In this document: positions 1 to 64,000 of the stretch, in pieces
Layout of the letters: each line of letters begins with the position of its first letter
How positions within the stretch are numbered: position 1 is the stretch's first letter
Source of the DNA: Deltaproteobacteria bacterium
GTDB taxonomy: Bacteria; Desulfobacterota_D; UBA1144; Nemesobacterales; UBA2774
Direction of reading: 5' to 3'
Length of the DNA: 64,000 nucleotides
Assembly: GCA_040223695.1 (NCBI GenBank)
Contig: JAVKFU010000020.1
Location: 1 to 64,000, forward strand
Made by a program: the position numbers and the translations under genes
Notes under the pieces: generated by a model
The model's database searches: none
Seen by the model: only the letters and a program-made list of their open reading frames with translations
Told to the model about the DNA's origin: nothing

Positions 1-121
1 CTCCGGCCTTGTCCAATACCTTCGTTATCGCCGCCGTGAGCGTCGTCTTACCATGGTCTACGTGACCTATAGTCCCTATGTTTAAGTGCGGCTTCCCCCG
101 CGCAAATCTCTCCTTAGACAT
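1..121 (-). CDS. tuf: Elongation factor Tu, N-terminal fragment (cut by window edge)
   Basis: Reverse-strand reading from the ATG at 121-119 gives about 40 residues that match the EF-Tu amino terminus: [20 protein letters not shown], followed directly by the P-loop [10 protein letters not shown]-Tu is the GTPase that carries aminoacyl-tRNA to the ribosome. The rest of the gene lies beyond position 1. It sits directly downstream of four tRNA genes in the order Thr-Tyr-Gly-Thr, the classic tRNA-tufB arrangement of many bacteria, so it is probably co-transcribed with them. An AGGAGG-type ribosome site is visible just upstream (around 134-139 on the reverse strand). Confidence 0.97.
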
Positions 122-173
122 CTTATCTCTCTACCTCCTTAGATGATTAAAGACCAGGCAAACAGACTGCCTG

Positions 174-249
174 TGGAGCCCACGAGCGGACTTGAACCGC
201 TGACCTCATCCTTACCAAGGATGTGCTCTGCCGACTGAGCTACGTGGGC
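174..249 (-). tRNA. thrT: tRNA-Thr (anticodon GGT), CCA encoded
   Basis: The reverse strand folds as a 76-nt cloverleaf. The acceptor GCCCACG pairs with CGTGGGC, the anticodon loop CTTGGTAAG carries GGT, the T arm contains GGTTCAAGTCC, and the 3' end reads TCCA, so CCA is encoded. It is the last tRNA before tuf. Confidence 0.96.
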
Positions 250-262
250 AAAGCTATTAATG

Positions 263-336
263 AGCGGGAGACGGGATTCGAACCCGCGACCCTCAGCTTG
301 GAAGGCTGATGCTCTAGCCAACTGAGCTACTCCCGC
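263..336 (-). tRNA. glyT: tRNA-Gly (anticodon TCC)
   Basis: The reverse strand gives a 74-nt cloverleaf. The acceptor GCGGGAG pairs with CTCCCGC, the anticodon loop CTTCCAA carries TCC, and the T arm contains GGTTCGAATCC. The 3' end reads T followed by CAT, so CCA is not encoded here, unlike both neighbouring Thr tRNAs; a CCA-adding enzyme would be needed. Confidence 0.96.
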
Positions 337-415
337 CTTCACAGCATATAAGCTGCATAAAACTCTTATTCTGAAGTAATAAAGCAAAGTCATAATATTT
401 CCTTTCGTAATGCTC

Positions 416-498
416 TGGGGAGGGCAGGATTCGAACCTACGTAGGCTTGCACCGGCAGATTTACAGTCTGCTGCTTTTGACCACTCAGCCACCTCCCC
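416..498 (-). tRNA. tyrU: tRNA-Tyr (anticodon GTA), long variable arm
   Basis: The reverse strand gives an 83-nt class II tRNA. The acceptor GGGGAGG pairs with CCTCCCC, the anticodon in ACTGTAAATC is GTA, and a long variable arm follows. The T arm is GTAGG-TTCGAAT-CCTGC with one T-G pair. The discriminator is A and CCA is not encoded. Confidence 0.95.
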
Positions 499-545
499 CC
501 GAAAACAATTCTCCGTAAGTCTTTGTAATTGCGACATTTTTCCGA

Positions 546-620
546 TGGAGCTGGCGAAGGGATTTGAACCCCCGGCCTGCTGATTACAAATCAGCTGCTC
601 TACCACTGAGCTACGCCAGC
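546..620 (-). tRNA. thrU: tRNA-Thr (anticodon TGT), CCA encoded
   Basis: The reverse strand gives a 75-nt cloverleaf. The acceptor GCTGGCG pairs with CGCCAGC, the anticodon loop TTTGTAA carries TGT, and the 3' end is TCCA. It is the first tRNA of the Thr-Tyr-Gly-Thr-tuf unit, about 80 nt downstream of the proposed promoter. Confidence 0.96.
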
Positions 621-701
621 CGCTTAATATTTCTTAGTTTTCTACGGATTCTCCATTAAAATGAAATTAGATAGAACTCGCCCGTGTATATAAAATCATG
701 T

Positions 702-731
702 ATATTAACATGATTAAGGCGATATTGTCAA
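702..731 (-). promoter_or_regulatory. Promoter of tRNA-tuf operon with inverted repeat on the -10
   Basis: On the reverse strand a perfect -35 TTGACA (726-731) is followed after 18 nt by TAATAT (702-707). An exact 8-bp inverted repeat, AATCATGT...ACATGATT (694-715), has this -10 hexamer as its 6-nt centre. The site faces the tRNA genes. The role of the repeat as an operator is inference. Confidence 0.6.
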
Positions 732-753
732 GATTCGGAATAGATTTGACCGA

Positions 754-1221
754 TCAATAAAGAGACACCATTATCTCCGCTTCGGCGACTTTTGACTCAC
801 CGACACTGGCCTCACCCTCAAATATGAAAACCCTGGACCGCTTTTTCTTCATCCTTACTTCCATTCTCACAATGTCATCGGGAAGAACCGCTTTTCTGAA
901 CCTTACACGCTCCAGCCCCGCGAGGTAAGCTCCCGTATGCCCCTTCTCACTGAGCTCATCAGTGAACGAGGCGTATATTAAAACCCCCCCGGTCTGAGCG
1001 AGCGCTTCCACGATTATAACGCCCGGGACAATTGGGTTTCCGGGGAAATGCCCTCTAAAAAAGTCCTCTTCCGGGCCGAATCTCTTCTCCGCCAATATCC
1101 TTGATCCGGTCTCAACCTCGAGCACCCGGTCGACAAACAAAAAAGGGTCCCGGTGCGGTATATACCCCTTGATGGTTTCGGTATCAATCAATTTTTGTAT
1201 CGGGCTCCCGTTTGTTTGCAA
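754..1221 (-). CDS. fabZ: 3-hydroxyacyl-ACP dehydratase FabZ
   Basis: A 155-residue hot-dog-fold enzyme that dehydrates (3R)-hydroxyacyl-ACP in fatty-acid elongation. The motif GHFPGNPIVPGVIIVEALAQ holds the catalytic His58 and Glu72, and an upstream PHRDPFLFVDRV segment is typical of FabZ. The length is normal. It is the last gene of the leftward run lysS-lolC/E-lolD-bamA-skp-fabZ, 11 nt after the Skp gene. In many Gram-negatives lpxD lies between skp and fabZ and lpxA follows; both are missing here, and the tRNA-tuf unit comes next. Cytosolic. Confidence 0.95.
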   Translation of the reverse strand: MQTNGSPIQKLIDTETIKGYIPHRDPFLFVDRVLEVETGSRILAEKRFGPEEDFFRGHFPGNPIVPGVIIVEALAQTGGVLIYASFTDELSEKGHTGAYLAGLERVRFRKAVLPDDIVRMEVRMKKKRSRVFIFEGEASVGESKVAEAEIMVSLY

Positions 1222-1232
1222 TCCGACCTTTA

Positions 1233-1739
1233 CTATCTTGCATCATAAGCCTTTATAACTTTCTGGGTTATATCGATGGTAGGATTCGCGAAAATCACAC
1301 CGCCCTCGGTCTTTTCTATTATGAGAGTATAACCCTCCGATTTGCCGATAGACTGAAGTATGCCATCTAAATCCTTTAATATTTTTTCCAAAAGTTCAAA
1401 GTCCTTTTTCTGTAATTCGTCCCTGAAATCGGCTCTGGACCTCTGTAGCTCCTTATCGAGCTGCTCGATTTGATCCGCTTTCTGTTTACGCGTTGTCTCG
1501 TTCATAACGGGACCGTTCTGAATGAACTCATTTTTCATCCTTTCGAGCTGAGCCCTTTTACTTTCTATAATCTGTTGTTTCTGCTTGAACTCGCTCTCGA
1601 ACTGAGTTTTAGCGGCTTTACCCGCCCTCGAAGTGGCTATGACCTGCTGTAAATCTATTACCCCTATCTTGTTTTCCTGGGAGTAAGAAAAAACAGGCAT
1701 CAACAGCAATAAACCTAAAGCAATAATAAGTAATCTCAT
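1233..1739 (-). CDS. Skp/OmpH-family periplasmic chaperone
   Basis: 168 residues. A signal peptide (about residues 1-20, LLIIALGLLLLMPVFSYSQ) is followed by IGVIDLQQVIATSRAGKAAK, the conserved start of the OmpH/Skp domain. A long charged heptad-like segment (about 45-130) should form the helical-hairpin tentacles. The family binds unfolded outer-membrane proteins in the periplasm and hands them to the BAM complex. It lies 16 nt downstream of bamA, the usual place for skp, and 11 nt before fabZ, so it is part of the same operon. Confidence 0.92.
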   Translation of the reverse strand: MRLLIIALGLLLLMPVFSYSQENKIGVIDLQQVIATSRAGKAAKTQFESEFKQKQQIIESKRAQLERMKNEFIQNGPVMNETTRKQKADQIEQLDKELQRSRADFRDELQKKDFELLEKILKDLDGILQSIGKSEGYTLIIEKTEGGVIFANPTIDITQKVIKAYDAR

Positions 1740-1755
1740 CTAATACCTCCTCATT

Positions 1756-4167
1756 CTAGAATAATGTACCTACGGTAAACTGTATTTCAAAACTGTCCTC
1801 ATCCGGCAATCTGTCCCCTATCGGGAATCCCACTTCCAACCTCAGAGGCCCCAGCGGGGACACCCACCTAATCCCGAATCCCACGTCTTTCCTCAAATCG
1901 TTCGGATTTATCGTCAGGTCCTCACCGTCATTGAAGGCGTTGCCCATATCGAAGAATAAAACTCCTCTGAGCCCAACCTGAGGGATAACCGGAAACACAA
2001 AATCAGCCGAAAATAAAAGCTCCTGAACACCGCCTATTATTACGAAATCACCATCAGCAGTCGGAACCCTGGGCCCCACTCTTCTGAATCCGAAACCCCT
2101 CAACGAGTTCGGCCCGCCCAAAAAGAACCTCTCGCCAACTACCAGATCGTTGCCATTATTCATAAGATTTATGATGCCGTAGCGTCCTCTCACCGTAAAA
2201 ACCGTTCCGAACCAGAGAGGAAACCACTGCCTGGTGGATATAGTATATTTGATAAAATCCGTATCTCCACCTATGCCCGCAAACTCAACGTTGGTGCTGC
2301 TCAAATTTCCCGCGCTCGGATCGAGGAGATTGTTTCTCGAGTCCCAAATAAATCCAAGACCCAAACTGCTAATGGTCCTGTTAGAGTTAGTTAGAATTAG
2401 TCTGGCATCGTTGTCGATATCGCCTATTTTGAGATTTTCGAGCCTGTAGGTGACGTTCCCGCTTAAATATCTCCATATACGTCTTCCCACTGTCAGGCTG
2501 CCCCCCCATGATTTTCTATCGAAGTCTCTGAATTGCCTGTCCGTTCTGAAGACAAGCGCATCCAGCGTCCAGTCGGAGTCCAGGAAATGGGGATCCTGAT
2601 AGTTCACGAAAAACAGCTGTGTCACGCCGCCTATCTGCGCATTGAGTGAAATCCTCTTGCCGTAACCGAAAAGATTGGCTTCCTGAATCTGGCCGGCAAA
2701 AATAAACGTTTCGATTGAGCTGAACCCACCGGCCACGCTGAAGAATCCGGTAGGTTTTTCCTCCACCTTTACCTTCAGGTCAAGCTGGTCCTCGGTACCC
2801 GGCACACGCTCGGAGGCAACCTCTACATTCTCTTCAAAGAACCCGAGTCTCGTAACTCTGGACTTTATAGCCTGAACCTCGCTTGCGTTAAAGAGCTGAT
2901 CCTCCTCAATGGGTATCTCCCTTCTGATCACCTTGTCTCTGGTTCGTGTGTTGCCGACTATGTCAATATACCTTACATATACTTCGGGTCCTTTTTCTAT
3001 CTTGAACTGAACATCCACAGTTAAATTCTGCCGGTCGAGTTTGAACCCGGGCTCGACGTTGGCAAACGCGTAGCCCTTGTCTCCGTAGAAAGTCGTGAGT
3101 CCGGCAATGTCTTCGGCAAGCAAACTCCCCCTGAATATCTCGCCGGATTTAAGCTTTAACAAACTACCGAGCTCTTCTTCGGTAGTTATCAAATCCCCGG
3201 CAAACGTCAGCTCATCGACTTTGTACTGATTACCCTCATCGACTTTAAAAGTTACGATATAACCTTTCTCGTCTTCGCTGTACTGTACCTCGGGCTTACT
3301 CACCTTTACGTCCAGGAAACCGTTGTCAATATAGGTTGACCTCAGTCTCTCGGAATCGTTGTCAATTTCCTGCGGATTATACAACCCTTTCTTTGAAATA
3401 AAAGAGAACATCCCCTTGGGTTTTGAGTAGAGTCCCTTTTTAATCACCTTTGTCTTTAATTTTTCGTTCCCTATAAAAACAACCTTTTTTATATATGCCT
3501 TTTTACCCTCTTTAATATCGTAGGTTACGCTTACCGTGCCTTCCCCCTCGGGCTCAATGTTGTAATCAACCACCGTGCCTACCAGGCCGTTTTGTGCGTA
3601 TAACTCTTTGATAGCCTCCTGGCTCTTCTTGACTTTATTCAGGTCAATAATACGGCCTTCCTTTACGTCGATTACCTCAAGAATCTTATCGCTTTTAATG
3701 TCTTTATTTCCCCTTATCCTGAGATCGGCAACGACGGGTTTTTCCTTTACCTTGAAAATCAATACGACTCCCGTAGGCGTCTTCTCCGTTTCTGCCCGGA
3801 CATCCTCGAATGAGCCCAATTGATAAATCTTTTTTATATCCTCTCTGACGGTCTTTGAGGAAACGGGTTCACCGACCTTTGAGGAAACATTGAGACCTAT
3901 AAGCTCCTTTTCAACCCTCTTATTGCCCTCTACCTTTATCTCAACTATCCTTCGGGGCTGTTGATCCTCTGCCTCCCGACCCTCCTCCACCGACTCCCCG
4001 CTTTCCGTATCGACCCCTTCAGCAGGTTTCTCGACCGCAGTATCATTTTCAGTCGTCTGCGCGGTAGCAGCCGGGACAATTGGAAGAGCCGAAACAAGCA
4101 TCAACAGGATTGCCGCGCACAGCACTGTATCGAGTCCACGTTTAATTTGCATCCACAATTTTCCCAT
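1756..4167 (-). CDS. bamA: Outer-membrane protein assembly factor BamA
   Basis: 803 residues, the normal length. An N-terminal signal peptide is followed by an acidic stretch (about 38-70), then five POTRA repeats (roughly 72-480; repeats begin near IVEIKVEGNKRV, VADLRIRGNKDI and YVRYIDIVGNTRT), then a 16-strand barrel of the Omp85 type. The loop-6 signature LRGFGFRR is present and the protein ends in a terminal strand, VGTLF. BamA inserts beta-barrel proteins into the outer membrane. The listed ATG overlaps lolD by 26 nt; Met6 (ATG near 4152) is an equally plausible start, with an 11-nt overlap. Skp follows directly. Confidence 0.96.
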   Translation of the reverse strand: MGKLWMQIKRGLDTVLCAAILLMLVSALPIVPAATAQTTENDTAVEKPAEGVDTESGESVEEGREAEDQQPRRIVEIKVEGNKRVEKELIGLNVSSKVGEPVSSKTVREDIKKIYQLGSFEDVRAETEKTPTGVVLIFKVKEKPVVADLRIRGNKDIKSDKILEVIDVKEGRIIDLNKVKKSQEAIKELYAQNGLVGTVVDYNIEPEGEGTVSVTYDIKEGKKAYIKKVVFIGNEKLKTKVIKKGLYSKPKGMFSFISKKGLYNPQEIDNDSERLRSTYIDNGFLDVKVSKPEVQYSEDEKGYIVTFKVDEGNQYKVDELTFAGDLITTEEELGSLLKLKSGEIFRGSLLAEDIAGLTTFYGDKGYAFANVEPGFKLDRQNLTVDVQFKIEKGPEVYVRYIDIVGNTRTRDKVIRREIPIEEDQLFNASEVQAIKSRVTRLGFFEENVEVASERVPGTEDQLDLKVKVEEKPTGFFSVAGGFSSIETFIFAGQIQEANLFGYGKRISLNAQIGGVTQLFFVNYQDPHFLDSDWTLDALVFRTDRQFRDFDRKSWGGSLTVGRRIWRYLSGNVTYRLENLKIGDIDNDARLILTNSNRTISSLGLGFIWDSRNNLLDPSAGNLSSTNVEFAGIGGDTDFIKYTISTRQWFPLWFGTVFTVRGRYGIINLMNNGNDLVVGERFFLGGPNSLRGFGFRRVGPRVPTADGDFVIIGGVQELLFSADFVFPVIPQVGLRGVLFFDMGNAFNDGEDLTINPNDLRKDVGFGIRWVSPLGPLRLEVGFPIGDRLPDEDSFEIQFTVGTLF

Positions 4168-4816
4168 CAGAGAGTCTTATTCTCCTGTTCATCCGCCTTG
4201 CGATTTCCTGATTGTGCGTTACTAATACTGAAGTAATTCCATACTCCCCGTTCAGTTTTAAAAACAAATCCAGTATTGACACCCCTGTGTCCAGATCCAG
4301 ATTCCCGGTCGGTTCATCCGCTAAAATAACCTTGGGCTTCAAAACTACGGCGCGGGCTATTGCAACCCTTTGCTGCTCACCCCCCGAAAGCTCGCCCGGG
4401 CGGTGTTCAAGCCTTTGCTCGAGGCCGACCTTTGTCAGAACATCGGCAGCCATTTCCTTAGCCTTCTCCCAATCCATTCCGTTAATCAAACACGGCATCA
4501 TGACATTCTCAAGCGCGCTGAATTCCGGAAGCAGGTAATGAAACTGGAACACAAATCCTATTTCGCGATTTCTGAAAGAGTCAAGCCCTCCGTCGTTTTG
4601 CTCAAAAACGTTAGTGTCCCCGTAGTAGACATTTCCTTCGGTCGGACGTTCCAGTGTGCCTATAATATGCAGCAGGGTGCTTTTCCCCGATCCCGAAACA
4701 CCGACAACAGCAACCGTTTCCCCGCTTAATATGTCAAGATCAATTCCCCGTAGAGCCTCTACTTTGCCTCCCCTGGTCTCAAACACCTTCCATAAATCTC
4801 GTACGCGAATCTCCAT
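4142..4816 (-). CDS. lolD: Lipoprotein-releasing ABC transporter ATPase LolD
   Basis: 224-residue ABC ATPase. Walker A GVSGSGKS lies at 39-46, the signature LSGGEQQRVAIARA near 143, Walker B VILADEPTGNLD near 163, and a switch His is in VTHNQEIA. It belongs to the MacB/LolD subfamily. With LolC/E it extracts lipoproteins from the inner membrane for delivery to the outer membrane. It starts 4 nt after the permease gene ends and overlaps bamA, so translation is probably coupled. Confidence 0.93.
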   Translation of the reverse strand: MEIRVRDLWKVFETRGGKVEALRGIDLDILSGETVAVVGVSGSGKSTLLHIIGTLERPTEGNVYYGDTNVFEQNDGGLDSFRNREIGFVFQFHYLLPEFSALENVMMPCLINGMDWEKAKEMAADVLTKVGLEQRLEHRPGELSGGEQQRVAIARAVVLKPKVILADEPTGNLDLDTGVSILDLFLKLNGEYGITSVLVTHNQEIARRMNRRIRLSDGKIVDAN

Positions 4817-4819
4817 TTC

Positions 4820-6127
4820 TTACTCATACCTTAGTGCCTCAATCGGATCTTTTCGAGACGCCTGAAATGATGGATACAAAGTTGCCACAAAACAGATTAA
4901 TATGCTGAAAAAAGCAACCGTTATAAAATAAATCGGTTCAATTTTAACTGGAAACTCGGAAATAGGATAGACATTATTATCAAATGGAATAAGTTTCCTT
5001 ATTATTTCACTGGTTTTTAGCAAGTAACAGATACCGAAACCCGCCAAACTTCCGAGCAGAGTACCCACAACGCCGATAATCATTCCGTCGGTTATAAATA
5101 TCTTTAAAATACCGCTCTTAGTAGCGCCCATAGCCCGGAGTATGGCTATGTCCCTCCCCTTTTCCATCACTACCATCGTAAGGGTGCTCACTATGTCGAG
5201 CGCCGCCACAAGCACTATAAAACCGAGGAATATTGCGATCGCAATTCTTTCCAGACGAAGAGCCTTAAAGAGACTCTTGTTCACCTCTTCCCAATTCCGG
5301 GTGTAATAAGGAAACCCCAGGGTTGCGGTGATTTCCTTACCTATTTTTTTTGCTGCGTAGATATCTTTTACCTTTATCTCTACGCCCGAGACTTCCCCTT
5401 CCATATCGAAAAAGTCCATCGCGTCCTTGAGATCCACATAGGAAATAGAGGAATCGTATTCAATCATGCCGTAATCAAATATGCCTATTATTTCAAATTT
5501 CTTGACCTTTGCGGTTGCCCCGAACGGACCCATCTTGCCGAAAGGAGAGACCAGACTTACAAGGTCGCCTTCGATGACGCCCAGCGTATTAGCAAGCTCC
5601 TTACCTATCAGAATCGGCGGTCTTCCCGATTCCGTCACAGTATCAAGCTTTCCAAGAACTTCTTTCCCTATTTCCCTGGCCTGCTCATCAGCTATTTTGT
5701 CCTTTCCGTCATTCTTCCCCAGCATCCCCCGCCCTATCGCCTGCTCGATATTCGTAACGGTCCCGGCGGTTTCAGGATCTATCCCCCTCACTACCGAGCC
5801 CGAAACGTTTCTTTCACTTGCTATCATTCCCTGCCCGTAAATAAACGGACTAGCGCCTACAACACTTGTGAAATCGAGTGCTTCATCCTTAATTTCGGTG
5901 TAATCCTTCATAGGGCCGTCGTAGCTCAGGACCACGAGGTGAGAGCTAACCCCCAGTATTCTCTCTCTGAGCTCCTCCTCAAAGCCGCCCATGACGCCAA
6001 GCACTACGTTCAGAGCCATGACCCCTATAATTACTCCAAGAATAGAAATAATTCCGATAATGGAAGTAAACTTCTGCTTCCGCCTCGAACTGAGGTATCT
6101 GAGTCCTATAAAAAATTCGTATTTCAT
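4820..6127 (-). CDS. Lipoprotein-releasing permease LolC/LolE family
   Basis: 435 residues with LolC/E topology: one TM segment near residues 22-47, a large periplasmic MacB_PCD-type domain (about 50-275), and three C-terminal TM segments in an FtsX-like domain. The N-terminal pattern GLRYLSSRRKQKFTSIIGII and the C-terminal YPSFQASRKDPIEALRYE are family hallmarks. A single permease gene is present, which suggests a homodimeric LolF-type arrangement rather than separate LolC and LolE; this is inference, since a paralogue could lie elsewhere. Its ATG overlaps the lysS stop by 4 nt (ATGA). Confidence 0.92.
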   Translation of the reverse strand: MKYEFFIGLRYLSSRRKQKFTSIIGIISILGVIIGVMALNVVLGVMGGFEEELRERILGVSSHLVVLSYDGPMKDYTEIKDEALDFTSVVGASPFIYGQGMIASERNVSGSVVRGIDPETAGTVTNIEQAIGRGMLGKNDGKDKIADEQAREIGKEVLGKLDTVTESGRPPILIGKELANTLGVIEGDLVSLVSPFGKMGPFGATAKVKKFEIIGIFDYGMIEYDSSISYVDLKDAMDFFDMEGEVSGVEIKVKDIYAAKKIGKEITATLGFPYYTRNWEEVNKSLFKALRLERIAIAIFLGFIVLVAALDIVSTLTMVVMEKGRDIAILRAMGATKSGILKIFITDGMIIGVVGTLLGSLAGFGICYLLKTSEIIRKLIPFDNNVYPISEFPVKIEPIYFITVAFFSILICFVATLYPSFQASRKDPIEALRYE

Positions 6128-7587
6128 TCGGGCCTTAGATGTGGAAAGAAAATTACCTCCCTGATTGAGGGAGAATTTGTAAAAAGCATAACGAGACGGT
6201 CAATACCGATACCGGCTCCGGCGGTGGGGGGCATACCGTGTTCAAGAGCGGTAACGAAATCAAGATCCATTTCATGCGCCTCTTCCTCGCCCCTTGTTTT
6301 TAAATCAAGCTGCTTTGTGAATCTTTCCTTCTGGTCTATAGGATCGTTGAGCTCGGAAAAAGCGTTTGCAATCTCGCGGCCGAAAATGTATAGCTCGAAG
6401 CGGTCCGTAATGTCCGGATTGGCTTCGTTTTTTCTTGCCAGCGGGGAGACTTCGAGAGGAAAACCGTAAACAAAGGTAGGGTCTACGAGCTCGTCCCCCG
6501 TAAGGGTTTCAAATATTTCGACTATGGCCTTACCCTTTATTCCCCTGTGATCTACTCCCAGGGAGTCGGCCTTTTCAAAAAGCTTCGATTCACTGGACAG
6601 AGTCTCCTTTCCCAGAGACCGCTCAAGGGACTCGATTATATTAATCCTCTTCCAGGGCCGGCTCATATCTATCTCGGCGTCCCCGTATTCAAACTTCAGC
6701 GATCCCTTAATTTCCTGAGATAACATGCAAACAAGCTCTTCTATCAAATCCATAAGATCCTCGTATGTCGCATAGGCCTGATAGAGCTCTATCATTGTAA
6801 ACTCAGGATTGTGCTGTGTGGATACTCCTTCATTCCTGAAGGTCCTCCCTATTTCGTAAACCCTTTCAATCCCGCCTATAACGAGCCTTTTAAGGTAGAG
6901 CTCGGGGGCAATTCTGAGATATAATTCCATGTCCAGGGCATTGTGGTGAGTTTCAAAGGGCCTGGCAGCGGCTCCCCCCGGTATAGGATGAAGTATCGGT
7001 GTTTCAACCTCGGTAAAATCCCTCTCATCCAGGAACTTTCTCATTAATTTTATTATTCTGCTTCTGGTAAGGAATATTTCCTTTATGTCAGGATTCGAAA
7101 TCAGGTCCAGATAACGCTGTCTGTATCTGGCTTCAACATCCTTGAGACCGTGCCATTTCTCGGGCAGGGGATGAAGCGTCTTGGTCAGCAGTTTGAACTC
7201 TTTCACGTTGACCGTGAGTTCACCCGTTCTGGTCTTAAACAAATTTCCCCGAATCCCTATGAAATCCCCCAGATCGACAAACTTTTTAAAGAACTTGAGG
7301 TCTTCCTCGCCTATAACATCCTTTTTCATATAGCCCTGGATTCTTCCCGCCCTGTCTGCGATATGAAAAAAGAGGCTTTTCCCGAAATCCCTCAGGGCAA
7401 CGACCCTGCCGGCAAGGGAAAATTCATCCGTCAGCCTTTCAAGCTCATCTCCTGTCTTATCTCCGTACAAAGACAAGAGCCCGGAAGTAACATGATCAGG
7501 CTTGTATCCGTTGGCAAACGGATTTACACCTAACCTTCTTAATTCATTAAGCTTTTCTTTTCGCTGTTCAAACTGTTCGTTTTCCAT
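6124..7587 (-). CDS. lysS: Lysyl-tRNA synthetase, class II
   Basis: 487 residues. An OB-fold anticodon-binding domain (about 55-150) precedes the class II catalytic core with motif 2 (YEIGRTFRNEG, near 245) and motif 3 (GAGIGIDRLVMLF, near 465). It charges tRNA-Lys. First gene of the envelope operon, overlapping the LolC/E gene by 4 nt; a lysS-lolC/E pairing is seen in several deltaproteobacterial-type genomes. There is no Shine-Dalgarno before the ATG, and a good promoter ends 14 nt upstream, so the transcript probably has a very short leader. Confidence 0.96.
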   Translation of the reverse strand: MENEQFEQRKEKLNELRRLGVNPFANGYKPDHVTSGLLSLYGDKTGDELERLTDEFSLAGRVVALRDFGKSLFFHIADRAGRIQGYMKKDVIGEEDLKFFKKFVDLGDFIGIRGNLFKTRTGELTVNVKEFKLLTKTLHPLPEKWHGLKDVEARYRQRYLDLISNPDIKEIFLTRSRIIKLMRKFLDERDFTEVETPILHPIPGGAAARPFETHHNALDMELYLRIAPELYLKRLVIGGIERVYEIGRTFRNEGVSTQHNPEFTMIELYQAYATYEDLMDLIEELVCMLSQEIKGSLKFEYGDAEIDMSRPWKRINIIESLERSLGKETLSSESKLFEKADSLGVDHRGIKGKAIVEIFETLTGDELVDPTFVYGFPLEVSPLARKNEANPDITDRFELYIFGREIANAFSELNDPIDQKERFTKQLDLKTRGEEEAHEMDLDFVTALEHGMPPTAGAGIGIDRLVMLFTNSPSIREVIFFPHLRPE

Positions 7588-7601
7588 GGTTAAAGCTAAA
7601 G

Positions 7602-7630
7602 GTTCTACCCCAAAAGGATGGCAACGTCAA
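7602..7630 (-). promoter_or_regulatory. Promoter of lysS-lol-bam operon
   Basis: Reverse strand: TTGACG (7625-7630), 17-nt spacer, TAGAAC (7602-7607). The -10 ends 14 nt before the lysS ATG, so the leader should be about 8 nt and carries no ribosome site. Confidence 0.6.
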
Positions 7631-7678
7631 GCAAATATCCTTATCGTATTTAAGTGGAGATTTTGGCAAAAGTTATAA

Positions 7679-8086
7679 TTATTCCTTCTTTTCGTCCAGA
7701 ATAATATACGTTGCGATTGCCTTGGCAACAAGTTTATTTTCATTGTAGATATCCACCTCGGCGGGGACCACCCTTCCCTCACGGAGAACTCTGGCTTCAG
7801 CTTCTATAATTCCGTCGGCTACGGGGGCCAGATAGTTGATCTTCATCTCGATAGTTACGAATCGTTTACCATCGGCATCCGTAATACCGGCAATCGCGAC
7901 AGCCGCCGCGGAATCAGCCAGTGTCGATAACACGCCGCCGTGTGTATATCCGTAGGGATTAGTCAGCCTCTCTTCCGTACGCATGGTCAGTTTGCCGTAG
8001 CCGGGCCGCATTTCGGCGATTTCAATTCCGAGAAAATCCCAGAATGGAACTACGGGAAACTTCTTTTTCATGTCACTATCCGCCAA
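7679..8086 (-). CDS. PaaI/YdiI-type hot-dog thioesterase
   Basis: 135 residues of the 4HBT hot-dog fold. The segment NPYGYTHGGVLSTLADSAAAVA matches the PaaI-type pattern (HGG followed by a helix with the D of LADSA). Members hydrolyse acyl- or aryl-CoA thioesters in the cytosol; the substrate cannot be read from sequence. The chosen start is TTG (8086-8084), supported by AAGGAGGA 7 nt upstream (8094-8101). It follows the MFS gene by about 59 nt and may be co-transcribed with it. No pathway genes nearby identify its substrate. Confidence 0.8.
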   Translation of the reverse strand: MADSDMKKKFPVVPFWDFLGIEIAEMRPGYGKLTMRTEERLTNPYGYTHGGVLSTLADSAAAVAIAGITDADGKRFVTIEMKINYLAPVADGIIEAEARVLREGRVVPAEVDIYNENKLVAKAIATYIILDEKKE

Positions 8087-8145
8087 ATTTGATTCCTCCT
8101 TATGAGTCTGAATTTAAACTGGATTAGAGAAAGGCTTTAAGCCTT

Positions 8146-9357
8146 TTACGGGCTTCCGCCGCTCTCGTTCCGTGTTTCTTTACCCGCCAGGGCAAATATG
8201 AGAAAACCTGTTAAACACACAATTCCCGCAACCTCAAACATTAACTGAAAACCCCGCAGTTCCGCCAGCACACCGTAAATAAAGACCCCGAGCATGCCGC
8301 CGAAGGTAAAACCCACGCTGCAAATGGATACCGCCTTCCCTCTATCGGCCTCAGACGACAGATCGATAACCAGGGCATAGATAGCCGGATAGAATAGCCC
8401 GTGTCCCAGACCGAAAAATATCCCCGCCACAATGAGTTCCCAAGAGTCGGACGCAAAACCCAGACCCATAATACCGAGCGAAAAAATCAAAAATGCCGGG
8501 ATTGAAGACCTCTTTTTCCCGAATTTATCCGGAATCCAGCCACCAAAAACCCTGACAGTCAGTATTGAGACGGTGTACGTGATAAAAAAGAGTTCAAATG
8601 ACTCAACGCCGATGCGTCTCGCGAATACAGGAATAAAAGTGATTACGGAAACAAAACCCGTCCCGGCTATCATTAACGCAAAGGCAGCAACAAAAACGCC
8701 TCTCCTGAAAAGGGCTTTCATGAAACTGTTTCCTTTCGATCCTCCGCTCGCGCTTCTCTCGGGTTCTTTTATAAAGAGCGCCGCTATAAATGAGAAAAAA
8801 CCGAAGATGAAATTGATTATGAAGAAGTCACCAAAACCGTAGGCCTCAATTATTGTCTTTCCTATAAAAGGCGCAAGCGCAAAATTCATGACGCTGAACA
8901 TACCGAATACTCCGATTGCCTGGCTTCTCCTGGAGGGGGAGGAAACATCCGCCACCAGGGTGCCCGCCGATACAAAACAGAGGGAAAGAGCCGCTCCGTG
9001 GAGCAATCTCAAAAGCGGAAACAGGAAATTTAACGTATCCAGATACGCAAAAGGGAGCGTAGTAAACGACATCAGTAGCCCGCCTGAGACCAGAAACCAC
9101 TTTTTCCCCCACCGGTCTATTAATATTCCCACAGACGGGGTAGTAAGAATCGTTGCCATCGAGGCCGCTCCCATAATAAACCCTATCGCGGACTCGCCGC
9201 CGCCGAGCTCCTCGATCCGGAGGGGCAACAGAATAAACGAATGATAGTTGAAGAAGAAAATGAACGAGGAGACCGTGATCAGAATAAAATCCCTGTTGAA
9301 AAGCGGTCTTCCGAACTGGACGTCTTTTTCCGCAGTGGTATTTAAATGCTGAGCCAT
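8146..9357 (-). CDS. Major facilitator superfamily transporter
   Basis: 403 residues with about 12 hydrophobic segments in two halves. The motif A-like loop GILIDRWGKKWFLVSGG lies between TM2 and TM3, with a related loop GWIPDKFGKKR in the second half. The protein resembles the drug/sugar-phosphate efflux branch (MFS_1), but the substrate is unknown. Leftward, upstream of the thioesterase. The 124-nt region to the divergent gene at 9482 is shared by both starts; it holds a 6-bp palindrome GTTATA-CT-TATAAC but no promoter I can call with confidence. Confidence 0.82.
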   Translation of the reverse strand: MAQHLNTTAEKDVQFGRPLFNRDFILITVSSFIFFFNYHSFILLPLRIEELGGGESAIGFIMGAASMATILTTPSVGILIDRWGKKWFLVSGGLLMSFTTLPFAYLDTLNFLFPLLRLLHGAALSLCFVSAGTLVADVSSPSRRSQAIGVFGMFSVMNFALAPFIGKTIIEAYGFGDFFIINFIFGFFSFIAALFIKEPERSASGGSKGNSFMKALFRRGVFVAAFALMIAGTGFVSVITFIPVFARRIGVESFELFFITYTVSILTVRVFGGWIPDKFGKKRSSIPAFLIFSLGIMGLGFASDSWELIVAGIFFGLGHGLFYPAIYALVIDLSSEADRGKAVSICSVGFTFGGMLGVFIYGVLAELRGFQLMFEVAGIVCLTGFLIFALAGKETRNESGGSP

Positions 9358-9481
9358 AGCAACATCAACCGGAAGTGTTAACTTACATCACAAAATAGAG
9401 AAGAAAAATCTACGTTCCTCAGGTTATACTTATAACAGGAACCACGATTTAGAGCCTCGATAATATTGAAAAGAGGGGATA

Positions 9482-9979
9482 ATGATAAAAAATCTTGCAA
9501 TAATCGTGCTTGCGATCCTTTTGGCAGTTTCCTCCTACCTGCTCTATTACAACAAGAATATTACCATAGAACTGGGACAGAGCGCGTATAAAAAGACGGG
9601 TGTCAGGGTTGAGACCGGTGAAGCAGAACCAGCGGATTTATTCGAAGCGGAATTAGAGGGGACGGTCCGGGAAAAGGAGCTTTCGGTGGAAGGCGGCGGA
9701 GAACAGGTTGAAATCGTGGATTCGGAATTTGAACCCGAAATCCACCTCGATCCCACTCTGGGAATGACGATCAGCCCGGAGCAGCAAATCGTCTCGAGCT
9801 ATAAAATTATCGGCCCCAGAAAATTCGCGCTTCTGACCGATAACGATGTTACTATGGTAGAGATCAATCTGGATACGGGGGATGTGAAGATAAATCCTGA
9901 CTACGATCTTAATGAGGCTTCGACACAGTTCTGGAAATCGATAGGGAAAAAATATCCCGAAGTCTGTTTTACGGAATAA
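9482..9979 (+). CDS. Single-pass membrane-anchored protein of unknown function
   Basis: 165 residues and not recognised. An N-terminal hydrophobic segment (about 4-23, LAIIVLAILLAVSSYLLYY) looks like an uncleaved anchor. A glutamate-rich linker (about 48-90) and a small C-terminal domain (about 95-165) with alternating hydrophobic residues (KFALLTDNDVTMVEINLDTG) suggest a short beta-rich extracytoplasmic domain. The start is supported by GAGGGG 7 nt upstream. Orphan gene between divergent MFS and convergent pyrC (18 nt away). No metal-binding or catalytic motif is evident. Confidence 0.75.
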   Translation: MIKNLAIIVLAILLAVSSYLLYYNKNITIELGQSAYKKTGVRVETGEAEPADLFEAELEGTVREKELSVEGGGEQVEIVDSEFEPEIHLDPTLGMTISPEQQIVSSYKIIGPRKFALLTDNDVTMVEINLDTGDVKINPDYDLNEASTQFWKSIGKKYPEVCFTE

Positions 9980-9997
9980 ACGAAACGTTGCTTAAAG

Positions 9998-11281
9998 TCA
10001 GCAAGAGTAAACTACTCTGCCGTTTACAATCGTGCAAATAACCGCTCCCGATAATTCCCAGCCGTGAAAGGGCGTATTTTTGCTCTTGGAATGGAATTTG
10101 TCCCTGTCAACCGTGTACCTTCTTTCGGCGTCAAAAATTACGACATCGGCGGGGGCTCCCGGATTTAAAGTGCCCCTTTCGATATTCACGATTTTTGACG
10201 GAATATAAGTCATTTTAGCGATCATATCGTGAAGACTTATCACACCCTGCTCCACGAGCCTGAGTGAAAGCGGAAGCGCTGTTTCAAGCCCGACGATTCC
10301 GAAAGGCGCGAGATCGAACTCGACTTTCTTTTCGTCCTCGCTGTGAGGGGCATGGTCGGTTGCTATGACGTCTATAGTCCCGTCCCGGAGGCCTTCCCTT
10401 ACAGCCTCCATGTCGGATTCGCCTCTCAGGGGTGGATTCATTTTGGAGTTAGTGTCGTACTCCCCGACCGCTTTATCCGTGAGCGTAAAGTGGTGAGGAG
10501 CGGCTTCGGCGGTTACGTTTACGCCTCTTGCCTTGGCATCCCTTATCAGCCTTACGGAGCCCGCTGTCGAGACATGACATATATGAAGGTGCGTGCCGGT
10601 GAGCTCGGCGAGCGTAATGTCACGGGAAACCATGACGTCTTCAGAAGCCGCCGGAATTCCTTTGAGACCTAAAAGAGTGGACATATCTCCCTCATTCATC
10701 ACCCCGCTTGCGGATAGATTCCTGTCTTCCGCATGCGATATCACAGGAATCCCGAACGCCTTAACGTACTCCATAGCATGACGCATTACCTTTGAGTTCA
10801 TGACAGGCATACCGTCGTCCGATACCCCTACGCATCCCGCCTCATACATCTCGCCTATCTGGGCGAGGGTTTCTCCCTTTTCCCCTTTGGTGATCGCGCC
10901 GATAGGGAAAACGTTTACTATCCCCTCTGTTCGTGCTTTAAGCATTATGTATTCGGTAACAGAAGCGTTGTCGTTTATCGGGTTCGTGTTCGGCATGCAC
11001 ACGATCGACGTAAACCCGCCGGCCGCGGCTGACTCGCACCCGCTTCGGATAGTCTCTTTGTACTCATAGCCGGGCTCCCTCAAGTGAACGTGGATGTCAA
11101 CGAATCCGGGCGAGACTATCTTCCTCCCGGCATCGATTACTTTATACTTCGAGTTGTTTTCGAACTCTTTCGCATCTTTAGGGAATGATTTTATTTTGCC
11201 CTTCTCTATGAGTATATTCCCGATTTTGTCGAAATTTCGGGAGGGATCGATGATTCTGCCCCCCTTTATGAGTATGCTCAC
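9998..11281 (-). CDS. pyrC: Dihydroorotase
   Basis: 427 residues, class I (long) dihydroorotase of the amidohydrolase TIM-barrel family. The zinc motif [10 protein letters not shown] is near residue 62, further metal histidines lie in ISHAEDRNL and [10 protein letters not shown], and the aspartate motif ATDHAPHS is near 306. It closes carbamoyl-aspartate to dihydroorotate, step 3 of de novo pyrimidine synthesis. Its start overlaps the pyrB stop by 4 nt, giving the order pyrR-pyrB-pyrC with likely translational coupling. Confidence 0.96.
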
Positions 11282-12207
11282 CCGTTTCTCCTCGCAGAGG
11301 CCACGAGATAAAACATCGCCATCCTTACCGCGATCCCGTTTGATACCTGCTCTAGTATTACCGATCCCGGCCCGTCTGCCATATCGGAGGACAGCTCGAC
11401 ACCCCTGTTAATCGGACCGGGGTGCATAACGGTAACATTCTCGTGCGCCCTTTTTATTTTTTCGCGCGTAAGCCCGTAAAATCTCGAATACTCCCTGAGT
11501 GAAGGAAAGAACTCGAAATCCTGTCTCTCTTTTTGAATCCTCAGCATAATTATTACGTCCGCATCCACTACCGCCTCACTCAGATTATAGAACGTCCTGA
11601 CATCGATTTTTTCGATGTACTTCGGTATCAGGGTCGGGGGACCGACAACCCGGACTTCGGCTCCGAGCTTCAGGAACCCCCAAATGTTCGATCTTGCCAC
11701 ACGGCTGTGAAGTATGTCGCCTACGATAACGATTTTGAGCCCCTCTATCCCCCCCTTCATACGTCTTATTGTAAACAGATCGAGAAGCGCCTGACTGGGA
11801 TGTTCATGGGAGCCGTCACCGGCATTTATAATTGAGGAATTGAGCTCCTTCGCCAGGAGCCATGGCGCGCCCGACATCGGATGCCTGATTACAATCATGC
11901 TGGCTCCCATCGCCTCGAGATTTCTCGCGGTATCCAGAAGGCTTTCGCCCTTGACTACGCTGCTCTGGGAAGTGGTGAAATTTAAAACATCGGCGCTAAG
12001 TCTTTTTTCGGCGATTTCGAACGATGACCGGGTTCTGGTGCTCGGCTCGAAAAACAGATTGCAGACAGTCATCCCCCTGAGCGCCGGAACCTTTTTAACA
12101 TCACGCTCCGAAACCTCTTTCATCGACTCCGCCGTATCGAGAACAAGGGTTATCTCTTCCGCGTTTAACTCTTCAAGCCCCAGGATGTGTTTGCGCTCAA
12201 ATTCCAT
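11278..12207 (-). CDS. pyrB: Aspartate carbamoyltransferase, catalytic chain
   Basis: 309 residues. The carbamoyl-phosphate loop [19 protein letters not shown] lies near residues 52-70, [12 protein letters not shown] is in the middle and [12 protein letters not shown] near the end. It catalyses the committed step of pyrimidine synthesis. No pyrI regulatory chain is present; control is expected at the RNA level through the adjacent pyrR, 2 nt upstream. Confidence 0.97.
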
Positions 12208-12209
12208 TT

Positions 12210-12743
12210 CTAATCTTGCACCAATAGGACCTCGTCTTTCCCGTCTGTCTCCTTTAAAAGCACCCTCACCTCCTGGGTCCTCGCAGTTTCTATTTTATGA
12301 CCGATGTAATCCGGCTGTATGGGTAGTTCTCTGTGCCCCCTGTCTATAAGGGCGGCGAGCTGTATCGCAGAGGGCCTTCCGAAGTCCATAATAGCCTCGA
12401 TGGCCGCCCTCGTCGTGCGCCCCGTGTACAGCACGTCATCCACAAGGATCACTTTCTTGTCTTCGACCGAGAACGGTATCTCGGTTCTCTTTACTTTGGG
12501 CCACTCGGTCTTTTGTCTGAGATCGTCTCTGTAGAGCGTTATATCGAGAGTGCCCAAAGGGGGCCTTATACCCTCGAGCTTCTCTATCGCGCTTGCGATT
12601 CTCTCGGCAATATGAACGCCCCTGGTCCTGACCCCTATAATAACAATATCGCTTGCACCGTTATTTCTCTCCAGAATCTCATTCACGATACGCAGGATAG
12701 TGCGTTTCACAGAGGCAGAGTTCATTGCTGTTTTATCCGTCAT
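12210..12743 (-). CDS. pyrR: Pyrimidine operon attenuation protein / uracil phosphoribosyltransferase PyrR
   Basis: 177 residues, the usual size. The PRPP-binding motif [17 protein letters not shown] lies near 95-110. The family binds UMP-charged pyr mRNA leaders to cause attenuation and has weak uracil phosphoribosyltransferase activity. It is followed by pyrB and pyrC with 2-nt and overlapping junctions. I see no obvious PyrR-binding anti-antiterminator in the short upstream gap (9 nt); if it exists, it lies inside or upstream of the small membrane protein gene. Confidence 0.94.
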
Positions 12744-12752
12744 TTCAGAATC

Positions 12753-13106
12753 CTATTGATGTACGCTTCTGAGGACTCCCTCGCATTCGTATTCAAACTC
12801 GAATTCCCTCGTATACCTCTCGAAGAAAGTCGCGCTGTCGTGGTAATAAACCCGGATCACTATAGAATCGGATGACCGGGAAATTTTTACTTCTCTCTTG
12901 TTCGGTGGTATCCCCATGCTGTCGAGCTGCTCTGACATGCCGGTCCGTATGTAGTCGCCTCCGTATTTATGATACACGTCGGCATTTTGCTTACATACCC
13001 CTCTGATCCCTAAAATCCCCTTATAATAAATGGGAACGACTTTGAATCCTACATAGAAAATGAGGGCGAGGACAATGAACCAGAAAATAGAGGATAAGCT
13101 TTTCAT
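12753..13106 (-). CDS. Small membrane-anchored protein, DUF4845-like
   Basis: 117 residues. One N-terminal TM segment (about 5-23, IFWFIVLALIFYVGFKVVPIYY) is followed by a small alpha/beta domain of about 90 residues with VKISRSSDSIVIRVYY. Size, topology and position next to the lepB gene resemble DUF4845-type proteins, a family often linked to signal peptidase genes; function unknown. The start has GGAGAGGTGA just upstream. It sits between lepB and pyrR in the same leftward unit. Confidence 0.72.
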   Translation of the reverse strand: MKSLSSIFWFIVLALIFYVGFKVVPIYYKGILGIRGVCKQNADVYHKYGGDYIRTGMSEQLDSMGIPPNKREVKISRSSDSIVIRVYYHDSATFFERYTREFEFEYECEGVLRSVHQ

Positions 13107-13153
13107 TTTATCACCTCTCCATTACCGCCCTTTTTAGATATTCCGCAGCTTAT

Positions 13154-14089
13154 TTAATTAATTCCCGATAAAATTCTTCCCCACCTCACCTTGTTCTGGA
13201 TATCCGGGTTATCAAAATCCCACGACCAGTGAATCAGGAACGCTTTACCCGCTATGTTTTCTATCGGGACAAAACCCCAGAATCTGCTGTCCTGACTGTT
13301 GTCTCTGTTATCCCCCATTACGAATACCTCACCCTCGGGGACTTTTGTAACGGGAATATAGTTGCCCCTGTTTGTCTGCTGGCTGCCTTTTCGGAAAATA
13401 ACAGGGTGTTCGTCGCCGAACAGATCCTCATCGTACTCATCGAACTGCTCACCGTTTCTCTCGTCAACGTATGACCCCAGAAATTCAAGCGGTACCTTCT
13501 CTCCGTTAATATATAGTTCCCTGCCGTCTATATCAATACTGTCTCCGGGAAGACCCACCACTCGTTTTATATAATAAACGCCTTTTTTTGATGGATCGTG
13601 TTCCGAGTTGGGATAGGTAAAGACTATAACGTCGCCCCTCTCTATCTCCTCTAACGGAAATATAATCTTGTCGGTAAGAGGGATTTTCGTTCCGTAAATG
13701 AATTTATTCACCAGCAGGTGGTCTCCCACAAGAAGGGTGGGAATCATAGACCCCGAGGGAATTTTAAAGGGCTGGAAAATAAAGGTTCTTATGATAAGCG
13801 CAAGCGCAATTGCGAATATGAGGGCTTCAACATTCTGTCTCAGCTTGGACTTCGTAAAACCGGAGAGATAATCCCTCGAAGCTACTTCGAGCTCATCAGT
13901 TTTAATTTTAATCTCCTCGGTGTTTCCACCGGAGATAGCGCCCTCAAGCGCGCTTATTCTTTTGTTTATTATCTCCCGAGCTTTGGGCTTTAATTTTGAG
14001 CTGTTGTTATTTAAAAGGGATTTTGTCTCGGAAAGAATCTTCTTGGCTCTGTTCTTTACTTTCTTGTCCCTTGACCATAAACCGACCAT
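13154..14089 (-). CDS. lepB: Signal peptidase I with cytoplasmic N-terminal extension
   Basis: 311 residues. The catalytic Ser114 is in KIPSGSMIPTL and Lys175 in YYIKRVVGLPGD, and the box E motif MGDNRDNSQDSRFWGFVP starts near 258. It cleaves signal peptides at the outer face of the inner membrane. One TM (about 86-105) precedes the catalytic domain. Residues 1-85 form an unusual charged, mostly helical cytoplasmic extension where typical enzymes have only a short tail. No ribosome site precedes the ATG, and a near-consensus promoter ends 12 nt before it, so the mRNA leader is very short. First gene of the lepB-pyrRBC unit. Confidence 0.94.
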   Translation of the reverse strand: MVGLWSRDKKVKNRAKKILSETKSLLNNNSSKLKPKAREIINKRISALEGAISGGNTEEIKIKTDELEVASRDYLSGFTKSKLRQNVEALIFAIALALIIRTFIFQPFKIPSGSMIPTLLVGDHLLVNKFIYGTKIPLTDKIIFPLEEIERGDVIVFTYPNSEHDPSKKGVYYIKRVVGLPGDSIDIDGRELYINGEKVPLEFLGSYVDERNGEQFDEYDEDLFGDEHPVIFRKGSQQTNRGNYIPVTKVPEGEVFVMGDNRDNSQDSRFWGFVPIENIAGKAFLIHWSWDFDNPDIQNKVRWGRILSGIN

Positions 14090-14101
14090 AATTGAGGTTT
14101 G

Positions 14102-14130
14102 ATTATATATGGGGAATCAGGTTGTTTCAA
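14102..14130 (-). promoter_or_regulatory. Promoter of lepB-pyrRBC unit
   Basis: Reverse strand: TTGAAA (14125-14130), 17-nt spacer, consensus TATAAT (14102-14107). The -10 ends 12 nt from the lepB ATG, predicting a leader of about 6 nt without Shine-Dalgarno. Confidence 0.7.
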
Positions 14131-14189
14131 TATTGGCCGTAAGCCGGAATACAAATTAGAGGACAACCGTTTGCTTACACCTCAATCAA

Positions 14190-16352
14190 TTACGGCCCTT
14201 CCCATTCGAGCATTCTCTGGACCGACTTTACTCCCTCAACCCTCTGGATGGCTTTCATGACATTTTCCAGCTGCTCAAGATCATTGACCACCACATCAAA
14301 AGTTCCCACGGCGGTATCCACATCGGTCGAGTGAATCTCGGCTTTTGAGATATTTACATCGGAGCTTGAGAACGAGCTCGTTATATTCGATAAAATTCCG
14401 GGACGGTCTATGCACATGACCTCGATTCTTGCGGGTCTCTGTCCTTTGAAGTTTCTGTCCCACTCCACTTCGATTCTCCTTGCGTGATCGACATCGAGCA
14501 AACGGGGACAGTCATTTTTGTGTATCGTTATACCCTTCCCCCTCGTTATGTACCCGGTAATTTGCTCGCCGGGCAGAGGGGAACAGCAATTTGCGAACCT
14601 GATCATAACATCGTTGTATCCGCTGATGAGCACCCCGCCCTCTCTTGAGCGGGTAATGGTGCGTATGATCTTCTCGATTCTCGACTCTTTTTCAGGGGCT
14701 GCATGAATTTTATCCGTAGGAAGCACTTTCTTAAGTACGTCCGTGGCGGATATCTTCCCGAAACCCACCGCTAAATACAGCTCTTTCTCATCTTTGAAGT
14801 TAAGCTCGGAAAGCGCTTCCTCAAGCTCGCCTTTTTTAAGAATGGACTGGAAGTCGAGTCCGTGTTGTTTAAACTTCCTCTCGCATATCGATTTCCCGAC
14901 TATCTCCGACTGAGACCTTTCCTCATTTCTGAGCCATGAGCGGATTTTTGTCTTTGCGCGTGAGGTTACTACGAATTTGAGCCAGTCCCTGTTAGGGTGT
15001 TTGTCGTGTGAAGTCACTATTTCAACCGTATCCCCGGTTTTTAACTGGTGGCTCAATGGAACAAGCTTTCCGTTTACCATAGCCCTCGTACAGCTGTTTC
15101 CCACCTCCGTATGGACGGCGTAGGCAAAATCCACAGGAGTAGCGCCGCTCGGCAGCTCCATAAGATCACCCTGGGGCGTGAACACATAAACAACATTCGA
15201 TATAAGCTCGCCTTTGATAGCCTCCATATACTCCGTCGGGTCTTTTATATCCTTCCACTCAAGGAGCTGTCTCAGGGTCGAATAAATCTCGTACTTTCCG
15301 CTTCCGTCCATCCCGCCTTCTTTATATTGCCAGTGTGACGCAACCCCGTACTCGGCAACCTCATGCATAGCCCGTGTCCTGATTTGTATTTCCATACGCT
15401 CCCCGAAAGGCCCGATAACGGTTGTATGAAGGGACTGATAACCGTTACCTTTCGGAAGCGCGATGTAATCCTTAAAACGACCGGGGACAGGCTTCCACGA
15501 CGAGTGCACCGCCCCCAGCGACTCGTAACACTCTCTCAGAGAGTTGGTAATAATTCTAAAGGCTATAACGTCGTAAACGCTTTCGAACTCTATATTCTGA
15601 GACAGCATTTTTCTGTAAATTCCGTAGACGTGCTTGAATCTGCCGGTGACCTCCGCGTTTATATCGAATTCGAGCAGCTTCTTCCCGATAATATTTTTAA
15701 TTTCATCGACATGAACCTCCCATTCTTTCCTCTTGTCCGAAATCCGTTTCGACAGGCTCTGGTATTCATCCGGATTCAGAAATTTAAAGGAAAGATCCTC
15801 TAGCTCGTTCGTGACCCAGTTCATTCCGAGCCTGTGGGCCAGCGGAGCATAAATATCGAATGTTTCCTTGGCTATTCTCTTCCGGCGGTCAGGCTCGAGG
15901 TGCTCGAGCGTCCGCATATTGTGGAGCCTGTCGGCAAGCTTTACCAAAACCACCCTGATGTCTTTGGCCGTCGCCAGTATAAGTTTCCTGAAACCCTCCG
16001 CCTGGCGTTCAATGTTCGTGGTATAAGGCAGGCGGCTGATCTTTGTAACGCCGTCCACGAGAAATGCCGTTTCACTCCCGAACAGCGTTTCAATCTCCTC
16101 CGGAGTCGCCAGAGTATCCTCAACCGTGTCATGGAGGAGTCCGGTGATAATTGAAGGCACATCCAGCTTCATTTCCACAAGTATGCCGCTTACTTCGAGG
16201 GGATGGCTGAGATAAGGCTCACCGGAACTGCGGATCTGCCCCGCATGGACCTTCGCGGAATAGACGTAGGCCTTCTTTATAAGCTCAACATCGGAGTCGC
16301 TAAGGTAGAGGTAGGAATTAACCCTCTCTATTATGTCGTTCAGCCTTATCAT
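14190..16352 (-). CDS. Bifunctional (p)ppGpp synthetase/hydrolase, Rel/SpoT family
   Basis: 720 residues with all four domains: HD hydrolase (GLLHDTVEDT, near 73), RelA_SpoT synthetase (GRFKDYIALPKGNGYQSLHT, near 295), TGS (about 390-450) and C-terminal ACT (about 645-720). The RFKD motif is the RXKD form of bifunctional enzymes, rather than the EXDD of synthetase-only RelA, and the HD motif is intact, so both activities are expected. It makes and degrades the stringent-response alarmone in the cytosol. It follows gmk by 6 nt; gmk supplies GDP. The rpoZ gene that often sits between them is absent. Confidence 0.94.
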   Translation of the reverse strand: MIRLNDIIERVNSYLYLSDSDVELIKKAYVYSAKVHAGQIRSSGEPYLSHPLEVSGILVEMKLDVPSIITGLLHDTVEDTLATPEEIETLFGSETAFLVDGVTKISRLPYTTNIERQAEGFRKLILATAKDIRVVLVKLADRLHNMRTLEHLEPDRRKRIAKETFDIYAPLAHRLGMNWVTNELEDLSFKFLNPDEYQSLSKRISDKRKEWEVHVDEIKNIIGKKLLEFDINAEVTGRFKHVYGIYRKMLSQNIEFESVYDVIAFRIITNSLRECYESLGAVHSSWKPVPGRFKDYIALPKGNGYQSLHTTVIGPFGERMEIQIRTRAMHEVAEYGVASHWQYKEGGMDGSGKYEIYSTLRQLLEWKDIKDPTEYMEAIKGELISNVVYVFTPQGDLMELPSGATPVDFAYAVHTEVGNSCTRAMVNGKLVPLSHQLKTGDTVEIVTSHDKHPNRDWLKFVVTSRAKTKIRSWLRNEERSQSEIVGKSICERKFKQHGLDFQSILKKGELEEALSELNFKDEKELYLAVGFGKISATDVLKKVLPTDKIHAAPEKESRIEKIIRTITRSREGGVLISGYNDVMIRFANCCSPLPGEQITGYITRGKGITIHKNDCPRLLDVDHARRIEVEWDRNFKGQRPARIEVMCIDRPGILSNITSSFSSSDVNISKAEIHSTDVDTAVGTFDVVVNDLEQLENVMKAIQRVEGVKSVQRMLEWEGP

Positions 16353-16358
16353 CTTAGT

Positions 16359-16964
16359 TTAAGAAAAATAATCCTTATCAATTCTCACCAAAACCTTCTC
16401 GTTCTCGCACCTGGCGGCGGTTATAACAGAGGCCAGACAATTGACAGCCTCGTCAAGAGAATCATTAATTATAATATAATCATAGTAATCGATGTCTTCC
16501 ATCTCCTTCCTTGCTTCGGAAAGACGTCTTTCCGCTTCAGAAACGTTTTCGCTAGCCCTTTTTGACAGTCTCTCCTTTAAAATCCTGAAAGAGGAAGGCA
16601 AGACAAAACAGTACACGCCCGAATCATATTTATTCCTTATCTGACTCGCCCCCTGAACGTCTATGTCGAGTATCAGGTCAATCCCTTTCGACGTCGCCTC
16701 TTCCAGTAAATCGACCGGGGTACCGTACAGTTGATCGTGCACCTCCGCATATTCGACAAACTTGCCTTCGCCGATCATTTTTCGGAATTCTTTCTCGGAA
16801 ACGAATTTGTAATCTTTTCCATCGACTTCTCCTCCTCTGGGCTTCCGTGTCGTATAGGAAACTGAAAACATCAAATTTTCCGATGATTCGAGTACTTTTT
16901 TTACAAGCGTGGTCTTCCCGCCTCCGGAAGGCCCTGAAATTATGAATATGATACCTTCTCGCAT
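16359..16964 (-). CDS. gmk: Guanylate kinase
   Basis: 201 residues. The P-loop SGPSGGGKTTL is near residue 9, and SYTTRKPRGGEVDGKDYKF with the GMP-binding YAEVHDQLYGTP follows. It phosphorylates GMP to GDP. It forms a tight pair with the (p)ppGpp synthetase downstream (6-nt gap), driven by a promoter between it and manC. Confidence 0.96.
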   Translation of the reverse strand: MREGIIFIISGPSGGGKTTLVKKVLESSENLMFSVSYTTRKPRGGEVDGKDYKFVSEKEFRKMIGEGKFVEYAEVHDQLYGTPVDLLEEATSKGIDLILDIDVQGASQIRNKYDSGVYCFVLPSSFRILKERLSKRASENVSEAERRLSEARKEMEDIDYYDYIIINDSLDEAVNCLASVITAARCENEKVLVRIDKDYFS

Positions 16965-17009
16965 TGATCTATTCCGTAACTTTACTCTCTCGGGTTATGA
17001 TTATTTAGT

Positions 17010-17038
17010 ATTGTAGGACAATTAACAACAAATATCAA
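17010..17038 (-). promoter_or_regulatory. Promoter of gmk-rel
   Basis: Reverse strand: TTGATA (17033-17038), 17-nt spacer, TACAAT (17010-17015). It lies directly behind the manC stop, about 45 nt before the gmk ATG, and separates manC from gmk-rel as transcription units. Confidence 0.6.
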
Positions 17039-17042
17039 TTAA

Positions 17043-18146
17043 TTACAGCGGGTTGTCTGTCTTAAGCTTACCCTTTTTATTAAGCTCTTCTATCACCTTT
17101 TTTACATCTTGGGAATTTTCTTTATTCAATACCAGCACCCCGTTGTCGGAATCAACCACCACCAAATCCTTGACGCCGACAAGGGCTACAGCCTTGCGGT
17201 CGCCGTATATCAGACATCCGGACGAATCGACTGATACACCCCTGCCGAAAATTATGTTGTCCTCCCCGTCAGTTCTGAGGAATTCATCGAGGGCCTTCCA
17301 GCTTCCAACATCGCTCCAGGGGAAATTTACCGGAATTACAACCGTATTCGGGGACTTTTCAAGTATTAACTTATCAATTGATCCCGGTTCTATATTTTTA
17401 TAGAAAGACTGAATTACCTCGGGGCCCGATGTTTTGTCCATCGTTTCTAAAATTCGATCGAACTGACTGTGCCAGTCCGGAAGAATGCGTGAAAACTCGG
17501 ATATAACTGAAGAGCCCTTCCAGATAAATACACCGCTGTTCCAGTAATATCCTCCCTCATCGAGAAAACGGAGGGCTGTTTCCAAATCCGGCTTCTCTGT
17601 AAATCTTTTAACCTCAAGAGCACGGTAATCATCCGAGGAGAGTACCACATTATCTGTCTGCTTAATGTACCCGTATCCCGTCTCGGGTGATGAGGGCCTC
17701 ACGCCAAGCGTAATCAGCGGAAATTGTCCGTTATCAGTCTTCACGTCTGCTGCATCGGCTGCAAACCGGAGCGTATCCCTGAACGCCTCGTCGTCCCCTA
17801 TCGCATGGTCGGCCGGAATTACCGCGATTAGAGGCTCCTCAGCTTGTGCACAAATCCTGAGGGTACCGTACGCAATACAGGGAGCCGTATTCTTCCCCTC
17901 GGGCTCCAATATCAAATTCGCCAATGGAAGCTCGGGTATATGTTTCAGAGTTTCTTCCGCGTAACGGTCAACGGTGACAATAAAGATGTCTCCAATCGGA
18001 ATCAGAGGAAGGAGTCTGTCCACCGTCTGCCTTATCAGCGATTCTCCCCCGATAAGGGAAAGGAACTGCTTGGGCCTTTCCCTGCTGCTGAGAGGCCAGA
18101 ATCTTTTACCTTCACCGCCCGCCATTATTAACGCGTACATTTTCAT
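17043..18146 (-). CDS. manC: Mannose-1-phosphate guanylyltransferase
   Basis: 367 residues, matching the short, monofunctional enzymes that lack the C-terminal isomerase cupin. The N-terminal nucleotide motif LIMAGGEGKRFWPLSSRERP lies at about 6-25, VIPADHAIGD near 110, FTEKPD near 180 and NSGVFIWK near 203. It makes GDP-mannose for polysaccharide or glycan synthesis. No other sugar-nucleotide genes are adjacent. A promoter ends exactly 6 nt before the ATG and there is no ribosome site, so the transcript is predicted to start at the A of ATG. Confidence 0.92.
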   Translation of the reverse strand: MKMYALIMAGGEGKRFWPLSSRERPKQFLSLIGGESLIRQTVDRLLPLIPIGDIFIVTVDRYAEETLKHIPELPLANLILEPEGKNTAPCIAYGTLRICAQAEEPLIAVIPADHAIGDDEAFRDTLRFAADAADVKTDNGQFPLITLGVRPSSPETGYGYIKQTDNVVLSSDDYRALEVKRFTEKPDLETALRFLDEGGYYWNSGVFIWKGSSVISEFSRILPDWHSQFDRILETMDKTSGPEVIQSFYKNIEPGSIDKLILEKSPNTVVIPVNFPWSDVGSWKALDEFLRTDGEDNIIFGRGVSVDSSGCLIYGDRKAVALVGVKDLVVVDSDNGVLVLNKENSQDVKKVIEELNKKGKLKTDNPL

Positions 18147-18152
18147 GCCTTA

Positions 18153-18181
18153 ATACTAATGGGAGTTGGGGGATTTCTCAA
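18153..18181 (-). promoter_or_regulatory. Promoter of manC (leaderless arrangement)
   Basis: Reverse strand: TTGAGA (18176-18181), 17-nt spacer, TAGTAT (18153-18158). Only TAAGGC separates the -10 from the manC ATG, so the expected start of transcription is the start codon itself. Confidence 0.6.
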
Positions 18182-18223
18182 TCCTGAGGCGAGAATTAAG
18201 CCGAGCTGACCGGAATTTCAATT

Positions 18224-18251
18224 ATGACACATCTTCATCGGGTCCTATAAT
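18224..18251 (+). promoter_or_regulatory. Promoter of the DUF4124/Mrr-like gene
   Basis: ATGACA (18224-18229), 16-nt spacer, consensus TATAAT (18246-18251). The -10 ends 10 nt before the ATG at 18262, giving a leader of about 4 nt with no ribosome site. It also rules out a start at 18166, which would lie upstream of the promoter. Confidence 0.6.
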
Positions 18252-18261
18252 TATCGATGAA

Positions 18262-18975
18262 ATGGGATATAAGCTCATTTTAATCGTATTGATTTTCGTA
18301 TACGCAAGCACCAGCCCCGCACTCGGCGGAGAGATCTACCGCTGGACAGATGAAGAAGGCGTAATCCATCTGGTAGATGACCCCGGCAAGGTCCCGCCCG
18401 AATACAGGGAATCGGCAAAAACAATCGACACCGAAGACGGAGATTTGACGGCTCAGGCGAAAAAACTCCTGATTGTAATTACAAGGAACAGTCTTACCGT
18501 CTTGACGCTCCTTACAATAGTTATTCTCCTCCTAATTCTTATTAAATCTACAAGCCACTTCAAGGGGAGGAGAAAAAAGCGGAAATGGGACAAAATTTTC
18601 GAATTCTACGAGCATTCGGGTGTTGAGAGGATGGATACTGCGGACTTTAAAAGCTTTGCAGCCGAGCTCCTCAAGCATAGGGGGTACGAGATTGACAATC
18701 TCCCCGACTGCGTTAATCCTGTCACCGACTTCATAGCGAAAAAGGGTGACTTAAAATACGCCGTTCACATCAACACAAATGCAAACAACGTATCAAGAAT
18801 GATAGTAAATGAGATTGACAGGGAGAAAGCACGTTTTGACTGTGACCGGTCAATCGTAATCACAAGACAATTTTGCGAGGATCAGGCCCGGAAACTCGGC
18901 CGGGCTGTCGGATGCACTCTGGTTGACAGGGATACACTCGCACGCTGGATATATGATTTACGGCATAAATCCTGA
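18262..18975 (+). CDS. Membrane protein: DUF4124 domain, TM segment, degenerate Mrr/PD-(D/E)XK-like domain
   Basis: 237 residues from the ATG at 18262; a longer frame begins at 18166, but the consensus promoter and signal peptide fix the later start. Order: signal peptide (about 1-22), DUF4124 motif EIYRWTDEEGVIHLVDDPGKVP (about 23-44), TM segment (about 80-102, LTVLTLLTIVILLLILI), basic stretch, then a domain of about 120 residues. This last domain resembles restriction-endonuclease-like Mrr_cat domains (FAAELLKHRGYEI, DFIAKKGDLKYAVHI, a C-terminal ALARWI-like helix DTLARWIYDL). The usual catalytic QxK/ExK is replaced by HIN, so nuclease activity is doubtful. The DUF4124 part should face the periplasm and the Mrr-like part the cytosol. 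Function unknown. Confidence 0.78.
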   Translation: MGYKLILIVLIFVYASTSPALGGEIYRWTDEEGVIHLVDDPGKVPPEYRESAKTIDTEDGDLTAQAKKLLIVITRNSLTVLTLLTIVILLLILIKSTSHFKGRRKKRKWDKIFEFYEHSGVERMDTADFKSFAAELLKHRGYEIDNLPDCVNPVTDFIAKKGDLKYAVHINTNANNVSRMIVNEIDREKARFDCDRSIVITRQFCEDQARKLGRAVGCTLVDRDTLARWIYDLRHKS

Positions 18976-18986
18976 AAAGCTTTATA

Positions 18987-19667
18987 TTAAAACAAATCCT
19001 CTATTTCCTTTAACTTTAATTCGTTCAAGCTATCTCTAACCAGATGAGCCCCGGATAACTCTTGAGCCGAACATGAATTAGTGACGGCAAGGCATTTCAT
19101 CCCGGCTGAGATTGCGGCCCTCACGCCGGAGACGGAATCCTCCACCACTAAACACTCGGAGGATGTAATAGTCTCAGAATGAGACCTCTTAGTGTTAAGC
19201 CTCCTCAATGCCTCTAGAAAGACATCCGGCGCGGGTTTGCATTGTTGAACGTCCTCGGCGCTTACAATCACATCAAAATAGTCATCGATTCCGGCGAACT
19301 GCAGAATATGCAATATCTCACCCCTGAGCGCCCCCGACCCTATAGCAAGGCTGTATTTAGCTGCGACATTTCTTATAAAGTCCCCGGCGCCCGGCAATAT
19401 TTTGATATTACCCTTTATTAAAGCCTCATAATGGTCCGATTTCCTATCCATCAAATCACTTATGAGAATTTCATCGTGGGTATGCTCCCCTTCCTCAAGC
19501 ACTGTCCTGAATAAGGTTTTGTCGTCATAGGCCAGGTATTTTTCGTAATAATCCTTACGCGTGAGCGAGATCCCCTTTTCGTCAAGGGCGAGCTGAAAGG
19601 CTCGCATGTGTACGGGCTCTGTATCGGCAATTATGCCGTCAAAATCAAAAATCACTGCTTTTAACAT
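18987..19667 (-). CDS. HAD-superfamily phosphatase / phosphoglucomutase-like
   Basis: 226 residues of HAD subfamily IA. The nucleophile motif VIFDFDGIIADTEPVH (Asp at about 8 and 10) is followed by an alpha-helical cap, then GSGALRGE (motif II Ser/Thr region), QCKPAPDVF (Lys) and VVEDSVSGVRAA (acidic pair). These features fit beta-phosphoglucomutase-like or sugar-phosphate phosphatases. The substrate is not evident. It converges with the DUF4124 gene (11 nt between stops). Upstream, 221 nt of AT-rich DNA separates it from arsR. Confidence 0.85.
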   Translation of the reverse strand: MLKAVIFDFDGIIADTEPVHMRAFQLALDEKGISLTRKDYYEKYLAYDDKTLFRTVLEEGEHTHDEILISDLMDRKSDHYEALIKGNIKILPGAGDFIRNVAAKYSLAIGSGALRGEILHILQFAGIDDYFDVIVSAEDVQQCKPAPDVFLEALRRLNTKRSHSETITSSECLVVEDSVSGVRAAISAGMKCLAVTNSCSAQELSGAHLVRDSLNELKLKEIEDLF

Positions 19668-19888
19668 GGTCTCTTTAACCTATGATTGTGTGGTACCTGC
19701 ATCCAGCCGACATCCTTTAATATAATAATATAAACCGGCATGAAAAAAATACCCGATTCGCTCTCGATATAAACACATTATATATATCTACTATAAATAA
19801 GGAATAATATCCGGCTGTATTGGCGGGCCGGCAAAACTCTATGAATCTTTTACCGAAAAGGACCATCTAATATTCTTTAGGAGTAGGT
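19668..19888. other. Divergent intergenic region before arsR (no gene seen)
   Basis: 221 nt between the leftward HAD gene and arsR. It is AT-rich with TA runs around 19776-19800 and 19803-19810, the likely place for the arsR promoter and ArsR operator. I could not assign hexamers or a clean inverted repeat. The arsR ribosome site TAGGAGTAGG is clear at its right end. Confidence 0.4.
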
Positions 19889-20212
19889 ATGGATTCAATA
19901 AATTGCGCCAGGGTTCTGAAGGCGCTTGCCGACGACACGAGGCTTAAGATACTGGAATTGCTCTTCACGGGAGAATTTTCCGTATCGGAAATAGCCGAAC
20001 ACACCGGGGTTGAGTACTCTCAGGCTTCCCACCATCTGGGGGTGCTGAGGAACGCAGGTCTCGTCCTAGACAATAAGGAGGGAAAGTTCGTAATGTATAA
20101 ATTACACCCGGTTTGTTACCAAAACGGTCGCGAGAAAAAGAACATACTTGACTTTCACTGCTGCAGCATAGAATTCGGCAAGACTAATTTTATTCAAAAT
20201 AAAAATACTTAG
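19889..20212 (+). CDS. arsR: ArsR-family metalloregulator
   Basis: 107 residues with a winged-helix ArsR/SmtB fold: LKALADDTRLKILELL (about 10-25), recognition region VEYSQASHHLGVLRNAGLV (41-59) and wing DNKEGKFVMYKL. The ELLFTGEFSV alpha3 segment lacks the ELCVCDL thiolates of E. coli ArsR, but Cys76 and a C-terminal Cys91-Cys92 pair could bind As(III) in a different site, as happens in other ArsR types. Preceded by AGGAGTAGGT. It begins the arsenic cluster; the 117-nt gap to arsM holds its own promoter. Proposed role: As(III)-relieved repressor of the cluster. Confidence 0.88.
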   Translation: MDSINCARVLKALADDTRLKILELLFTGEFSVSEIAEHTGVEYSQASHHLGVLRNAGLVLDNKEGKFVMYKLHPVCYQNGREKKNILDFHCCSIEFGKTNFIQNKNT

Positions 20213-20278
20213 TTTTAAATTATATTCCGACAATCTTACTAACGTCGGAGCGATTAAAAAGTTTTAAATACAAAAAGA

Positions 20279-20307
20279 CGGACATTTCTTATTAAGCATA
20301 ATATAAT
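20279..20307 (+). promoter_or_regulatory. Promoter of arsM and downstream genes
   Basis: CGGACA (20279-20284), 17-nt spacer, consensus TATAAT (20302-20307), then AGGAGG at 20313-20318 before the arsM ATG at 20330. Upstream, TCCGAC...GTCGGA forms a 6-bp inverted repeat (about 20226-20249) that could be an operator or a weak end-of-arsR hairpin. Confidence 0.5.
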
Positions 20308-20329
20308 CGCTCAGGAGGCTCTTTTTAAA

Positions 20330-21292
20330 ATGCGAAATGACAACGATACCAGGGATTTTGTAAAGGATTTTTACGGCAGCGCTGCGCGAGACCCCGAGGA
20401 AAGTCTTTGCTGCCCCACCACCTACCCGTCTGAAGACACAGATCATATACCCAAAGATGTTATCGACAGGTTTTACGGGTGCGGAAGCCCTGTCAGCATA
20501 GCGGGAATAGTCCCAGGGGAGACCGTTCTCGATCTGGGCTCGGGCGCCGGCATTGATTGTTTCATCGCGGCAAGAAAAACGGGTCCCGGCGGAAGGGTCA
20601 TCGGCGTGGACATGACGGATGATATGCTAAAAGTGGCCGGAGAAAGCAAAATCACCGTTTCCGAGAATCTCGGATATGAAAATGTGGAATTCAGGAAAGG
20701 GTTTCTTGAGGAAATCCCGGTAGAGAACGGATCTGCCGACCTGGTTACCTCGAATTGCGTCATTAACCTGTCTCCCGACAAGAGGAAGGTATTCTCGGAA
20801 ATCCGGAGAGTCCTCAGGGATCACGGAAGATTAGTTATCTCGGACATAGTATCAGGGAGCGATATGCCCGATCACATTAAAAACGATAAACAGCTGCTTG
20901 GGGAATGTATAGCAGGGTCGCTGACCGAGAACCGGCTCCTTTCACAAATCGAGCAGGCGGGTTTCTACGGGCTCGAGGTGCTTAACAAGACCTATTGGAA
21001 AACAATCGAGAATATTGATTTCTATTCGGTCACGATACGGGGATACAAATATGAGAAGACTTCCGGCTGCGTCTACAAAGGTCAGTATGCGGCTTACAGG
21101 GGACCCTTCAAAGTGATAATAGACGAAGAAGGCCACGTCTTTCCACGAAATCAGCCGGTCGAGGTATGCACCGATACTGCTCAAAAACTTTCCCGGCCTC
21201 CGTATTCCGGTATGTTTACGATAACGGAGCCTGACGGCAGCGCGCAGGAAAGCCCCGGCTGTTCACCCAACGGCGGCGGCGCCTGCTGCTGA
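20330..21292 (+). CDS. arsM: Arsenite S-adenosylmethionine methyltransferase ArsM (arsenosugar type)
   Basis: 320 residues. The SAM motif VLDLGSGAGIDCFIAA is at 66-81 and GVDMTDDML at 92-100. Conserved arsenic-binding cysteines are visible: Cys27/Cys28 (ESLCCPTTYP), Cys51, Cys143 in SNCVINLSPDK and Cys193 in GECIAGSL. The 50-residue spacing of the last two equals that of the characterised algal ArsM. A C-terminal extension ends in GGGACC. The enzyme methylates As(III), yielding mono- and dimethylarsenicals. Followed by the peroxidase-like gene (33 nt) and arsS, so it supplies dimethylarsenic to ArsS. Selenocysteine is not used: the frame has no internal TGA. Confidence 0.93.
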   Translation: MRNDNDTRDFVKDFYGSAARDPEESLCCPTTYPSEDTDHIPKDVIDRFYGCGSPVSIAGIVPGETVLDLGSGAGIDCFIAARKTGPGGRVIGVDMTDDMLKVAGESKITVSENLGYENVEFRKGFLEEIPVENGSADLVTSNCVINLSPDKRKVFSEIRRVLRDHGRLVISDIVSGSDMPDHIKNDKQLLGECIAGSLTENRLLSQIEQAGFYGLEVLNKTYWKTIENIDFYSVTIRGYKYEKTSGCVYKGQYAAYRGPFKVIIDEEGHVFPRNQPVEVCTDTAQKLSRPPYSGMFTITEPDGSAQESPGCSPNGGGACC

Positions 21293-21325
21293 GCAACCGG
21301 CTATCAACATTAACGGAGGAATAAA

Positions 21326-21661
21326 ATGGATTATTACGATCCCAAGGATTTAAAGCGCTTTTCCGAAGTCGGGAAATTCAGCGAAGAGCTTATGAAGAAG
21401 TTCTTCGATTATTACAACGCGGCCACAGGTGAGGACGGGGCTCTGACAAAAAGAGAAAAAGCCCTGATAGCGCTGGCCGTGTCCCACGTAAAAAAATGCC
21501 CCTACTGCATCGATGCCTATACCACGCAGTGCCTTGAGAGCGGCGCAGACCCCGAGCAGATGACAGAGGCGATACATGTAGCGGCCTCATTGGAAGCGGG
21601 GATTACGCTCATTCACGGAATCCAGATGCATAACGTGCTTGAAAGAAACGGTGCGCTGTAA
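21326..21661 (+). CDS. AhpD/carboxymuconolactone-decarboxylase-like protein of arsenosugar clusters
   Basis: 111 residues, all-helical CMD/AhpD fold. The redox motif HVKKCPYCIDAYT has Cys58 and Cys61; the His found four residues after the second Cys in true AhpD is Tyr65. The type is regularly found beside arsS (NCBI calls it arsenosugar biosynthesis-associated peroxidase-like). Its reaction is unproven; reducing a methylarsenic(V) or protecting arsenic thiolates is a reasonable guess. GGAGGA lies 6 nt before the ATG. It sits between arsM and arsS, gaps 33 and 44 nt. Confidence 0.88.
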   Translation: MDYYDPKDLKRFSEVGKFSEELMKKFFDYYNAATGEDGALTKREKALIALAVSHVKKCPYCIDAYTTQCLESGADPEQMTEAIHVAASLEAGITLIHGIQMHNVLERNGAL

Positions 21662-21705
21662 TTATACGTATATAGATATATCATAGATCCGGTAAGGAGT
21701 TTCAG

Positions 21706-22743
21706 ATGTCTTTTGTCACCGTGCTCAAACGGAAGGAAAATATGGACTCTTCGGAGTACGACGAAAAATACAACTTTTACAAAACCCTCGAAGAAAACAA
21801 ACTTGCGTTGCGGCCTCTTGCTATCGACACCCTTCAGGTAAACGTCACCAAGCTGTGTAATCAGGCCTGTGTTCACTGCCACGTCGATGCCTCTCCGAAA
21901 CGAACCGAGCAGATGGACCTGAGGTCGGTTGACCGCTGTCTAGAAATACTCTCCGAACATCGTGCTATAAAGAATCTCGACATTACAGGGGGCGCACCCG
22001 AATTAAACCCGCATTTCGATTACTTTGTGTCTCAAGCCACAAACCTGGGGAAACATGTAATGGTAAGACACAACCTCACCGTAACTCTTGACGGAAATCC
22101 GGTCACAGGCGAGAGTAAGAGCTACCTCCCCGGTTTTTATGCCTACCACGGAGTAGAAGTTATATCGTCCCTGCCCTACTATCAGGAATATTTCACCGAC
22201 AGGCAGAGGGGAAAGGGGGTTTTCGAGAAAAGCATTGAGTCAATACTGCTTCTCAATAAAGAGGGGTACGGCAAGGACGACACAGGTCTAATACTTAATT
22301 TCGTATATAATCCGGCAGGGGCCTTTCTCCCCGGTTCACAGAAGAGCCTCGAATCGGATTTCAAGCGTGAGTTATACAAGAAATACGGCATTATGTTCAA
22401 CCGCCTATACGCCATTACAAACATGCCCATCAACCGGTTCAAACAGCAGCTCAAGCGCCTGGGCGCTTACGACGATTACATGAACAAGCTCGTAAACGCA
22501 TTCAACCCCGCGGCGGCCGAGGGAGTTATGTGCCGGTCGCTTTTAAGTGTGAGCCATGACGGTCGAATCTATGACTGCGACTTCAACCAGATGCTTAATA
22601 TGGAGATAAGCAACGAGAGAGGACCGATGACTATCTTCGATTTTGATTACGATGCAATGATAAACCGCAAGATAATGTTCGCCTCCCACTGTTACGGATG
22701 CACAGCAGGCTCGGGGAGCGGTTGTGGAGGAGCCACCGCGTAG
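21706..22743 (+). CDS. arsS: Radical SAM arsenosugar biosynthesis enzyme ArsS
   Basis: 345 residues. The radical SAM cluster motif is Cys51-x3-Cys55-x2-Cys58 (KLCNQACVHCH), followed by DITGGAPELNPHF, the glycine-rich SAM contact. A C-terminal DUF3641-type region has MCRSLLSVSHDGRIYDCDFNQ, and a tail with Cys329, Cys332 and Cys340 (CYGCTAGSGSGCGG) probably binds a further Fe-S cluster. The family adds the 5'-deoxyadenosyl group of SAM to dimethylarsenite, giving the arsenosugar precursor. AAGGAG precedes the start. Some relatives carry selenocysteine in the tail; here only cysteines are found. Confidence 0.92.
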   Translation: MSFVTVLKRKENMDSSEYDEKYNFYKTLEENKLALRPLAIDTLQVNVTKLCNQACVHCHVDASPKRTEQMDLRSVDRCLEILSEHRAIKNLDITGGAPELNPHFDYFVSQATNLGKHVMVRHNLTVTLDGNPVTGESKSYLPGFYAYHGVEVISSLPYYQEYFTDRQRGKGVFEKSIESILLLNKEGYGKDDTGLILNFVYNPAGAFLPGSQKSLESDFKRELYKKYGIMFNRLYAITNMPINRFKQQLKRLGAYDDYMNKLVNAFNPAAAEGVMCRSLLSVSHDGRIYDCDFNQMLNMEISNERGPMTIFDFDYDAMINRKIMFASHCYGCTAGSGSGCGGATA

Positions 22744-22766
22744 TCGAGACAAAAGAGAATAGATAG

Positions 22767-23402
22767 ATGCACGACGTAAGTTCCAGGAATACATTAATAG
22801 TTTTCGCAAAATATCCCGAGCCCGGAAAGGTGAAGACACGCCTCGCAGAGGATTTAGGAGCCGAAAGAGCGGCAGCAATATACTCTTACATGGCCGAGAC
22901 TGTAATAAATAACGTTTGCAATACCGCCAATTACTGGACCGAGATTTTCTTCGACCCGCCTGAAAAAGATAAGGAGATCAGAAGCTGGCTCGGAAACACT
23001 CCCGATTCATACCTTCCACAGCAGGGACATACACTGGGAGAGAAGATTTCAAACGCCTTCCGGACGGTTTTTTCAGGCGTGAGCGACAGGGCTGTAATTA
23101 TAGGGACAGACTGCGTCGATGTCTCGGCGGATACGGTTGCATACGCGTTTGAGTGCCTTCGACATCACGACTTAGTCGTCGGGCCCGCGGACGACGGAGG
23201 TTATTATCTCTTGGGGTTAAAGAGCTATGAACCGGAAATCTTCCGGAACATCGACTGGAGTACCGATCAGGTGCTCAAACAAACAATAGAGCGAATAAAA
23301 GAAAGAGGATTGAGTTTTTTCATGCTTGAGACTCTGATGGATATCGATACGGTTTTCGATCTCGGTCCCGAATTCTCAACAAAGGCTCAGGGAGGTATTT
23401 AA
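22767..23402 (+). CDS. CofC-like glycosyl/nucleotidyl transferase (TIGR04282 type)
   Basis: 211 residues with a GT-A nucleotide-binding fold: LIVFAKYPEPGKVKTRLAEDLG (about 9-30), VIIGTDCVDVS (about 108) and GPADDGGYYLLGL (about 138). The pattern matches the rSAM-associated transferase 1 family (TIGR04282), routinely paired with ArsS. It could place the sugar-derived aglycone on the arsenosugar; this role is inferred from context. It begins 24 nt after arsS and ends 6 nt before pstS, joining the arsenic genes to the transporter. Confidence 0.87.
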   Translation: MHDVSSRNTLIVFAKYPEPGKVKTRLAEDLGAERAAAIYSYMAETVINNVCNTANYWTEIFFDPPEKDKEIRSWLGNTPDSYLPQQGHTLGEKISNAFRTVFSGVSDRAVIIGTDCVDVSADTVAYAFECLRHHDLVVGPADDGGYYLLGLKSYEPEIFRNIDWSTDQVLKQTIERIKERGLSFFMLETLMDIDTVFDLGPEFSTKAQGGI

Positions 23403-23407
23403 TCTCC

Positions 23408-24265
23408 GTGAACACGAATTTCAATATAATCCTTGCCTCGATAGTGTTTATATTCACTCTGGTCTGTCTTAATTCCTGCTCAGACGATATCGACGATTAT
23501 AAAACAAATCCCGGGGGTCTAAGCGGCAGGCTTGTTTTAACAGGCTCCAGCACGGTTGCTCCGCTTGCGTCCGAGATCGGAAAAAGGTTCGAGTCCTCAC
23601 ATCCCCGGGTCCGCGTGGACGTGCAAACAGGGGGAACATCGAGAGGCATCTCGGACACTCGTCAGGGAATCGCGGATATTGGAATGATATCCCGCGCCCT
23701 GCATAGCGAAGAGAGCGATCTTCTTGCGTTTCCCGTGGCGAGGGACGGGATATCCGTAATAGTGCACAAAGACAACCCCGTTACCCAATTAAGCGACCTG
23801 CAAATAAAGGGAATTTACACCGGGGAAATTACCGACTGGAGCGAGATAGGAGGGGAAAAAGCACCGATCACCGTGGTCAACAAAGCGGAGGGCCGCGCGA
23901 CACTCGAGCTTTTTCTAAAATACTTCGGTCTTAAAAATTCCGATATTAAAGCCCGGGTAATAATCGGCGATAACGAACAGGGAATAAAAACGGTAGCCGG
24001 AAACCCCTCATCTATCGGATATGTGTCGATCGGCACCGCCGAGTATGACGAAAGCATAGGTGTACCGATCAAGCTCCTGCCGGTCGGAGGAACCGAGGCA
24101 ACCCTTGAAAACGTACAAAACGGGAGCTTCCCTCTTTCCCGTCCTTTAAATTTCATTACGAAATCAAAACCCCGGGGCCTGTCCGGACAGTTCATCGAAT
24201 TCGCCCGGTCGGAAGCGGTACACGATATTATAAAGGAGCAGTACTTTGTCCCGTTACAGAACTGA
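23408..24265 (+). CDS. pstS: Phosphate-type ABC transporter substrate-binding lipoprotein (PstS-like)
   Basis: 285 residues starting with GTG (23408). A lipoprotein signal ends at Cys24 (VCLNSC), so the protein is membrane-anchored in the periplasm. The ligand motifs LTGSSTVAPLASEIG (about 42-56) and QTGGTSRGI...ADIGMISR (about 77-101) are typical of PstS oxyanion binders. It may bind phosphate or arsenate; sequence alone cannot tell, although the IGMISR Asp is kept. Only 6 nt after the transferase gene and overlapping pstC by 20 nt, it belongs to the arsenic operon. Confidence 0.88.
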   Translation: MNTNFNIILASIVFIFTLVCLNSCSDDIDDYKTNPGGLSGRLVLTGSSTVAPLASEIGKRFESSHPRVRVDVQTGGTSRGISDTRQGIADIGMISRALHSEESDLLAFPVARDGISVIVHKDNPVTQLSDLQIKGIYTGEITDWSEIGGEKAPITVVNKAEGRATLELFLKYFGLKNSDIKARVIIGDNEQGIKTVAGNPSSIGYVSIGTAEYDESIGVPIKLLPVGGTEATLENVQNGSFPLSRPLNFITKSKPRGLSGQFIEFARSEAVHDIIKEQYFVPLQN

Positions 24266-25106
24266 TTTACCCGCACTTTTAATATTTCGGCTGTCAGCAC
24301 TTCTTTCCGGAATGATAGTTCTTCTGATTGCCGCGTTTCTTGTAGCGGAGTCCGTACCGGCCCTGAGAGAAATCGGCTTGAGCCGATTCTTTACCGACCT
24401 GTCATGGAACCCGGGGGAGGACAAATTCGGCATGGCGCCGATGCTCTGGGGGACAATACTTGTTACGGCAGGCTCTGTAATACTCGCAACGCCGCTCGGC
24501 ATCATTTCAGCGGTCTTCTCCAACTATTACGCCCCTCCCGGCATTTCCGGAATATACCGCCGGCTTATCGAGCTCCTGGCGGGAATACCGTCGGTTGTTT
24601 ACGGCTTCTGGGGACTGGTTGTGCTTGCCCCTCTGATAGGGATGATTGAGCCTCCGGGACAAAGCCTCTTGGCCGGCATTCTGATCCTGACTCTGATGAT
24701 TCTGCCCACAGTTGCGCTCATTACGGACGCAAGCTTCAGGAACGTGCCCGACGAGTATATCCGGGGCGCGGCGGCGCTCGGACTCTCGCGCATCACAACA
24801 GTAACAAATGTAGTTCTTCCGGCCTCCAAATCCGGTGTATTCACCGGAGTGATTCTTTCAATAGGCCGCGCTGCAGGAGAGACAATGGCTGTCCTTATGG
24901 TCTGCGGGAATATAGTGCAGGTGCCCGACAGCTTATTCGAGCCGGTGAGGACACTGACGGCCAATATCGCGCTTGAGATGTCCTACGCCACAGGCCTGCA
25001 CAGCTCCGCGCTATTCGTAAGCGGACTAATACTGGCGGCATTGATAATAACCCTGATCGCTCTTGCGGAGAAGGTGAGCAGAGGGAGGATCTATGGAGAA
25101 TCATAG
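24246..25106 (+). CDS. pstC: Phosphate-type ABC permease PstC
   Basis: 286 residues starting with TTG (24246-24248), supported by AAGGAG about 7 nt upstream and by a first TM segment that would be lost with the next Met. Six TM segments are predicted. The inner-membrane component signature lies in EYIRGAAALGLSRITTVTNVVLP (about 178-200), the loop that contacts PstB. It overlaps pstS by 20 nt and pstA by 14 nt. Confidence 0.88.
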   Translation: MSRYRTDLPALLIFRLSALLSGMIVLLIAAFLVAESVPALREIGLSRFFTDLSWNPGEDKFGMAPMLWGTILVTAGSVILATPLGIISAVFSNYYAPPGISGIYRRLIELLAGIPSVVYGFWGLVVLAPLIGMIEPPGQSLLAGILILTLMILPTVALITDASFRNVPDEYIRGAAALGLSRITTVTNVVLPASKSGVFTGVILSIGRAAGETMAVLMVCGNIVQVPDSLFEPVRTLTANIALEMSYATGLHSSALFVSGLILAALIITLIALAEKVSRGRIYGES

Positions 25107-25980
25107 AGATTTGCCCGGCCCCGCCGCGGGCAGAACGCACCGGAACACCCGGGCGGACCGCGACTCGATCTACACTGTTATCATCTGGGGAGCCGCTCTT
25201 CTCATAAGCGCCGTCTTTCTCATCATAATCGGAAATTTAATATGGAACGGAGCTGGAAAAATCTCATGGGAATTTCTAACCCAGCCTCCGCTTAACGCGG
25301 GGCGCGATGGAGGTATAAGCTCAATACTTGTTTCAACCGCCCTCATACTCGGGGTATCCATTTCTGTCTCACTTCCCATAGGACTCGGAACATCCATATA
25401 TCTGTCGGAATTCACTTCGGCGGAGAGTAAATCGGGGAGATTTGTGAGAAGAAGCCTTGATATCCTTGCGGGGATACCCTCAATCGTATTCGGTTTGTTC
25501 GGGTTCGCCCTTTTCACAAAAATTCTGGGTCTGGGCTTCTCTATTTTATCGGGCGGGCTTACGCTCGCTTGCATGGTTCTTCCGATGTTGATCAGGTCGA
25601 CCGAGGAAGGATTCAGATCGGTACCCGCGGAATACAGACTCGGCGCAGCGGCGCTCGGCCTTTCAAGGATAACCACTATCTTCCGCATCCTTCTCCCCGT
25701 CGCGATTCCGGGATTAATCGCAGGCGTGGTTCTCGGCACCGGAAGGGCGATAGCAGAAACCGCAGCGCTCCTATTCACGAGCGGTTATGTGGACAGAATG
25801 CCGACGTCCCTTCTCGATTCGGGGAGGGCCCTTTCCGTTCATATATTCGATCTGTCCTTGAACGTTCCGGGTGGAAACCAGAACGCATACGCATCCGCTC
25901 TGGTACTCATCACCATATTTCTATTCATAAACATAACGGCGGCTCTGATCGGCAAATACTGGATAAAAGGAAGGACGTAG
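25093..25980 (+). CDS. pstA: Phosphate-type ABC permease PstA
   Basis: 295 residues with about six TM segments. The coupling loop EYRLGAAALGLSRITTIFRILLP (about 177-199) closely resembles the one in the preceding permease, and DILAGIPSIVFGLFGFALF (about 122-140) is typical of PstA. Translationally linked to pstC by a 14-nt overlap. pstB follows after 5 nt. The residues before the first TM (about 1-25) are polar and Arg-rich. Confidence 0.88.
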   Translation: MENHRDLPGPAAGRTHRNTRADRDSIYTVIIWGAALLISAVFLIIIGNLIWNGAGKISWEFLTQPPLNAGRDGGISSILVSTALILGVSISVSLPIGLGTSIYLSEFTSAESKSGRFVRRSLDILAGIPSIVFGLFGFALFTKILGLGFSILSGGLTLACMVLPMLIRSTEEGFRSVPAEYRLGAAALGLSRITTIFRILLPVAIPGLIAGVVLGTGRAIAETAALLFTSGYVDRMPTSLLDSGRALSVHIFDLSLNVPGGNQNAYASALVLITIFLFINITAALIGKYWIKGRT

Positions 25981-25985
25981 AATTT

Positions 25986-26825
25986 ATGAGAAAGAAACAA
26001 TACTCCCACTTGAGTATGGCGGTTGACAATACGAAACTTCCAATCGAGATCGCCAACAACGACCCTTTCATCAGAGCTGAAGACCTGAGCGTGTTTTACA
26101 ATGGCAAGAGCGCGGTTAAGAACGTATCGCTTCCCGTTATGGCAAATTCAATCACGGCATTGATAGGACCTTCAGGGTCCGGCAAATCGAGCTTTCTTCA
26201 CGCGCTCAACCGCATGACGGACCTCTTTCAAGGGTGCCGTGTTACGGGAAGCATATATTTCGGTGATTCGGATATACTGAGTCCCGCTACCGACGTAACA
26301 TGGCTCCGCAAAAAAATAGGCCTTATTTTTCAAAGACCCAATCCCTTTCCGCTGTCCATCCGGGAAAATATCGCGCTTCCCTTAAAGGAGCACGGAGTAA
26401 AGGATAAATATCATGTAGATCATATCATTGAAAAGGTCCTGAATGACGCGGGTCTGTGGGGTGAGGTAAAAGACAGGCTCAAGAGTCCCGCGCTTTCCCT
26501 CTCGGGAGGGCAGCAACAGAGGCTCTGTATAGCCAGGGCGCTTTCTCTCGAGCCGGACGCTTTACTGCTGGACGAGCCCTGCAGCTCTCTTGACCCGATC
26601 TCGGGAGGTATGGTAGAGGACCTCATAAAAGATTTTCGCAGCCGCTACTCCGTTTTGATCGTGACTCACAATTTAGCTCAGGCCCGGAGAATCTCGGATT
26701 TCACCGCCCTGTTCTGGTTGACAGGAGGTTCGGGAAGACTTATTGAATACGCGGGAACCGGAGAATTATTCACGTCTCCGAAGAACGAGCTAACCGCCTC
26801 CTATCTGGAAGGAATAAGGGGATGA
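25986..26825 (+). CDS. pstB: Phosphate-type ABC transporter ATPase PstB
   Basis: 279 residues from ATG 25986; an open frame upstream inside pstA is only a shadow. Walker A GPSGSGKSSF, the PstB-specific HALNRMTD after it, the Q-loop in LIFQRPNPFPLSIRENI, the signature LSGGQQQRLCIARA and Walker B ALLLDEPCSSLDP are all visible. It powers the PstCA channel. This is the last gene of the arsenic cluster; no phoU follows, though phoU normally ends pst operons. Downstream, a small GC hairpin around 26845-26862 has no T-tract, so termination is uncertain. Confidence 0.9.
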   Translation: MRKKQYSHLSMAVDNTKLPIEIANNDPFIRAEDLSVFYNGKSAVKNVSLPVMANSITALIGPSGSGKSSFLHALNRMTDLFQGCRVTGSIYFGDSDILSPATDVTWLRKKIGLIFQRPNPFPLSIRENIALPLKEHGVKDKYHVDHIIEKVLNDAGLWGEVKDRLKSPALSLSGGQQQRLCIARALSLEPDALLLDEPCSSLDPISGGMVEDLIKDFRSRYSVLIVTHNLAQARRISDFTALFWLTGGSGRLIEYAGTGELFTSPKNELTASYLEGIRG

Positions 26826-26995
26826 CCTCAGTGCCGGGCTGTTACCGGTTCGGACCGGAAATAAATTATTACGAATTAATGAAACCATAGTTAGATAACC
26901 GAATCTTATATTAAATACTCACTCACATAAATTTATTGGATGGTATATTATTTAAGACCTGTCGTTCATATATTAATACGCTCTAAGGAGATACT

Positions 26996-27517
26996 ATGAA
27001 AAACATATACCTATTTACAATCCCTCTTCTGCTTACGCTGCTTCTGATTTCGTGCGACCAGGAGAAAGCGCAATCGGGAACCCAATCAGAGCTGCCGGCG
27101 GCTAAAGATTTCACACTGGAATCGGTCGACGGGGAAAAGAAAGTCAGTCTTGAGGATTTCAGGGGGAAACCTGCGGTAATTAATTTCTGGGCGAGCTGGT
27201 GCGGACCGTGCAAAGAGGAAATGCCGCTTTTCGAACAGACATGGAAGAAATATAAAGACAAGGATGTTGTATTCGTGGGCATAGATGTAATGGACGACAG
27301 GAATAACGCAGAGGAATTCTTAAAAAATGAAGGTATAACTTATACCAATCTTTACGATTCTTCAGGAGAAGTTTCAAACAAATACGGGGTCATAGCCTTA
27401 CCGGCCACTTTTTTCCTGGACAAAAAAGGTAATATAGTCGTGAAAAACTACGGGCCGTTCATTGGTGAAGACGGCAGGAAGAAATTCAAATCCTACCTCA
27501 AGGAGATTATCGAATGA
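26996..27517 (+). CDS. TlpA/ResA-family thioredoxin lipoprotein
   Basis: 173 residues. A lipoprotein signal ends at Cys20 (LLLISC), followed by a redoxin domain with the active site Cys69-Gly-Pro-Cys72 in FWASWCGPCKEEMP and a cis-Pro in VIALPATFF. Such proteins reduce apocytochrome c or other exported cysteines. Overlaps the ccdA-type gene by 4 nt (ATGA), which would supply electrons across the membrane. Spaced 170 nt from pstB, so probably a separate unit; AAGGAG precedes the ATG. Confidence 0.9.
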   Translation: MKNIYLFTIPLLLTLLLISCDQEKAQSGTQSELPAAKDFTLESVDGEKKVSLEDFRGKPAVINFWASWCGPCKEEMPLFEQTWKKYKDKDVVFVGIDVMDDRNNAEEFLKNEGITYTNLYDSSGEVSNKYGVIALPATFFLDKKGNIVVKNYGPFIGEDGRKKFKSYLKEIIE

Positions 27518-28269
27518 ATCCCGCTGAAATTCAGGTAAGCTGGATCATCGCATTTTTGGCAGGGGTAATATCTTTTCTTTCCCCGTGCGTCCTTCCCCTG
27601 ATACCCGGCTACGTCTCCATGGTATCAAAAATGTCTTTTGAAGAGCTGACCGGAGAAACCACAGAGGGCAGAACAGGTAAAATTCTGGTTCCGAGCCTGC
27701 TGTTCGTCCTGGGGTTTTCGTTCGTTTTCGTGACATTAGGGGCATCCGCCTCGTTTTTAGGAACTTTTATACATGAGAACAAGGTGCTCCTTCTGAGAAT
27801 CTCGGGAGTAATAATTATTTTGTTCGGGCTTTTTTCCATGGATATAATCAAAATTCCGCACCTCTACAGAGAACGGCGGCTCAATATCGGCGAAGGCAAC
27901 CTGGGATTGGTCGGCATATTCCTCCTCGGCATAGCCTTCGGATTCGGCTGGACACCGTGCGTGGGGCCTATACTGGCGTCCATACTGCTCTACGCGAGCA
28001 CAGCCGAGGGAGCAGGGAAAGGCGCAGCCCTGCTTTTCGTATACTCGATCGGCCTCGGTCTGCCCTTCATTATAACCGGACTCGCCCTGTCAAAGGCGCT
28101 CACAGCCTTCGGCTGGATCAAGCGTCACTACGGAATCTATAAAATCGTGGTCGGAGGGACGCTTGTAATAGTCGGTTTATTGATGATCACGAACAGTCTC
28201 TTCTATTTGAATATATACGGACAGAAAGTACTTGACTGGGCGGGCATAGACTTCTGGAAAACCTTTTAG
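27514..28269 (+). CDS. ccdA: Cytochrome c biogenesis transmembrane protein CcdA
   Basis: 251 residues with six to seven TM segments. The two redox cysteines are Cys25 (FLSPCVLPLIPGYVS) and Cys149 (GFGWTPCVGPILAS), each in the proline-rich motif of the DsbD/CcdA family. It shuttles electrons from cytosolic thioredoxin to periplasmic thioredoxin-like partners, here most likely the TlpA lipoprotein whose gene overlaps it. Confidence 0.93.
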   Translation: MNPAEIQVSWIIAFLAGVISFLSPCVLPLIPGYVSMVSKMSFEELTGETTEGRTGKILVPSLLFVLGFSFVFVTLGASASFLGTFIHENKVLLLRISGVIIILFGLFSMDIIKIPHLYRERRLNIGEGNLGLVGIFLLGIAFGFGWTPCVGPILASILLYASTAEGAGKGAALLFVYSIGLGLPFIITGLALSKALTAFGWIKRHYGIYKIVVGGTLVIVGLLMITNSLFYLNIYGQKVLDWAGIDFWKTF

Positions 28270-28371
28270 GCATTAAGTCGCGGCTGTCGCGGCCTGTATA
28301 ACCCCCTACAAGAGCTCCGGCAGATATCCACCCTCTTCTGCAGAGAAACCCCTTGAAGACAGTATTCTGTA

Positions 28372-28401
28372 TTGAGAAACCCGCAGCTGTTGTAGTATTA
28401 T
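28372..28401 (+). promoter_or_regulatory. Promoter of phosphopantetheinyl transferase gene (leaderless arrangement)
   Basis: TTGAGA (28372-28377), 18-nt spacer, TATTAT (28396-28401). Six nucleotides separate the -10 from the ATG at 28408 and no ribosome site exists, so transcription should begin at or next to the start codon. Confidence 0.55.
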
Positions 28402-28407
28402 TTTCAT

Positions 28408-29157
28408 ATGAGCTTCAAAGGAGAAACCCGGAAGAACCACCCGGCTCATTTCATATCGGACGAGACGGAGGTTCATTTATGGATATGCCGCTTCCAGAGT
28501 GAGGCCAATGCAACAGAAGAGTGTTATGAAGAGATAATATCGGCAGATGAGAGAAAGAGGGCCGACCGTTTCAGGTTTAACGAAGAAAGGAGCAAATTCA
28601 TTCAGGCGCGCGGGGTTCTGAGAACCGTATTGGGCAAATATTTAAACCTTCGTCCGAACGAGCTGGTTTTTGATTACAACAAATACGGAAAACCCGGATT
28701 ACAGGCCCGAATCAACCCCCGAAATGTGAAATTTAACCTCTCCCATTCCCGCAGTCTGGCCATTTACGCAGTGACGAAAGACAGAGAAGTAGGAGTGGAC
28801 GTCGAATACCTAAGGGACGTTAAAAGGGCCGATAAAATAATAGAACGATTTTTTTCTCAGCACGAAAGGGAATTTTACGGATCCCGCCCTTCCGCCATTA
28901 AAAAGCTCGCCTTTTTTCAACTCTGGACGCGCAAAGAGGCGTATACGAAAGCTATGGGCGCGGGTATATCCCTTCCGCGGGATGATTATACCCTTTCCCT
29001 CATTCCCGGGGACTCCTCATACCGGAATAACAGAAGCCCCGTGACCGGTAATAACCGAAAATGGTCGTTATATGATATAGAGATAGATGAGAACTATAAA
29101 GCCGCTTTAGCGGTTGAGGGCGAGGGACACGACATAAGATATTTCAGTTTAATCTAG
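28408..29157 (+). CDS. Sfp-type 4'-phosphopantetheinyl transferase
   Basis: 249 residues in two pseudo-repeats. KYGKPGLQ near 91, FNLSHSRSLAIYAV (about 108), the Mg-binding motif VGVDVEYLRDV (about 127) and WTRKEAYTKAMGAGI (about 173) are the Sfp/Gsp/HetI signatures. It transfers the CoA phosphopantetheine arm to carrier proteins. No polyketide, peptide-synthetase or fatty-acid synthase gene is nearby, so its carrier protein is unknown. Transcript predicted leaderless. Confidence 0.92.
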   Translation: MSFKGETRKNHPAHFISDETEVHLWICRFQSEANATEECYEEIISADERKRADRFRFNEERSKFIQARGVLRTVLGKYLNLRPNELVFDYNKYGKPGLQARINPRNVKFNLSHSRSLAIYAVTKDREVGVDVEYLRDVKRADKIIERFFSQHEREFYGSRPSAIKKLAFFQLWTRKEAYTKAMGAGISLPRDDYTLSLIPGDSSYRNNRSPVTGNNRKWSLYDIEIDENYKAALAVEGEGHDIRYFSLI

Positions 29158-29271
29158 ACTAAGCTGTTGACGCGCAAACAGCCTGCTTAACACAGCTAAA
29201 TCTTCCGGTTATAATAGTAAATTTCCAGATTAGAATAGAGGTCTTTCCTTGATTTCATGGATAATACCGCA

Positions 29272-29299
29272 TTGACTACTTTTTATATAAATTTATAAT
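29272..29299 (+). promoter_or_regulatory. Promoter of FmdB-type zinc-ribbon gene
   Basis: TTGACT (29272-29277), 16-nt spacer, consensus TATAAT (29294-29299), about 37 nt before the TTG start at 29337. GGAGGG (about 29322-29327) supplies the ribosome site. Confidence 0.6.
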
Positions 29300-29336
29300 A
29301 GTTGCCATTCATTTATGAATCGGAGGGCTGACAAGG

Positions 29337-29561
29337 TTGCCGATATTCGAATACACGTGTCTCGATTGCGATGAAAAATTCGAGACCCTGGTTCTGAACC
29401 CAAAAGACGATATTTCATGCTTTTCATGTAAAAGCAAGAATATAGAGAAGCAATTCTCCCCTTTCGGAATAAAATCTGAGAGCGAATTCCTCCCGTCCGG
29501 CTCTGCCGGTGCAGGTTGCGGATGTACTCCGGCAACCTGCGGATGCGGGGTGAGAAACTAA
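29337..29561 (+). CDS. FmdB-family zinc-ribbon protein with cysteine-rich tail
   Basis: 74 residues from a TTG start. The zinc ribbon is MPIFEYTCLDCDEKFETLV...ISCFSCKSKNIEKQFS, two CxxC pairs (Cys8/Cys11 and Cys28/Cys31), as in the FmdB putative regulatory family. The C-terminal tail adds four more cysteines in the pattern CGCTPATCGC, which could bind a second metal. Role unknown; such proteins are proposed as regulators or zinc ribbons acting on other complexes. Confidence 0.85.
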   Translation: MPIFEYTCLDCDEKFETLVLNPKDDISCFSCKSKNIEKQFSPFGIKSESEFLPSGSAGAGCGCTPATCGCGVRN

Positions 29562-29631
29562 AGATACAGATTCAACATGCACATCCTGAAATATTTTTGC
29601 ACTGGATCAATAAACGGAGGATTATAACCAC

Positions 29632-30945
29632 ATGTCGAATTCGGCTGAAAAAGAGAAGGATATGAAGAAAGCCGCTCTTGAATACCACAGTATTGGCCGA
29701 AAAGGGAAAATAGAAGTCGTTCCTACAAAGCCTTGCCTGACCCAATGGGACCTTTCTCTCGCTTACTCACCCGGTGTGGCGGAACCGTGCATGGAGATAC
29801 ACAGGGATCCCGATCTGGCCTATGAATACACTAATAAGGGAAACCTGGTCGGGGTCATTTCAAACGGAACCGCCGTCCTGGGACTGGGAAAAATCGGCGC
29901 CCTGGCCGGAAAGCCGGTAATGGAGGGGAAAAGCGTACTGTTTAAGAGATTTGCCGGAATAGACGCATTTGACATCGAGATTAACAGCGAGGACCCTGAG
30001 GAAATAATAAAGACCGTAAAGTATCTTGAACCCACTTTCGGGGGGATTAATCTTGAGGATATCAAGGCGCCCGAGTGCTTCTACATAGAGGATGAGCTCA
30101 GAAGGCAGACGGATATCCCTGTATTTCACGACGATCAGCACGGAACCGCGATAATATCAGGCGCCGGTTTATTAAACGCCTGCGAGCTGGTGAACAAGGA
30201 CATCGGCGGACTTAAAATGACTTTTAACGGCGCCGGGGCGTCAGCGATCGCGTGCGCCAGGTTTTTTATCCAGCTCGGAGCAAAGAAAGAAAATATCATA
30301 ATGTGCGACAGCAGGGGAGTTATATACAAGGGAAGAGAGGAGAATATGAATCCCCAGAAGGAAATGTTCGCCGCGGATACAAAATCAAGAACACTTGAAA
30401 AAGCTATAAAAGGGGCTGACGTTTTCGTCGGTTTATCTTCGGGCGGCGCCGTCACTCAGAAAATGGTGAAGAGCATGGCGGACAAGCCGATAATCTTCGC
30501 GATGGCCAATCCCGACCCGGAGATTTCATATCCCGAGGCCAAGGCCGCAAGAAAAGACGTAATAATGGCAACCGGAAGGTCCGACTATCCGAACCAGGTA
30601 AACAATGTGCTCGGATTCCCCTTCATTTTCAGAGGCGCGCTCGACGTTCGGGCAATGGCGATCAATGAACAGATGAAAGTAGCCGCCGCATACTCACTGG
30701 CGGGTCTCGCGAAAAAGGGAGCGGACGAGAACGTGGCAAAGGCCTACGGGGAGAAACATTTCAAGTTCGGACCGGAATACATAGTTCCCAAGCCCTTTGA
30801 CCCGAGGGTTCTTATTTGGGAATCGGTTGCCGTCGCGGAAGCCGCCATGAAAACGGGCGCGTCAAGGATAAAGATAGACATCGATGAATACAGAGAAAGT
30901 CTTGAGAGAAAAGTCGAGGAAAAATTAAAGAGATGGAGTGTGTAA
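29632..30945 (+). CDS. Malic enzyme (oxaloacetate-decarboxylating malate dehydrogenase)
   Basis: 437 residues, the short form without the phosphotransacetylase-like domain. The catalytic Tyr is in [11 protein letters not shown] (near 46), the Lys in [15 protein letters not shown], acidic metal ligands in EDIKAPECF and [10 protein letters not shown], and the dinucleotide fold in [14 protein letters not shown]. It converts malate to pyruvate and CO2 with NAD(P). GGAGG lies upstream of the ATG. Stand-alone gene. Whether NAD or NADP is used cannot be decided from this alone. Confidence 0.94.
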
Positions 30946-31036
30946 TAATTTCCATCCGGTTTGCCCTCGAAAATTAATCTTTTTATTTGAGAATATACGG
31001 GGTAAGTAAAATCAATTCTTCATTAGACTCAGTCCC

Positions 31037-31936
31037 TTGTCGTTAAACAGCCGAGATCAAAATAAGAAGAAAAAACTAAAGACGGCTATCCTGTCAATAA
31101 GCGTATCTCTGATACTCATTGTTTTTAAGCTCATATTCGGGTTCCTCACCAACTCTATCAGCATACTGGCTTCGGCAGTGGATTCATTTCTCGATGTTGC
31201 CTCCTCCTCCGCAAATTACTTCTCCATCCATAAATCGGAAAAGCCTGCCGACAGCGATCATAAATTCGGACACGGAAAGGCGGAAGGACTGGCCGGACTG
31301 TTTCAGACTTTTATAATAGGGGCTTCTTCTCTTTACCTGATATACCTCTCTATTGTCAGGCTCTATGAAAGCGAGGACCTGGTGTCTATAGATTCGGGAA
31401 TAGCCGTGATAGCGGTATCAATAATTGTAAGCCTGCTACTCGCGAGGCATATAAAAAATGTGGCGCGTGAAACCGACAGCGTTGTTCTAAACGCGGACAG
31501 TCTTCACTACAGCTTCGACGTCTATACAAACGCGGGAATAATCGCGGGGCTGATAATAATAAAATATACGGGGTTAAACATCATTGACCCGGTTATTTCG
31601 ATAATAGTGGCGGCGCTTATACTCTGGTCCTCAAAGGATATAGTAATAGAATCTGTTGACATACTGATGGACAAGGAGCTTCCGGAGGAAACGGTCTCGG
31701 AGGTCGAAAAGGTAATAATGAAATACAGACCCAGCGTAAAGAGCTACCACAAGATGCGTACAAGGAACGCGGGATCAGTAAAATTCATCGAGTTCCATGT
31801 AGTGATGGATCATACCCTCAGTTTCGTTAGGTCGCATGAAATAGCAGAAGAAATAATTAAAGAAATAGAGAATGATATTCCCGGCTCCGAAGTTACGGTA
31901 CACGTTGACCCCGATAAACATCCGGATTATTCATAA
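31037..31936 (+). CDS. Cation diffusion facilitator (CDF) metal transporter
   Basis: 299 residues with six TM segments and a cytosolic C-terminal domain. Metal-site aspartates are in TM2 (SAVDSFLDVASS) and an HxxxD in TM5 (SLHYSFDVYTNAG); HKFGHGKAEGLAG is the conserved loop. It exports Zn, Fe, Co, Mn or similar ions from the cytosol by proton exchange; metal specificity is not readable. The start is a TTG at 31037 without a clear ribosome site and so is uncertain. A His-rich secreted protein gene follows 155 nt later. Confidence 0.9.
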   Translation: MSLNSRDQNKKKKLKTAILSISVSLILIVFKLIFGFLTNSISILASAVDSFLDVASSSANYFSIHKSEKPADSDHKFGHGKAEGLAGLFQTFIIGASSLYLIYLSIVRLYESEDLVSIDSGIAVIAVSIIVSLLLARHIKNVARETDSVVLNADSLHYSFDVYTNAGIIAGLIIIKYTGLNIIDPVISIIVAALILWSSKDIVIESVDILMDKELPEETVSEVEKVIMKYRPSVKSYHKMRTRNAGSVKFIEFHVVMDHTLSFVRSHEIAEEIIKEIENDIPGSEVTVHVDPDKHPDYS

Positions 31937-32091
31937 AATCCTTAAAGAACTCCCTGTGTAAAAATATTTGTTGCTTTGGTTCCGCCCGCCGGAGATAGTT
32001 TTTAATTAAAGACCCGGGAGCAATATTCTGAAACCTTTATCGGGGAATCCGGGTTTATATCTACAAAAGGCCTAATTAAAAGGAGACGGAC

Positions 32092-32442
32092 ATGAAAAGA
32101 ATATTAATTCCTTTATTGATAATCATCGCTTTTGTCTTTGCCGCCCCCGCTTCGAGCCTGGCAAGAAATGGACACGGGCACAACAGAGGTCATGGACAGG
32201 GTCATCATTTCAAAGGGGGACATCACTACTCCGGAGGACATCACTATCGCGGGGGACGTCACCATTACAGGGGACATCGCTATAGAGGGCATTACGGAGG
32301 AAATTACTACAGACACAACTACTACAGACCCTATGCGTACTATCCAAGATCCTACGTATACTACGCGCCTCCCGTTTACTACGGACCGCCTGCGTATTAC
32401 GGGCCATCGGGGCACCTGTCCTTCGGAATAAACATATATTAA
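32092..32442 (+). CDS. Secreted His/Gly/Tyr-rich low-complexity protein
   Basis: 116 residues. A signal peptide (about 1-24, cleaved near SSLA-R) is followed by about 45 residues of Gly-His-Tyr-Arg repeats (GGHHYSGGHHYRGGRHHYRG pattern) and a Tyr/Pro-rich part (VYYAPPVYYGPPAYYGPSG). The repeats are visible in the DNA as tandem copies of about 21 nt (GGACATCACTA core) at 32218-32290. High His content suggests metal binding in the periplasm. It has no enzyme motif. AGGAG 8 nt upstream supports the start. Next to a CDF exporter, which fits a metal-handling role, but this is inference. Confidence 0.82.
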   Translation: MKRILIPLLIIIAFVFAAPASSLARNGHGHNRGHGQGHHFKGGHHYSGGHHYRGGRHHYRGHRYRGHYGGNYYRHNYYRPYAYYPRSYVYYAPPVYYGPPAYYGPSGHLSFGINIY

Positions 32443-32644
32443 TTAGAATTATGAAAACACAGGGAAATATGACCGTATAATAAATTGAGGCATATAAACG
32501 CGGCGCCGCGGATTGATCCTGAGAAATCGGGATATCCGCCCGATATTCGGCATTTTGTGACTATCTCAATTTGTCGGGTAACTTTAGTACCTCATCCGGA
32601 AGCGATTCCGGCGTCGCAATAATAAGGAAATGCCTTAATACTCA

Positions 32645-33295
32645 ATGATAAAAGCGGTCATATTCGATATGGACGGTGTCATGATCGACAGCGAGCCACT
32701 CTGGGAAAAGACGGAGAGGGTGCTGCTGGCAAGAAGGAATATAGATTACAGCCCCGAATACAGAGACCAGATAGTGGGGTTGAACCAAAACGACTCCGGA
32801 AAGCTGCTCGTGGAAACATTTAATCTGAAGGAGTCGATCACTGAAATAATCTCGGAAAGGGTGGAAATACTGACGGCGATATACGAAGAGGAGTTAGAGC
32901 TTGTGCCGGGCCTGATTCCGCTCCTAAACGAGCTGCGCGCAAATAATTACCCTCTGGCCGTAGCCTCGAGCTCACCTCTCCGCGTAGTTAATTTCGTTCT
33001 CGACATGTTTTCCCTCCGTGACTACTTCTCCGAAGTGGTGTACGGGGAGTGTACGGAAAACGGAAAGCCCCACCCGGACATTTATCTTCATACCGCGGGC
33101 AGGCTTGGTGTGGAGCCTTCAGAGTGTATAGCTATCGAGGACTCGATTAACGGTGTAAAATCTGCAAAAGCTGCCGGGATGTTCTGTATTGCAGTCCCTG
33201 ACAAACGCCTAAGCCCGGAACAGTTCCGAACCGCCGACTTAACTATTGACAGCCTGGATAAATTCAGCCCGGGTGCGATTAAGGATTTTAATTAA
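32645..33295 (+). CDS. HAD phosphatase, hexitol/2-deoxyglucose-6-phosphatase-like
   Basis: 216 residues of HAD subfamily IA. The nucleophile motif VIFDMDGVMIDSEPLW (Asp at 8 and 10), ASSSPLRVV (motif II), ENGKPHPDIY (Lys) and AIEDSINGVKSAKAAG (acidic pair) are present. The strongest resemblance is to YniC/HxpB-type sugar phosphatases. It is a separate gene after 202 nt of DNA that contains short GC palindromes. It converges with the DUF5684 gene (13 nt apart). The other HAD protein at 18987 is a different paralogue. Confidence 0.88.
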   Translation: MIKAVIFDMDGVMIDSEPLWEKTERVLLARRNIDYSPEYRDQIVGLNQNDSGKLLVETFNLKESITEIISERVEILTAIYEEELELVPGLIPLLNELRANNYPLAVASSSPLRVVNFVLDMFSLRDYFSEVVYGECTENGKPHPDIYLHTAGRLGVEPSECIAIEDSINGVKSAKAAGMFCIAVPDKRLSPEQFRTADLTIDSLDKFSPGAIKDFN

Positions 33296-33308
33296 ATCCG
33301 TGGGCTGC

Positions 33309-33635
33309 TCAGTCTGAAAAAGCCAGGTATCCCGGTATTATTAATCCGACAACCGGTAATATCCAGAGTATTCCCACCCAGCCCGGCTTGCCTCTAAGCT
33401 CGGCTATTTTCATTAACACTATTATGCCAATAACTATATTTACAATAGGAATTAAGAATAATATAAGCCACCAACCCGGCTTACCCGCTATTTTACACAT
33501 AAGGTAGATATTGGCTATCGGTATCCAGGCAAGCCATGAATTTTCAGTGTTGGTTTTATCGGCTATTACTTGAAGGCTATATGCCAGATATGCATATATG
33601 ACCAAGAAGACGATAATACCGAATAAATTGTCCAT
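33309..33635 (-). CDS. DUF5684 small membrane protein
   Basis: 108 residues with three or four TM segments. NSWLAWIPIANIYLMCKIAGKPGWWLIL and the repeated KPGW motif (KPGWWLIL, KPGWVGIL) with IPIVNIV match DUF5684. Function unknown. AGGAGGA precedes the ATG. Single-gene unit between convergent HAD gene and the leftward aldo/keto reductase, 84 nt downstream of it. Confidence 0.85.
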   Translation of the reverse strand: MDNLFGIIVFLVIYAYLAYSLQVIADKTNTENSWLAWIPIANIYLMCKIAGKPGWWLILFLIPIVNIVIGIIVLMKIAELRGKPGWVGILWILPVVGLIIPGYLAFSD

Positions 33636-33719
33636 ATGAATCTTCCTCCTTTGTATAACCTCCTATATAGATTGAATTATCTCATCACAAAGAGAGGATT
33701 GTCAACTAATTAATAGAAA

Positions 33720-34715
33720 TTACTTGGATTTTTGTAGAGGGGGAGCCATAAATTCGGGTCCGATATGCTCCATTACGGTTTCATCAAGAATGTTATCAAT
33801 AGCTCCAAAATCCTCTGGAGCAAGCGACCAGCCCGGTATTTCATGAACCGGCTCAAGCTGATCGGGACGCCTGGCGCCCCAGAGCGCCACATGTGAGGCG
33901 GCCTTGTCCAGTATCCAGCGGACAGCCAGATGTATAACTCTCTTCCCGAATTTCTTCTTTGCGTATTCATCGAGCCTTGCGACAGCCTCAAGGTACTGCC
34001 CGAACCTCGGCTGCTTGAACTTCGGATCGACCTTGCGTATATCATCACCTTCGAATTTAGTATCGGGCTTCATCCTTCCGCTCAGAAGACCCCGGCAAAG
34101 AGCGCCGTACATGAGCATCGTTACGCCGTGTTTATCACAATAGGGGAGAATATCATCTTCAATCCCGCGCTCGAATAAATTGTAAGGGGGCTGAGATGCG
34201 TGGAGCGGAGCCGACTCCCGGAAAATATCCATCTGCTCTGTGGAATAATTGCTCACACCGATCGCCCTGATCTTCCCGTCCTTAAAGAGGTCATGCATCG
34301 CTCCGGCGGTTTCTTCTATGGGAGTCTCGTAATCGGGCCAGTGTATCTGATATATGTCGATATAGTCCGTCTGAAGACGTTTTAGCGAATCCTCGATCTC
34401 CCTTTTTATCCGTGACTCTGTGGAATTACGATAAACCTTGCCGCTTGTCCAGTCGAGTCCGGCTTTTGTGGCTATTATTACCTTGTCCCTGCCGCCGTAT
34501 TCAGAAAGGGCCTTCCCCACTATCTCTTCGGACCTGCCGAAACCGTAAATAGCGGCGGTGTCTAACAGATTTATTCCCTTACCGAGAGCCGCATGCACTG
34601 TATCTATGGATTCGCGCTCATCGCTTCCGCCCCAGAGCCAGCCGCCGATGGCCCAGCAGCCGAGGCCTATCCTGGATACCTCAACCCCGGTCTCTCCGAT
34701 TTTCACATATTCCAT
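33720..34715 (-). CDS. Aldo/keto reductase
   Basis: 331 residues, TIM barrel. The N-terminal GLGCWAIGGWLWGG and the catalytic tetrad are visible: Asp in LLDTAAIYGFGRSEEIVG, Tyr of IYGFG, Lys in VIIATKAG and His in IYQIHWPDYETPIEE; GVSNYSTEQMD follows. It reduces aldehydes or ketones with NADPH; substrate unknown. GGAGGG lies 12 nt before the ATG. Next upstream gene, 35 nt away, is otsAB, so the two may share a transcript. Confidence 0.9.
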   Translation of the reverse strand: MEYVKIGETGVEVSRIGLGCWAIGGWLWGGSDERESIDTVHAALGKGINLLDTAAIYGFGRSEEIVGKALSEYGGRDKVIIATKAGLDWTSGKVYRNSTESRIKREIEDSLKRLQTDYIDIYQIHWPDYETPIEETAGAMHDLFKDGKIRAIGVSNYSTEQMDIFRESAPLHASQPPYNLFERGIEDDILPYCDKHGVTMLMYGALCRGLLSGRMKPDTKFEGDDIRKVDPKFKQPRFGQYLEAVARLDEYAKKKFGKRVIHLAVRWILDKAASHVALWGARRPDQLEPVHEIPGWSLAPEDFGAIDNILDETVMEHIGPEFMAPPLQKSK

Positions 34716-34750
34716 CTTGCCGACCCTCCGTATCTCATTCGCATATCAGG

Positions 34751-36937
34751 TTAATTTTCAGCTAAATCCTTCAGCAGTCTTCTTACCTCGGAAACGGACG
34801 GGAGACTAAACCTCGCTTTCGTGGGGCCGAATCCGACTTTAATCGAATAAGCCCCGCTCGGCATAGCCTCGAATATATCCTCATCCGTCATATCATCCCC
34901 TACGGACAATATGAAATCCCACTTCGCTTTGGACATCCAGTGCTTGGCTGCTCTGCCTTTATTGACACTCGTATCCTTCACCTCTATTACCTTGTTGCCC
35001 TCGAGCACGCCTACATTGAGGTTGGAAGTAATATGAAGGAGCACATCCTTAAGCTCCCCTACCCTGATAATCGCCAGAGCGGGATCAACCCGGCGGAAGT
35101 GCCATACGAGCGAGTAATCCTTTTCCTCGACAAAGGAGCCAGGAGTCCTGTCTACAAATACCTCAAGTATCGGCTTTATCTCCTCTTTCCATTCATCGGA
35201 TAGTGTATCGATAGTATTCCAGCCGTTTTTTTCCCTTATCCACACTCCGTGCTCCGCCACAAGGCTCCGGGAAACATCGCCCACCCATTTATCCAGAGTA
35301 TGCCTGTCGCGACCGCTGATTATTACGAGATTAGTCCCCTTCCTGCCGGATAACGACGCCAGTATCTTTTTCAATTCCTTGTCGGGTATTACCCTTTCGG
35401 GCCTTTCGTTAAAGTCCATTAATGTGCCGTCGTAATCTATCAGCAGGAGAGATTTCTTGCTTTTCTTAAAATCCCCGATCAGCTTCTTCCTGTTCCCGGA
35501 AGATAAACCCTTTGAGACCAGATGGCTCTGAACCGCCTTGATCTGCTTCATTCTCTCCATGAAATCGTGCGCCCATCTTTTAACATCGTAGCGTTTAAGC
35601 CTTACGCGCATGCTCTTCATTCTCCGCCTTTGCTCGCCGACAGGCATCGTGAGCGCGGTATTCAGAGAATCAGCCGTCCCCTCCAGGTCGTTCGGGTTTA
35701 TAATCACCGCCTCCCCCAGCTCCTTTGCGGTTCCGGCCATCTCACCCAGTATAAGCACCCCGTCTTCATTGGTTCTGGCAGCGACATATTCCTTTGCTAC
35801 AAGATTCATACCGTCTCTGAGCGGGGTTAGAAAAAGAATATCGGCGATCGAGTACAGCGCGGAAAGGTCGTTGAAATCAAAAGAACGGTACATATACCAG
35901 ATGGGAACCCAGCCGATCTTTCCGTGCTGCCCGTTTATCTTGCCGGTAAGATTATCGACCTCGCTCTTCAGCTGCTGATAATGCTTCACTTCAGTGCGCG
36001 AAGGCACGGCAACAACTATAAAAATGACTTTCCCCGAATACTTGGGGTATTTTTTAAGAAACAAATCGAAAGCGCGCAGACGCTCTGGTATCCCTTTGGT
36101 GTAATCAAGCCTGTCTATAGAAAGTATTACTTTGTAATCCTCTTTTATGTCATCCCTGAGTCTGGAGATTATGGCCTGCACCTCCGGGTCCTCGGGCGCG
36201 CTTGAGAATTTTTCAAAGTCTATACCCATGGGAAACGTATCAACCCTGACTGCGTGATCGCCGAGGGTAAGCTGTCCGAGCGTATGCTCGTAACCGAGCA
36301 CGCGCCTCACGCTCTCAAGAAAGTGACGCGCGTAATCGAATGTATGAAATCCGATAAGATCAGCGCCGAGCAATCCCTTGAGAATCTCCCCGCACCAGGG
36401 AATGAGACGGAATATCTCAGAAGACGGAAACGGAATATGAAGAAAAAATCCAATTTTAGCCCCCGGGAGACGTTTTCTGATAAGATCAGGCAGCATCATC
36501 AGATGGTAGTCGTGAATCCAGATTACATCGTCGTTCCCGGCAACTTCGAGAACGGCGTTGCTAAAAGTTTCGTTCACTTTTCTGTAGCTTTCCCAGAACT
36601 TCTTCTCATATATCGCGTACTGAACAAAATAATGGAAGAGAGGCCATATTATTTCATTACAGAACCCGTGATAATAATTCTCAATGTCGTTTTTACTCAA
36701 CAGTACAGGGTAATAGCTTTCGGCTACGAGCATTTCCCTTAATTTCTTTGTATCGACCTTCGACTTATATCCCGAAAAAGTGATGCCCGGCCAACCCGCC
36801 CAAATCTGCTCTTTGCCCATATCGAGGGACCCGATGCCGGTTACAAGTCCGCCCACACTCGGCTGAAATTTGAATTTGCCTCTTGATTTCTTGACGGTGA
36901 CCGGAAGCCTGTTAGAGACTATTATTAATTTACTCAT
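34751..36937 (-). CDS. otsAB: Fused trehalose-6-phosphate synthase / phosphatase
   Basis: 728 residues with both steps of trehalose synthesis in one chain. Residues about 1-470 are a GT20 synthase (SNRLPVTV, GGLVTGIG, HDYHLMMLPDLIRKRLP, DRLDYTKGIPERLRAFD). Residues about 485-728 are a HAD phosphatase (LLIDYDGTLMDF, ISGRDRHTL, GDDMTDEDIFEAMP). The two parts make trehalose from UDP-glucose and glucose-6-phosphate, an osmoprotectant. Such fusions occur in some bacteria and in plants and fungi. A TATAGT box ends 10 nt before the ATG, consistent with a short leader, but the -35 is weak. Confidence 0.94.
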   Translation of the reverse strand: MSKLIIVSNRLPVTVKKSRGKFKFQPSVGGLVTGIGSLDMGKEQIWAGWPGITFSGYKSKVDTKKLREMLVAESYYPVLLSKNDIENYYHGFCNEIIWPLFHYFVQYAIYEKKFWESYRKVNETFSNAVLEVAGNDDVIWIHDYHLMMLPDLIRKRLPGAKIGFFLHIPFPSSEIFRLIPWCGEILKGLLGADLIGFHTFDYARHFLESVRRVLGYEHTLGQLTLGDHAVRVDTFPMGIDFEKFSSAPEDPEVQAIISRLRDDIKEDYKVILSIDRLDYTKGIPERLRAFDLFLKKYPKYSGKVIFIVVAVPSRTEVKHYQQLKSEVDNLTGKINGQHGKIGWVPIWYMYRSFDFNDLSALYSIADILFLTPLRDGMNLVAKEYVAARTNEDGVLILGEMAGTAKELGEAVIINPNDLEGTADSLNTALTMPVGEQRRRMKSMRVRLKRYDVKRWAHDFMERMKQIKAVQSHLVSKGLSSGNRKKLIGDFKKSKKSLLLIDYDGTLMDFNERPERVIPDKELKKILASLSGRKGTNLVIISGRDRHTLDKWVGDVSRSLVAEHGVWIREKNGWNTIDTLSDEWKEEIKPILEVFVDRTPGSFVEEKDYSLVWHFRRVDPALAIIRVGELKDVLLHITSNLNVGVLEGNKVIEVKDTSVNKGRAAKHWMSKAKWDFILSVGDDMTDEDIFEAMPSGAYSIKVGFGPTKARFSLPSVSEVRRLLKDLAEN

Positions 36938-37058
36938 TGAGTTAAAAACTATACCATCTCACGTTCTTAATGAAATGACTGTTTTTAATTATCATATCAA
37001 CCAGACAAGTTATTTGACTTCAACATTTTAAGCTATAAAATATGAAGCAAGGAATATT

Positions 37059-37445
37059 ATGAGAGCTTTGAGTCTCTTCCTGATATTTAGTTTGTTAATC
37101 TGCTACGGCGGCCTGTGCCGTGACGGACTCGCTTTATTTACGCCTTCCGAAGCCAAGTCGAGTGAGGGATGCCATAATATGAATCAGGACAGCGAGCAAA
37201 CCCCGACACAAGCACATGATTCCACAATAAACAATCCGGTCATTATCGCTTCATCCTGCTGTTTTGACAGTCTCTTGAACGCGGAGAGTGGCCAGTCCGC
37301 GAAGGTTGACCGAATTCTTGTCCACAAAATACGTGTAGCGAATCTTAACACAAGCATTAGTTACCTGAAAAAGTCAAAGGACCTCTCCCAGAGAGAACAC
37401 GATCCTCCCGACTTACAGATTTCAAACTCCACCTTTCTTCTATAG
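37059..37445 (+). CDS. Small secreted protein heading the copper-efflux cluster
   Basis: 128 residues and not assigned to a named family. A signal peptide (about 1-26) is followed by GCHNM (Cys38, His39, Met41) and SSCCFD (Cys-Cys near 67-68), possible copper ligands, then a polar stretch ending in PPDLQISNSTFLL. The gene lies directly before cusC in the same direction. Short secreted proteins of this layout often precede metal RND pumps. A TTGACT and a TATAAA lie upstream but only 14 nt apart, so I do not call that pair a promoter. Confidence 0.7.
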   Translation: MRALSLFLIFSLLICYGGLCRDGLALFTPSEAKSSEGCHNMNQDSEQTPTQAHDSTINNPVIIASSCCFDSLLNAESGQSAKVDRILVHKIRVANLNTSISYLKKSKDLSQREHDPPDLQISNSTFLL

Positions 37446-37575
37446 ATATATCCACCCGTTTATTTATCTTGCACGCCGACCGTAAAAAGTCCGGCGCAGC
37501 GGGGAAAATTTGTCCCCGAAACACAATTATTGCAGAATCAATTTTAGTTTTTAACCCCCTCAAGAGGAGGTAAGC

Positions 37576-38847
37576 ATGAAAATATTAATGGGCGCTTTGT
37601 TATTGATAGTATTATTCGGAGCCCGCTCATCGGCGGAAGATATAGAAACCCTGGATTCCCTCGTCCGGGAAGCGCGCCTAAACAACCCGGAGATAAAAGC
37701 CGCAAAGTGGAAATGGGAAGCCTCTACCAAGCGTCCTTCTCAGGAAGGGACACTGCCTGACCCCTTGATAGGGCTCAGCTGGCAGAATGTCAGTTTCGAC
37801 AGGATTACGCTTGACGAAGACCCCGACAGCATGGTCAGGTTTTCATTCTCCCAGGAAATCCCGTTCCCCGGAAAGCTCTCACTGAAAGAAAAAATAGCAA
37901 CTAAATTCTCGGAAGCCGAAGGGGAATCTTATCAGGCAACGGAGAGAGGGGTTATTGCAGGTCTTAAAGCCGCATATTACGACTGGTATTTCGTTAAAAA
38001 AGCTATCGAGATCACAGAAAGGAATAAGGACCTACTCGGGAAATTCATCGAGATCGCAGAGGTCAAATATGAAGTCGGAAATGGCATTCAGCAGGACGTA
38101 CTAAAGGCCCAGGTGGAAAACTCGAAGTTCATAGAGCAGCTCGAGATTCTGGAACAGAGAAAGGGGATTATCGAGGCCAAGATAAAAAGCATATTGAACC
38201 GCGCGCCTGACTCCTGGCTCGGCGACCCGGAAGACGTAGAGAGGACCCCTTTAACTCTTACATCCGAGGAAATTAACAGGCTCACGGAGGAAAATGCTCC
38301 GCTTCTTTCGATGAGAGAGAGTCTGGTGCAGAGGGAGGAAAATGCCCTGGAACTGGCGAGAAAGGAGCTTTATCCGGACTTCTTCCTTGGAGCCTCCCCG
38401 GGCGTCATGGGAATGCCGGGCGACGGTATCCAGGGTGTGTGGGAGATATCTCTCGGACTCAGGGTGCCGCTCTATTTCTGGAGAAAGCAAAAGTTCGGCA
38501 TTGAGGAAGCCGCCTTGCAATTAAAGGGAGCCGAGCAGGATTACAGCAGTACGAATCAGGCACTTCTCTTCAATGTGAGGGAGAATTACCTGACGGCCAG
38601 AACATCTGAAAATCTCATGAGCCTGTATAAGAAGGGAATAATCCCGCAGTCGAGGCTTTCGCTCGAATCAGCACTGTCGGGCTATCAGGTGGGCGCCGTC
38701 GATTTCCTCACGCTTCTTGACAACCTTGTTACCCTTTTCAATTTTGAGCTTGAGTACCACAGACAGCTCGCGGAATACCAGAAGGCCCTGGCAAGAATAG
38801 AGGAACTCTCGGGCGTAGAGCTTGTAAAAATAAGCGAGGTGAACTAA
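37576..38847 (+). CDS. cusC: Outer-membrane efflux protein, CusC/CzcC (TolC) family
   Basis: 423 residues with signal peptide and the two OEP repeats of long helical, coiled-coil type. It forms the trimeric outer-membrane channel of the tripartite pump. PDPLIGLSWQN and FPGKLSLKEK in the first repeat are common in heavy-metal OEPs. AGGAGG lies 6 nt before the ATG. cusB starts 2 nt after the stop. The lack of an N-terminal lipobox Cys (unlike E. coli CusC) is a feature of many CzcC-type proteins. The 130-nt gap upstream has a CGGGGA...TCCCCG hairpin (37500-37518). Confidence 0.9.
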   Translation: MKILMGALLLIVLFGARSSAEDIETLDSLVREARLNNPEIKAAKWKWEASTKRPSQEGTLPDPLIGLSWQNVSFDRITLDEDPDSMVRFSFSQEIPFPGKLSLKEKIATKFSEAEGESYQATERGVIAGLKAAYYDWYFVKKAIEITERNKDLLGKFIEIAEVKYEVGNGIQQDVLKAQVENSKFIEQLEILEQRKGIIEAKIKSILNRAPDSWLGDPEDVERTPLTLTSEEINRLTEENAPLLSMRESLVQREENALELARKELYPDFFLGASPGVMGMPGDGIQGVWEISLGLRVPLYFWRKQKFGIEEAALQLKGAEQDYSSTNQALLFNVRENYLTARTSENLMSLYKKGIIPQSRLSLESALSGYQVGAVDFLTLLDNLVTLFNFELEYHRQLAEYQKALARIEELSGVELVKISEVN

Positions 38848-38849
38848 AA

Positions 38850-40346
38850 ATGAAAAGAAGAAAAGGCTTACTCCTGATTACGCTTTTAATTCTATTAGCA
38901 GTTATCGCTTTCCCCCTGTATAGATACGGATACAAAATCCCCATACTCAAGGAAATTCCGTTTTTTTCCGGGGGACATGAACACGTTTACAGGCCCGTAC
39001 TCGATGACGAGGGTGAGATAGAGTATTGGACATGCGCTATGCACCCGACCGTAAGATTAAAAGAGCCCGGGCAATGCCCTATCTGCGGAATGGATACTAC
39101 TCCGGTGTTGAAAAAAGACAATTCTCAGGCAGAACCCGCCTCACAGACAAAAATGGAGGAAAAAGATAGCACGGGAAACGGAGAAGACATGTCCGGCACG
39201 CAAGGTCATGACCATAGCAAAATGGGTGTTCCTGCAAAGAAGGATAAAGGCGGAGAGTCAAAATCCACATTCACCGTCAGTTCCGAGAGACAGCAGATAA
39301 TCGGGGTCAAAACACAACCCGCAGAGATCCGACAGATGGATAAAACGATCCGGACAGTGGGAATAGTTAAACTGGACGAGACCAAAATAGAGCACATCCA
39401 TATAAAATTCAGCGGGTGGATAGAAAGGGTATTCGCTGACTATACATGGCAGCATGTGAAGGCTGGAGACCCGCTCTTTTCCATTTACAGCCCTGAGCTC
39501 GTATCGACGCAGGAGGAATATCTCCTCGCCCTTCGCTCAAACGAGATACTGTCCAACAGTGAATTTCCCGAGATATCCGGGGGTGCGAAATCACTGCTGG
39601 GCGCGACAAGAAGAAGGCTCCGCCTGTGGGACATCTCCGAGAGCCAGATAAGAGAGATCGCGCAGACGAGAAGGGTAAAAGACAGTCTTGTAATTTATTC
39701 ACCCGTTACGGGTCACATAGTCGAGAAAAACGCCTTCGAAAATATGTTCGTCGAACCGAACACAACCTTATATACGATCGCCGACCATTCGAGCGCCTGG
39801 GTCGAGGTGGACATATACGAGAATGAAATCCCCCTTGTAAAACTGGGAGATAACGCGGTAATGACTCTGGCCTCTTATCCGGGTGAAAAATTCGAAGGAA
39901 AAATCACGTTTATTACACCCCACCTGGACATGAAAACAAGGACGATAAAAGTGCGTCTCGAATTCCCGAACCCGGATTTGATACTTCTCCCTCAAATGTA
40001 CGGCGACGTAACTCTCGAAGTTCCTCTTGGCGATAAACTCACTATCCCCGTTTCGGCAGTGCTCAGAACGGGAAAGCAGGACATTGTGTTCGTGGACAAG
40101 GGGGACGGCGACATAGAGATAAGGAAAGTCGAGATCGGACGTAAGGCGGAGGGGTATTACGAGGTACTGAGAGGACTCGCAGAGGGGGATAGAGTGGTTT
40201 CAAGGGCTAACTTCCTTATCGATTCAGAGAGCAAGATACAGGCTGCCGTTGCCTCTTGGGGGGAGAATAATGACGGCGATGATACGGATTCCACAACCCC
40301 CTCTGAGCATCAGGAAGGAAGCGGGAAAAACCCCGATGCACAATAG
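38850..40346 (+). CDS. cusB: Efflux RND periplasmic adaptor CusB with heavy-metal-binding motif
   Basis: 498 residues. One TM/signal anchor (about 6-24) is followed by a heavy-metal-binding motif, YWTCAMHPTVRLKEPGQCPI ending in CGM (about 59-82), typical of Cu/Ag adaptors. A Met/His linker (GTQGHDHSKMG) precedes the barrel-sandwich, beta-barrel and membrane-proximal domains (about 145-470). The motif likely receives Cu(I) or Ag(I) in the periplasm and passes it to CusA. cusC overlaps closely upstream. Confidence 0.92.
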   Translation: MKRRKGLLLITLLILLAVIAFPLYRYGYKIPILKEIPFFSGGHEHVYRPVLDDEGEIEYWTCAMHPTVRLKEPGQCPICGMDTTPVLKKDNSQAEPASQTKMEEKDSTGNGEDMSGTQGHDHSKMGVPAKKDKGGESKSTFTVSSERQQIIGVKTQPAEIRQMDKTIRTVGIVKLDETKIEHIHIKFSGWIERVFADYTWQHVKAGDPLFSIYSPELVSTQEEYLLALRSNEILSNSEFPEISGGAKSLLGATRRRLRLWDISESQIREIAQTRRVKDSLVIYSPVTGHIVEKNAFENMFVEPNTTLYTIADHSSAWVEVDIYENEIPLVKLGDNAVMTLASYPGEKFEGKITFITPHLDMKTRTIKVRLEFPNPDLILLPQMYGDVTLEVPLGDKLTIPVSAVLRTGKQDIVFVDKGDGDIEIRKVEIGRKAEGYYEVLRGLAEGDRVVSRANFLIDSESKIQAAVASWGENNDGDDTDSTTPSEHQEGSGKNPDAQ

Positions 40347-40414
40347 AGAATTTAACGGTCAAGCTTCGTTGGACAGGGCAATTCTGCGGAGACGCATTAA
40401 AGGAGAGATGTTGA

Positions 40415-43400
40415 ATGATTGATAAGCTCATTGAATATTCGGCAAGAAATACTTTCTTTACAATCACGCTCGTCGCTTTTCTCGCAATATGGGGTTTCTG
40501 GGCGATGAAAAATACCCCGCTTGACGCAATACCCGATCTCTCGGACGTACAGGTAATCGTTTTTACGGACTGGGAAGGGAGAAGCCCCGACCTGATAGAA
40601 GATCAGATTACCTACCCGATTGTTACAACTATGATAGCTGCGCCGCAGGTTAAGTTCGTAAGGGGACAGTCGATGTTCGGCACCTCCTTCGTTTACATCA
40701 TATTCGAGGACGGCACCGACATCTACTGGGCGAGGAGCAGGGTGCTCGAGTACCTGAACGAAGTGACGGGACAGCTTCCGGAAGGCGTAACGCCGACACT
40801 GGGTCCAGACGCGACGGGCGTGGGATGGGTATATCAGTACGCCCTTGTTGATGAGACGGGAAAACACGACCTCGCGGAGCTCCGCACATTTCAGGACTGG
40901 TATCTGAGGTACTGGCTTGAGTCCGTCCCGGGCGTGGCGGAGGTTGCGAGCGTGGGCGGCTTCGTGAAGCAGTATCAGGTGCAGATAGACCCGAATAAAT
41001 TATCCGCGTACGGGATTACGGTCGATAAGATTATCGATGCCGTCAGGGAGAGCAACAATGACGTGGGGGGCAGGGTGGTCGAGCTTGCGGCGACCGAGTA
41101 TTTCGTAAGGGGCAGGGGCTACATCGAATCCGTGGAGGATATAGAGAATATCACGGTGGGCACGAACGGAGACGGGACACCCGTATATATCCGTGACTTG
41201 GCGAATGTGGAGCTTGGCCCCGACATCAGGAGAGGGCTTGCCGAGCTTGACGGCAAGGGGGAAACCGTGGGCGGAATCGTGGTCATGCGCTACGGGGAGA
41301 ACGCCCTTCAGGTCATTGAGCACGTAAAGGAAAAGCTTGAAGATATTAAGCCGTCTCTTCCCGAAGGGGTCGAGATAGTTACAGCCTACGACCGGTCCGA
41401 CCTCATCGAGAGAGCAATAAGGACTCTTAAAACCACCCTGATTGAAGAAATGATTATCGTCAGTTTGATAATAGTCATTTTTCTGCTCCACTTCAGAAGC
41501 GCGATAATTCCGATCGTAACGATCCCGATAGGGGTTTTAATGGCGTTCATCCCAATGCACTATATGGGGCTCAACTCGAACATAATGTCTCTCGGCGGAA
41601 TAGCGATCGCTATAGGGGCTATGGTGGATGCTTCAATAGTAATTATAGAAAATGTCCATAAAAAGCTCGAAAAATGGCAGGCCGAGGGCGAGAAAGGGCA
41701 GAGATTCGACGCAGTTCTCGAGGGAATGAAAGGAGTCGGCAGACCTGTCTTCTTTTCCCTTCTGGTAATAACGGTGTCGTTTCTTCCTGTTTTCACTCTC
41801 GAATACCAGGAAGGAAGGCTCTTTAAACCGCTCGCGTTCACAAAAACGTTCTCGATGTTTTTCGCCTCGCTGCTGGCAATCACAATCACCCCCGCATTAA
41901 TAGCGCTTTTGATAAAGGGCAGAGTCAAGCCTGAAGAAAAAAATCCCATAAGCAGATTCCTTATCAGGCTCTATAATCCGGTCGTAACCTTCATTCTCCG
42001 CTTCAAAAAGACGGTACTGGTATCTTCGATAGTTGTATTCATTCTGACCGTCTTCCCGTTCATCAAGCTGGGCTCCGAATTCATGCCGCCGCTGAACGAG
42101 GGGACCATACTCTACATGCCTACCGCCGTCCCCGGCATGTCGATAACGGAAGCCGCAAAAATTTTACAGATACAGGACAGAATGCTCATGAAGTTCCCGG
42201 AGGTCGAAAGGGTATTCGGAAAGATAGGCCGCTCCGAATCCCCGACCGACCCTGCTCCCCTGAGCATGGTGGAGACAGTGGTAACGCTCAAGCCCGAAAG
42301 CGAATGGCGCGCCGGGATGACGTGGGACAAGCTCATATCGGAGATGAACCAGACCGTGAAATTCCCGGGTATGGCGAATATATTCTGGATGCCTATACAG
42401 ACCCGCACCGAAATGCTTACCTCGGGTTTCAGGAGCAACCTGGGCATAAAGATATTCGGCCCGGACCTTAAGACCATAGAAAAAATAGGCATCGATATTG
42501 AAACCGCCCTGTCGGGAACACCTGGAACAAGGAGCGTTTTTGCCGAGAGAATCACAGGCGGGTACTTCCTCGATTTCGACATAAAACGGGAGATGATAGC
42601 CAGGTACGGTCTCACGGTGGGGGACGTGGAAGACGTTATAGAAACGGCGATCGGAGGCAAAAACATATCCCAGACTGTAGAGGGGCAGGAGAGATATCCG
42701 ATAAATGTCAGATACGACAGAGAGTTGAGAGACGATATGGATTCAATCGAAAGGGTGCTTGTTGCAACCCCTTCGGGAGCGCAGATTCCCATAGGCCTGC
42801 TGGCCGATATTAATTTCAGCTCGGGGCCGCCGGAGATAAGAAACGAGAACGGGCAGAAAGTAGGGTATGTATTCGTCGATGTAGAGGGGAAGGACTACGA
42901 AGGATACGTCAAAGAGGCGAAAAAGGTGGTCAGCGAGGAAATCAACCTGCCCCCCGGATATTACCTGGAGTGGGCCGGACAGTATCAATACTTGCTCAGA
43001 GTAAAGGAAAGACTCAAATATATTCTGCCCGTTACGGTGTTCATCATATTCCTTCTCCTGTACATGAACTTCAGGTCCGTAACCGAGACCATGATAGTTC
43101 TGTTCTCCGTACCGTTCTCCCTCGTGGGAAGCATATGGCTCCTCTACTTGCTCGGTTACAACATGAGCGTTGCGGTATGGGTCGGTATAATCGCCCTTGC
43201 GGGACTCGCAGCGGAGACGGGTGTCGTGATGATCATCTACCTGGACGAGGCATATGAAAGGAGAAAAGAGGAAAACAGCATGAACACGGTCGCAGATTTG
43301 AACAGCGCTATAACAGAGGGGGCTGTACAGAGGGTAAGACCCAAGATGATGACCGTAGTCACCACGATATTAGCGCTGCTTCCGCTCATGTGGAGCACGG

Positions 43401-43552
43401 GGACGGGGGCCGACATGATAAAGAGAATAGCTGCGCCGATGGTAGGCGGGCTTATTACCTCCACGATTCTCACCCTGCTGATCATTCCCGTGATCTACGC
43501 CATGTGGAAGGGGTCAGTTTTACCGAAAAGATTGAATGAAGAATTGGATTAG
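40415..43552 (+). CDS. cusA: HME-RND Cu(I)/Ag(I) efflux pump CusA
   Basis: 1045 residues, 12 TM segments. TM4 carries GAMVDASIVIIENVHK as in CusA rather than the CzcA variant. Three metal-binding methionines occur at 568 (LYMPTAVPGM), 618 (PLSMVETV) and 667 (RTEMLTSG), with spacing identical to the Met573/623/672 triad of E. coli CusA. This argues for Cu(I)/Ag(I) rather than Zn/Co/Cd as substrate. Proton-driven antiporter exporting metal through CusB/CusC. AAGGAGA lies upstream of the ATG. copA starts 65 nt later. Confidence 0.95.
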   Translation: MIDKLIEYSARNTFFTITLVAFLAIWGFWAMKNTPLDAIPDLSDVQVIVFTDWEGRSPDLIEDQITYPIVTTMIAAPQVKFVRGQSMFGTSFVYIIFEDGTDIYWARSRVLEYLNEVTGQLPEGVTPTLGPDATGVGWVYQYALVDETGKHDLAELRTFQDWYLRYWLESVPGVAEVASVGGFVKQYQVQIDPNKLSAYGITVDKIIDAVRESNNDVGGRVVELAATEYFVRGRGYIESVEDIENITVGTNGDGTPVYIRDLANVELGPDIRRGLAELDGKGETVGGIVVMRYGENALQVIEHVKEKLEDIKPSLPEGVEIVTAYDRSDLIERAIRTLKTTLIEEMIIVSLIIVIFLLHFRSAIIPIVTIPIGVLMAFIPMHYMGLNSNIMSLGGIAIAIGAMVDASIVIIENVHKKLEKWQAEGEKGQRFDAVLEGMKGVGRPVFFSLLVITVSFLPVFTLEYQEGRLFKPLAFTKTFSMFFASLLAITITPALIALLIKGRVKPEEKNPISRFLIRLYNPVVTFILRFKKTVLVSSIVVFILTVFPFIKLGSEFMPPLNEGTILYMPTAVPGMSITEAAKILQIQDRMLMKFPEVERVFGKIGRSESPTDPAPLSMVETVVTLKPESEWRAGMTWDKLISEMNQTVKFPGMANIFWMPIQTRTEMLTSGFRSNLGIKIFGPDLKTIEKIGIDIETALSGTPGTRSVFAERITGGYFLDFDIKREMIARYGLTVGDVEDVIETAIGGKNISQTVEGQERYPINVRYDRELRDDMDSIERVLVATPSGAQIPIGLLADINFSSGPPEIRNENGQKVGYVFVDVEGKDYEGYVKEAKKVVSEEINLPPGYYLEWAGQYQYLLRVKERLKYILPVTVFIIFLLLYMNFRSVTETMIVLFSVPFSLVGSIWLLYLLGYNMSVAVWVGIIALAGLAAETGVVMIIYLDEAYERRKEENSMNTVADLNSAITEGAVQRVRPKMMTVVTTILALLPLMWSTGTGADMIKRIAAPMVGGLITSTILTLLIIPVIYAMWKGSVLPKRLNEELD

Positions 43553-43617
43553 CACAGAGGAGATCAGGCTTAAGAACAGCAAAACGACATTGAGTATTAG
43601 GGAAAGGAGAGATCACC

Positions 43618-45402
43618 ATGAGTATCGAGAATAAATCTATTACAAGACGCCGTTTCCTGCAATACGCAGGCACTTTTAGCATGATGGCGGGTTTTGTAGG
43701 AATCGCTCCGGCATACGCTTTACAGCAAAACGGCATAAAAACCAACAAGCACGTGGAAACCATCCCGGAAATTAACCTTTTGATTCGTAAGGAAACTATA
43801 GACATTGGAGGGCGGGACGGCACGGCCATTACGCTTAACGGATCAATACCCGGCCCCATAGTGCGTCTGAAAGAGGGGAAGGAGGCGGTAATTCATGTCA
43901 CGAACGAGTTAGATGAAGATACGTCCATTCACTGGCACGGGATTCTATTACCTAACGATATGGATGGAGTGCCCGGCGTCACATTTCCGGGAATCAAGCC
44001 GGGAGAGACCTTCACCTATCGTTATCCGGTGAAGCAGAGCGGCACCTACTGGTACCACAGCCACTCGGGTGTTCAGGAGCAATCGGGCCACTACGGACCC
44101 TTGATCATAGACCCGGCTGAGCCTGAACCCTTCGAGTACGACAAAGAGTACGTCGTGATGCTAACGGACTGGACTTTCGAGGATCCCAAAAAGGTTTTTG
44201 CAAAGCTAAAGAAAATGAGCGACTACTACAACTTCCAGAAACGTACTGTCGGGGATTTTTTCCGCGATATATCCCAAAAGGGATTCGGGGCTACAATGTC
44301 GGACCGGCTTGCGTGGGGCCGCATGCGGATGAGTCCTACCGACATTGCCGATGTAACCGGACATACCTACACCTACCTTGCCAACGGTCTTCCTCCGAGT
44401 GCGAACTGGACAGGGCTATTCAAGCCCGGAGAGCGTATACGCCTGCGATTTATAAACGGATCGGCAATGTCGTATTTCAACGTCAGGATACCGGGGCTCA
44501 AGATGACGGTGGTTCAGGCTGACGGGCAGAATGTAAAGCCTGTGAAAGTGGATGAATTCCAGATTGCCGTAGCCGAAACATTTGATGTTATCGTCAATCC
44601 CGAGGGAGACCGTGCTTACACAATTTTTGCCGAGTCCCTGGATCGAAGCGGTTATGCACTCGGCACTCTGGCTACACAGCCGGGTATGAGCGCGCCGGTT
44701 CCGGCGCTCCGCGAGCGGCCGCTCCGAACCATGATCGACATGGGAATGCCCATGGAGAATATGGACAACATGAAAGGAATGGAGATGGACGATAGGGATA
44801 CAGAAACTAAAACTACTCACAACCATCACAGCTCAATGAATATGAAAGCAGGAGAAATAGTCGGGAGACATGGCCCTGATCATCATGGACCTGGAAACAC
44901 CTCGGTCGCGATGGTGCAGAGAGACCGGCTTGGTGAACCCGGAACCGGTCTTGAAGACGTCGATCACCGTGTCCTGGTTTACACCGATCTGCGCAGCCTC
45001 GATCAAAAATACGATAAGAAAAAGCCTGATCGGGAGATCGAGCTGCATTTAACCGGCAATATGGAGCATTACATGTGGTCATTCGACGGCGAGAAGTTCT
45101 CGGAGGTCAAGGGGCCTATTCCTTTCAAATACGGGGAACGGGTCAGACTCACCATGGTAAACGACACAATGATGGAGCACCCCATTCACCTTCATGGTAT
45201 GTGGATGGTGCTGGACAACGGCAATGGAGAATACAATCCGCGTAAGCACACAATAAGCGTAAAACCCGCCGAGAGACTATCGGTAGAGATTGACGCCGAT
45301 GCCCCGGGGAACTGGGCTTTTCACTGTCACCTGCTCTACCACATGGAGGCCGGGATGTTTCGCGTAGTGAACGTATCTCCCCGGAAGGAGGGGATAGGAT
45401 AA
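43618..45402 (+). CDS. copA: Multicopper oxidase CopA (PcoA type), Tat-exported
   Basis: 594 residues. The Tat signal SITRRRFLQYAG is at about 5-16. The four copper motifs are present: HWHGILLPNDMDGVPGVT, YWYHSHSGVQ, HPIHLHGMW and WAFHCHLLYHMEAGMFR. A Met/His-rich insert (about 375-440: MGMPMENMDNMKGMEMDD, then THNHHSSMNM, HGPDHHGPG) is typical of CopA/PcoA for holding extra copper. It oxidises periplasmic Cu(I). copB overlaps its stop (TAATG). GGAGA precedes the ATG. This gene is unrelated to the CopA P-type ATPase. Confidence 0.95.
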   Translation: MSIENKSITRRRFLQYAGTFSMMAGFVGIAPAYALQQNGIKTNKHVETIPEINLLIRKETIDIGGRDGTAITLNGSIPGPIVRLKEGKEAVIHVTNELDEDTSIHWHGILLPNDMDGVPGVTFPGIKPGETFTYRYPVKQSGTYWYHSHSGVQEQSGHYGPLIIDPAEPEPFEYDKEYVVMLTDWTFEDPKKVFAKLKKMSDYYNFQKRTVGDFFRDISQKGFGATMSDRLAWGRMRMSPTDIADVTGHTYTYLANGLPPSANWTGLFKPGERIRLRFINGSAMSYFNVRIPGLKMTVVQADGQNVKPVKVDEFQIAVAETFDVIVNPEGDRAYTIFAESLDRSGYALGTLATQPGMSAPVPALRERPLRTMIDMGMPMENMDNMKGMEMDDRDTETKTTHNHHSSMNMKAGEIVGRHGPDHHGPGNTSVAMVQRDRLGEPGTGLEDVDHRVLVYTDLRSLDQKYDKKKPDREIELHLTGNMEHYMWSFDGEKFSEVKGPIPFKYGERVRLTMVNDTMMEHPIHLHGMWMVLDNGNGEYNPRKHTISVKPAERLSVEIDADAPGNWAFHCHLLYHMEAGMFRVVNVSPRKEGIG

Positions 45403-46199
45403 TGGTATTTAAGAATTTTAAAGACTTTCCCAGTCTGGTTTTAACATTACTCATGACCATATATCTCGGCGTAACACTACCCGCAGTCGCTCAGCAGGAC
45501 GTCGATGTGGTTCCACCTCCGCCCGAGGAATGGCCTGAGCCAATTAAAGACGATCAGCCCTTCTGGTTCCTTCTCTTCGATCGACTGGAATATGGTGTTA
45601 ACGAAGGTCCGGATACGATACTCTGGGATGTGCAGGGATGGCTCGGGAACGACTATAACAAGCTCTGGATAAAGACAGAGGGGGAGCAAAAAGTGTCGGC
45701 TGACAATGGCGGAGAGGGAGAAGTTCAGGCGCTCTATAGCCGTCTTATAGCTCCATTCTGGTATTTCCAGATAGGCGGACGCTACGACAAGCTCTACGGC
45801 AAGGGATCGGATCCCTCACGCGGCTTCGGTGTTATAGGCTTCGAAGGCCTGGCGCCATACTGGTATGACGTCGAGACAGCGCTCTTTGTAAGCGAGGACG
45901 GTGACGTCTCCGCGCGCCTGGAAGCGGAATATGAACTGCTGTTCACACAGCGCCTTATAGCGCAGCCGCGTTTTGAGACCAATATTGCGATACAGGAGGT
46001 AGAAAAGTTCGGCGTAGGGGAGGGTTTCAACGACGTAGAGATCGGACTGCGATTGCGTTATGAAATCAGACGGGAATTTGCACCGTATGTCGGCATATCC
46101 TGGACACGATTACTCGGAGACACGGCTGACATCGCGCGGAGCGAAGGTGAAGAGGTTTCCAACCTTGCTTTTGTAGCCGGTGTGCGTATGTGGTTTTAA
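45402..46199 (+). CDS. copB: Copper resistance outer-membrane protein CopB
   Basis: 265 residues. A signal peptide (about 1-29) is followed by the CopB beta-barrel domain: DRLEYGVNEGPDTILWDVQG (about 59-78) and repeated amphipathic strands ending in AFVAGVRMWF. The Met-rich N-terminal region found in Pseudomonas CopB is absent; a short proline-rich stretch stands there instead. It works with CopA in periplasmic copper sequestration. Its start overlaps the copA stop by one base (TAATG). Confidence 0.9.
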   Translation: MVFKNFKDFPSLVLTLLMTIYLGVTLPAVAQQDVDVVPPPPEEWPEPIKDDQPFWFLLFDRLEYGVNEGPDTILWDVQGWLGNDYNKLWIKTEGEQKVSADNGGEGEVQALYSRLIAPFWYFQIGGRYDKLYGKGSDPSRGFGVIGFEGLAPYWYDVETALFVSEDGDVSARLEAEYELLFTQRLIAQPRFETNIAIQEVEKFGVGEGFNDVEIGLRLRYEIRREFAPYVGISWTRLLGDTADIARSEGEEVSNLAFVAGVRMWF

Positions 46200-46278
46200 A
46201 GTAGCGCAAATTCCGCGTGTAAAGGGCAATGATAAAGATTGTAAACAAAGAAAATAGTACCCTGGCATAGGAAGAAAA

Positions 46279-47571
46279 ATGGCGGATTATAAATCAAACA
46301 GCTTGTCGCTCATCGGCGCTATATCCATGGGCACGGGAGTAATGATCGGCGCCGGTATATTCGCTTTGACCGGACAGGTTGCCGAACTGGCAGGCTCCCT
46401 ATTCCCGTGGGCTTTTCTCGCGGCAGCGGTAGTTACAGCCTTCAGCGCTTACACGTATGTAAAAATGTCAAACGCCTACCCATCAGCTGGCGGCATAGCG
46501 ATGTTTCTGGAAAAAGCCTACGGCAGGCGGACGATAACCGCTTTTTGCGCGCTGCTCATGTATTTCTCCATGGTTATCAACGAAAGCCTGGTTGCGCGCA
46601 CATTCGGCACATATACCCTCCAGGTTTTTGACGTCGGAAAGAATACGTGGCTTATCCCTGCGTTAGGAGTCGGTCTTTTAGCCTTTGCCTTTGCTGTGAA
46701 TATTATGGGTAACCGCCTGATCGGGTCCTTCTCCTCAGTTATGGCTATAATCAAGATTGGCGGGATAGCACTATTCGCCATAGTGGGGATTTGGGTAGCA
46801 GGGTTGTCTTTCGAGAGTGCTCCCTTGGATACCAAAGGCGCTTCTGCAGACGGGTTTCTTGCAGCGGTAGCGCTGGCTATTCTTGCCTATAAAGGATTTA
46901 CGACGATTACAAACAGCGGATCAGAGATAGTTGACCCCCACCGCAATGTAGGCCGGGCGATAATCATTTCAATCGGCATATGCGTAATTCTGTATTTGAT
47001 GGTCACGCTGGCCGTGGCAGGCAATCTCAGCTTGAATGAAATCATAAAAGCAAAAGACTACGCCCTGGCACAGGCAGCAAGACCGGCTCTGGGCAATTAC
47101 GGCTTGTGGTTCACCGTTGCGCTTGCAATAGTAGCAACAATTTCCGGGGTTATAGCAAGCGTCTTTGCCGTATCCCGCATGCTGGCTATGCTGACCGACA
47201 TGAATCTCGTTCCGCATCGGCACTTCGGCATGCCCGGCGATATTCAGAAGCACACCCTTGTCTACACGATTGTGATTGCCATGGCTTTGACGATTTTCTT
47301 TGATTTGAGCAGGATTGCATCTCTCGGAGCGATTTTCTATATTGTGATGGATATTGCTATTCATTGGGGAGTTTTCCGCCACCTACGCAATGAGGTCAAC
47401 GCCAATGCCTTTATCCTTATTGCGGCGATTATCCTTGATGTAGTGGTTCTGGGCGCGTTTTTAGTCATAAAAGCCTCTTCAGACATGGTGGTTATATACG
47501 TATCCATCGCGGGAATGGCGTTTATCTACATAGGAGAAAAAATATTCATACGTTATAATTCAACGAATTAG
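46279..47571 (+). CDS. APC-superfamily amino-acid permease
   Basis: 430 residues with about 12 TM segments. The N-terminal GAISMGTGVMIGAGIFALTGQ is the APC substrate/ion-binding TM1. It resembles cationic-amino-acid or general amino-acid permeases. It is located in the copper cluster between copB and the cytochrome c gene, in the same direction and with a modest gap (79 nt) upstream. A link to copper, such as import of amino acids that chelate metal, is only inference; it may simply be a passenger. Confidence 0.85.
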   Translation: MADYKSNSLSLIGAISMGTGVMIGAGIFALTGQVAELAGSLFPWAFLAAAVVTAFSAYTYVKMSNAYPSAGGIAMFLEKAYGRRTITAFCALLMYFSMVINESLVARTFGTYTLQVFDVGKNTWLIPALGVGLLAFAFAVNIMGNRLIGSFSSVMAIIKIGGIALFAIVGIWVAGLSFESAPLDTKGASADGFLAAVALAILAYKGFTTITNSGSEIVDPHRNVGRAIIISIGICVILYLMVTLAVAGNLSLNEIIKAKDYALAQAARPALGNYGLWFTVALAIVATISGVIASVFAVSRMLAMLTDMNLVPHRHFGMPGDIQKHTLVYTIVIAMALTIFFDLSRIASLGAIFYIVMDIAIHWGVFRHLRNEVNANAFILIAAIILDVVVLGAFLVIKASSDMVVIYVSIAGMAFIYIGEKIFIRYNSTN

Positions 47572-47702
47572 ACGAGTATCAATTTTAAGAGTTAGCGGCT
47601 GAGTGCACCAAATAAGAGTAGAACGCAATCAAAGTTCAAAATCTTCTTTTGAGCTTTAAATAATTTGAATGTGGAAAATATAAACGATAAAGGAGAACAA
47701 AG

Positions 47703-48341
47703 ATGAGAACGATATTAGTTTTAGTAATCCTGTTTATTGCAGCCTTTTTTGTCTATATATATTCCGGCACCTACAACATTGCGGCCACGGTACCGCACAG
47801 TGAAGCCGCAAAATGGGTATTTAACACCATGAAAATCTACTCCGTTAAAAAACACGCAGAGGATATTGAGCCGCCCAAACTCGATGACGAAAAACTCGTT
47901 AAAACAGGTTTCAGTCACTACGACGACATGTGTGCCGGATGTCATGGAGCGCCGGGCAGCGAGCCTGCCGAAAGTTTCAATCCCGCCCCGCCCGCTCTCG
48001 CTGAAAGAGTCTCGGAATTCAGCCCTGCCGAGCTCTTCTGGATTATCAAAAACGGCATAAAAATGACAGCGATGCCGGAATTCGGTTCTACACACAGTGA
48101 GGATGAGCTCTGGGGGATAGTAGCTTTCACTGTGAAACTACCTGACATCTCTCCAGATGAATATAAAGGAATGCAGGAAGAATCCGAACATACGCAACAT
48201 GAGCACAATCACCAAAGAGAACATGAATCGGAAACCGATATGGGAAATCACAAAGAGGACTCAAAGACGAGCACGGATACAAAGAATGAGGGGGATACTC
48301 ATATCCACACGGACGGCAAGGATCATCGCATTGATTTATAA
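47703..48341 (+). CDS. Membrane-anchored c-type cytochrome with His-rich tail
   Basis: 212 residues. An N-terminal TM anchor (about 3-21) precedes a monohaem cytochrome c domain: haem motif DDMCAGCHG (about 75-83), distal Met in MTAMPEFGS. A C-terminal tail of about 60 residues is rich in His and Glu (HTQHEHNHQREHE ... HIHTDGKDH), a likely metal-binding extension. Genes of this type accompany copper clusters in other genomes. AAGGAG lies before the ATG. It may pass electrons to or from the CopA oxidase or another acceptor; unproven. Confidence 0.85.
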   Translation: MRTILVLVILFIAAFFVYIYSGTYNIAATVPHSEAAKWVFNTMKIYSVKKHAEDIEPPKLDDEKLVKTGFSHYDDMCAGCHGAPGSEPAESFNPAPPALAERVSEFSPAELFWIIKNGIKMTAMPEFGSTHSEDELWGIVAFTVKLPDISPDEYKGMQEESEHTQHEHNHQREHESETDMGNHKEDSKTSTDTKNEGDTHIHTDGKDHRIDL

Positions 48342-48425
48342 ATTAGGGATTTAAAAATGCCGGGTGTCATTTATACTTAATACGGTCAAGCAGTAAAAAC
48401 AAAAGAATTAAAGGAGTGTACCTCA

Positions 48426-48836
48426 ATGAAAACGAGAGCTTCAGCGGCTAACGCTTTGATGATTTTAGGCCTGTTCGTACTGGCTGCCTTGATTCTTATC
48501 ATTCCTGAATCCAGAGCCCAGAATACTGAGGCCGGTCAAGTCACCGAGGATAAAGTATCGGTCATTAACCGAGTTGAACCCCAATACGTCTGTATGGTCA
48601 ACAACCAGACGTTCGCCAAAGAGCAAATCCCCGTAGTAATAGATGAAAAAACTTATTACGGGTGCTGTGAGATGTGCGAAGGCAGGTTAAAAGCGGACCC
48701 GGAGAGCCGTCACGCTACAGATCCCGTAAGCGGAAATAAGGTTGATAAAGCCACAGCTATAATCGGAGCTGCGCCCGACGGGAAGGTGTACTATTTCGAG
48801 AATCTGGAGAACCTTGAAACCTACAGTATAAATTGA
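48426..48836 (+). CDS. Small exported TRASH-like metal-binding protein
   Basis: 136 residues. A hydrophobic signal/anchor (about 10-28) is followed by a cysteine domain with Cys56, Cys80, Cys81 and Cys84 (YVCMVNNQTF ... YYGCCEMCEGRL). The C-x23-C-x3-C spacing is close to the TRASH motif, which binds copper or other soft metals, and the Met residues in CEMC add a soft donor. A second small domain carries DPVSGNKVDKATA as in YHS-like folds. Last gene of the copper cluster. Likely a periplasmic metallochaperone or sensor; not known. Confidence 0.75.
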   Translation: MKTRASAANALMILGLFVLAALILIIPESRAQNTEAGQVTEDKVSVINRVEPQYVCMVNNQTFAKEQIPVVIDEKTYYGCCEMCEGRLKADPESRHATDPVSGNKVDKATAIIGAAPDGKVYYFENLENLETYSIN

Positions 48837-48879
48837 ATTAATTACGGATATGTGTAATAGCGGGCGGTACAGGGATTTA

Positions 48880-50634
48880 TCAGGGAACTACTATTCTGTT
48901 CCGCCCGAGGGATTTAGCTTGGTAGAGAGCCTTATCAGCAGATTCCAAAAGGAGTTCGGCAGAATTGCCGTGTTCGGAAAATACGGCCACTCCCATTGAT
49001 ACCTTCACAGAATCGATGTAATTTCCCTTGTGATGAACCCTGACTCTTTTAATGTCCTCCTGCAGCTGCTCGGCCCTTCTCAGAGTATTCTCCAATGATG
49101 AGCCGGGAAGTATGAGAACGAATTCTTCTCCCCCGTATCTGCAGGCGACATCCTCTCGACGTATGTGCTCTTTGAAAAAATCCCCGATGTTTTTAAGCAG
49201 CATATCACCCGCTGCGTGCCCGTAGGTATCATTGAAATTTTTAAAATGATCGATGTCTATCATAATCAGTCCGAGGGGGTTCTTGCTACGAGCCACCCTG
49301 CTGATCTCACGTTTCAGAGTCTCTTCCATATAACGTCTGTTGAATAAGCCGGTGAGGGAATCATAAATAGCATAGTTTTTCAATGTTTCCTTGTGCTTGA
49401 TATTAGCGAGCGCGAAGCCCGATAATTTAGCCATAGTTGAAACAATATGCTGTTTGTAGAGTTTTTCCTGTTCTGTATTAATATCGCCGTCGGTTTGTTC
49501 AGTCCCGGACTGTAGATGCAGGAGCCCTGTTACATTGCCTCTCGATAACAGAGGGGCGCAAAAATAATTGTAATTGAGATCCTCCGGCATCCTTACATGT
49601 CCACAATAAAGCTCACTGGATATACGATCCGTAAAATGCAGCTTCCCGAGTCTGAGGGCCCAGCATTTCTCGGAAAGGAACTCATGCTCGCTTTTTAAAT
49701 TCTCTCCCCAGGAAGAAACGCATTCCATAAGGTTAATCGTATCGTTAAATACGTAGAGAGCGCCGCTATCTTCCGGAAACAAGTTCTTGCTATATTTGGA
49801 AATTATCGTATGTACCTCTTCCTCATTCGTGGAGGCCTGTAACAATTCATCCATTTCACAAAGCATTATGAGATTTTTATTTTGCTTCTCAAGCCTGCTT
49901 ATCCAGTCTTTAATCTCGCTTCTGACTTCATCGGAGCTAGTCTCACCTTCAGTCGGTTCGTCTTTTGGTGGCGACTCGTCCATATCAGGCTGTTTAATCC
50001 AGAAATTATTGTAATTGTCAGCGCCCGTATGTTTTTTCAATCCGTTTTCAAAATGCGTACTTTCTTCTCTGACTTCAAGTTCCGAGAACGACTCCTTCTG
50101 CTGTCTTGGATCCTTCCTCTGCTCAAGCTGCAATACGACCTTTCTGGCAACGGTTTGCAAAAGAGATACCTGTTCGTAACTGAGATTCTTTTCCTTATAA
50201 CCAAAGACGCACAGAGTGCCTACTTTATAGCCTTTCTGATCTATGAGCGGTGTACCCGCTATGAAGTTTATTTCCGGGTGAGCTTGAAAGAGCGGATTAA
50301 GCTTAGTCCGGTCGTCCTCAAGGGGATTAAAAATTGTCAGAAGCTCCTGAGGATGGTTTATTACATAGGTCCCGAATGATCTGTCTCTCGGCACTTCCCT
50401 CACGGTCGCATCCAGACCGACGATTGATTTAAACCATTCGCGATTTTCATCCACGAAGCTGATCAAGGCCACAGGGCTTCTGGAAATATATGCAGCCAGA
50501 AGAGCAAGCTCGTCAAATTCTTCTTCAGAATCCGTATCCAGTATTTTATAATCTAGGAGAGCCCTGAAGCGCTCGACCTCTTCTTCATGAAGCTTCATGC
50601 TGGAATTCCTGATACTGTCATAATCTCTATTCAT
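48880..50634 (-). CDS. Diguanylate cyclase with two GAF domains
   Basis: 584 residues from the ATG at 50634. A longer in-frame start at 50709 is rejected because a TATAAT (50669-50674, reverse strand) would lie inside it. GAF1 (about 20-170) and GAF2 (about 230-405) precede a GGDEF domain (about 425-584). The active motif RYGGEEF is intact, and RRED five residues upstream is a complete RxxD product-inhibition I-site. It makes cyclic di-GMP from two GTP; no TM segment, so cytosolic. The ligands of the GAF domains are unknown. It converges with the copper cluster and diverges from ccmG. Confidence 0.9.
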   Translation of the reverse strand: MNRDYDSIRNSSMKLHEEEVERFRALLDYKILDTDSEEEFDELALLAAYISRSPVALISFVDENREWFKSIVGLDATVREVPRDRSFGTYVINHPQELLTIFNPLEDDRTKLNPLFQAHPEINFIAGTPLIDQKGYKVGTLCVFGYKEKNLSYEQVSLLQTVARKVVLQLEQRKDPRQQKESFSELEVREESTHFENGLKKHTGADNYNNFWIKQPDMDESPPKDEPTEGETSSDEVRSEIKDWISRLEKQNKNLIMLCEMDELLQASTNEEEVHTIISKYSKNLFPEDSGALYVFNDTINLMECVSSWGENLKSEHEFLSEKCWALRLGKLHFTDRISSELYCGHVRMPEDLNYNYFCAPLLSRGNVTGLLHLQSGTEQTDGDINTEQEKLYKQHIVSTMAKLSGFALANIKHKETLKNYAIYDSLTGLFNRRYMEETLKREISRVARSKNPLGLIMIDIDHFKNFNDTYGHAAGDMLLKNIGDFFKEHIRREDVACRYGGEEFVLILPGSSLENTLRRAEQLQEDIKRVRVHHKGNYIDSVKVSMGVAVFSEHGNSAELLLESADKALYQAKSLGRNRIVVP

Positions 50635-50802
50635 AATTAGAACGACTAACCCCAAACGCAGACTGAATATTATATCACAACTGACTCGGAAACACCCTAT
50701 CCTTCCCAAAAATAATATTACAGCGCGAATTATTTAAAACTGTAAAGATCTCCACAATTGGATATAATATCAGTTTAAAATTGTAGAATTCAGCCCAGAC
50801 CA

Positions 50803-51351
50803 ATGAATATACTCAACACCGGAAGCAAGCTCGTAGTATTATTAATTATATTAACTATTTTAATATTACTTGGATTTGCTCTATTTGGAAACAGAGAAGC
50901 GATAAAAGTTTCCCCGCTTGTGGGAAAGAAGGCACCCGAATTTACTCTTAAGCTCTTCGACGGGGAAAAGCTGACACTTTCCGAGCTTGAAGGTAAGACA
51001 GTTCTGCTTAATTTTTGGGCCTCCTGGTGCATGCCCTGCAAACAGGAAGCCCTGGCACTTGAGAAATCCTGGCAGAAGTACAAGGATGATAATGTAGTCT
51101 TCATAGGCGTTAACGTATGGGACGACACTTCAAACGCGCGCTCTTATATGAAGAAGTATGGCGGTGAATACCCTCACGGTATCGACCCCGCAGAAGAAAT
51201 TCAGGTTGACTACGGGATCGGAGGTGTGCCCGAAACATTTTTTATCGACGCTTCAGGCAACATAATCGATAAATATAACGGACCCCTTACAACGGAGATC
51301 ATAGATTACTTTATTCCGAGAGCTATGAACCCGGAGGAACAAACCTCATAA
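50803..51351 (+). CDS. ccmG: Thiol:disulfide interchange protein CcmG/DsbE-type
   Basis: 182 residues. An N-terminal TM anchor (about 9-29) is followed by a periplasmic thioredoxin fold with Cys76-Met-Pro-Cys79 in FWASWCMPCKQEALAL and cis-Pro in GGVPETFF. Followed 29 nt later by ccmH, which supports a role in reducing apocytochrome c CXXCH thiols. There is no ribosome site before the ATG. The other ccm genes are not in this window. Confidence 0.88.
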   Translation: MNILNTGSKLVVLLIILTILILLGFALFGNREAIKVSPLVGKKAPEFTLKLFDGEKLTLSELEGKTVLLNFWASWCMPCKQEALALEKSWQKYKDDNVVFIGVNVWDDTSNARSYMKKYGGEYPHGIDPAEEIQVDYGIGGVPETFFIDASGNIIDKYNGPLTTEIIDYFIPRAMNPEEQTS

Positions 51352-51380
51352 GAAAAATAAGCAGGTATTGCGCAGTTGTT

Positions 51381-51875
51381 ATGAATACTAAAAACTTAGG
51401 AATTTCAATTTTTCTTCTAGTATTAACGTCCATGGCTATAGTGCTGACTCAATCACATTATGCCGACGCAGAGAGTCTGGATGACCGTGTGAACGAAGTA
51501 TCCCACTCCCTTATGTGCCCGGTGTGTCAGGGCCAAAGCGTGGCGGAATCTAATTCGAACCTTGCGCAGGACATGCGGCAGATCATAAGAAAGAAACTTC
51601 AGGAGGGAGAGTCTAAAGAACAAATAATCGCCTATTTCGTTAACCGTTACGGAGAAACCATTCTCGCCGCGCCACCGGCAAAGGGGATGAACTGGCTTCT
51701 CTGGATTTTACCGGCGCTCGCGGTTGTTGCAGGCGGATTAGGTATCGGACTCTTTCTTTACAAATCAGGGTCCGGGAAACAAGCAAACAAAAGTAATCCT
51801 GATGAAATAACAAAAGTAACGGACAGTGACTACATGAAACAAATAGACGAAGAGCTTACCAGACACGAGTCCTGA
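51381..51875 (+). CDS. ccmH: Cytochrome c-type biogenesis protein CcmH
   Basis: 164 residues. A signal segment (about 8-30) is followed by LMCPVCQGQSVAESNSNLAQDMR, with the redox pair Cys46-Pro-Val-Cys49, then a C-terminal TM (about 107-129) and a short cytosolic tail. This is the N-terminal CcmH/CycL domain only; the TPR part (CcmI) is missing, as in many genomes. Works with CcmG at the haem ligation complex. Converges with miaA (12-nt gap). Confidence 0.92.
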   Translation: MNTKNLGISIFLLVLTSMAIVLTQSHYADAESLDDRVNEVSHSLMCPVCQGQSVAESNSNLAQDMRQIIRKKLQEGESKEQIIAYFVNRYGETILAAPPAKGMNWLLWILPALAVVAGGLGIGLFLYKSGSGKQANKSNPDEITKVTDSDYMKQIDEELTRHES

Positions 51876-51887
51876 GCGTAGCCGGCT

Positions 51888-52835
51888 CTATCGGCCGAAG
51901 AACCGTGCGGCAGCGTCCGTAACTCTCATGTAATCCCCGGGAGTTTCAAGCCACTTAATCTCTTTATCTCTTCTGAGCCAGGTCATCTGGCGTTTTGCAA
52001 ATCTTTTCGTATCCCGCTTTATAAGCTCTATAGCTCTCTCAAGCGATATCTCCCCTTCAAGGTAACGGTTAATCTCCTTATACCCTATCGACTGCATCGG
52101 TTTCAGCTCCCTCCCATAGCCCATTTTCCCCAAATTCTGAACCTCATCCACAAGGCCCTTTTTAATCATATCGTCAACCCGAGCGTCGATACGGTCCCTC
52201 AGCGGTTGACGCTCTCGATATATACCGATTTTTAAATACTCATAGTCCCTGTCGTCGAATTTGTGTTGAGACCGGATTTTCGAGACTTTCTGACCCGTGA
52301 GATAACACACTTCAAGCGCCCTCTCGATTCTTATGTAATCGTTTGGATGGATTTTTGACGCTGCCTCGGGATCGAGCGACATGAGTTTATCGTAAACGTA
52401 GTCGACGCCCCGTTCTGACCTCAGCTTCCTGAGCCCGCCCCTGATCTCTTCATCTGCGGGAAGGTCCTCGATTAGCCCTGAAAGCAGTACCCTGACGTAC
52501 AGGTAGGTGCCGCCGATCAGGATGGTTTTAGTGGAGGATTTGTGCAGGCTCTCAATAACGGAGTTTGCTGTCTCCCTGAATTTCCCGGCATTGAAATCCT
52601 GATCGGGATATACGATATCGATTAGATGATGCCTGACCTCCGTACGCTCTTCCGGGGTCGGCTTCGCGGTTCCTATGTCGAAATATTTATAGACCTGAAG
52701 AGAGTCGGCACTGATAATCTCCGCTTCCAGAGAACGCGCTATATCAATGCCGAACCGGGTTTTTCCTGCCGCTGTAGGGCCGAGAATGACGAGTAGCTTG
52801 GGTTTTTCTCCTTTCACCTCAGGTTTTGGAACCAT
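51888..52835 (-). CDS. miaA: tRNA dimethylallyltransferase
   Basis: 315 residues. The P-loop ILGPTAAGKTRFGIDIA is near residues 17-33, with ISADSLQVYKYFDIGTAKPT and DLQPMQSIGYKE-like segments (here LKPMQSIGYKEI, near 250). It isopentenylates A37 of UNN-reading tRNAs. It is the last gene of the leftward translation group, 68 nt downstream of pnp. The ATG at 52835 has no clear ribosome site. Confidence 0.94.
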   Translation of the reverse strand: MVPKPEVKGEKPKLLVILGPTAAGKTRFGIDIARSLEAEIISADSLQVYKYFDIGTAKPTPEERTEVRHHLIDIVYPDQDFNAGKFRETANSVIESLHKSSTKTILIGGTYLYVRVLLSGLIEDLPADEEIRGGLRKLRSERGVDYVYDKLMSLDPEAASKIHPNDYIRIERALEVCYLTGQKVSKIRSQHKFDDRDYEYLKIGIYRERQPLRDRIDARVDDMIKKGLVDEVQNLGKMGYGRELKPMQSIGYKEINRYLEGEISLERAIELIKRDTKRFAKRQMTWLRRDKEIKWLETPGDYMRVTDAAARFFGR

Positions 52836-52903
52836 AGATCGGAAACGAAAACATCACCCTCGGACTCCAAATCAGCGATATGCTTATAAGCCGTAATATT
52901 CTT

Positions 52904-55021
52904 CTACAGTACGTTGCTAGTGTAATTTTCTATATTTTCTTCAAGCGCCTGCTTTCTGCTAAGCCTGACTTTTCCGTCATGTTCCTTGCCTATGCATTTT
53001 ACAAGCACTTCATCTTTTTCCTGAAGAATATCGGTTACATTCTTGACCCTTTCGTTCGCAAGCTCGGATATATGAACCAGCCCGTCCTTCCCGCCTCCCA
53101 GCTCAACTATGGCTCCGAAATCAAGAATTCTCTTTACCGTTCCGCGGTATACTTTCCCGACTTCGATCTCCTCGACGATGCTCTCTATAATTTTTATCGC
53201 CTTATCGCAGGCTTCCCTGTCTGCGGAGGCTATATTCACGGTCCCTGAATCATCAATATCAATTTGCACGCCTGTAAGCTCAACGATTTTCTTTATCGTC
53301 TTGCCGCCTGAACCTATAACATCCTTAATCTTGTCCTGGCTTACCTGCATTGTAAGAATTCTGGGCGCGTACTGGGATATGTCCTCTCTCGGTCCGGAAA
53401 TTATCTCCTGCATTCTTCCGAGTACCACCATTCTCGCGTCTCTGGCCTGCTGAAGCGCTTTTGACAGTATCTCTCTTGTCACACCTGTGACTTTAATATC
53501 CATTTGAAGAGCAGTTACTCCCGCGGTCGTACCGGCGACTTTAAAATCCATATCGCCCAAATGATCCTCATCCCCGAGTATATCGGTCAGAATAACGAAT
53601 TCGTCTTCCTCCTTGATGAGACCCATTGCGATACCGCCAACGGGAGCGCTTATCGGAACGCCCGCGTCCTGGAGCGAAAGAGAAGCTCCGCAAACGGTAG
53701 CCATTGAAGACGAGCCGTTTGATTCAAGAACGTCCGATACCACCCGAATGGTGTATGGGAATTTCTCCTTTTCCGGGAGCACAGGAATAATGGACCTTTC
53801 GGCGAGAGCGCCGTGCCCTATTTCCCTCCGGCCGGGACCGAGTCTGTGTCCGACTTCCCCGACGCTGTAGGGTGGGAAATTATAATGGAGCATGAAAGCC
53901 TTTTTCACGTCCCCGTCCAGGGCATCGATTCTCTGCTCGTCATAAGTGGTACCGAGAGTCGCGGTTACGGCCGCCTGAGTCTCACCCCTTGTAAAGAGAG
54001 AAGAACCGTGCGCTCTGGGCAAGAATCCGACTTCCCCGGTGATATGTCTTACATCCTCATAACCGCGTCCGTCGAGTCTCTTTTTGTCTTTTACTATAAT
54101 ATCCCTGACCAGGTCTTTTAATACGTTCTCGAATGCCTTGGAGATGTTTATCTCTGTATCGGGAAACTGGGAGACTACATACTCCTCCGTTTCAGAGTAA
54201 ATGTTCTTAATTGTCTCTTTTCTTTCGGCTTTGGACGTCGACACTATCGCTTCTTTTAGTTTCTGACCCGCAAAAGACAAGACCTTCTCGGCAATCGGAT
54301 CATCTTCTGAAACCTCATCGAGCACCCTTTTAGGAATATCGAATCCGGAGATCAATTCTTCCTGTTGTTTTATTAATTCCTGAATACTTTCATGGGCGAA
54401 CATGAGAGCGCTTACAATATCCTCTTCCGGAATCTCCCTGGCCCCCCCTTCGACCATTACGATCGCCTCTTTTGTGCCGGCGACAACTATATCCATGTCG
54501 CTTTCTTCGAGCTGGCCCTTCTTGGGATTAGATACAAACTCCCCGCCGATCCTGCCCACCCTTACAGCCGCGAGGGGACCGTCGAAAGGAACGTCCGATA
54601 CCATAAGCGCGGCTGAGGCCGCGGTAACCGACAGCACATCGGGGTCATTGTCCGCATCGGCGGAAAAAACAGTGATAATGATTTGAGTCTGATAGGTAAA
54701 ACCTTTGGGAATAAGCGGTCTTATCGGCCTGTCGATCAGCCTTGAAGTAAGAACCTCTTTCTCGCTCGGTCTTCCCTCTCTTTTAAAATATCCGCCGGGA
54801 ATTTTACCCGCTGCCGATGACCGTTCCTGATAATTAATAGTTAACGGGAGAAAATCCTCCCCCTCCGTCTTTTCATCCGCGGCGACAACTGTGGCCAATA
54901 CCGCGGTGTCCTCATATCGAGCAAATACAGCTCCGTTTGCCTGTTTGGCTAGTGATCCGGTTTCAAGCTCAAGACGTCTACCGAAAACCTGAGCTTCAAC
55001 CTTCTTGGGTTGATTAATCAA
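52904..55021 (-). CDS. pnp: Polyribonucleotide nucleotidyltransferase (PNPase)
   Basis: 705 residues, normal length. Two RNase PH domains (catalytic core MDFKVAGTTAGVTALQMDIK near 490) are separated by a helical domain and followed by KH (VSQDKIKDVIGSGGKTIKKI, about 556) and S1 (KVYRGTVKRILDFGAIVELG, about 622). It degrades mRNA 3' to 5' and makes tails. Preceded by rpsO at 21 nt, the conserved rpsO-pnp pair; in enterobacteria pnp controls its own mRNA, but no comparable leader stem can be confirmed here. Confidence 0.97.
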   Translation of the reverse strand: MINQPKKVEAQVFGRRLELETGSLAKQANGAVFARYEDTAVLATVVAADEKTEGEDFLPLTINYQERSSAAGKIPGGYFKREGRPSEKEVLTSRLIDRPIRPLIPKGFTYQTQIIITVFSADADNDPDVLSVTAASAALMVSDVPFDGPLAAVRVGRIGGEFVSNPKKGQLEESDMDIVVAGTKEAIVMVEGGAREIPEEDIVSALMFAHESIQELIKQQEELISGFDIPKRVLDEVSEDDPIAEKVLSFAGQKLKEAIVSTSKAERKETIKNIYSETEEYVVSQFPDTEINISKAFENVLKDLVRDIIVKDKKRLDGRGYEDVRHITGEVGFLPRAHGSSLFTRGETQAAVTATLGTTYDEQRIDALDGDVKKAFMLHYNFPPYSVGEVGHRLGPGRREIGHGALAERSIIPVLPEKEKFPYTIRVVSDVLESNGSSSMATVCGASLSLQDAGVPISAPVGGIAMGLIKEEDEFVILTDILGDEDHLGDMDFKVAGTTAGVTALQMDIKVTGVTREILSKALQQARDARMVVLGRMQEIISGPREDISQYAPRILTMQVSQDKIKDVIGSGGKTIKKIVELTGVQIDIDDSGTVNIASADREACDKAIKIIESIVEEIEVGKVYRGTVKRILDFGAIVELGGGKDGLVHISELANERVKNVTDILQEKDEVLVKCIGKEHDGKVRLSRKQALEENIENYTSNVL

Positions 55022-55042
55022 TACTTTCCCTCCTTGAAAACC

Positions 55043-55312
55043 CTACTTTCTCAGTCCGAGTTTCTGAATTAGATCCGGATAAGTCTCCGGTTTATTTCTT
55101 TTGATATAGTTTAATAACCTTCTTCTCCTCGCAACCAGCGATACAAGCCCCTTTCGGGAATGAAAGTCCTTTGGCGCTTTCTGCATATGCTCGGAAAGAT
55201 CCTTTATACGGCGAGAGAGTACGGCAACCTGTACCTCGGGCGATCCCACATCTTTCTGATGCAGCGCGTATTCGCTGATTATCTGAGATTTTTCTTCCCT
55301 GTCAAGTGACAT
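55043..55312 (-). CDS. rpsO: Ribosomal protein S15
   Basis: 89 residues, exactly the expected size. GSPEVQVAVLSRRIKDLSEH and the C-terminal RRRLLNYIKRNKPETYPDLI identify S15, the 16S rRNA central-domain binder. AAGGAGGGC precedes the ATG. A perfect TATAAT (reverse strand, 55351-55356) lies in the truB-rpsO gap, so rpsO-pnp may have its own promoter, though the -35 region is weak. Confidence 0.97.
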   Translation of the reverse strand: MSLDREEKSQIISEYALHQKDVGSPEVQVAVLSRRIKDLSEHMQKAPKDFHSRKGLVSLVARRRRLLNYIKRNKPETYPDLIQKLGLRK

Positions 55313-55358
55313 TTAATGCCCTCCTTACATAATAATTTCAGCTACTTATGATTATAAT

Positions 55359-56270
55359 TCAATTAAACACTCTAAGTAATTTTAAAACTATAGCGCTGTC
55401 ATCCAGGCTATTGATATCCGAGGAATCGATCATCGCCTCGGCAATCGATACAAGATTCGCGTCCTCATAAGTTCTTAACCTGTCGCCCTTATTAAAAGCG
55501 GGCATGCAATCCGGCTTCAAACTCTTCTTAATTATCTGTTTCCCGTCCTTTATCTTCTTCGCAAGCTCAGCCGAAACATTCAGTTGCCCCATATGAGAAA
55601 GCGCATCTCCCAGGGAGGTCAACTCTACGGTTCCCTTTTTAATTTCCTCAATAGTGACGGCATCCTCTATCTTGAATCCGTCGCTTTCAATTCTTCTCAA
55701 TTCGGTCAGATGTCCGCCGCAACCGAGTTCATCGGCAATGTCGGAAGCGAGCACCCTTATATATGTGCCACGGGAACATTCTACCATAATTCTTACAAAT
55801 GGAGGATTCAACTCCAAGAGCCCGAGCTCTTTAATCACAACGCTTCTCGCGGGCCTATCTACTTCGATTCCCTTTCTGGCATATTCATACAATCTGACCC
55901 CGTCTTTTTTTAATGCCGAATACATAGGGGGAATCTGGTTAATTTTACCCTTATATTTTGAAAATACATCCAAAAGAGCATTTTCTTTAATGATTCCCAC
56001 TTCCCCTCGCTCCACAACTTTACCGGTCAAATCAAGCGTATCGGTTTTTATTCCGAGTTTTATGAGTGCTTCATATTTCTTGTAATCATTATTTAAAAAG
56101 GGGATGATCTTAGTAGCGTTGTTCACGCATATGGGCAAAACTCCCGTGGCGAACGGGTCCAGTGTCCCGGTATGCCCCGCGCGTTTAGTGCGTAAAATTC
56201 TGTTAACTTTGTTTACGGCGGCTTGAGAGGTAATACCTCCGGGCTTATCGAGAACCAGCACCCCGTTCAT
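55359..56270 (-). CDS. truB: tRNA pseudouridine(55) synthase
   Basis: 303 residues. VLDKPGGITS at the start and AGHTGTLDPFATGVLPIC (catalytic Asp, about 38) are TruB signatures; GGHLTELRR lies near 195. A C-terminal PUA-like portion (about 235-300) contacts the tRNA. It makes pseudouridine 55 in the tRNA T-arm. The start overlaps the nrnA stop by 4 nt. Confidence 0.95.
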   Translation of the reverse strand: MNGVLVLDKPGGITSQAAVNKVNRILRTKRAGHTGTLDPFATGVLPICVNNATKIIPFLNNDYKKYEALIKLGIKTDTLDLTGKVVERGEVGIIKENALLDVFSKYKGKINQIPPMYSALKKDGVRLYEYARKGIEVDRPARSVVIKELGLLELNPPFVRIMVECSRGTYIRVLASDIADELGCGGHLTELRRIESDGFKIEDAVTIEEIKKGTVELTSLGDALSHMGQLNVSAELAKKIKDGKQIIKKSLKPDCMPAFNKGDRLRTYEDANLVSIAEAMIDSSDINSLDDSAIVLKLLRVFN

Positions 56271-57253
56271 CCGAGCACCTCATTTATAGAGCTAAATACC
56301 TTGTCCCTGACATCACTCAAATTACCCGAAATCGAACAACCCGCAGCCTTCTTATGCCCCCCTCCTCCGAAGGATTCAGCTATTTTCGCGACATCGACCT
56401 CGCCTTTGGACCTGAAGCTTATCTTCCAGCTGGTATCGCTGTTACCGTTTTCTTCCCTGAACAGGACCGCGACTTCTACCCCTTTTATGCTGCGGGGAAT
56501 ATTGATAATCCCTTCCGTATCTTCCCTCCTGGTACCCGTCTTCTCAAACATATGTTTATCAATTACTACGGAGGCAATCCGTTTATCCTCCGCCACTTTA
56601 AGTGTATTCAGCACAAGTCCGATGAGCTCCAGTTTTCTGAGCGGTTCACTCTCGAACAGGGCTTCTGAGATTTCAGAAGGATCGGCGCCGTATTCGACCA
56701 ATTCGGCAGCAACCCTGAAAGTCTCGGAGTTGGTATTGGAATATCTGAAAGAGCCCGTATCTCCGACAATTGTTGTGTAGAGATTTTTAGCGATGGAGCT
56801 GTCTATATCGACCGATAAGGCCTTTAACAATGAGAATATTATTATGCCGGTCGATGACGAATCGGGGTCAAGCAGATAAAGATCGGCGGAGGAGCTGTTC
56901 GTTTGATGATGATCCACTATAATCACGCGGCCGGCCCTTCCCGATTTCACGAATTCCTCGAATTCTTCCCCGGCCCTGCTTACTCCCGTGCAGTCAACCG
57001 CAAATGCAATGTCGAAAGTGTCCTCGATTTTTTCAAGCCCGGTATGCACCTTATCACTATGCGGAAGGAATTCCAGAAGCTCCGGGACGCCGTCTCTGTT
57101 ATATAAAAAAACCTCTTTCCCCATTTTTTCAAGCCCGAGACCGAGACCTATCATGGATCCTATGGCGTCGCCGTCGGGATTTTCATGCGATGTTACCAGA
57201 ATTCGACTGGATTCCCTTACCAGGGCCAGAACCCTGTCCAGTTCATTTTTCAC
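56267..57253 (-). CDS. nrnA: DHH-family phosphoesterase NrnA (oligoribonuclease/pAp phosphatase)
   Basis: 328 residues. DHH motifs ENPDGDAIGSMIGLGL (about 20-35), VDCTG (about 90), VDHHQTN (about 115) and TTIVGDTGSFRYSN, plus C-terminal DHHA1 motif FGGGGHKKAAG (about 305). It degrades nanoRNA and pAp. Located between rbfA and truB, the typical place in deltaproteobacterial-type operons. Overlaps rbfA by 11 nt and truB by 4 nt. Confidence 0.93.
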   Translation of the reverse strand: MKNELDRVLALVRESSRILVTSHENPDGDAIGSMIGLGLGLEKMGKEVFLYNRDGVPELLEFLPHSDKVHTGLEKIEDTFDIAFAVDCTGVSRAGEEFEEFVKSGRAGRVIIVDHHQTNSSSADLYLLDPDSSSTGIIIFSLLKALSVDIDSSIAKNLYTTIVGDTGSFRYSNTNSETFRVAAELVEYGADPSEISEALFESEPLRKLELIGLVLNTLKVAEDKRIASVVIDKHMFEKTGTRREDTEGIINIPRSIKGVEVAVLFREENGNSDTSWKISFRSKGEVDVAKIAESFGGGGHKKAAGCSISGNLSDVRDKVFSSINEVLG

Positions 57254-57593
57254 TCGATATACCTCTCAATATCTCATCTACTTTATAACCTTCCTCAAGA
57301 GCTTTATCGAAACTGAATTTTAAGTCGGGGATCTTTTTCATTCTGAGCCTCCGGGAAAGCTTTCCCCTGATAAAGCCCCTGGCGCTTTCAAGTCCCTCAC
57401 GGGCTTCATTCCTGTCTCCCTGCCCTTCCACTAAGGTAAAAAAGATTTCAGCAACACTGAGATTATCCGAAACCTTAACGCCGGTGATAAAAACCGGGCT
57501 TACCCTCGGGTCCTTAATTTCCCCTCTTACAATCATTTCGGACACTTCCTTAGCAATCGAATCCGAAATCCTTTGAGACCTCCTGACGACCAA
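57243..57593 (-). CDS. rbfA: Ribosome-binding factor A
   Basis: 116 residues with the KH-like RbfA fold: RRSQRISDSIAKEVSEMI at the N-terminus, DPRVSPVFITGVKVS, and AEIFFTLVEG. It acts in 30S maturation and cold adaptation. The start is TTG (57593-57591), with AGGAGG upstream. Overlaps nrnA by 11 nt and follows the DUF503 gene by 17 nt. Confidence 0.93.
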   Translation of the reverse strand: MVVRRSQRISDSIAKEVSEMIVRGEIKDPRVSPVFITGVKVSDNLSVAEIFFTLVEGQGDRNEAREGLESARGFIRGKLSRRLRMKKIPDLKFSFDKALEEGYKVDEILRGISSEK

Positions 57594-57610
57594 ACCGTTA
57601 CTACCCCCTC

Positions 57611-57901
57611 CTAGTAATGTATTATCTCAAATTCCCGGCCGCCCATCTGAACTGCGCCGTTAGATTCTATAAAACCCGTAACCTGATCCATAACCGAATT
57701 TACAAATCGCGCGTCATTGCCGACGAAAGATATACCGATAGTCGCCTTTTGCCAAAGATCATTTGATCCCACCTCCGATATAGAAATGTTGCTGTATCTG
57801 GATTTTACTCTTTGGATAAGACCTTTCAGAGTTTGTCTCTTGTCTTTAAGGGACCTGTTGCCGTCCATATAAAGATCAATGCGAAGTATGCCTATAACCA
57901 T
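57611..57901 (-). CDS. DUF503 protein (YlxP-like)
   Basis: 96 residues of the DUF503 family: GILRIDLYMDGNRSLKDKRQ and SKYSNISISEVGSNDLWQKA-like middle (here SRYSNISISEVG) with VTGFIESN. This small protein regularly sits between infB and rbfA in Gram-positive and deltaproteobacterial genomes; it is thought to act in ribosome or mRNA metabolism, but its reaction is unknown. Overlaps none; 11 nt after infB. Confidence 0.93.
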   Translation of the reverse strand: MVIGILRIDLYMDGNRSLKDKRQTLKGLIQRVKSRYSNISISEVGSNDLWQKATIGISFVGNDARFVNSVMDQVTGFIESNGAVQMGGREFEIIHY

Positions 57902-57912
57902 CTACCGACAAT

Positions 57913-60570
57913 TTAGAGTCGCTGCTTAATTTCTTCATGGGTATAGAATTCAAGGATATCTCCGACCTTCACGTCGTTAAACCTCTCTATTCCTATTCCG
58001 CATTCGTAACCCGTGTTCACCTCTTTGACATCATCTTTAAATCGTTTAAGTGAAGCCAGCTTGCCTTCGAACACCACTACCCCGTCCCTGACGACTCTCA
58101 CATTATTATCCCTCGATACCGTGCCGTCACTGACAAGACATCCTGCGATCGTTCCGATACGGGATATGGTAAAAGTATCTTTCACTTCCGCATGTCCGGT
58201 TATCTTTTCCTTGATTATCGGTTCGAGAAGCCCTTCCATTGCGTTTCTAACTCTGTCGATCAGATTATAGATTATGGTATGCAGCTCCAGTGAAACGCCT
58301 TCTCTCTCGGAGATTTCCAGCGCTTTGGAGTCGGGCCTGACATTAAAACCGAGAATGATCGCATCGGACGCACTTGCAAGTGCGACATCCGTTTCAGTTA
58401 TACCTCCAACCCCGGTGTGAACGATTTTCACCTGACATTTTTCCGTGCTCAATTTGCTAATCGACTCACTAACAGCCTCAACCGAGCCCTGAGTGTCAGC
58501 CTTGATTATGAGCGCCAGCTCCTTGGCTTCTTCCTCTTCCAGAGACTCGAATAAATTTTCAAGCGACGGCTTTCTTTCTTTAGCAGCAGCTGTTTCTCTT
58601 TGCTTCGTCTCTCTATGAGAAATAACTTCCTTAGCAGCCCTTTCGTCTTTTACAATATAAAAACGGTCTCCCGCTTCCGGAACACCCGAGAGACCCATTA
58701 TCTCAACAGGCATGGCCGGACCCGCGCTATCCACTCTCTTGCCCCTGTCATCTATAAGCGCTCTCACCTTCCCCGATATAGTCCCTGACACAATATAATC
58801 CCCTATTTTGAGCGTCCCCTCATTAATTATTACCGTCGCGACAGGACCGCGTCCTTTATCCAGAACCGCTTCAATTACAAAACCGTTCGCCCTTTTGGTC
58901 GCGTCGGCTTTCAGTTCCAGCAGGTCCGCCTGCAGTAATACCAGTTCCAGGAGCTCCTTAATACCTTCCTTTTGTTTCGCAGAAACCTCGGCGAACAGAG
59001 TATCTCCCCCCCATTCTTCGGACACGAGGCTTATCTCTGAAAGCTGCCGTTTAATTTTCTCGGTATCCGCCTCCGGTTTGTCGACCTTGTTTATTGCGAC
59101 TATTATCGGCACTTCAGCGGCCTTCGCATGATTCACGGCCTCGACGGTCTGAGGCATTACGCCGTCGTCCGCGGCGACCACCAGAATCACCACATCGGTG
59201 ACTTTAGCCCCCCGAGCCCTCATCGCGGTGAAGGCTTCGTGTCCGGGGGTATCCACGAAGGATACCTTCCTGCCGTCGACATCGACAGAATAAGCACCTA
59301 TGTGCTGAGTTATTCCCCCCGCTTCACCCTCTACGACATTCGTTTTCCTGATCGCGTCCAGCAAAGTAGTCTTACCGTGATCGACATGGCCCATAACGGT
59401 TACAACAGGAGGGCGGGGAGTTAGCTCCTTATCCTCCTCTTCCTGTATTTCCTCGAGTAAAATGTCCTTTTCTTCAAATATATCCACCGTAACCTCATAT
59501 CCGAACTCCTCGGCCACGAGGGTGGCCGTTTCGTGGTCGAGCGCCTGATTGACAGTGGCTTTAACACCCATCGAAATCAGTTTCTTAATCAATTCGCCGG
59601 CTTTCACGCCCATCATTTTCGCTAGCTCACCTAAATTAACGGCCTCGCCCATTTTAACAGTGCGTTTAGCGGGCTTGCCGGGAAACGGTACAACCTGAGA
59701 GGTGTCCTCACCGGGCGATGTCTGTTCTCTGGACCTGAAATTATCTCTGCCGCCCCGGTTAAAGGCCCTTTCCCTTTGGGTTCCGCCCGCCGAGGGCCTT
59801 GTTCTGGCACGTCTGTCCTCAACCAGATACTCTCTCTTTCTGCCCGGAAGCTTGGCTCTGAATGCTTTCCTCAGTTCTTCAAGAGTGTCTTCGTCTATTA
59901 TTTCCTCACGTTTGGGTTTTACCTTTTTGCTTTTCTTCTTAGCTTTCTTGGCGGTTTCAGGCTCTTCCTTCTCAACCTTTGCACCGAGCTTTTCCTCAAC
60001 AAGCGATTCGTCAGGTTCCTCAATCTCAGGCTCCTCATCGGGGGAGACCTGAATCTCGTCCGCTGCTTCCGGGGACTCATCAACCGCTTGAGCCTCCTGA
60101 GCTTCTTCCGATATAGCGGCCTCTTCCAAAGGTTCTTCCTTTTCCGCTATTACTTCGGTATCGGCGGGTTCGGCTTTTTTAGCCTCTATCTTCTCATCTT
60201 CAATATCCGGGGCGGTTTTATCTTCATCGGCGGGGGCCTCTAATTCTTGAAGCTCTTCCTCTTTTGGCTCCTCGGCCTTCTTCTTTCTGCGAAGGACCAC
60301 TCTCGCGCCTTTGCGTCTTTCCACCACTTCCTCGCCACTCTCTCTGCGCAGCACCCTGACCTTTTCCTTCTCCTCGGCCGCAGGCTTTTCAGCCGCCGAT
60401 TCTCCGTTGCCGGATGAAGATATCTTCTCTCTTATCTTCTGAGCTTCCTCTTCAGAAATAGAACTTGCATGACTTTTCACCGATATTCCGAGCCCCTTGG
60501 CAATATTTAAAATCTCTTTATTTGATTTATTTAGATCTTTCGAGAGTTCGTAAACTCTTACATTAGACAT
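57913..60570 (-). CDS. infB: Translation initiation factor IF-2
   Basis: 885 residues. An IF2_N domain (about 1-55), a long Glu/Ala/Lys-rich low-complexity region (about 55-245), a second IF2_N motif (about 310-360), then the GTPase domain with [14 protein letters not shown] (about 393), domain II and III, and the C-terminal fMet-tRNA-binding domain. It positions initiator tRNA on the 30S subunit. The 179-nt gap upstream (no ylxR gene there) contains a candidate promoter. DUF503 follows directly. Confidence 0.97.
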
Positions 60571-60636
60571 ATTGAATACACCCGGTTTAAAACAAAATTA
60601 TTTCCGTTCAACTAAATTTTATTAGTTATCCGGATT

Positions 60637-60665
60637 AGAGTACCAAAGTTTAATTAACTATGCAA
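60637..60665 (-). promoter_or_regulatory. Candidate promoter upstream of infB
   Basis: Reverse strand: TTGCAT (60660-60665), 17-nt spacer, TACTCT (60637-60642) with TGG just before it, an extended -10 pattern. It sits in the 179-nt nusA-infB gap, where ylxR would be in relatives; no ORF fits there. Confidence 0.35.
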
Positions 60666-60749
60666 AAGGATGAACGCGGAAATTAAGATTGATGCTGCTT
60701 TAATTTGGCGAGCTTCCTATTGACAGGCATTCACTTACCTCAAGGGCAT

Positions 60750-62117
60750 TTAAGATGTTTCGTTATTCTGCTCCGTTGCCGCTTCACTTGGCTCCGTAAG
60801 CGTCTCTTCCACGGGCTCGGCCTCAGGAATTACCTCTTCTTCGTCGGTGAACGACATTTGCTCCAGCTTATCTTTAAGGGCTATACGAGCGGCGGTTTGA
60901 AGCTTAGCCGCTTCCTCTTCATTTTTGAATCCTGCAGCCCTGACCAGATTTTCGGGGCTTGAGAACGCGATATCTTCCAGTTTATGAAAACCCTCGCCGT
61001 ATAGGAGATTTGCTGTCACCTCCTTAACATTGGGGAGGGACATAAGCAGATTGACCACTTCCTGCTGTTCTTTTTTGACCTGAGTTTCGGTTTTTATATC
61101 GATTCTCCATTCGGTCAATTGAGAAGCAAGCCTTACATTCTGCCCGCGTCTTCCTATCGCGAGCGAAAGCTGGTCGTCATCGACTATAATCTCCATGGAC
61201 TTATTATCATCATCAATTATCACTTTGCTTACCCTGGCGGGGGACAGGGCGTTACACGCGAATCTTGCGGAGTCCGGGGACCACGGAACAATATCAATTT
61301 TTTCACCCTTCAATTCCTGAATTACATTCTGCACCCTGGCCCCGCGCATACCTACACACGCGCCCACGGGATCCACATCGGGATCATTTGACACTACCGC
61401 TATTTTCGTGCGCGCCCCCGGGTCCCTGGAGATTGCCTTGATCTCGACAATCTGATCCCCTATCTCCGGGACTTCCGATTCGAAAAGCTTCCTTACGAAA
61501 TCACGGTGCGCTCTGGACAGAATTAACTGGGGGCCCCGCTTGGTTTCCTTAATTTCGTACAATATCGCTCTCAGACGTTCCTTGGGTTTATAGTACTCCC
61601 TGGGTACCTGCTGCTCCGGGGGCAGGAAGGCCTCCGTTCTTCCCAGATCCACTATAATGTTTCTTCTTTCGACCCTTCTTACAATGCCGCTAATCAGCTC
61701 ACCTTTTCTGTTTTTGAACTCCTCGTATATTACCTTTCCTTCCGCTTCCTTTATGCTCTGAAGGATCTTCTGTTTCGCGTTCTGTATGGCGATTCTGGTA
61801 AATGCGGGATTAATCTTAACCCCTATCTGGTCTCCCAGTTCGGCCTCGGGGTCAAGTTTGTTTGCTTCCTGAACCTCTATTTCCATATCCGGATCGACCA
61901 CCTCTTCAACTACCGTTTTAAACTCAAACAGCTCAACATCTCCGTCATCATCGTTAAAATGAACTTCAAGCTCCTTATCCTTATCCTGCATCCGGAATAG
62001 TTTCTGCGCGGCGGAAAGCACCGCTTCCTCAACAGCGCTAACGATTTCGTCTTTTTCTATACCTTTGTCCTTGCATACAGAATCCATAACACGGGTTAAT
62101 TCAGTCATATTTGCCAT
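60750..62117 (-). CDS. nusA: Transcription termination/antitermination factor NusA
   Basis: 455 residues. The N-terminal RNAP-binding domain (about 1-130) is followed by S1 (EEFKNRKGELISGIVRRVERR, about 131-205), KH1 (about 230-300, VGACVGMRGARVQNVIQEL) and KH2 (LAIGRRGQNVRLASQL, about 307-322), then a helix-hairpin-helix-like region near residue 360-410 and an acidic tail. Regulates pausing, termination and rRNA antitermination. It starts 10 nt after rimP. Confidence 0.96.
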   Translation of the reverse strand: MANMTELTRVMDSVCKDKGIEKDEIVSAVEEAVLSAAQKLFRMQDKDKELEVHFNDDDGDVELFEFKTVVEEVVDPDMEIEVQEANKLDPEAELGDQIGVKINPAFTRIAIQNAKQKILQSIKEAEGKVIYEEFKNRKGELISGIVRRVERRNIIVDLGRTEAFLPPEQQVPREYYKPKERLRAILYEIKETKRGPQLILSRAHRDFVRKLFESEVPEIGDQIVEIKAISRDPGARTKIAVVSNDPDVDPVGACVGMRGARVQNVIQELKGEKIDIVPWSPDSARFACNALSPARVSKVIIDDDNKSMEIIVDDDQLSLAIGRRGQNVRLASQLTEWRIDIKTETQVKKEQQEVVNLLMSLPNVKEVTANLLYGEGFHKLEDIAFSSPENLVRAAGFKNEEEAAKLQTAARIALKDKLEQMSFTDEEEVIPEAEPVEETLTEPSEAATEQNNETS

Positions 62118-62127
62118 ATATGCCCCC

Positions 62128-62595
62128 TTAAAAATCCAATTCCAAATTCGCTTTTTCTATCTCGCCGTAAGGTATAAGGTATTGAGCGCCGTCCGTTTCA
62201 ATAGTCACCAGATCGTCCTTGAAATCGATTATGTTTCCTACAAATATTTTTTTCTTTTCGATATTATTTACGGTTTTTATCTTAGCTTTTCTTCCCCTGA
62301 ATCGTAGAAAATCAGCGGGATTCCTGAGCGGCCTTGTAAGCCCCGGCGAAGACACCTCGAGCGTATATGAATCGGGGATTATGTCGTGAATGTCGAGCAG
62401 GGTGCCTAGCTCCCTGCTTATATCGGCGCAATCATCTATCGTAACCCCTTCGTGCTTGTCTATGTACACCCTCAAGATACCTTTTTTGCCCTGTCCCCTG
62501 AACTCTATGTCGAAAAGCTCCATATCCCTTTCCGCAAGCAGAGGATTCAACAACTCCTTCACATTAAAAATTAAATCATTTTCCCGAGTACTCAT
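62128..62595 (-). CDS. rimP: Ribosome maturation factor RimP
   Basis: 155 residues from the ATG at 62595 (MSTRENDLIF). A longer frame from 62649 is rejected because it would read through a perfect terminator-like hairpin and it adds nothing typical of RimP. The domain LFDIEFRGQGKKGILRVYID...GVTIDDCADISRELGTLLD, then YTLEVSSPGLTRPL, is diagnostic. Helps 30S assembly. First gene of the nusA operon; see the hairpin and promoter entries for possible attenuation. Confidence 0.92.
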   Translation of the reverse strand: MSTRENDLIFNVKELLNPLLAERDMELFDIEFRGQGKKGILRVYIDKHEGVTIDDCADISRELGTLLDIHDIIPDSYTLEVSSPGLTRPLRNPADFLRFRGRKAKIKTVNNIEKKKIFVGNIIDFKDDLVTIETDGAQYLIPYGEIEKANLELDF

Positions 62596-62613
62596 TCCAG
62601 CCCTTTGCTCTAC

Positions 62614-62643
62614 AACTAAAAAAAGCGGGTCAGACCCGCTTTT
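62614..62643 (-). terminator. Terminator-like hairpin in the rimP-nusA leader
   Basis: The stem AAAAGCGGGTC (62621-62631) pairs perfectly with GACCCGCTTTT (62633-62643) around a single base, so the functional loop is three nucleotides. On the reverse strand it is followed by seven consecutive T residues (62618-62624 as A on the plus strand). It lies between the proposed rimP promoter and the rimP start. Either it ends the upstream transglutaminase transcript or it attenuates the rimP operon, or both. Confidence 0.75.
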
Positions 62644-62653
62644 AGTCATTAAG

Positions 62654-62682
62654 ATTCTACCTTAATAGACCCGATAGGGCAA
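62654..62682 (-). promoter_or_regulatory. Promoter of rimP-nusA-infB operon
   Basis: Reverse strand: TTGCCC (62677-62682), 17-nt spacer, TAGAAT (62654-62659). Transcription would start near 62647, immediately before the terminator-like hairpin and about 50 nt before the rimP ATG. Confidence 0.55.
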
Positions 62683-62727
62683 GCAAGCGCGTACGGTCTG
62701 AAGGCGGGAAGGAAGAGGCGTATCCGG

Positions 62728-64000
62728 TCATTTTTTTATTGTCTTCAGCTTTACCAGCAGGTCTTTTAATTCGGCAATATCACGCTCATTTCCCGATTTG
62801 CCGAATCTCAGGCCAAGATATTTATCCGTGAGAATGTTCATTACAGGGGCACCGGGCCATGCCCGGGCGCTCAGAAACTCCGCAAATTCCCTTGGGGTCA
62901 TATATTCAGGTTTTCTATGGCCCCTTCCGGACATAAGTTTTAAAGCATCCCTGTAAACCCTGGATGCTTTGTTTTCGAGCCTGTTATCCCTCTTCAGGAA
63001 TAAGGGTTTTAGCTGAGGTCTCGTTACAATAATCCAGGCGAAGAATACAATTACGGCGGCAACCGCTATATATCTTTTGTCAAATCCGATTTTGAACTTC
63101 AGCGCGCTTGAGATCTTCCTGTTCTGCCACCTCCACTTATCTCGCACTCCGCTCAAGAGGCGGACTTGATCCCTCTGGCTAAAATCAATAACGTATCTGC
63201 TCCATCTGAATCTGAGATAGTCCATATAGGAAGAGACGGCTGAAAGCAATAAGTGCGTCCCCGCTTCACCCCCCTCGGGAGTCGGATCGAACGTAACCCA
63301 CCCGTACTCTGGGAACAGCACCTCTACCCATGAGTGCGCATCGCTCTCCCGTACCAGGAAAAATTCTCCGTGCTCGTTCCACTTGCCCCCGATAAAGCCG
63401 TTTACTATCCTTGCGGGAACTCCGGCTTCTCTTAAAAGAATCACCATAGCGGTTGCGAAGTACTCGCAGTGTCCTTCCTTTATCCCAAACAGAAAATCCT
63501 CGAGGGGAAAATCATCTGTTCCCTCCTCAAGCGTCCTCGTGTAATTATAATTCGTGACAAGATAACGCCTGACCGAGACCGCCCGGTCGTAATTGTTGCC
63601 GTCATTGGATGTAATCTCCATAGCCAGCTCCTTTACCCTTTCGCCAAGCTCCGGAAGCTGGAGATACTTCTTCAGCGCATCATCCGGGTAGCCGGAATTA
63701 TCATTCCGCAACTCTTCAGAGGATGGCACGCTCATTTCAGAAGACGCGAAATATTTTATTCTGTTCGTCATCCTGTCGGGCAGAATGTAGGAGTCGTTTA
63801 TAGACGCTACCCTTCCCCCGGGGACTGCCCTGTAGCCCGCGGGCATGTTCGCCGCGAACAGGACATCGGTATCTATAGGCTCGGTAATGATCTCCTGAAG
63901 CAGCTCATCTCTAATTTCATCCTTTATCACTACCCCGCCTCGGGGGGCAGCCCTGTATACCATGTAGCCCTGCTCCCCTGCCCTCCAGACGGCACCGTCG
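62728..64000 (-). CDS. Transglutaminase-like TgpA-type protein, cut by window edge
   Basis: The C-terminal part of a transglutaminase-fold membrane protein; the frame stays open to position 64000 (DGAVWRAGEQGYMVYRAAP), so the true start is outside. The catalytic triad is visible: Cys in KEGHCEYFATAMV, His in SDAHSWVEVL and Asp in WVTFDPTPEGG. A TM segment (YIAVAAVIVFFAWIIVT) and a DUF4129-like tail (TPREFAEFL, then LLVKLKTIKK) follow. The family contains bacterial protein cross-linking or cell-wall enzymes; its target is unknown. The nearest upstream gene for rimP is this one, and the hairpin may end its transcript. Confidence 0.85.
   Translation of the reverse strand, partial: DGAVWRAGEQGYMVYRAAPRGGVVIKDEIRDELLQEIITEPIDTDVLFAANMPAGYRAVPGGRVASINDSYILPDRMTNRIKYFASSEMSVPSSEELRNDNSGYPDDALKKYLQLPELGERVKELAMEITSNDGNNYDRAVSVRRYLVTNYNYTRTLEEGTDDFPLEDFLFGIKEGHCEYFATAMVILLREAGVPARIVNGFIGGKWNEHGEFFLVRESDAHSWVEVLFPEYGWVTFDPTPEGGEAGTHLLLSAVSSYMDYLRFRWSRYVIDFSQRDQVRLLSGVRDKWRWQNRKISSALKFKIGFDKRYIAVAAVIVFFAWIIVTRPQLKPLFLKRDNRLENKASRVYRDALKLMSGRGHRKPEYMTPREFAEFLSARAWPGAPVMNILTDKYLGLRFGKSGNERDIAELKDLLVKLKTIKK

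Follow-up and report, generated by a model that had tools for sequence, protein, structure and literature searches.

An uninterrupted open reading frame at positions 18262-18975 (plus strand) of the 64,000-nucleotide stretch of DNA analysed here (the window) encodes a 237-residue protein in which a DUF4124 domain is joined to an Mrr-like domain, which raises the question of whether this protein is still a nuclease and, if it is not, what the Mrr-like domain would be kept for. Both parts scored above their Pfam cut-offs, DUF4124 (PF13511) at residues 17-57 (E 9.5e-6, 26.2 bits against 22) and Mrr_cat (PF04471) at residues 122-230 (E 8.4e-13, 48.9 bits against 21), with a single membrane helix and a run of basic residues between them; this bears out the membrane architecture and the Mrr family assignment of the original prediction, an earlier reading of this DNA from its letters and translations. 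The signal peptide that it proposed agrees with the N-terminus as we read it, by eye rather than with a signal-peptide program: residues 5-16 are hydrophobic and a small-residue stretch comes next. Given the KGRRKKRK stretch after the membrane helix and the established positive-inside rule of membrane topology, the Mrr-like domain is predicted to be cytoplasmic. The features of the locus are as follows.

17043..18146, minus strand: NTP_transferase / ManC_GMP beta-helix gene of mannose-1-phosphate guanylyltransferase type, the divergent neighbour (Pfam)
18262..18975, plus strand: DUF4124 - transmembrane helix - degenerate Mrr_cat protein, 237 residues (open reading frame and Pfam)
18262..18330, plus strand: probable N-terminal signal sequence, residues 1-23 (by reading; helix 2-17 in the model)
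18310..18432, plus strand: DUF4124 domain, residues 17-57, predicted periplasmic (Pfam; Y26, W28, D30, G33, H36, D39 and P45 invariant across the seven fusions)
18490..18546, plus strand: transmembrane helix, about residues 77-95 (hydropathy scan; helix 62-118 in the model)
18562..18585, plus strand: basic stretch KGRRKKRK, residues 101-108, a cytoplasmic-side marker (sequence; positive-inside rule)
18625..18951, plus strand: degenerate Mrr_cat domain, residues 122-230, predicted PD-(D/E)XK fold (Pfam, model, structure matches)
18649..18651, plus strand: Lys130 at the former helix-1 Glu (Mrr-domain alignment)
18727..18729, plus strand: Asp156, the motif-II Asp, retained (Mrr-domain alignment)
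18766..18774, plus strand: His169-Ile170-Asn171 at the former QxK (Mrr-domain alignment)
18820..18834, plus strand: family-specific helix residues Arg187, Glu188 and basic 191 (conservation in the fusion family)

Searches with the window protein gave no family name in NCBIfam and nothing meaningful among the sequences of solved structures, and PADLOC returned a ZorD match at the domain level only. The start codon is preceded, at a distance of about 10 to 12 bases, by TATAAT (window:18246-18262), as are those of two related genes of the order (G030 and G032; L106 and L108), and none of these three starts has a clear ribosome-binding site; the transcript is possibly leaderless.

For the structure model, the window protein was aligned with ten Mrr domains of viral origin and with four DUF4124 rows; the model reached a mean pLDDT of 87.8, with values above 90 across most of residues 121-237. 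Its Mrr part runs helix, three strands, helix, strand, helix, strand, helix, and the restriction-endonuclease helix picked out in the original prediction is found as ELLKHRGYEI at about residues 134-144. Foldseek at E up to 0.001 gave three matches, AF1548 and two MspJI forms; VIA-align placed AF1548 (1y88) best (Z 14.3, rmsd 2.0, 109 aligned), followed by AspBHI (Z 12.6) and MspJI (Z 12.1), and structures missing from the VIA list were not taken as evidence. As modelled, the domain has the PD-(D/E)XK core alpha-beta-beta-beta-alpha-beta fold and so is not of the unrelated fold that the earlier reading had named as the contrary outcome. An alignment-free prediction was uninformative (pLDDT 51), and given the failure of this control the model leans on homology to Mrr domains; with active Mrr rows in the model alignment, the predicted fold is not independent of that homology. 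Rpb5, the jaw domain fold of which we take to be a dead nuclease, was also among the fold matches, weakly (Z 6 to 7).

We then compared active sites across 47 aligned Mrr domains, namely the seven full-length DUF4124-Mrr fusions of the order to which the window genome belongs, 23 other matches from the order, seven from other groups and ten of viral origin. Neither the intact-site paralogue nor P0001 nor the L115 domain found relatives in the viral scans, and phage Mrr proteins were used as the viral comparison instead; three of the 33 Mrr matches in the order stood outside the alignment (G032:C30 and G011:C71, neither of which has a locus, and G016:C60, L074). Removal of four rows gapped at an active-site position (L054, L060, L062, L063) from the 40 non-fusion rows left 36 for comparison, and Q and E were both counted as kept at the third position. 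The fusions kept 10 of 28 active-site letters against 138 of 144 in the ungapped comparison domains, and complete sites numbered 0 of 7 against 32 of 36 (the incomplete ones being L057, L068, L072 and L119). In the window protein HIN at 169-171 falls exactly at QxK, as originally proposed, and one of the four positions is kept, so the description "catalytically degenerate" stands and can be extended to the whole fusion family. When the conserved Asp and Lys were checked, the Asp proved to be present (Asp156) and the Lys position to be occupied by Asn171.

At the E/D/Q/K positions the individual fusions read KDHN (window), ENQE (G030), ETQE (G032), TDQK (G026), KDKV (G017), RRHI (G022) and KDLS (G029), the G026 fusion keeping three of four (D, Q and K). 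These differing states suggest either that loss was repeated after the fusion or that an early relaxation was followed by drift at these positions. The window protein is a relative of Mrr_cat by sequence and is not classed as an Mrr-type enzyme: the residues needed by a type IV (modification-dependent) restriction enzyme are mostly absent from it, and, judged by these residues, it very probably does not cut. Two further Mrr-like proteins of the order, of about 265 residues (L068 from G030:C2 and L060 from G016:C34), may belong to a second dead Mrr family; the active site of L068 reads KSHK, with most residues lost.

PD-(D/E)XK enzymes can place active-site residues on core helices, as reported in the excerpted text of PMC1913061, and on that precedent the window protein could still cut with a rearranged site, for example one built from Asp156 and residues on helix 179-191 such as Glu188 and Lys189. 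The Asp156 position is kept in the window, G017, G026 and G029 members, and the helix after strand 3 does carry acidic and basic residues; the motif-II residue is, however, Asn, Thr and Arg in G030, G032 and G022, the four active-site positions vary from member to member and, Glu188 aside, the conserved columns hold no consistent acidic replacement. Nor does the alignment of the seven homologues show relocated catalytic residues, the shifted positions that the earlier reading had asked about, and we regard a rearranged active site as improbable.

A search profile of eight proteins (the seven fusions and the intact-site paralogue) found full-length fusions in seven of the 43 order genomes (G000, G017, G022, G026, G029, G030, G032), from families f1, f3, f4 and f6, and thereby supplied the other DUF4124-plus-Mrr_cat examples that the original prediction had proposed to look for. 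The remaining 36 genomes gave no full-length match, so the gene is dispensable to the group. Outside the order, no listed match extended over both domains in a set of 386 broad relatives (order members among them), and none spanned both in 398 genomes of the phylum of the L040 genome, 377 of that of L033, 395 of that of L035 or further small genome sets; these large searches were E-limited and for many rows scored at most seven candidates per genome, and a divergent fusion may escape them. The out-of-order matches listed were DUF4124 alone or Mrr alone, and one from the L035-phylum search (G1309) matched over 3-110 only. Neither 72,556 plasmid records nor 50,697 phage records yielded a match covering 80% of the query, and those listed (20 of 22 for plasmids, 3 of 3 for phages) take in the Mrr domain and in some cases the linker too. 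A mobile or phage defence gene was rejected as the main reading given this absence of plasmid or phage matches at 80% coverage and the synteny of the locus.

In a midpoint-rooted tree of 26 Mrr rows the seven fusion Mrr domains form one clade with support 100/100. Beside it stand L065 (G026), with an intact site, and L054 (G032), with D, Q and K intact and the helix-1 part lost to the contig end; L115, which comes from another group, falls outside. This nesting suggests that the ancestor of the fusions was an intact-site membrane Mrr. The order within the clade is unsure, given the length of several fusion branches (L061 1.9).

Five of the seven fusions have a chromosomal neighbourhood in common. 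In four loci (window, G026, G017 and G022) the ManC-type gene is conserved, divergent from the fusion, and after the fusion come gmk, relA/spoT and lepB and, on contigs that reach far enough, pyrB and what we take to be pyrC; G029 shares this gene row but lacks the ManC gene, and the G030 and G032 fusions adjoin instead two related ORFs, presumably oxidase-like. At a second place in G026 a free DUF4124 ORF (L105:8957-9226) overlaps an intact-site transmembrane Mrr ORF (L105:9214-10110) by 13 bases, and the pair looks like the fusion in two separate pieces. A conserved neighbour at this second locus is a cysteine-rich protein (L105:10162-10722, L108:389-967) with a DUF4124-like end that scores 19.6 bits, below the Pfam cut-off. 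About 5 kb from the intact-site gene in G026 lies an ORF (L105:2963-3823) with an SPPY motif, presumably like that of DNA methyltransferases. In the window, positions 19889-22743 hold a row of regulator, methyltransferase and radical-SAM-like genes, mostly syntenic with G029; we take it to resemble arsenic methylation genes, the names being our assumption and the Pfam scan covering the methyltransferase only.

The patchy presence of the gene (7 of 43 genomes), the long branches of the fusion clade and an in-frame TGA in one member would all fit a decaying remnant, in which the Mrr part is unneeded and the gene is heading for loss. The TGA lies within DUF4124 of the G026 fusion (L104:9726-10451) and means that the copy is broken, that the assembly is in error or that the codon is recoded. 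Against decay, the frames are open in six of seven fusions, the neighbourhood is common to families f1, f3, f4 and f6, and the Mrr part appears to be under constraint. The closest pair of fusion proteins, G030 and G032 (84% identical), is the one pair from which dN/dS was estimated (NG86): 0.23 for the whole gene, 0.09 for codons 1-57 (the DUF4124 part, the most constrained), 0.55 for codons 58-130, where dS is very low, and 0.20 for codons 131-252 (the Mrr part). Along the two genes (L106:3715-4473 and L108:1215-1973) dS is uneven, at 0.25, 0.07 and 0.77 in the three segments, which looks as though recombination had replaced the N-terminal half.

Within the Mrr domain of this pair, 8 of 10 residues differ in the dead-site loop against 16 of 105 elsewhere (Fisher p 4e-5, with loop boundaries picked after the differences had been viewed and the last seven residues, all different, excluded). 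On the helix after the dead site, residues are newly conserved across the fusions: R187 in six of seven, E188 in six with one D, and R or K at 191 in all seven, where the active paralogue has Ala, Gly and His. Local release at the dead site together with new constraint points to changed use rather than decay, and we consider the decaying remnant quite unlikely. The Mrr-domain pI in the fusion family, 5.2 to 8.9, is near neutral with no net basic charge, and thus neither favours DNA binding nor speaks against it; the sensor role named in the original prediction is a putative one.

Alternatively, DUF4124 could be the working part and the Mrr-like domain a mere cytoplasmic anchor or folding scaffold. 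The low dN/dS of DUF4124 in the G030/G032 pair agrees with this, as do the many DUF4124 matches in the order that have no Mrr match alongside. The conservation of R187, E188 and R/K191 nevertheless exceeds what a scaffold needs, and a scaffold role is, in our judgement, unlikely.

A built-in brake, in which the pseudonuclease pairs with an active Mrr of the same cell and blocks it, would call for such a partner. G026 and G032 have, beside the fusion, the intact-site transmembrane Mrr or its Mrr part, and G022 has a different intact-site transmembrane Mrr (L055); yet the window ORF is the single Mrr_cat match at E up to 10 in its genome, which is 95.6% complete, and G017 and G029 have no Mrr match beyond the fusion at E up to 0.01. 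We therefore hold such a brake to be very unlikely.

What points to a pilus or DNA-uptake link of the fusion is co-occurrence. TfpC of Neisseria gonorrhoeae is a DUF4124 protein needed for keeping type IV pili extended, according to the available part of PMC7593972. PilT (TIGR01420) is above its cut-off in 20 of 43 order genomes, and a DUF4124 match is present in all 20 of these (19 from one search, G006 from another) against 1 of the 23 without PilT, namely G007, which is 59% complete. Counted by hand at the level of genus, DUF4124 is found in 14 of 14 with PilT against 0 of 3 without (p 0.0015), an association that could reflect shared gene loss, since the PilT-less genera mostly have smaller genomes. 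The fusion itself occurs in 7 of 20 genomes with PilT against 0 of 23 without, which by genus is not significant (6 of 14 against 0 of 3, p 0.51). No pilus genes were found adjoining the fusion gene at the loci compared, and in the window genome the genes beside two free-standing DUF4124 ORFs do not read as pilus genes. A bolder version, that DUF4124 tied a membrane nuclease policing DNA at the envelope to the machinery of the type IV pilus or of DNA uptake, that cutting was then lost, and that the protein today retains incoming DNA or passes it on, or else signals the state of that machinery, as a domesticated pseudonuclease spanning periplasm and cytoplasm, is a speculation to which we give little credence.

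We favour, with a probability of about 50%, the reading that the window protein is an inner-membrane pseudonuclease, in which a nuclease of the membrane acquired a DUF4124 domain on the periplasmic side, ceased to cut and was retained for binding in the cytoplasm. Comparison shows that its clade, nested among membrane-anchored Mrr proteins with an intact E/D/QxK site and fused to DUF4124, lost the active site differently by lineage while the remaining domain stayed, to go by one pair, under purifying selection, and that family-specific conserved residues arose on the helix following the dead site. In the present-day protein the signal sequence would export DUF4124 to the periplasm, one helix would span the membrane and the Mrr-like domain would lie in the cytoplasm, where it may act as a binding module for a nucleic acid or protein partner; DUF4124 may hold this module at an envelope site or switch it in response to that site.

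The closest tree branches to the fusions are intact-site Mrr_cat (PF04471) membrane proteins (for example L105:9214-10107 and L115), which likewise have one or more N-terminal membrane helices and Mrr_cat but, unlike the fusions, retain E/D/Q/K and carry no DUF4124 on their chain. A named family with an inactive restriction-endonuclease fold is NA-iREase1 (PF22722, NACHT-associated inactive restriction endonuclease); the intact-site paralogue of G026 matches it at 7.8e-9, the window protein has no match at E up to 10, a search in which HMMER filters drop weak matches, and no NACHT gene was found among the eight window neighbours scanned. Unlike the window protein, Rpb5 and the second domain of COG1395 are neither membrane-bound nor fused to DUF4124. 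Dead and membrane-bound PD-(D/E)XK domains have each been described already, in the excerpts of PMC1189080: the second domain of COG1395 is a nuclease fold without an active site, presumed kept for binding, and COG4741, proposed as a guardian against foreign DNA, combines an N-terminal membrane helix with a YraN-type PD-(D/E)XK domain whose predicted location is the cytosolic side. As described there, COG4741 differs from the window protein in its well conserved active site, its YraN-like rather than Mrr-like domain and its lack of DUF4124. TfpC is, like the window protein, an envelope protein with DUF4124, yet the available part of PMC7593972 predicts it to be periplasmic and describes no nuclease-fold domain in it. 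Our literature search found no paper naming DUF4124 and Mrr together.

Collectively, these data indicate a real, order-limited family, found mostly at one chromosomal place, of DUF4124-fused membrane Mrr domains without a cutting site. The function of DUF4124 is, to our knowledge, little known, and here it gains a cytoplasmic partner domain for testing. Within one bacterial order the transition can be traced stepwise, from an intact-site membrane Mrr to an intact one overlapping a free DUF4124 gene, then to a fusion with three of the four residues left and finally to a fusion with none, which makes the family a small natural test case of a restriction-type nuclease turning into a non-cutting part.
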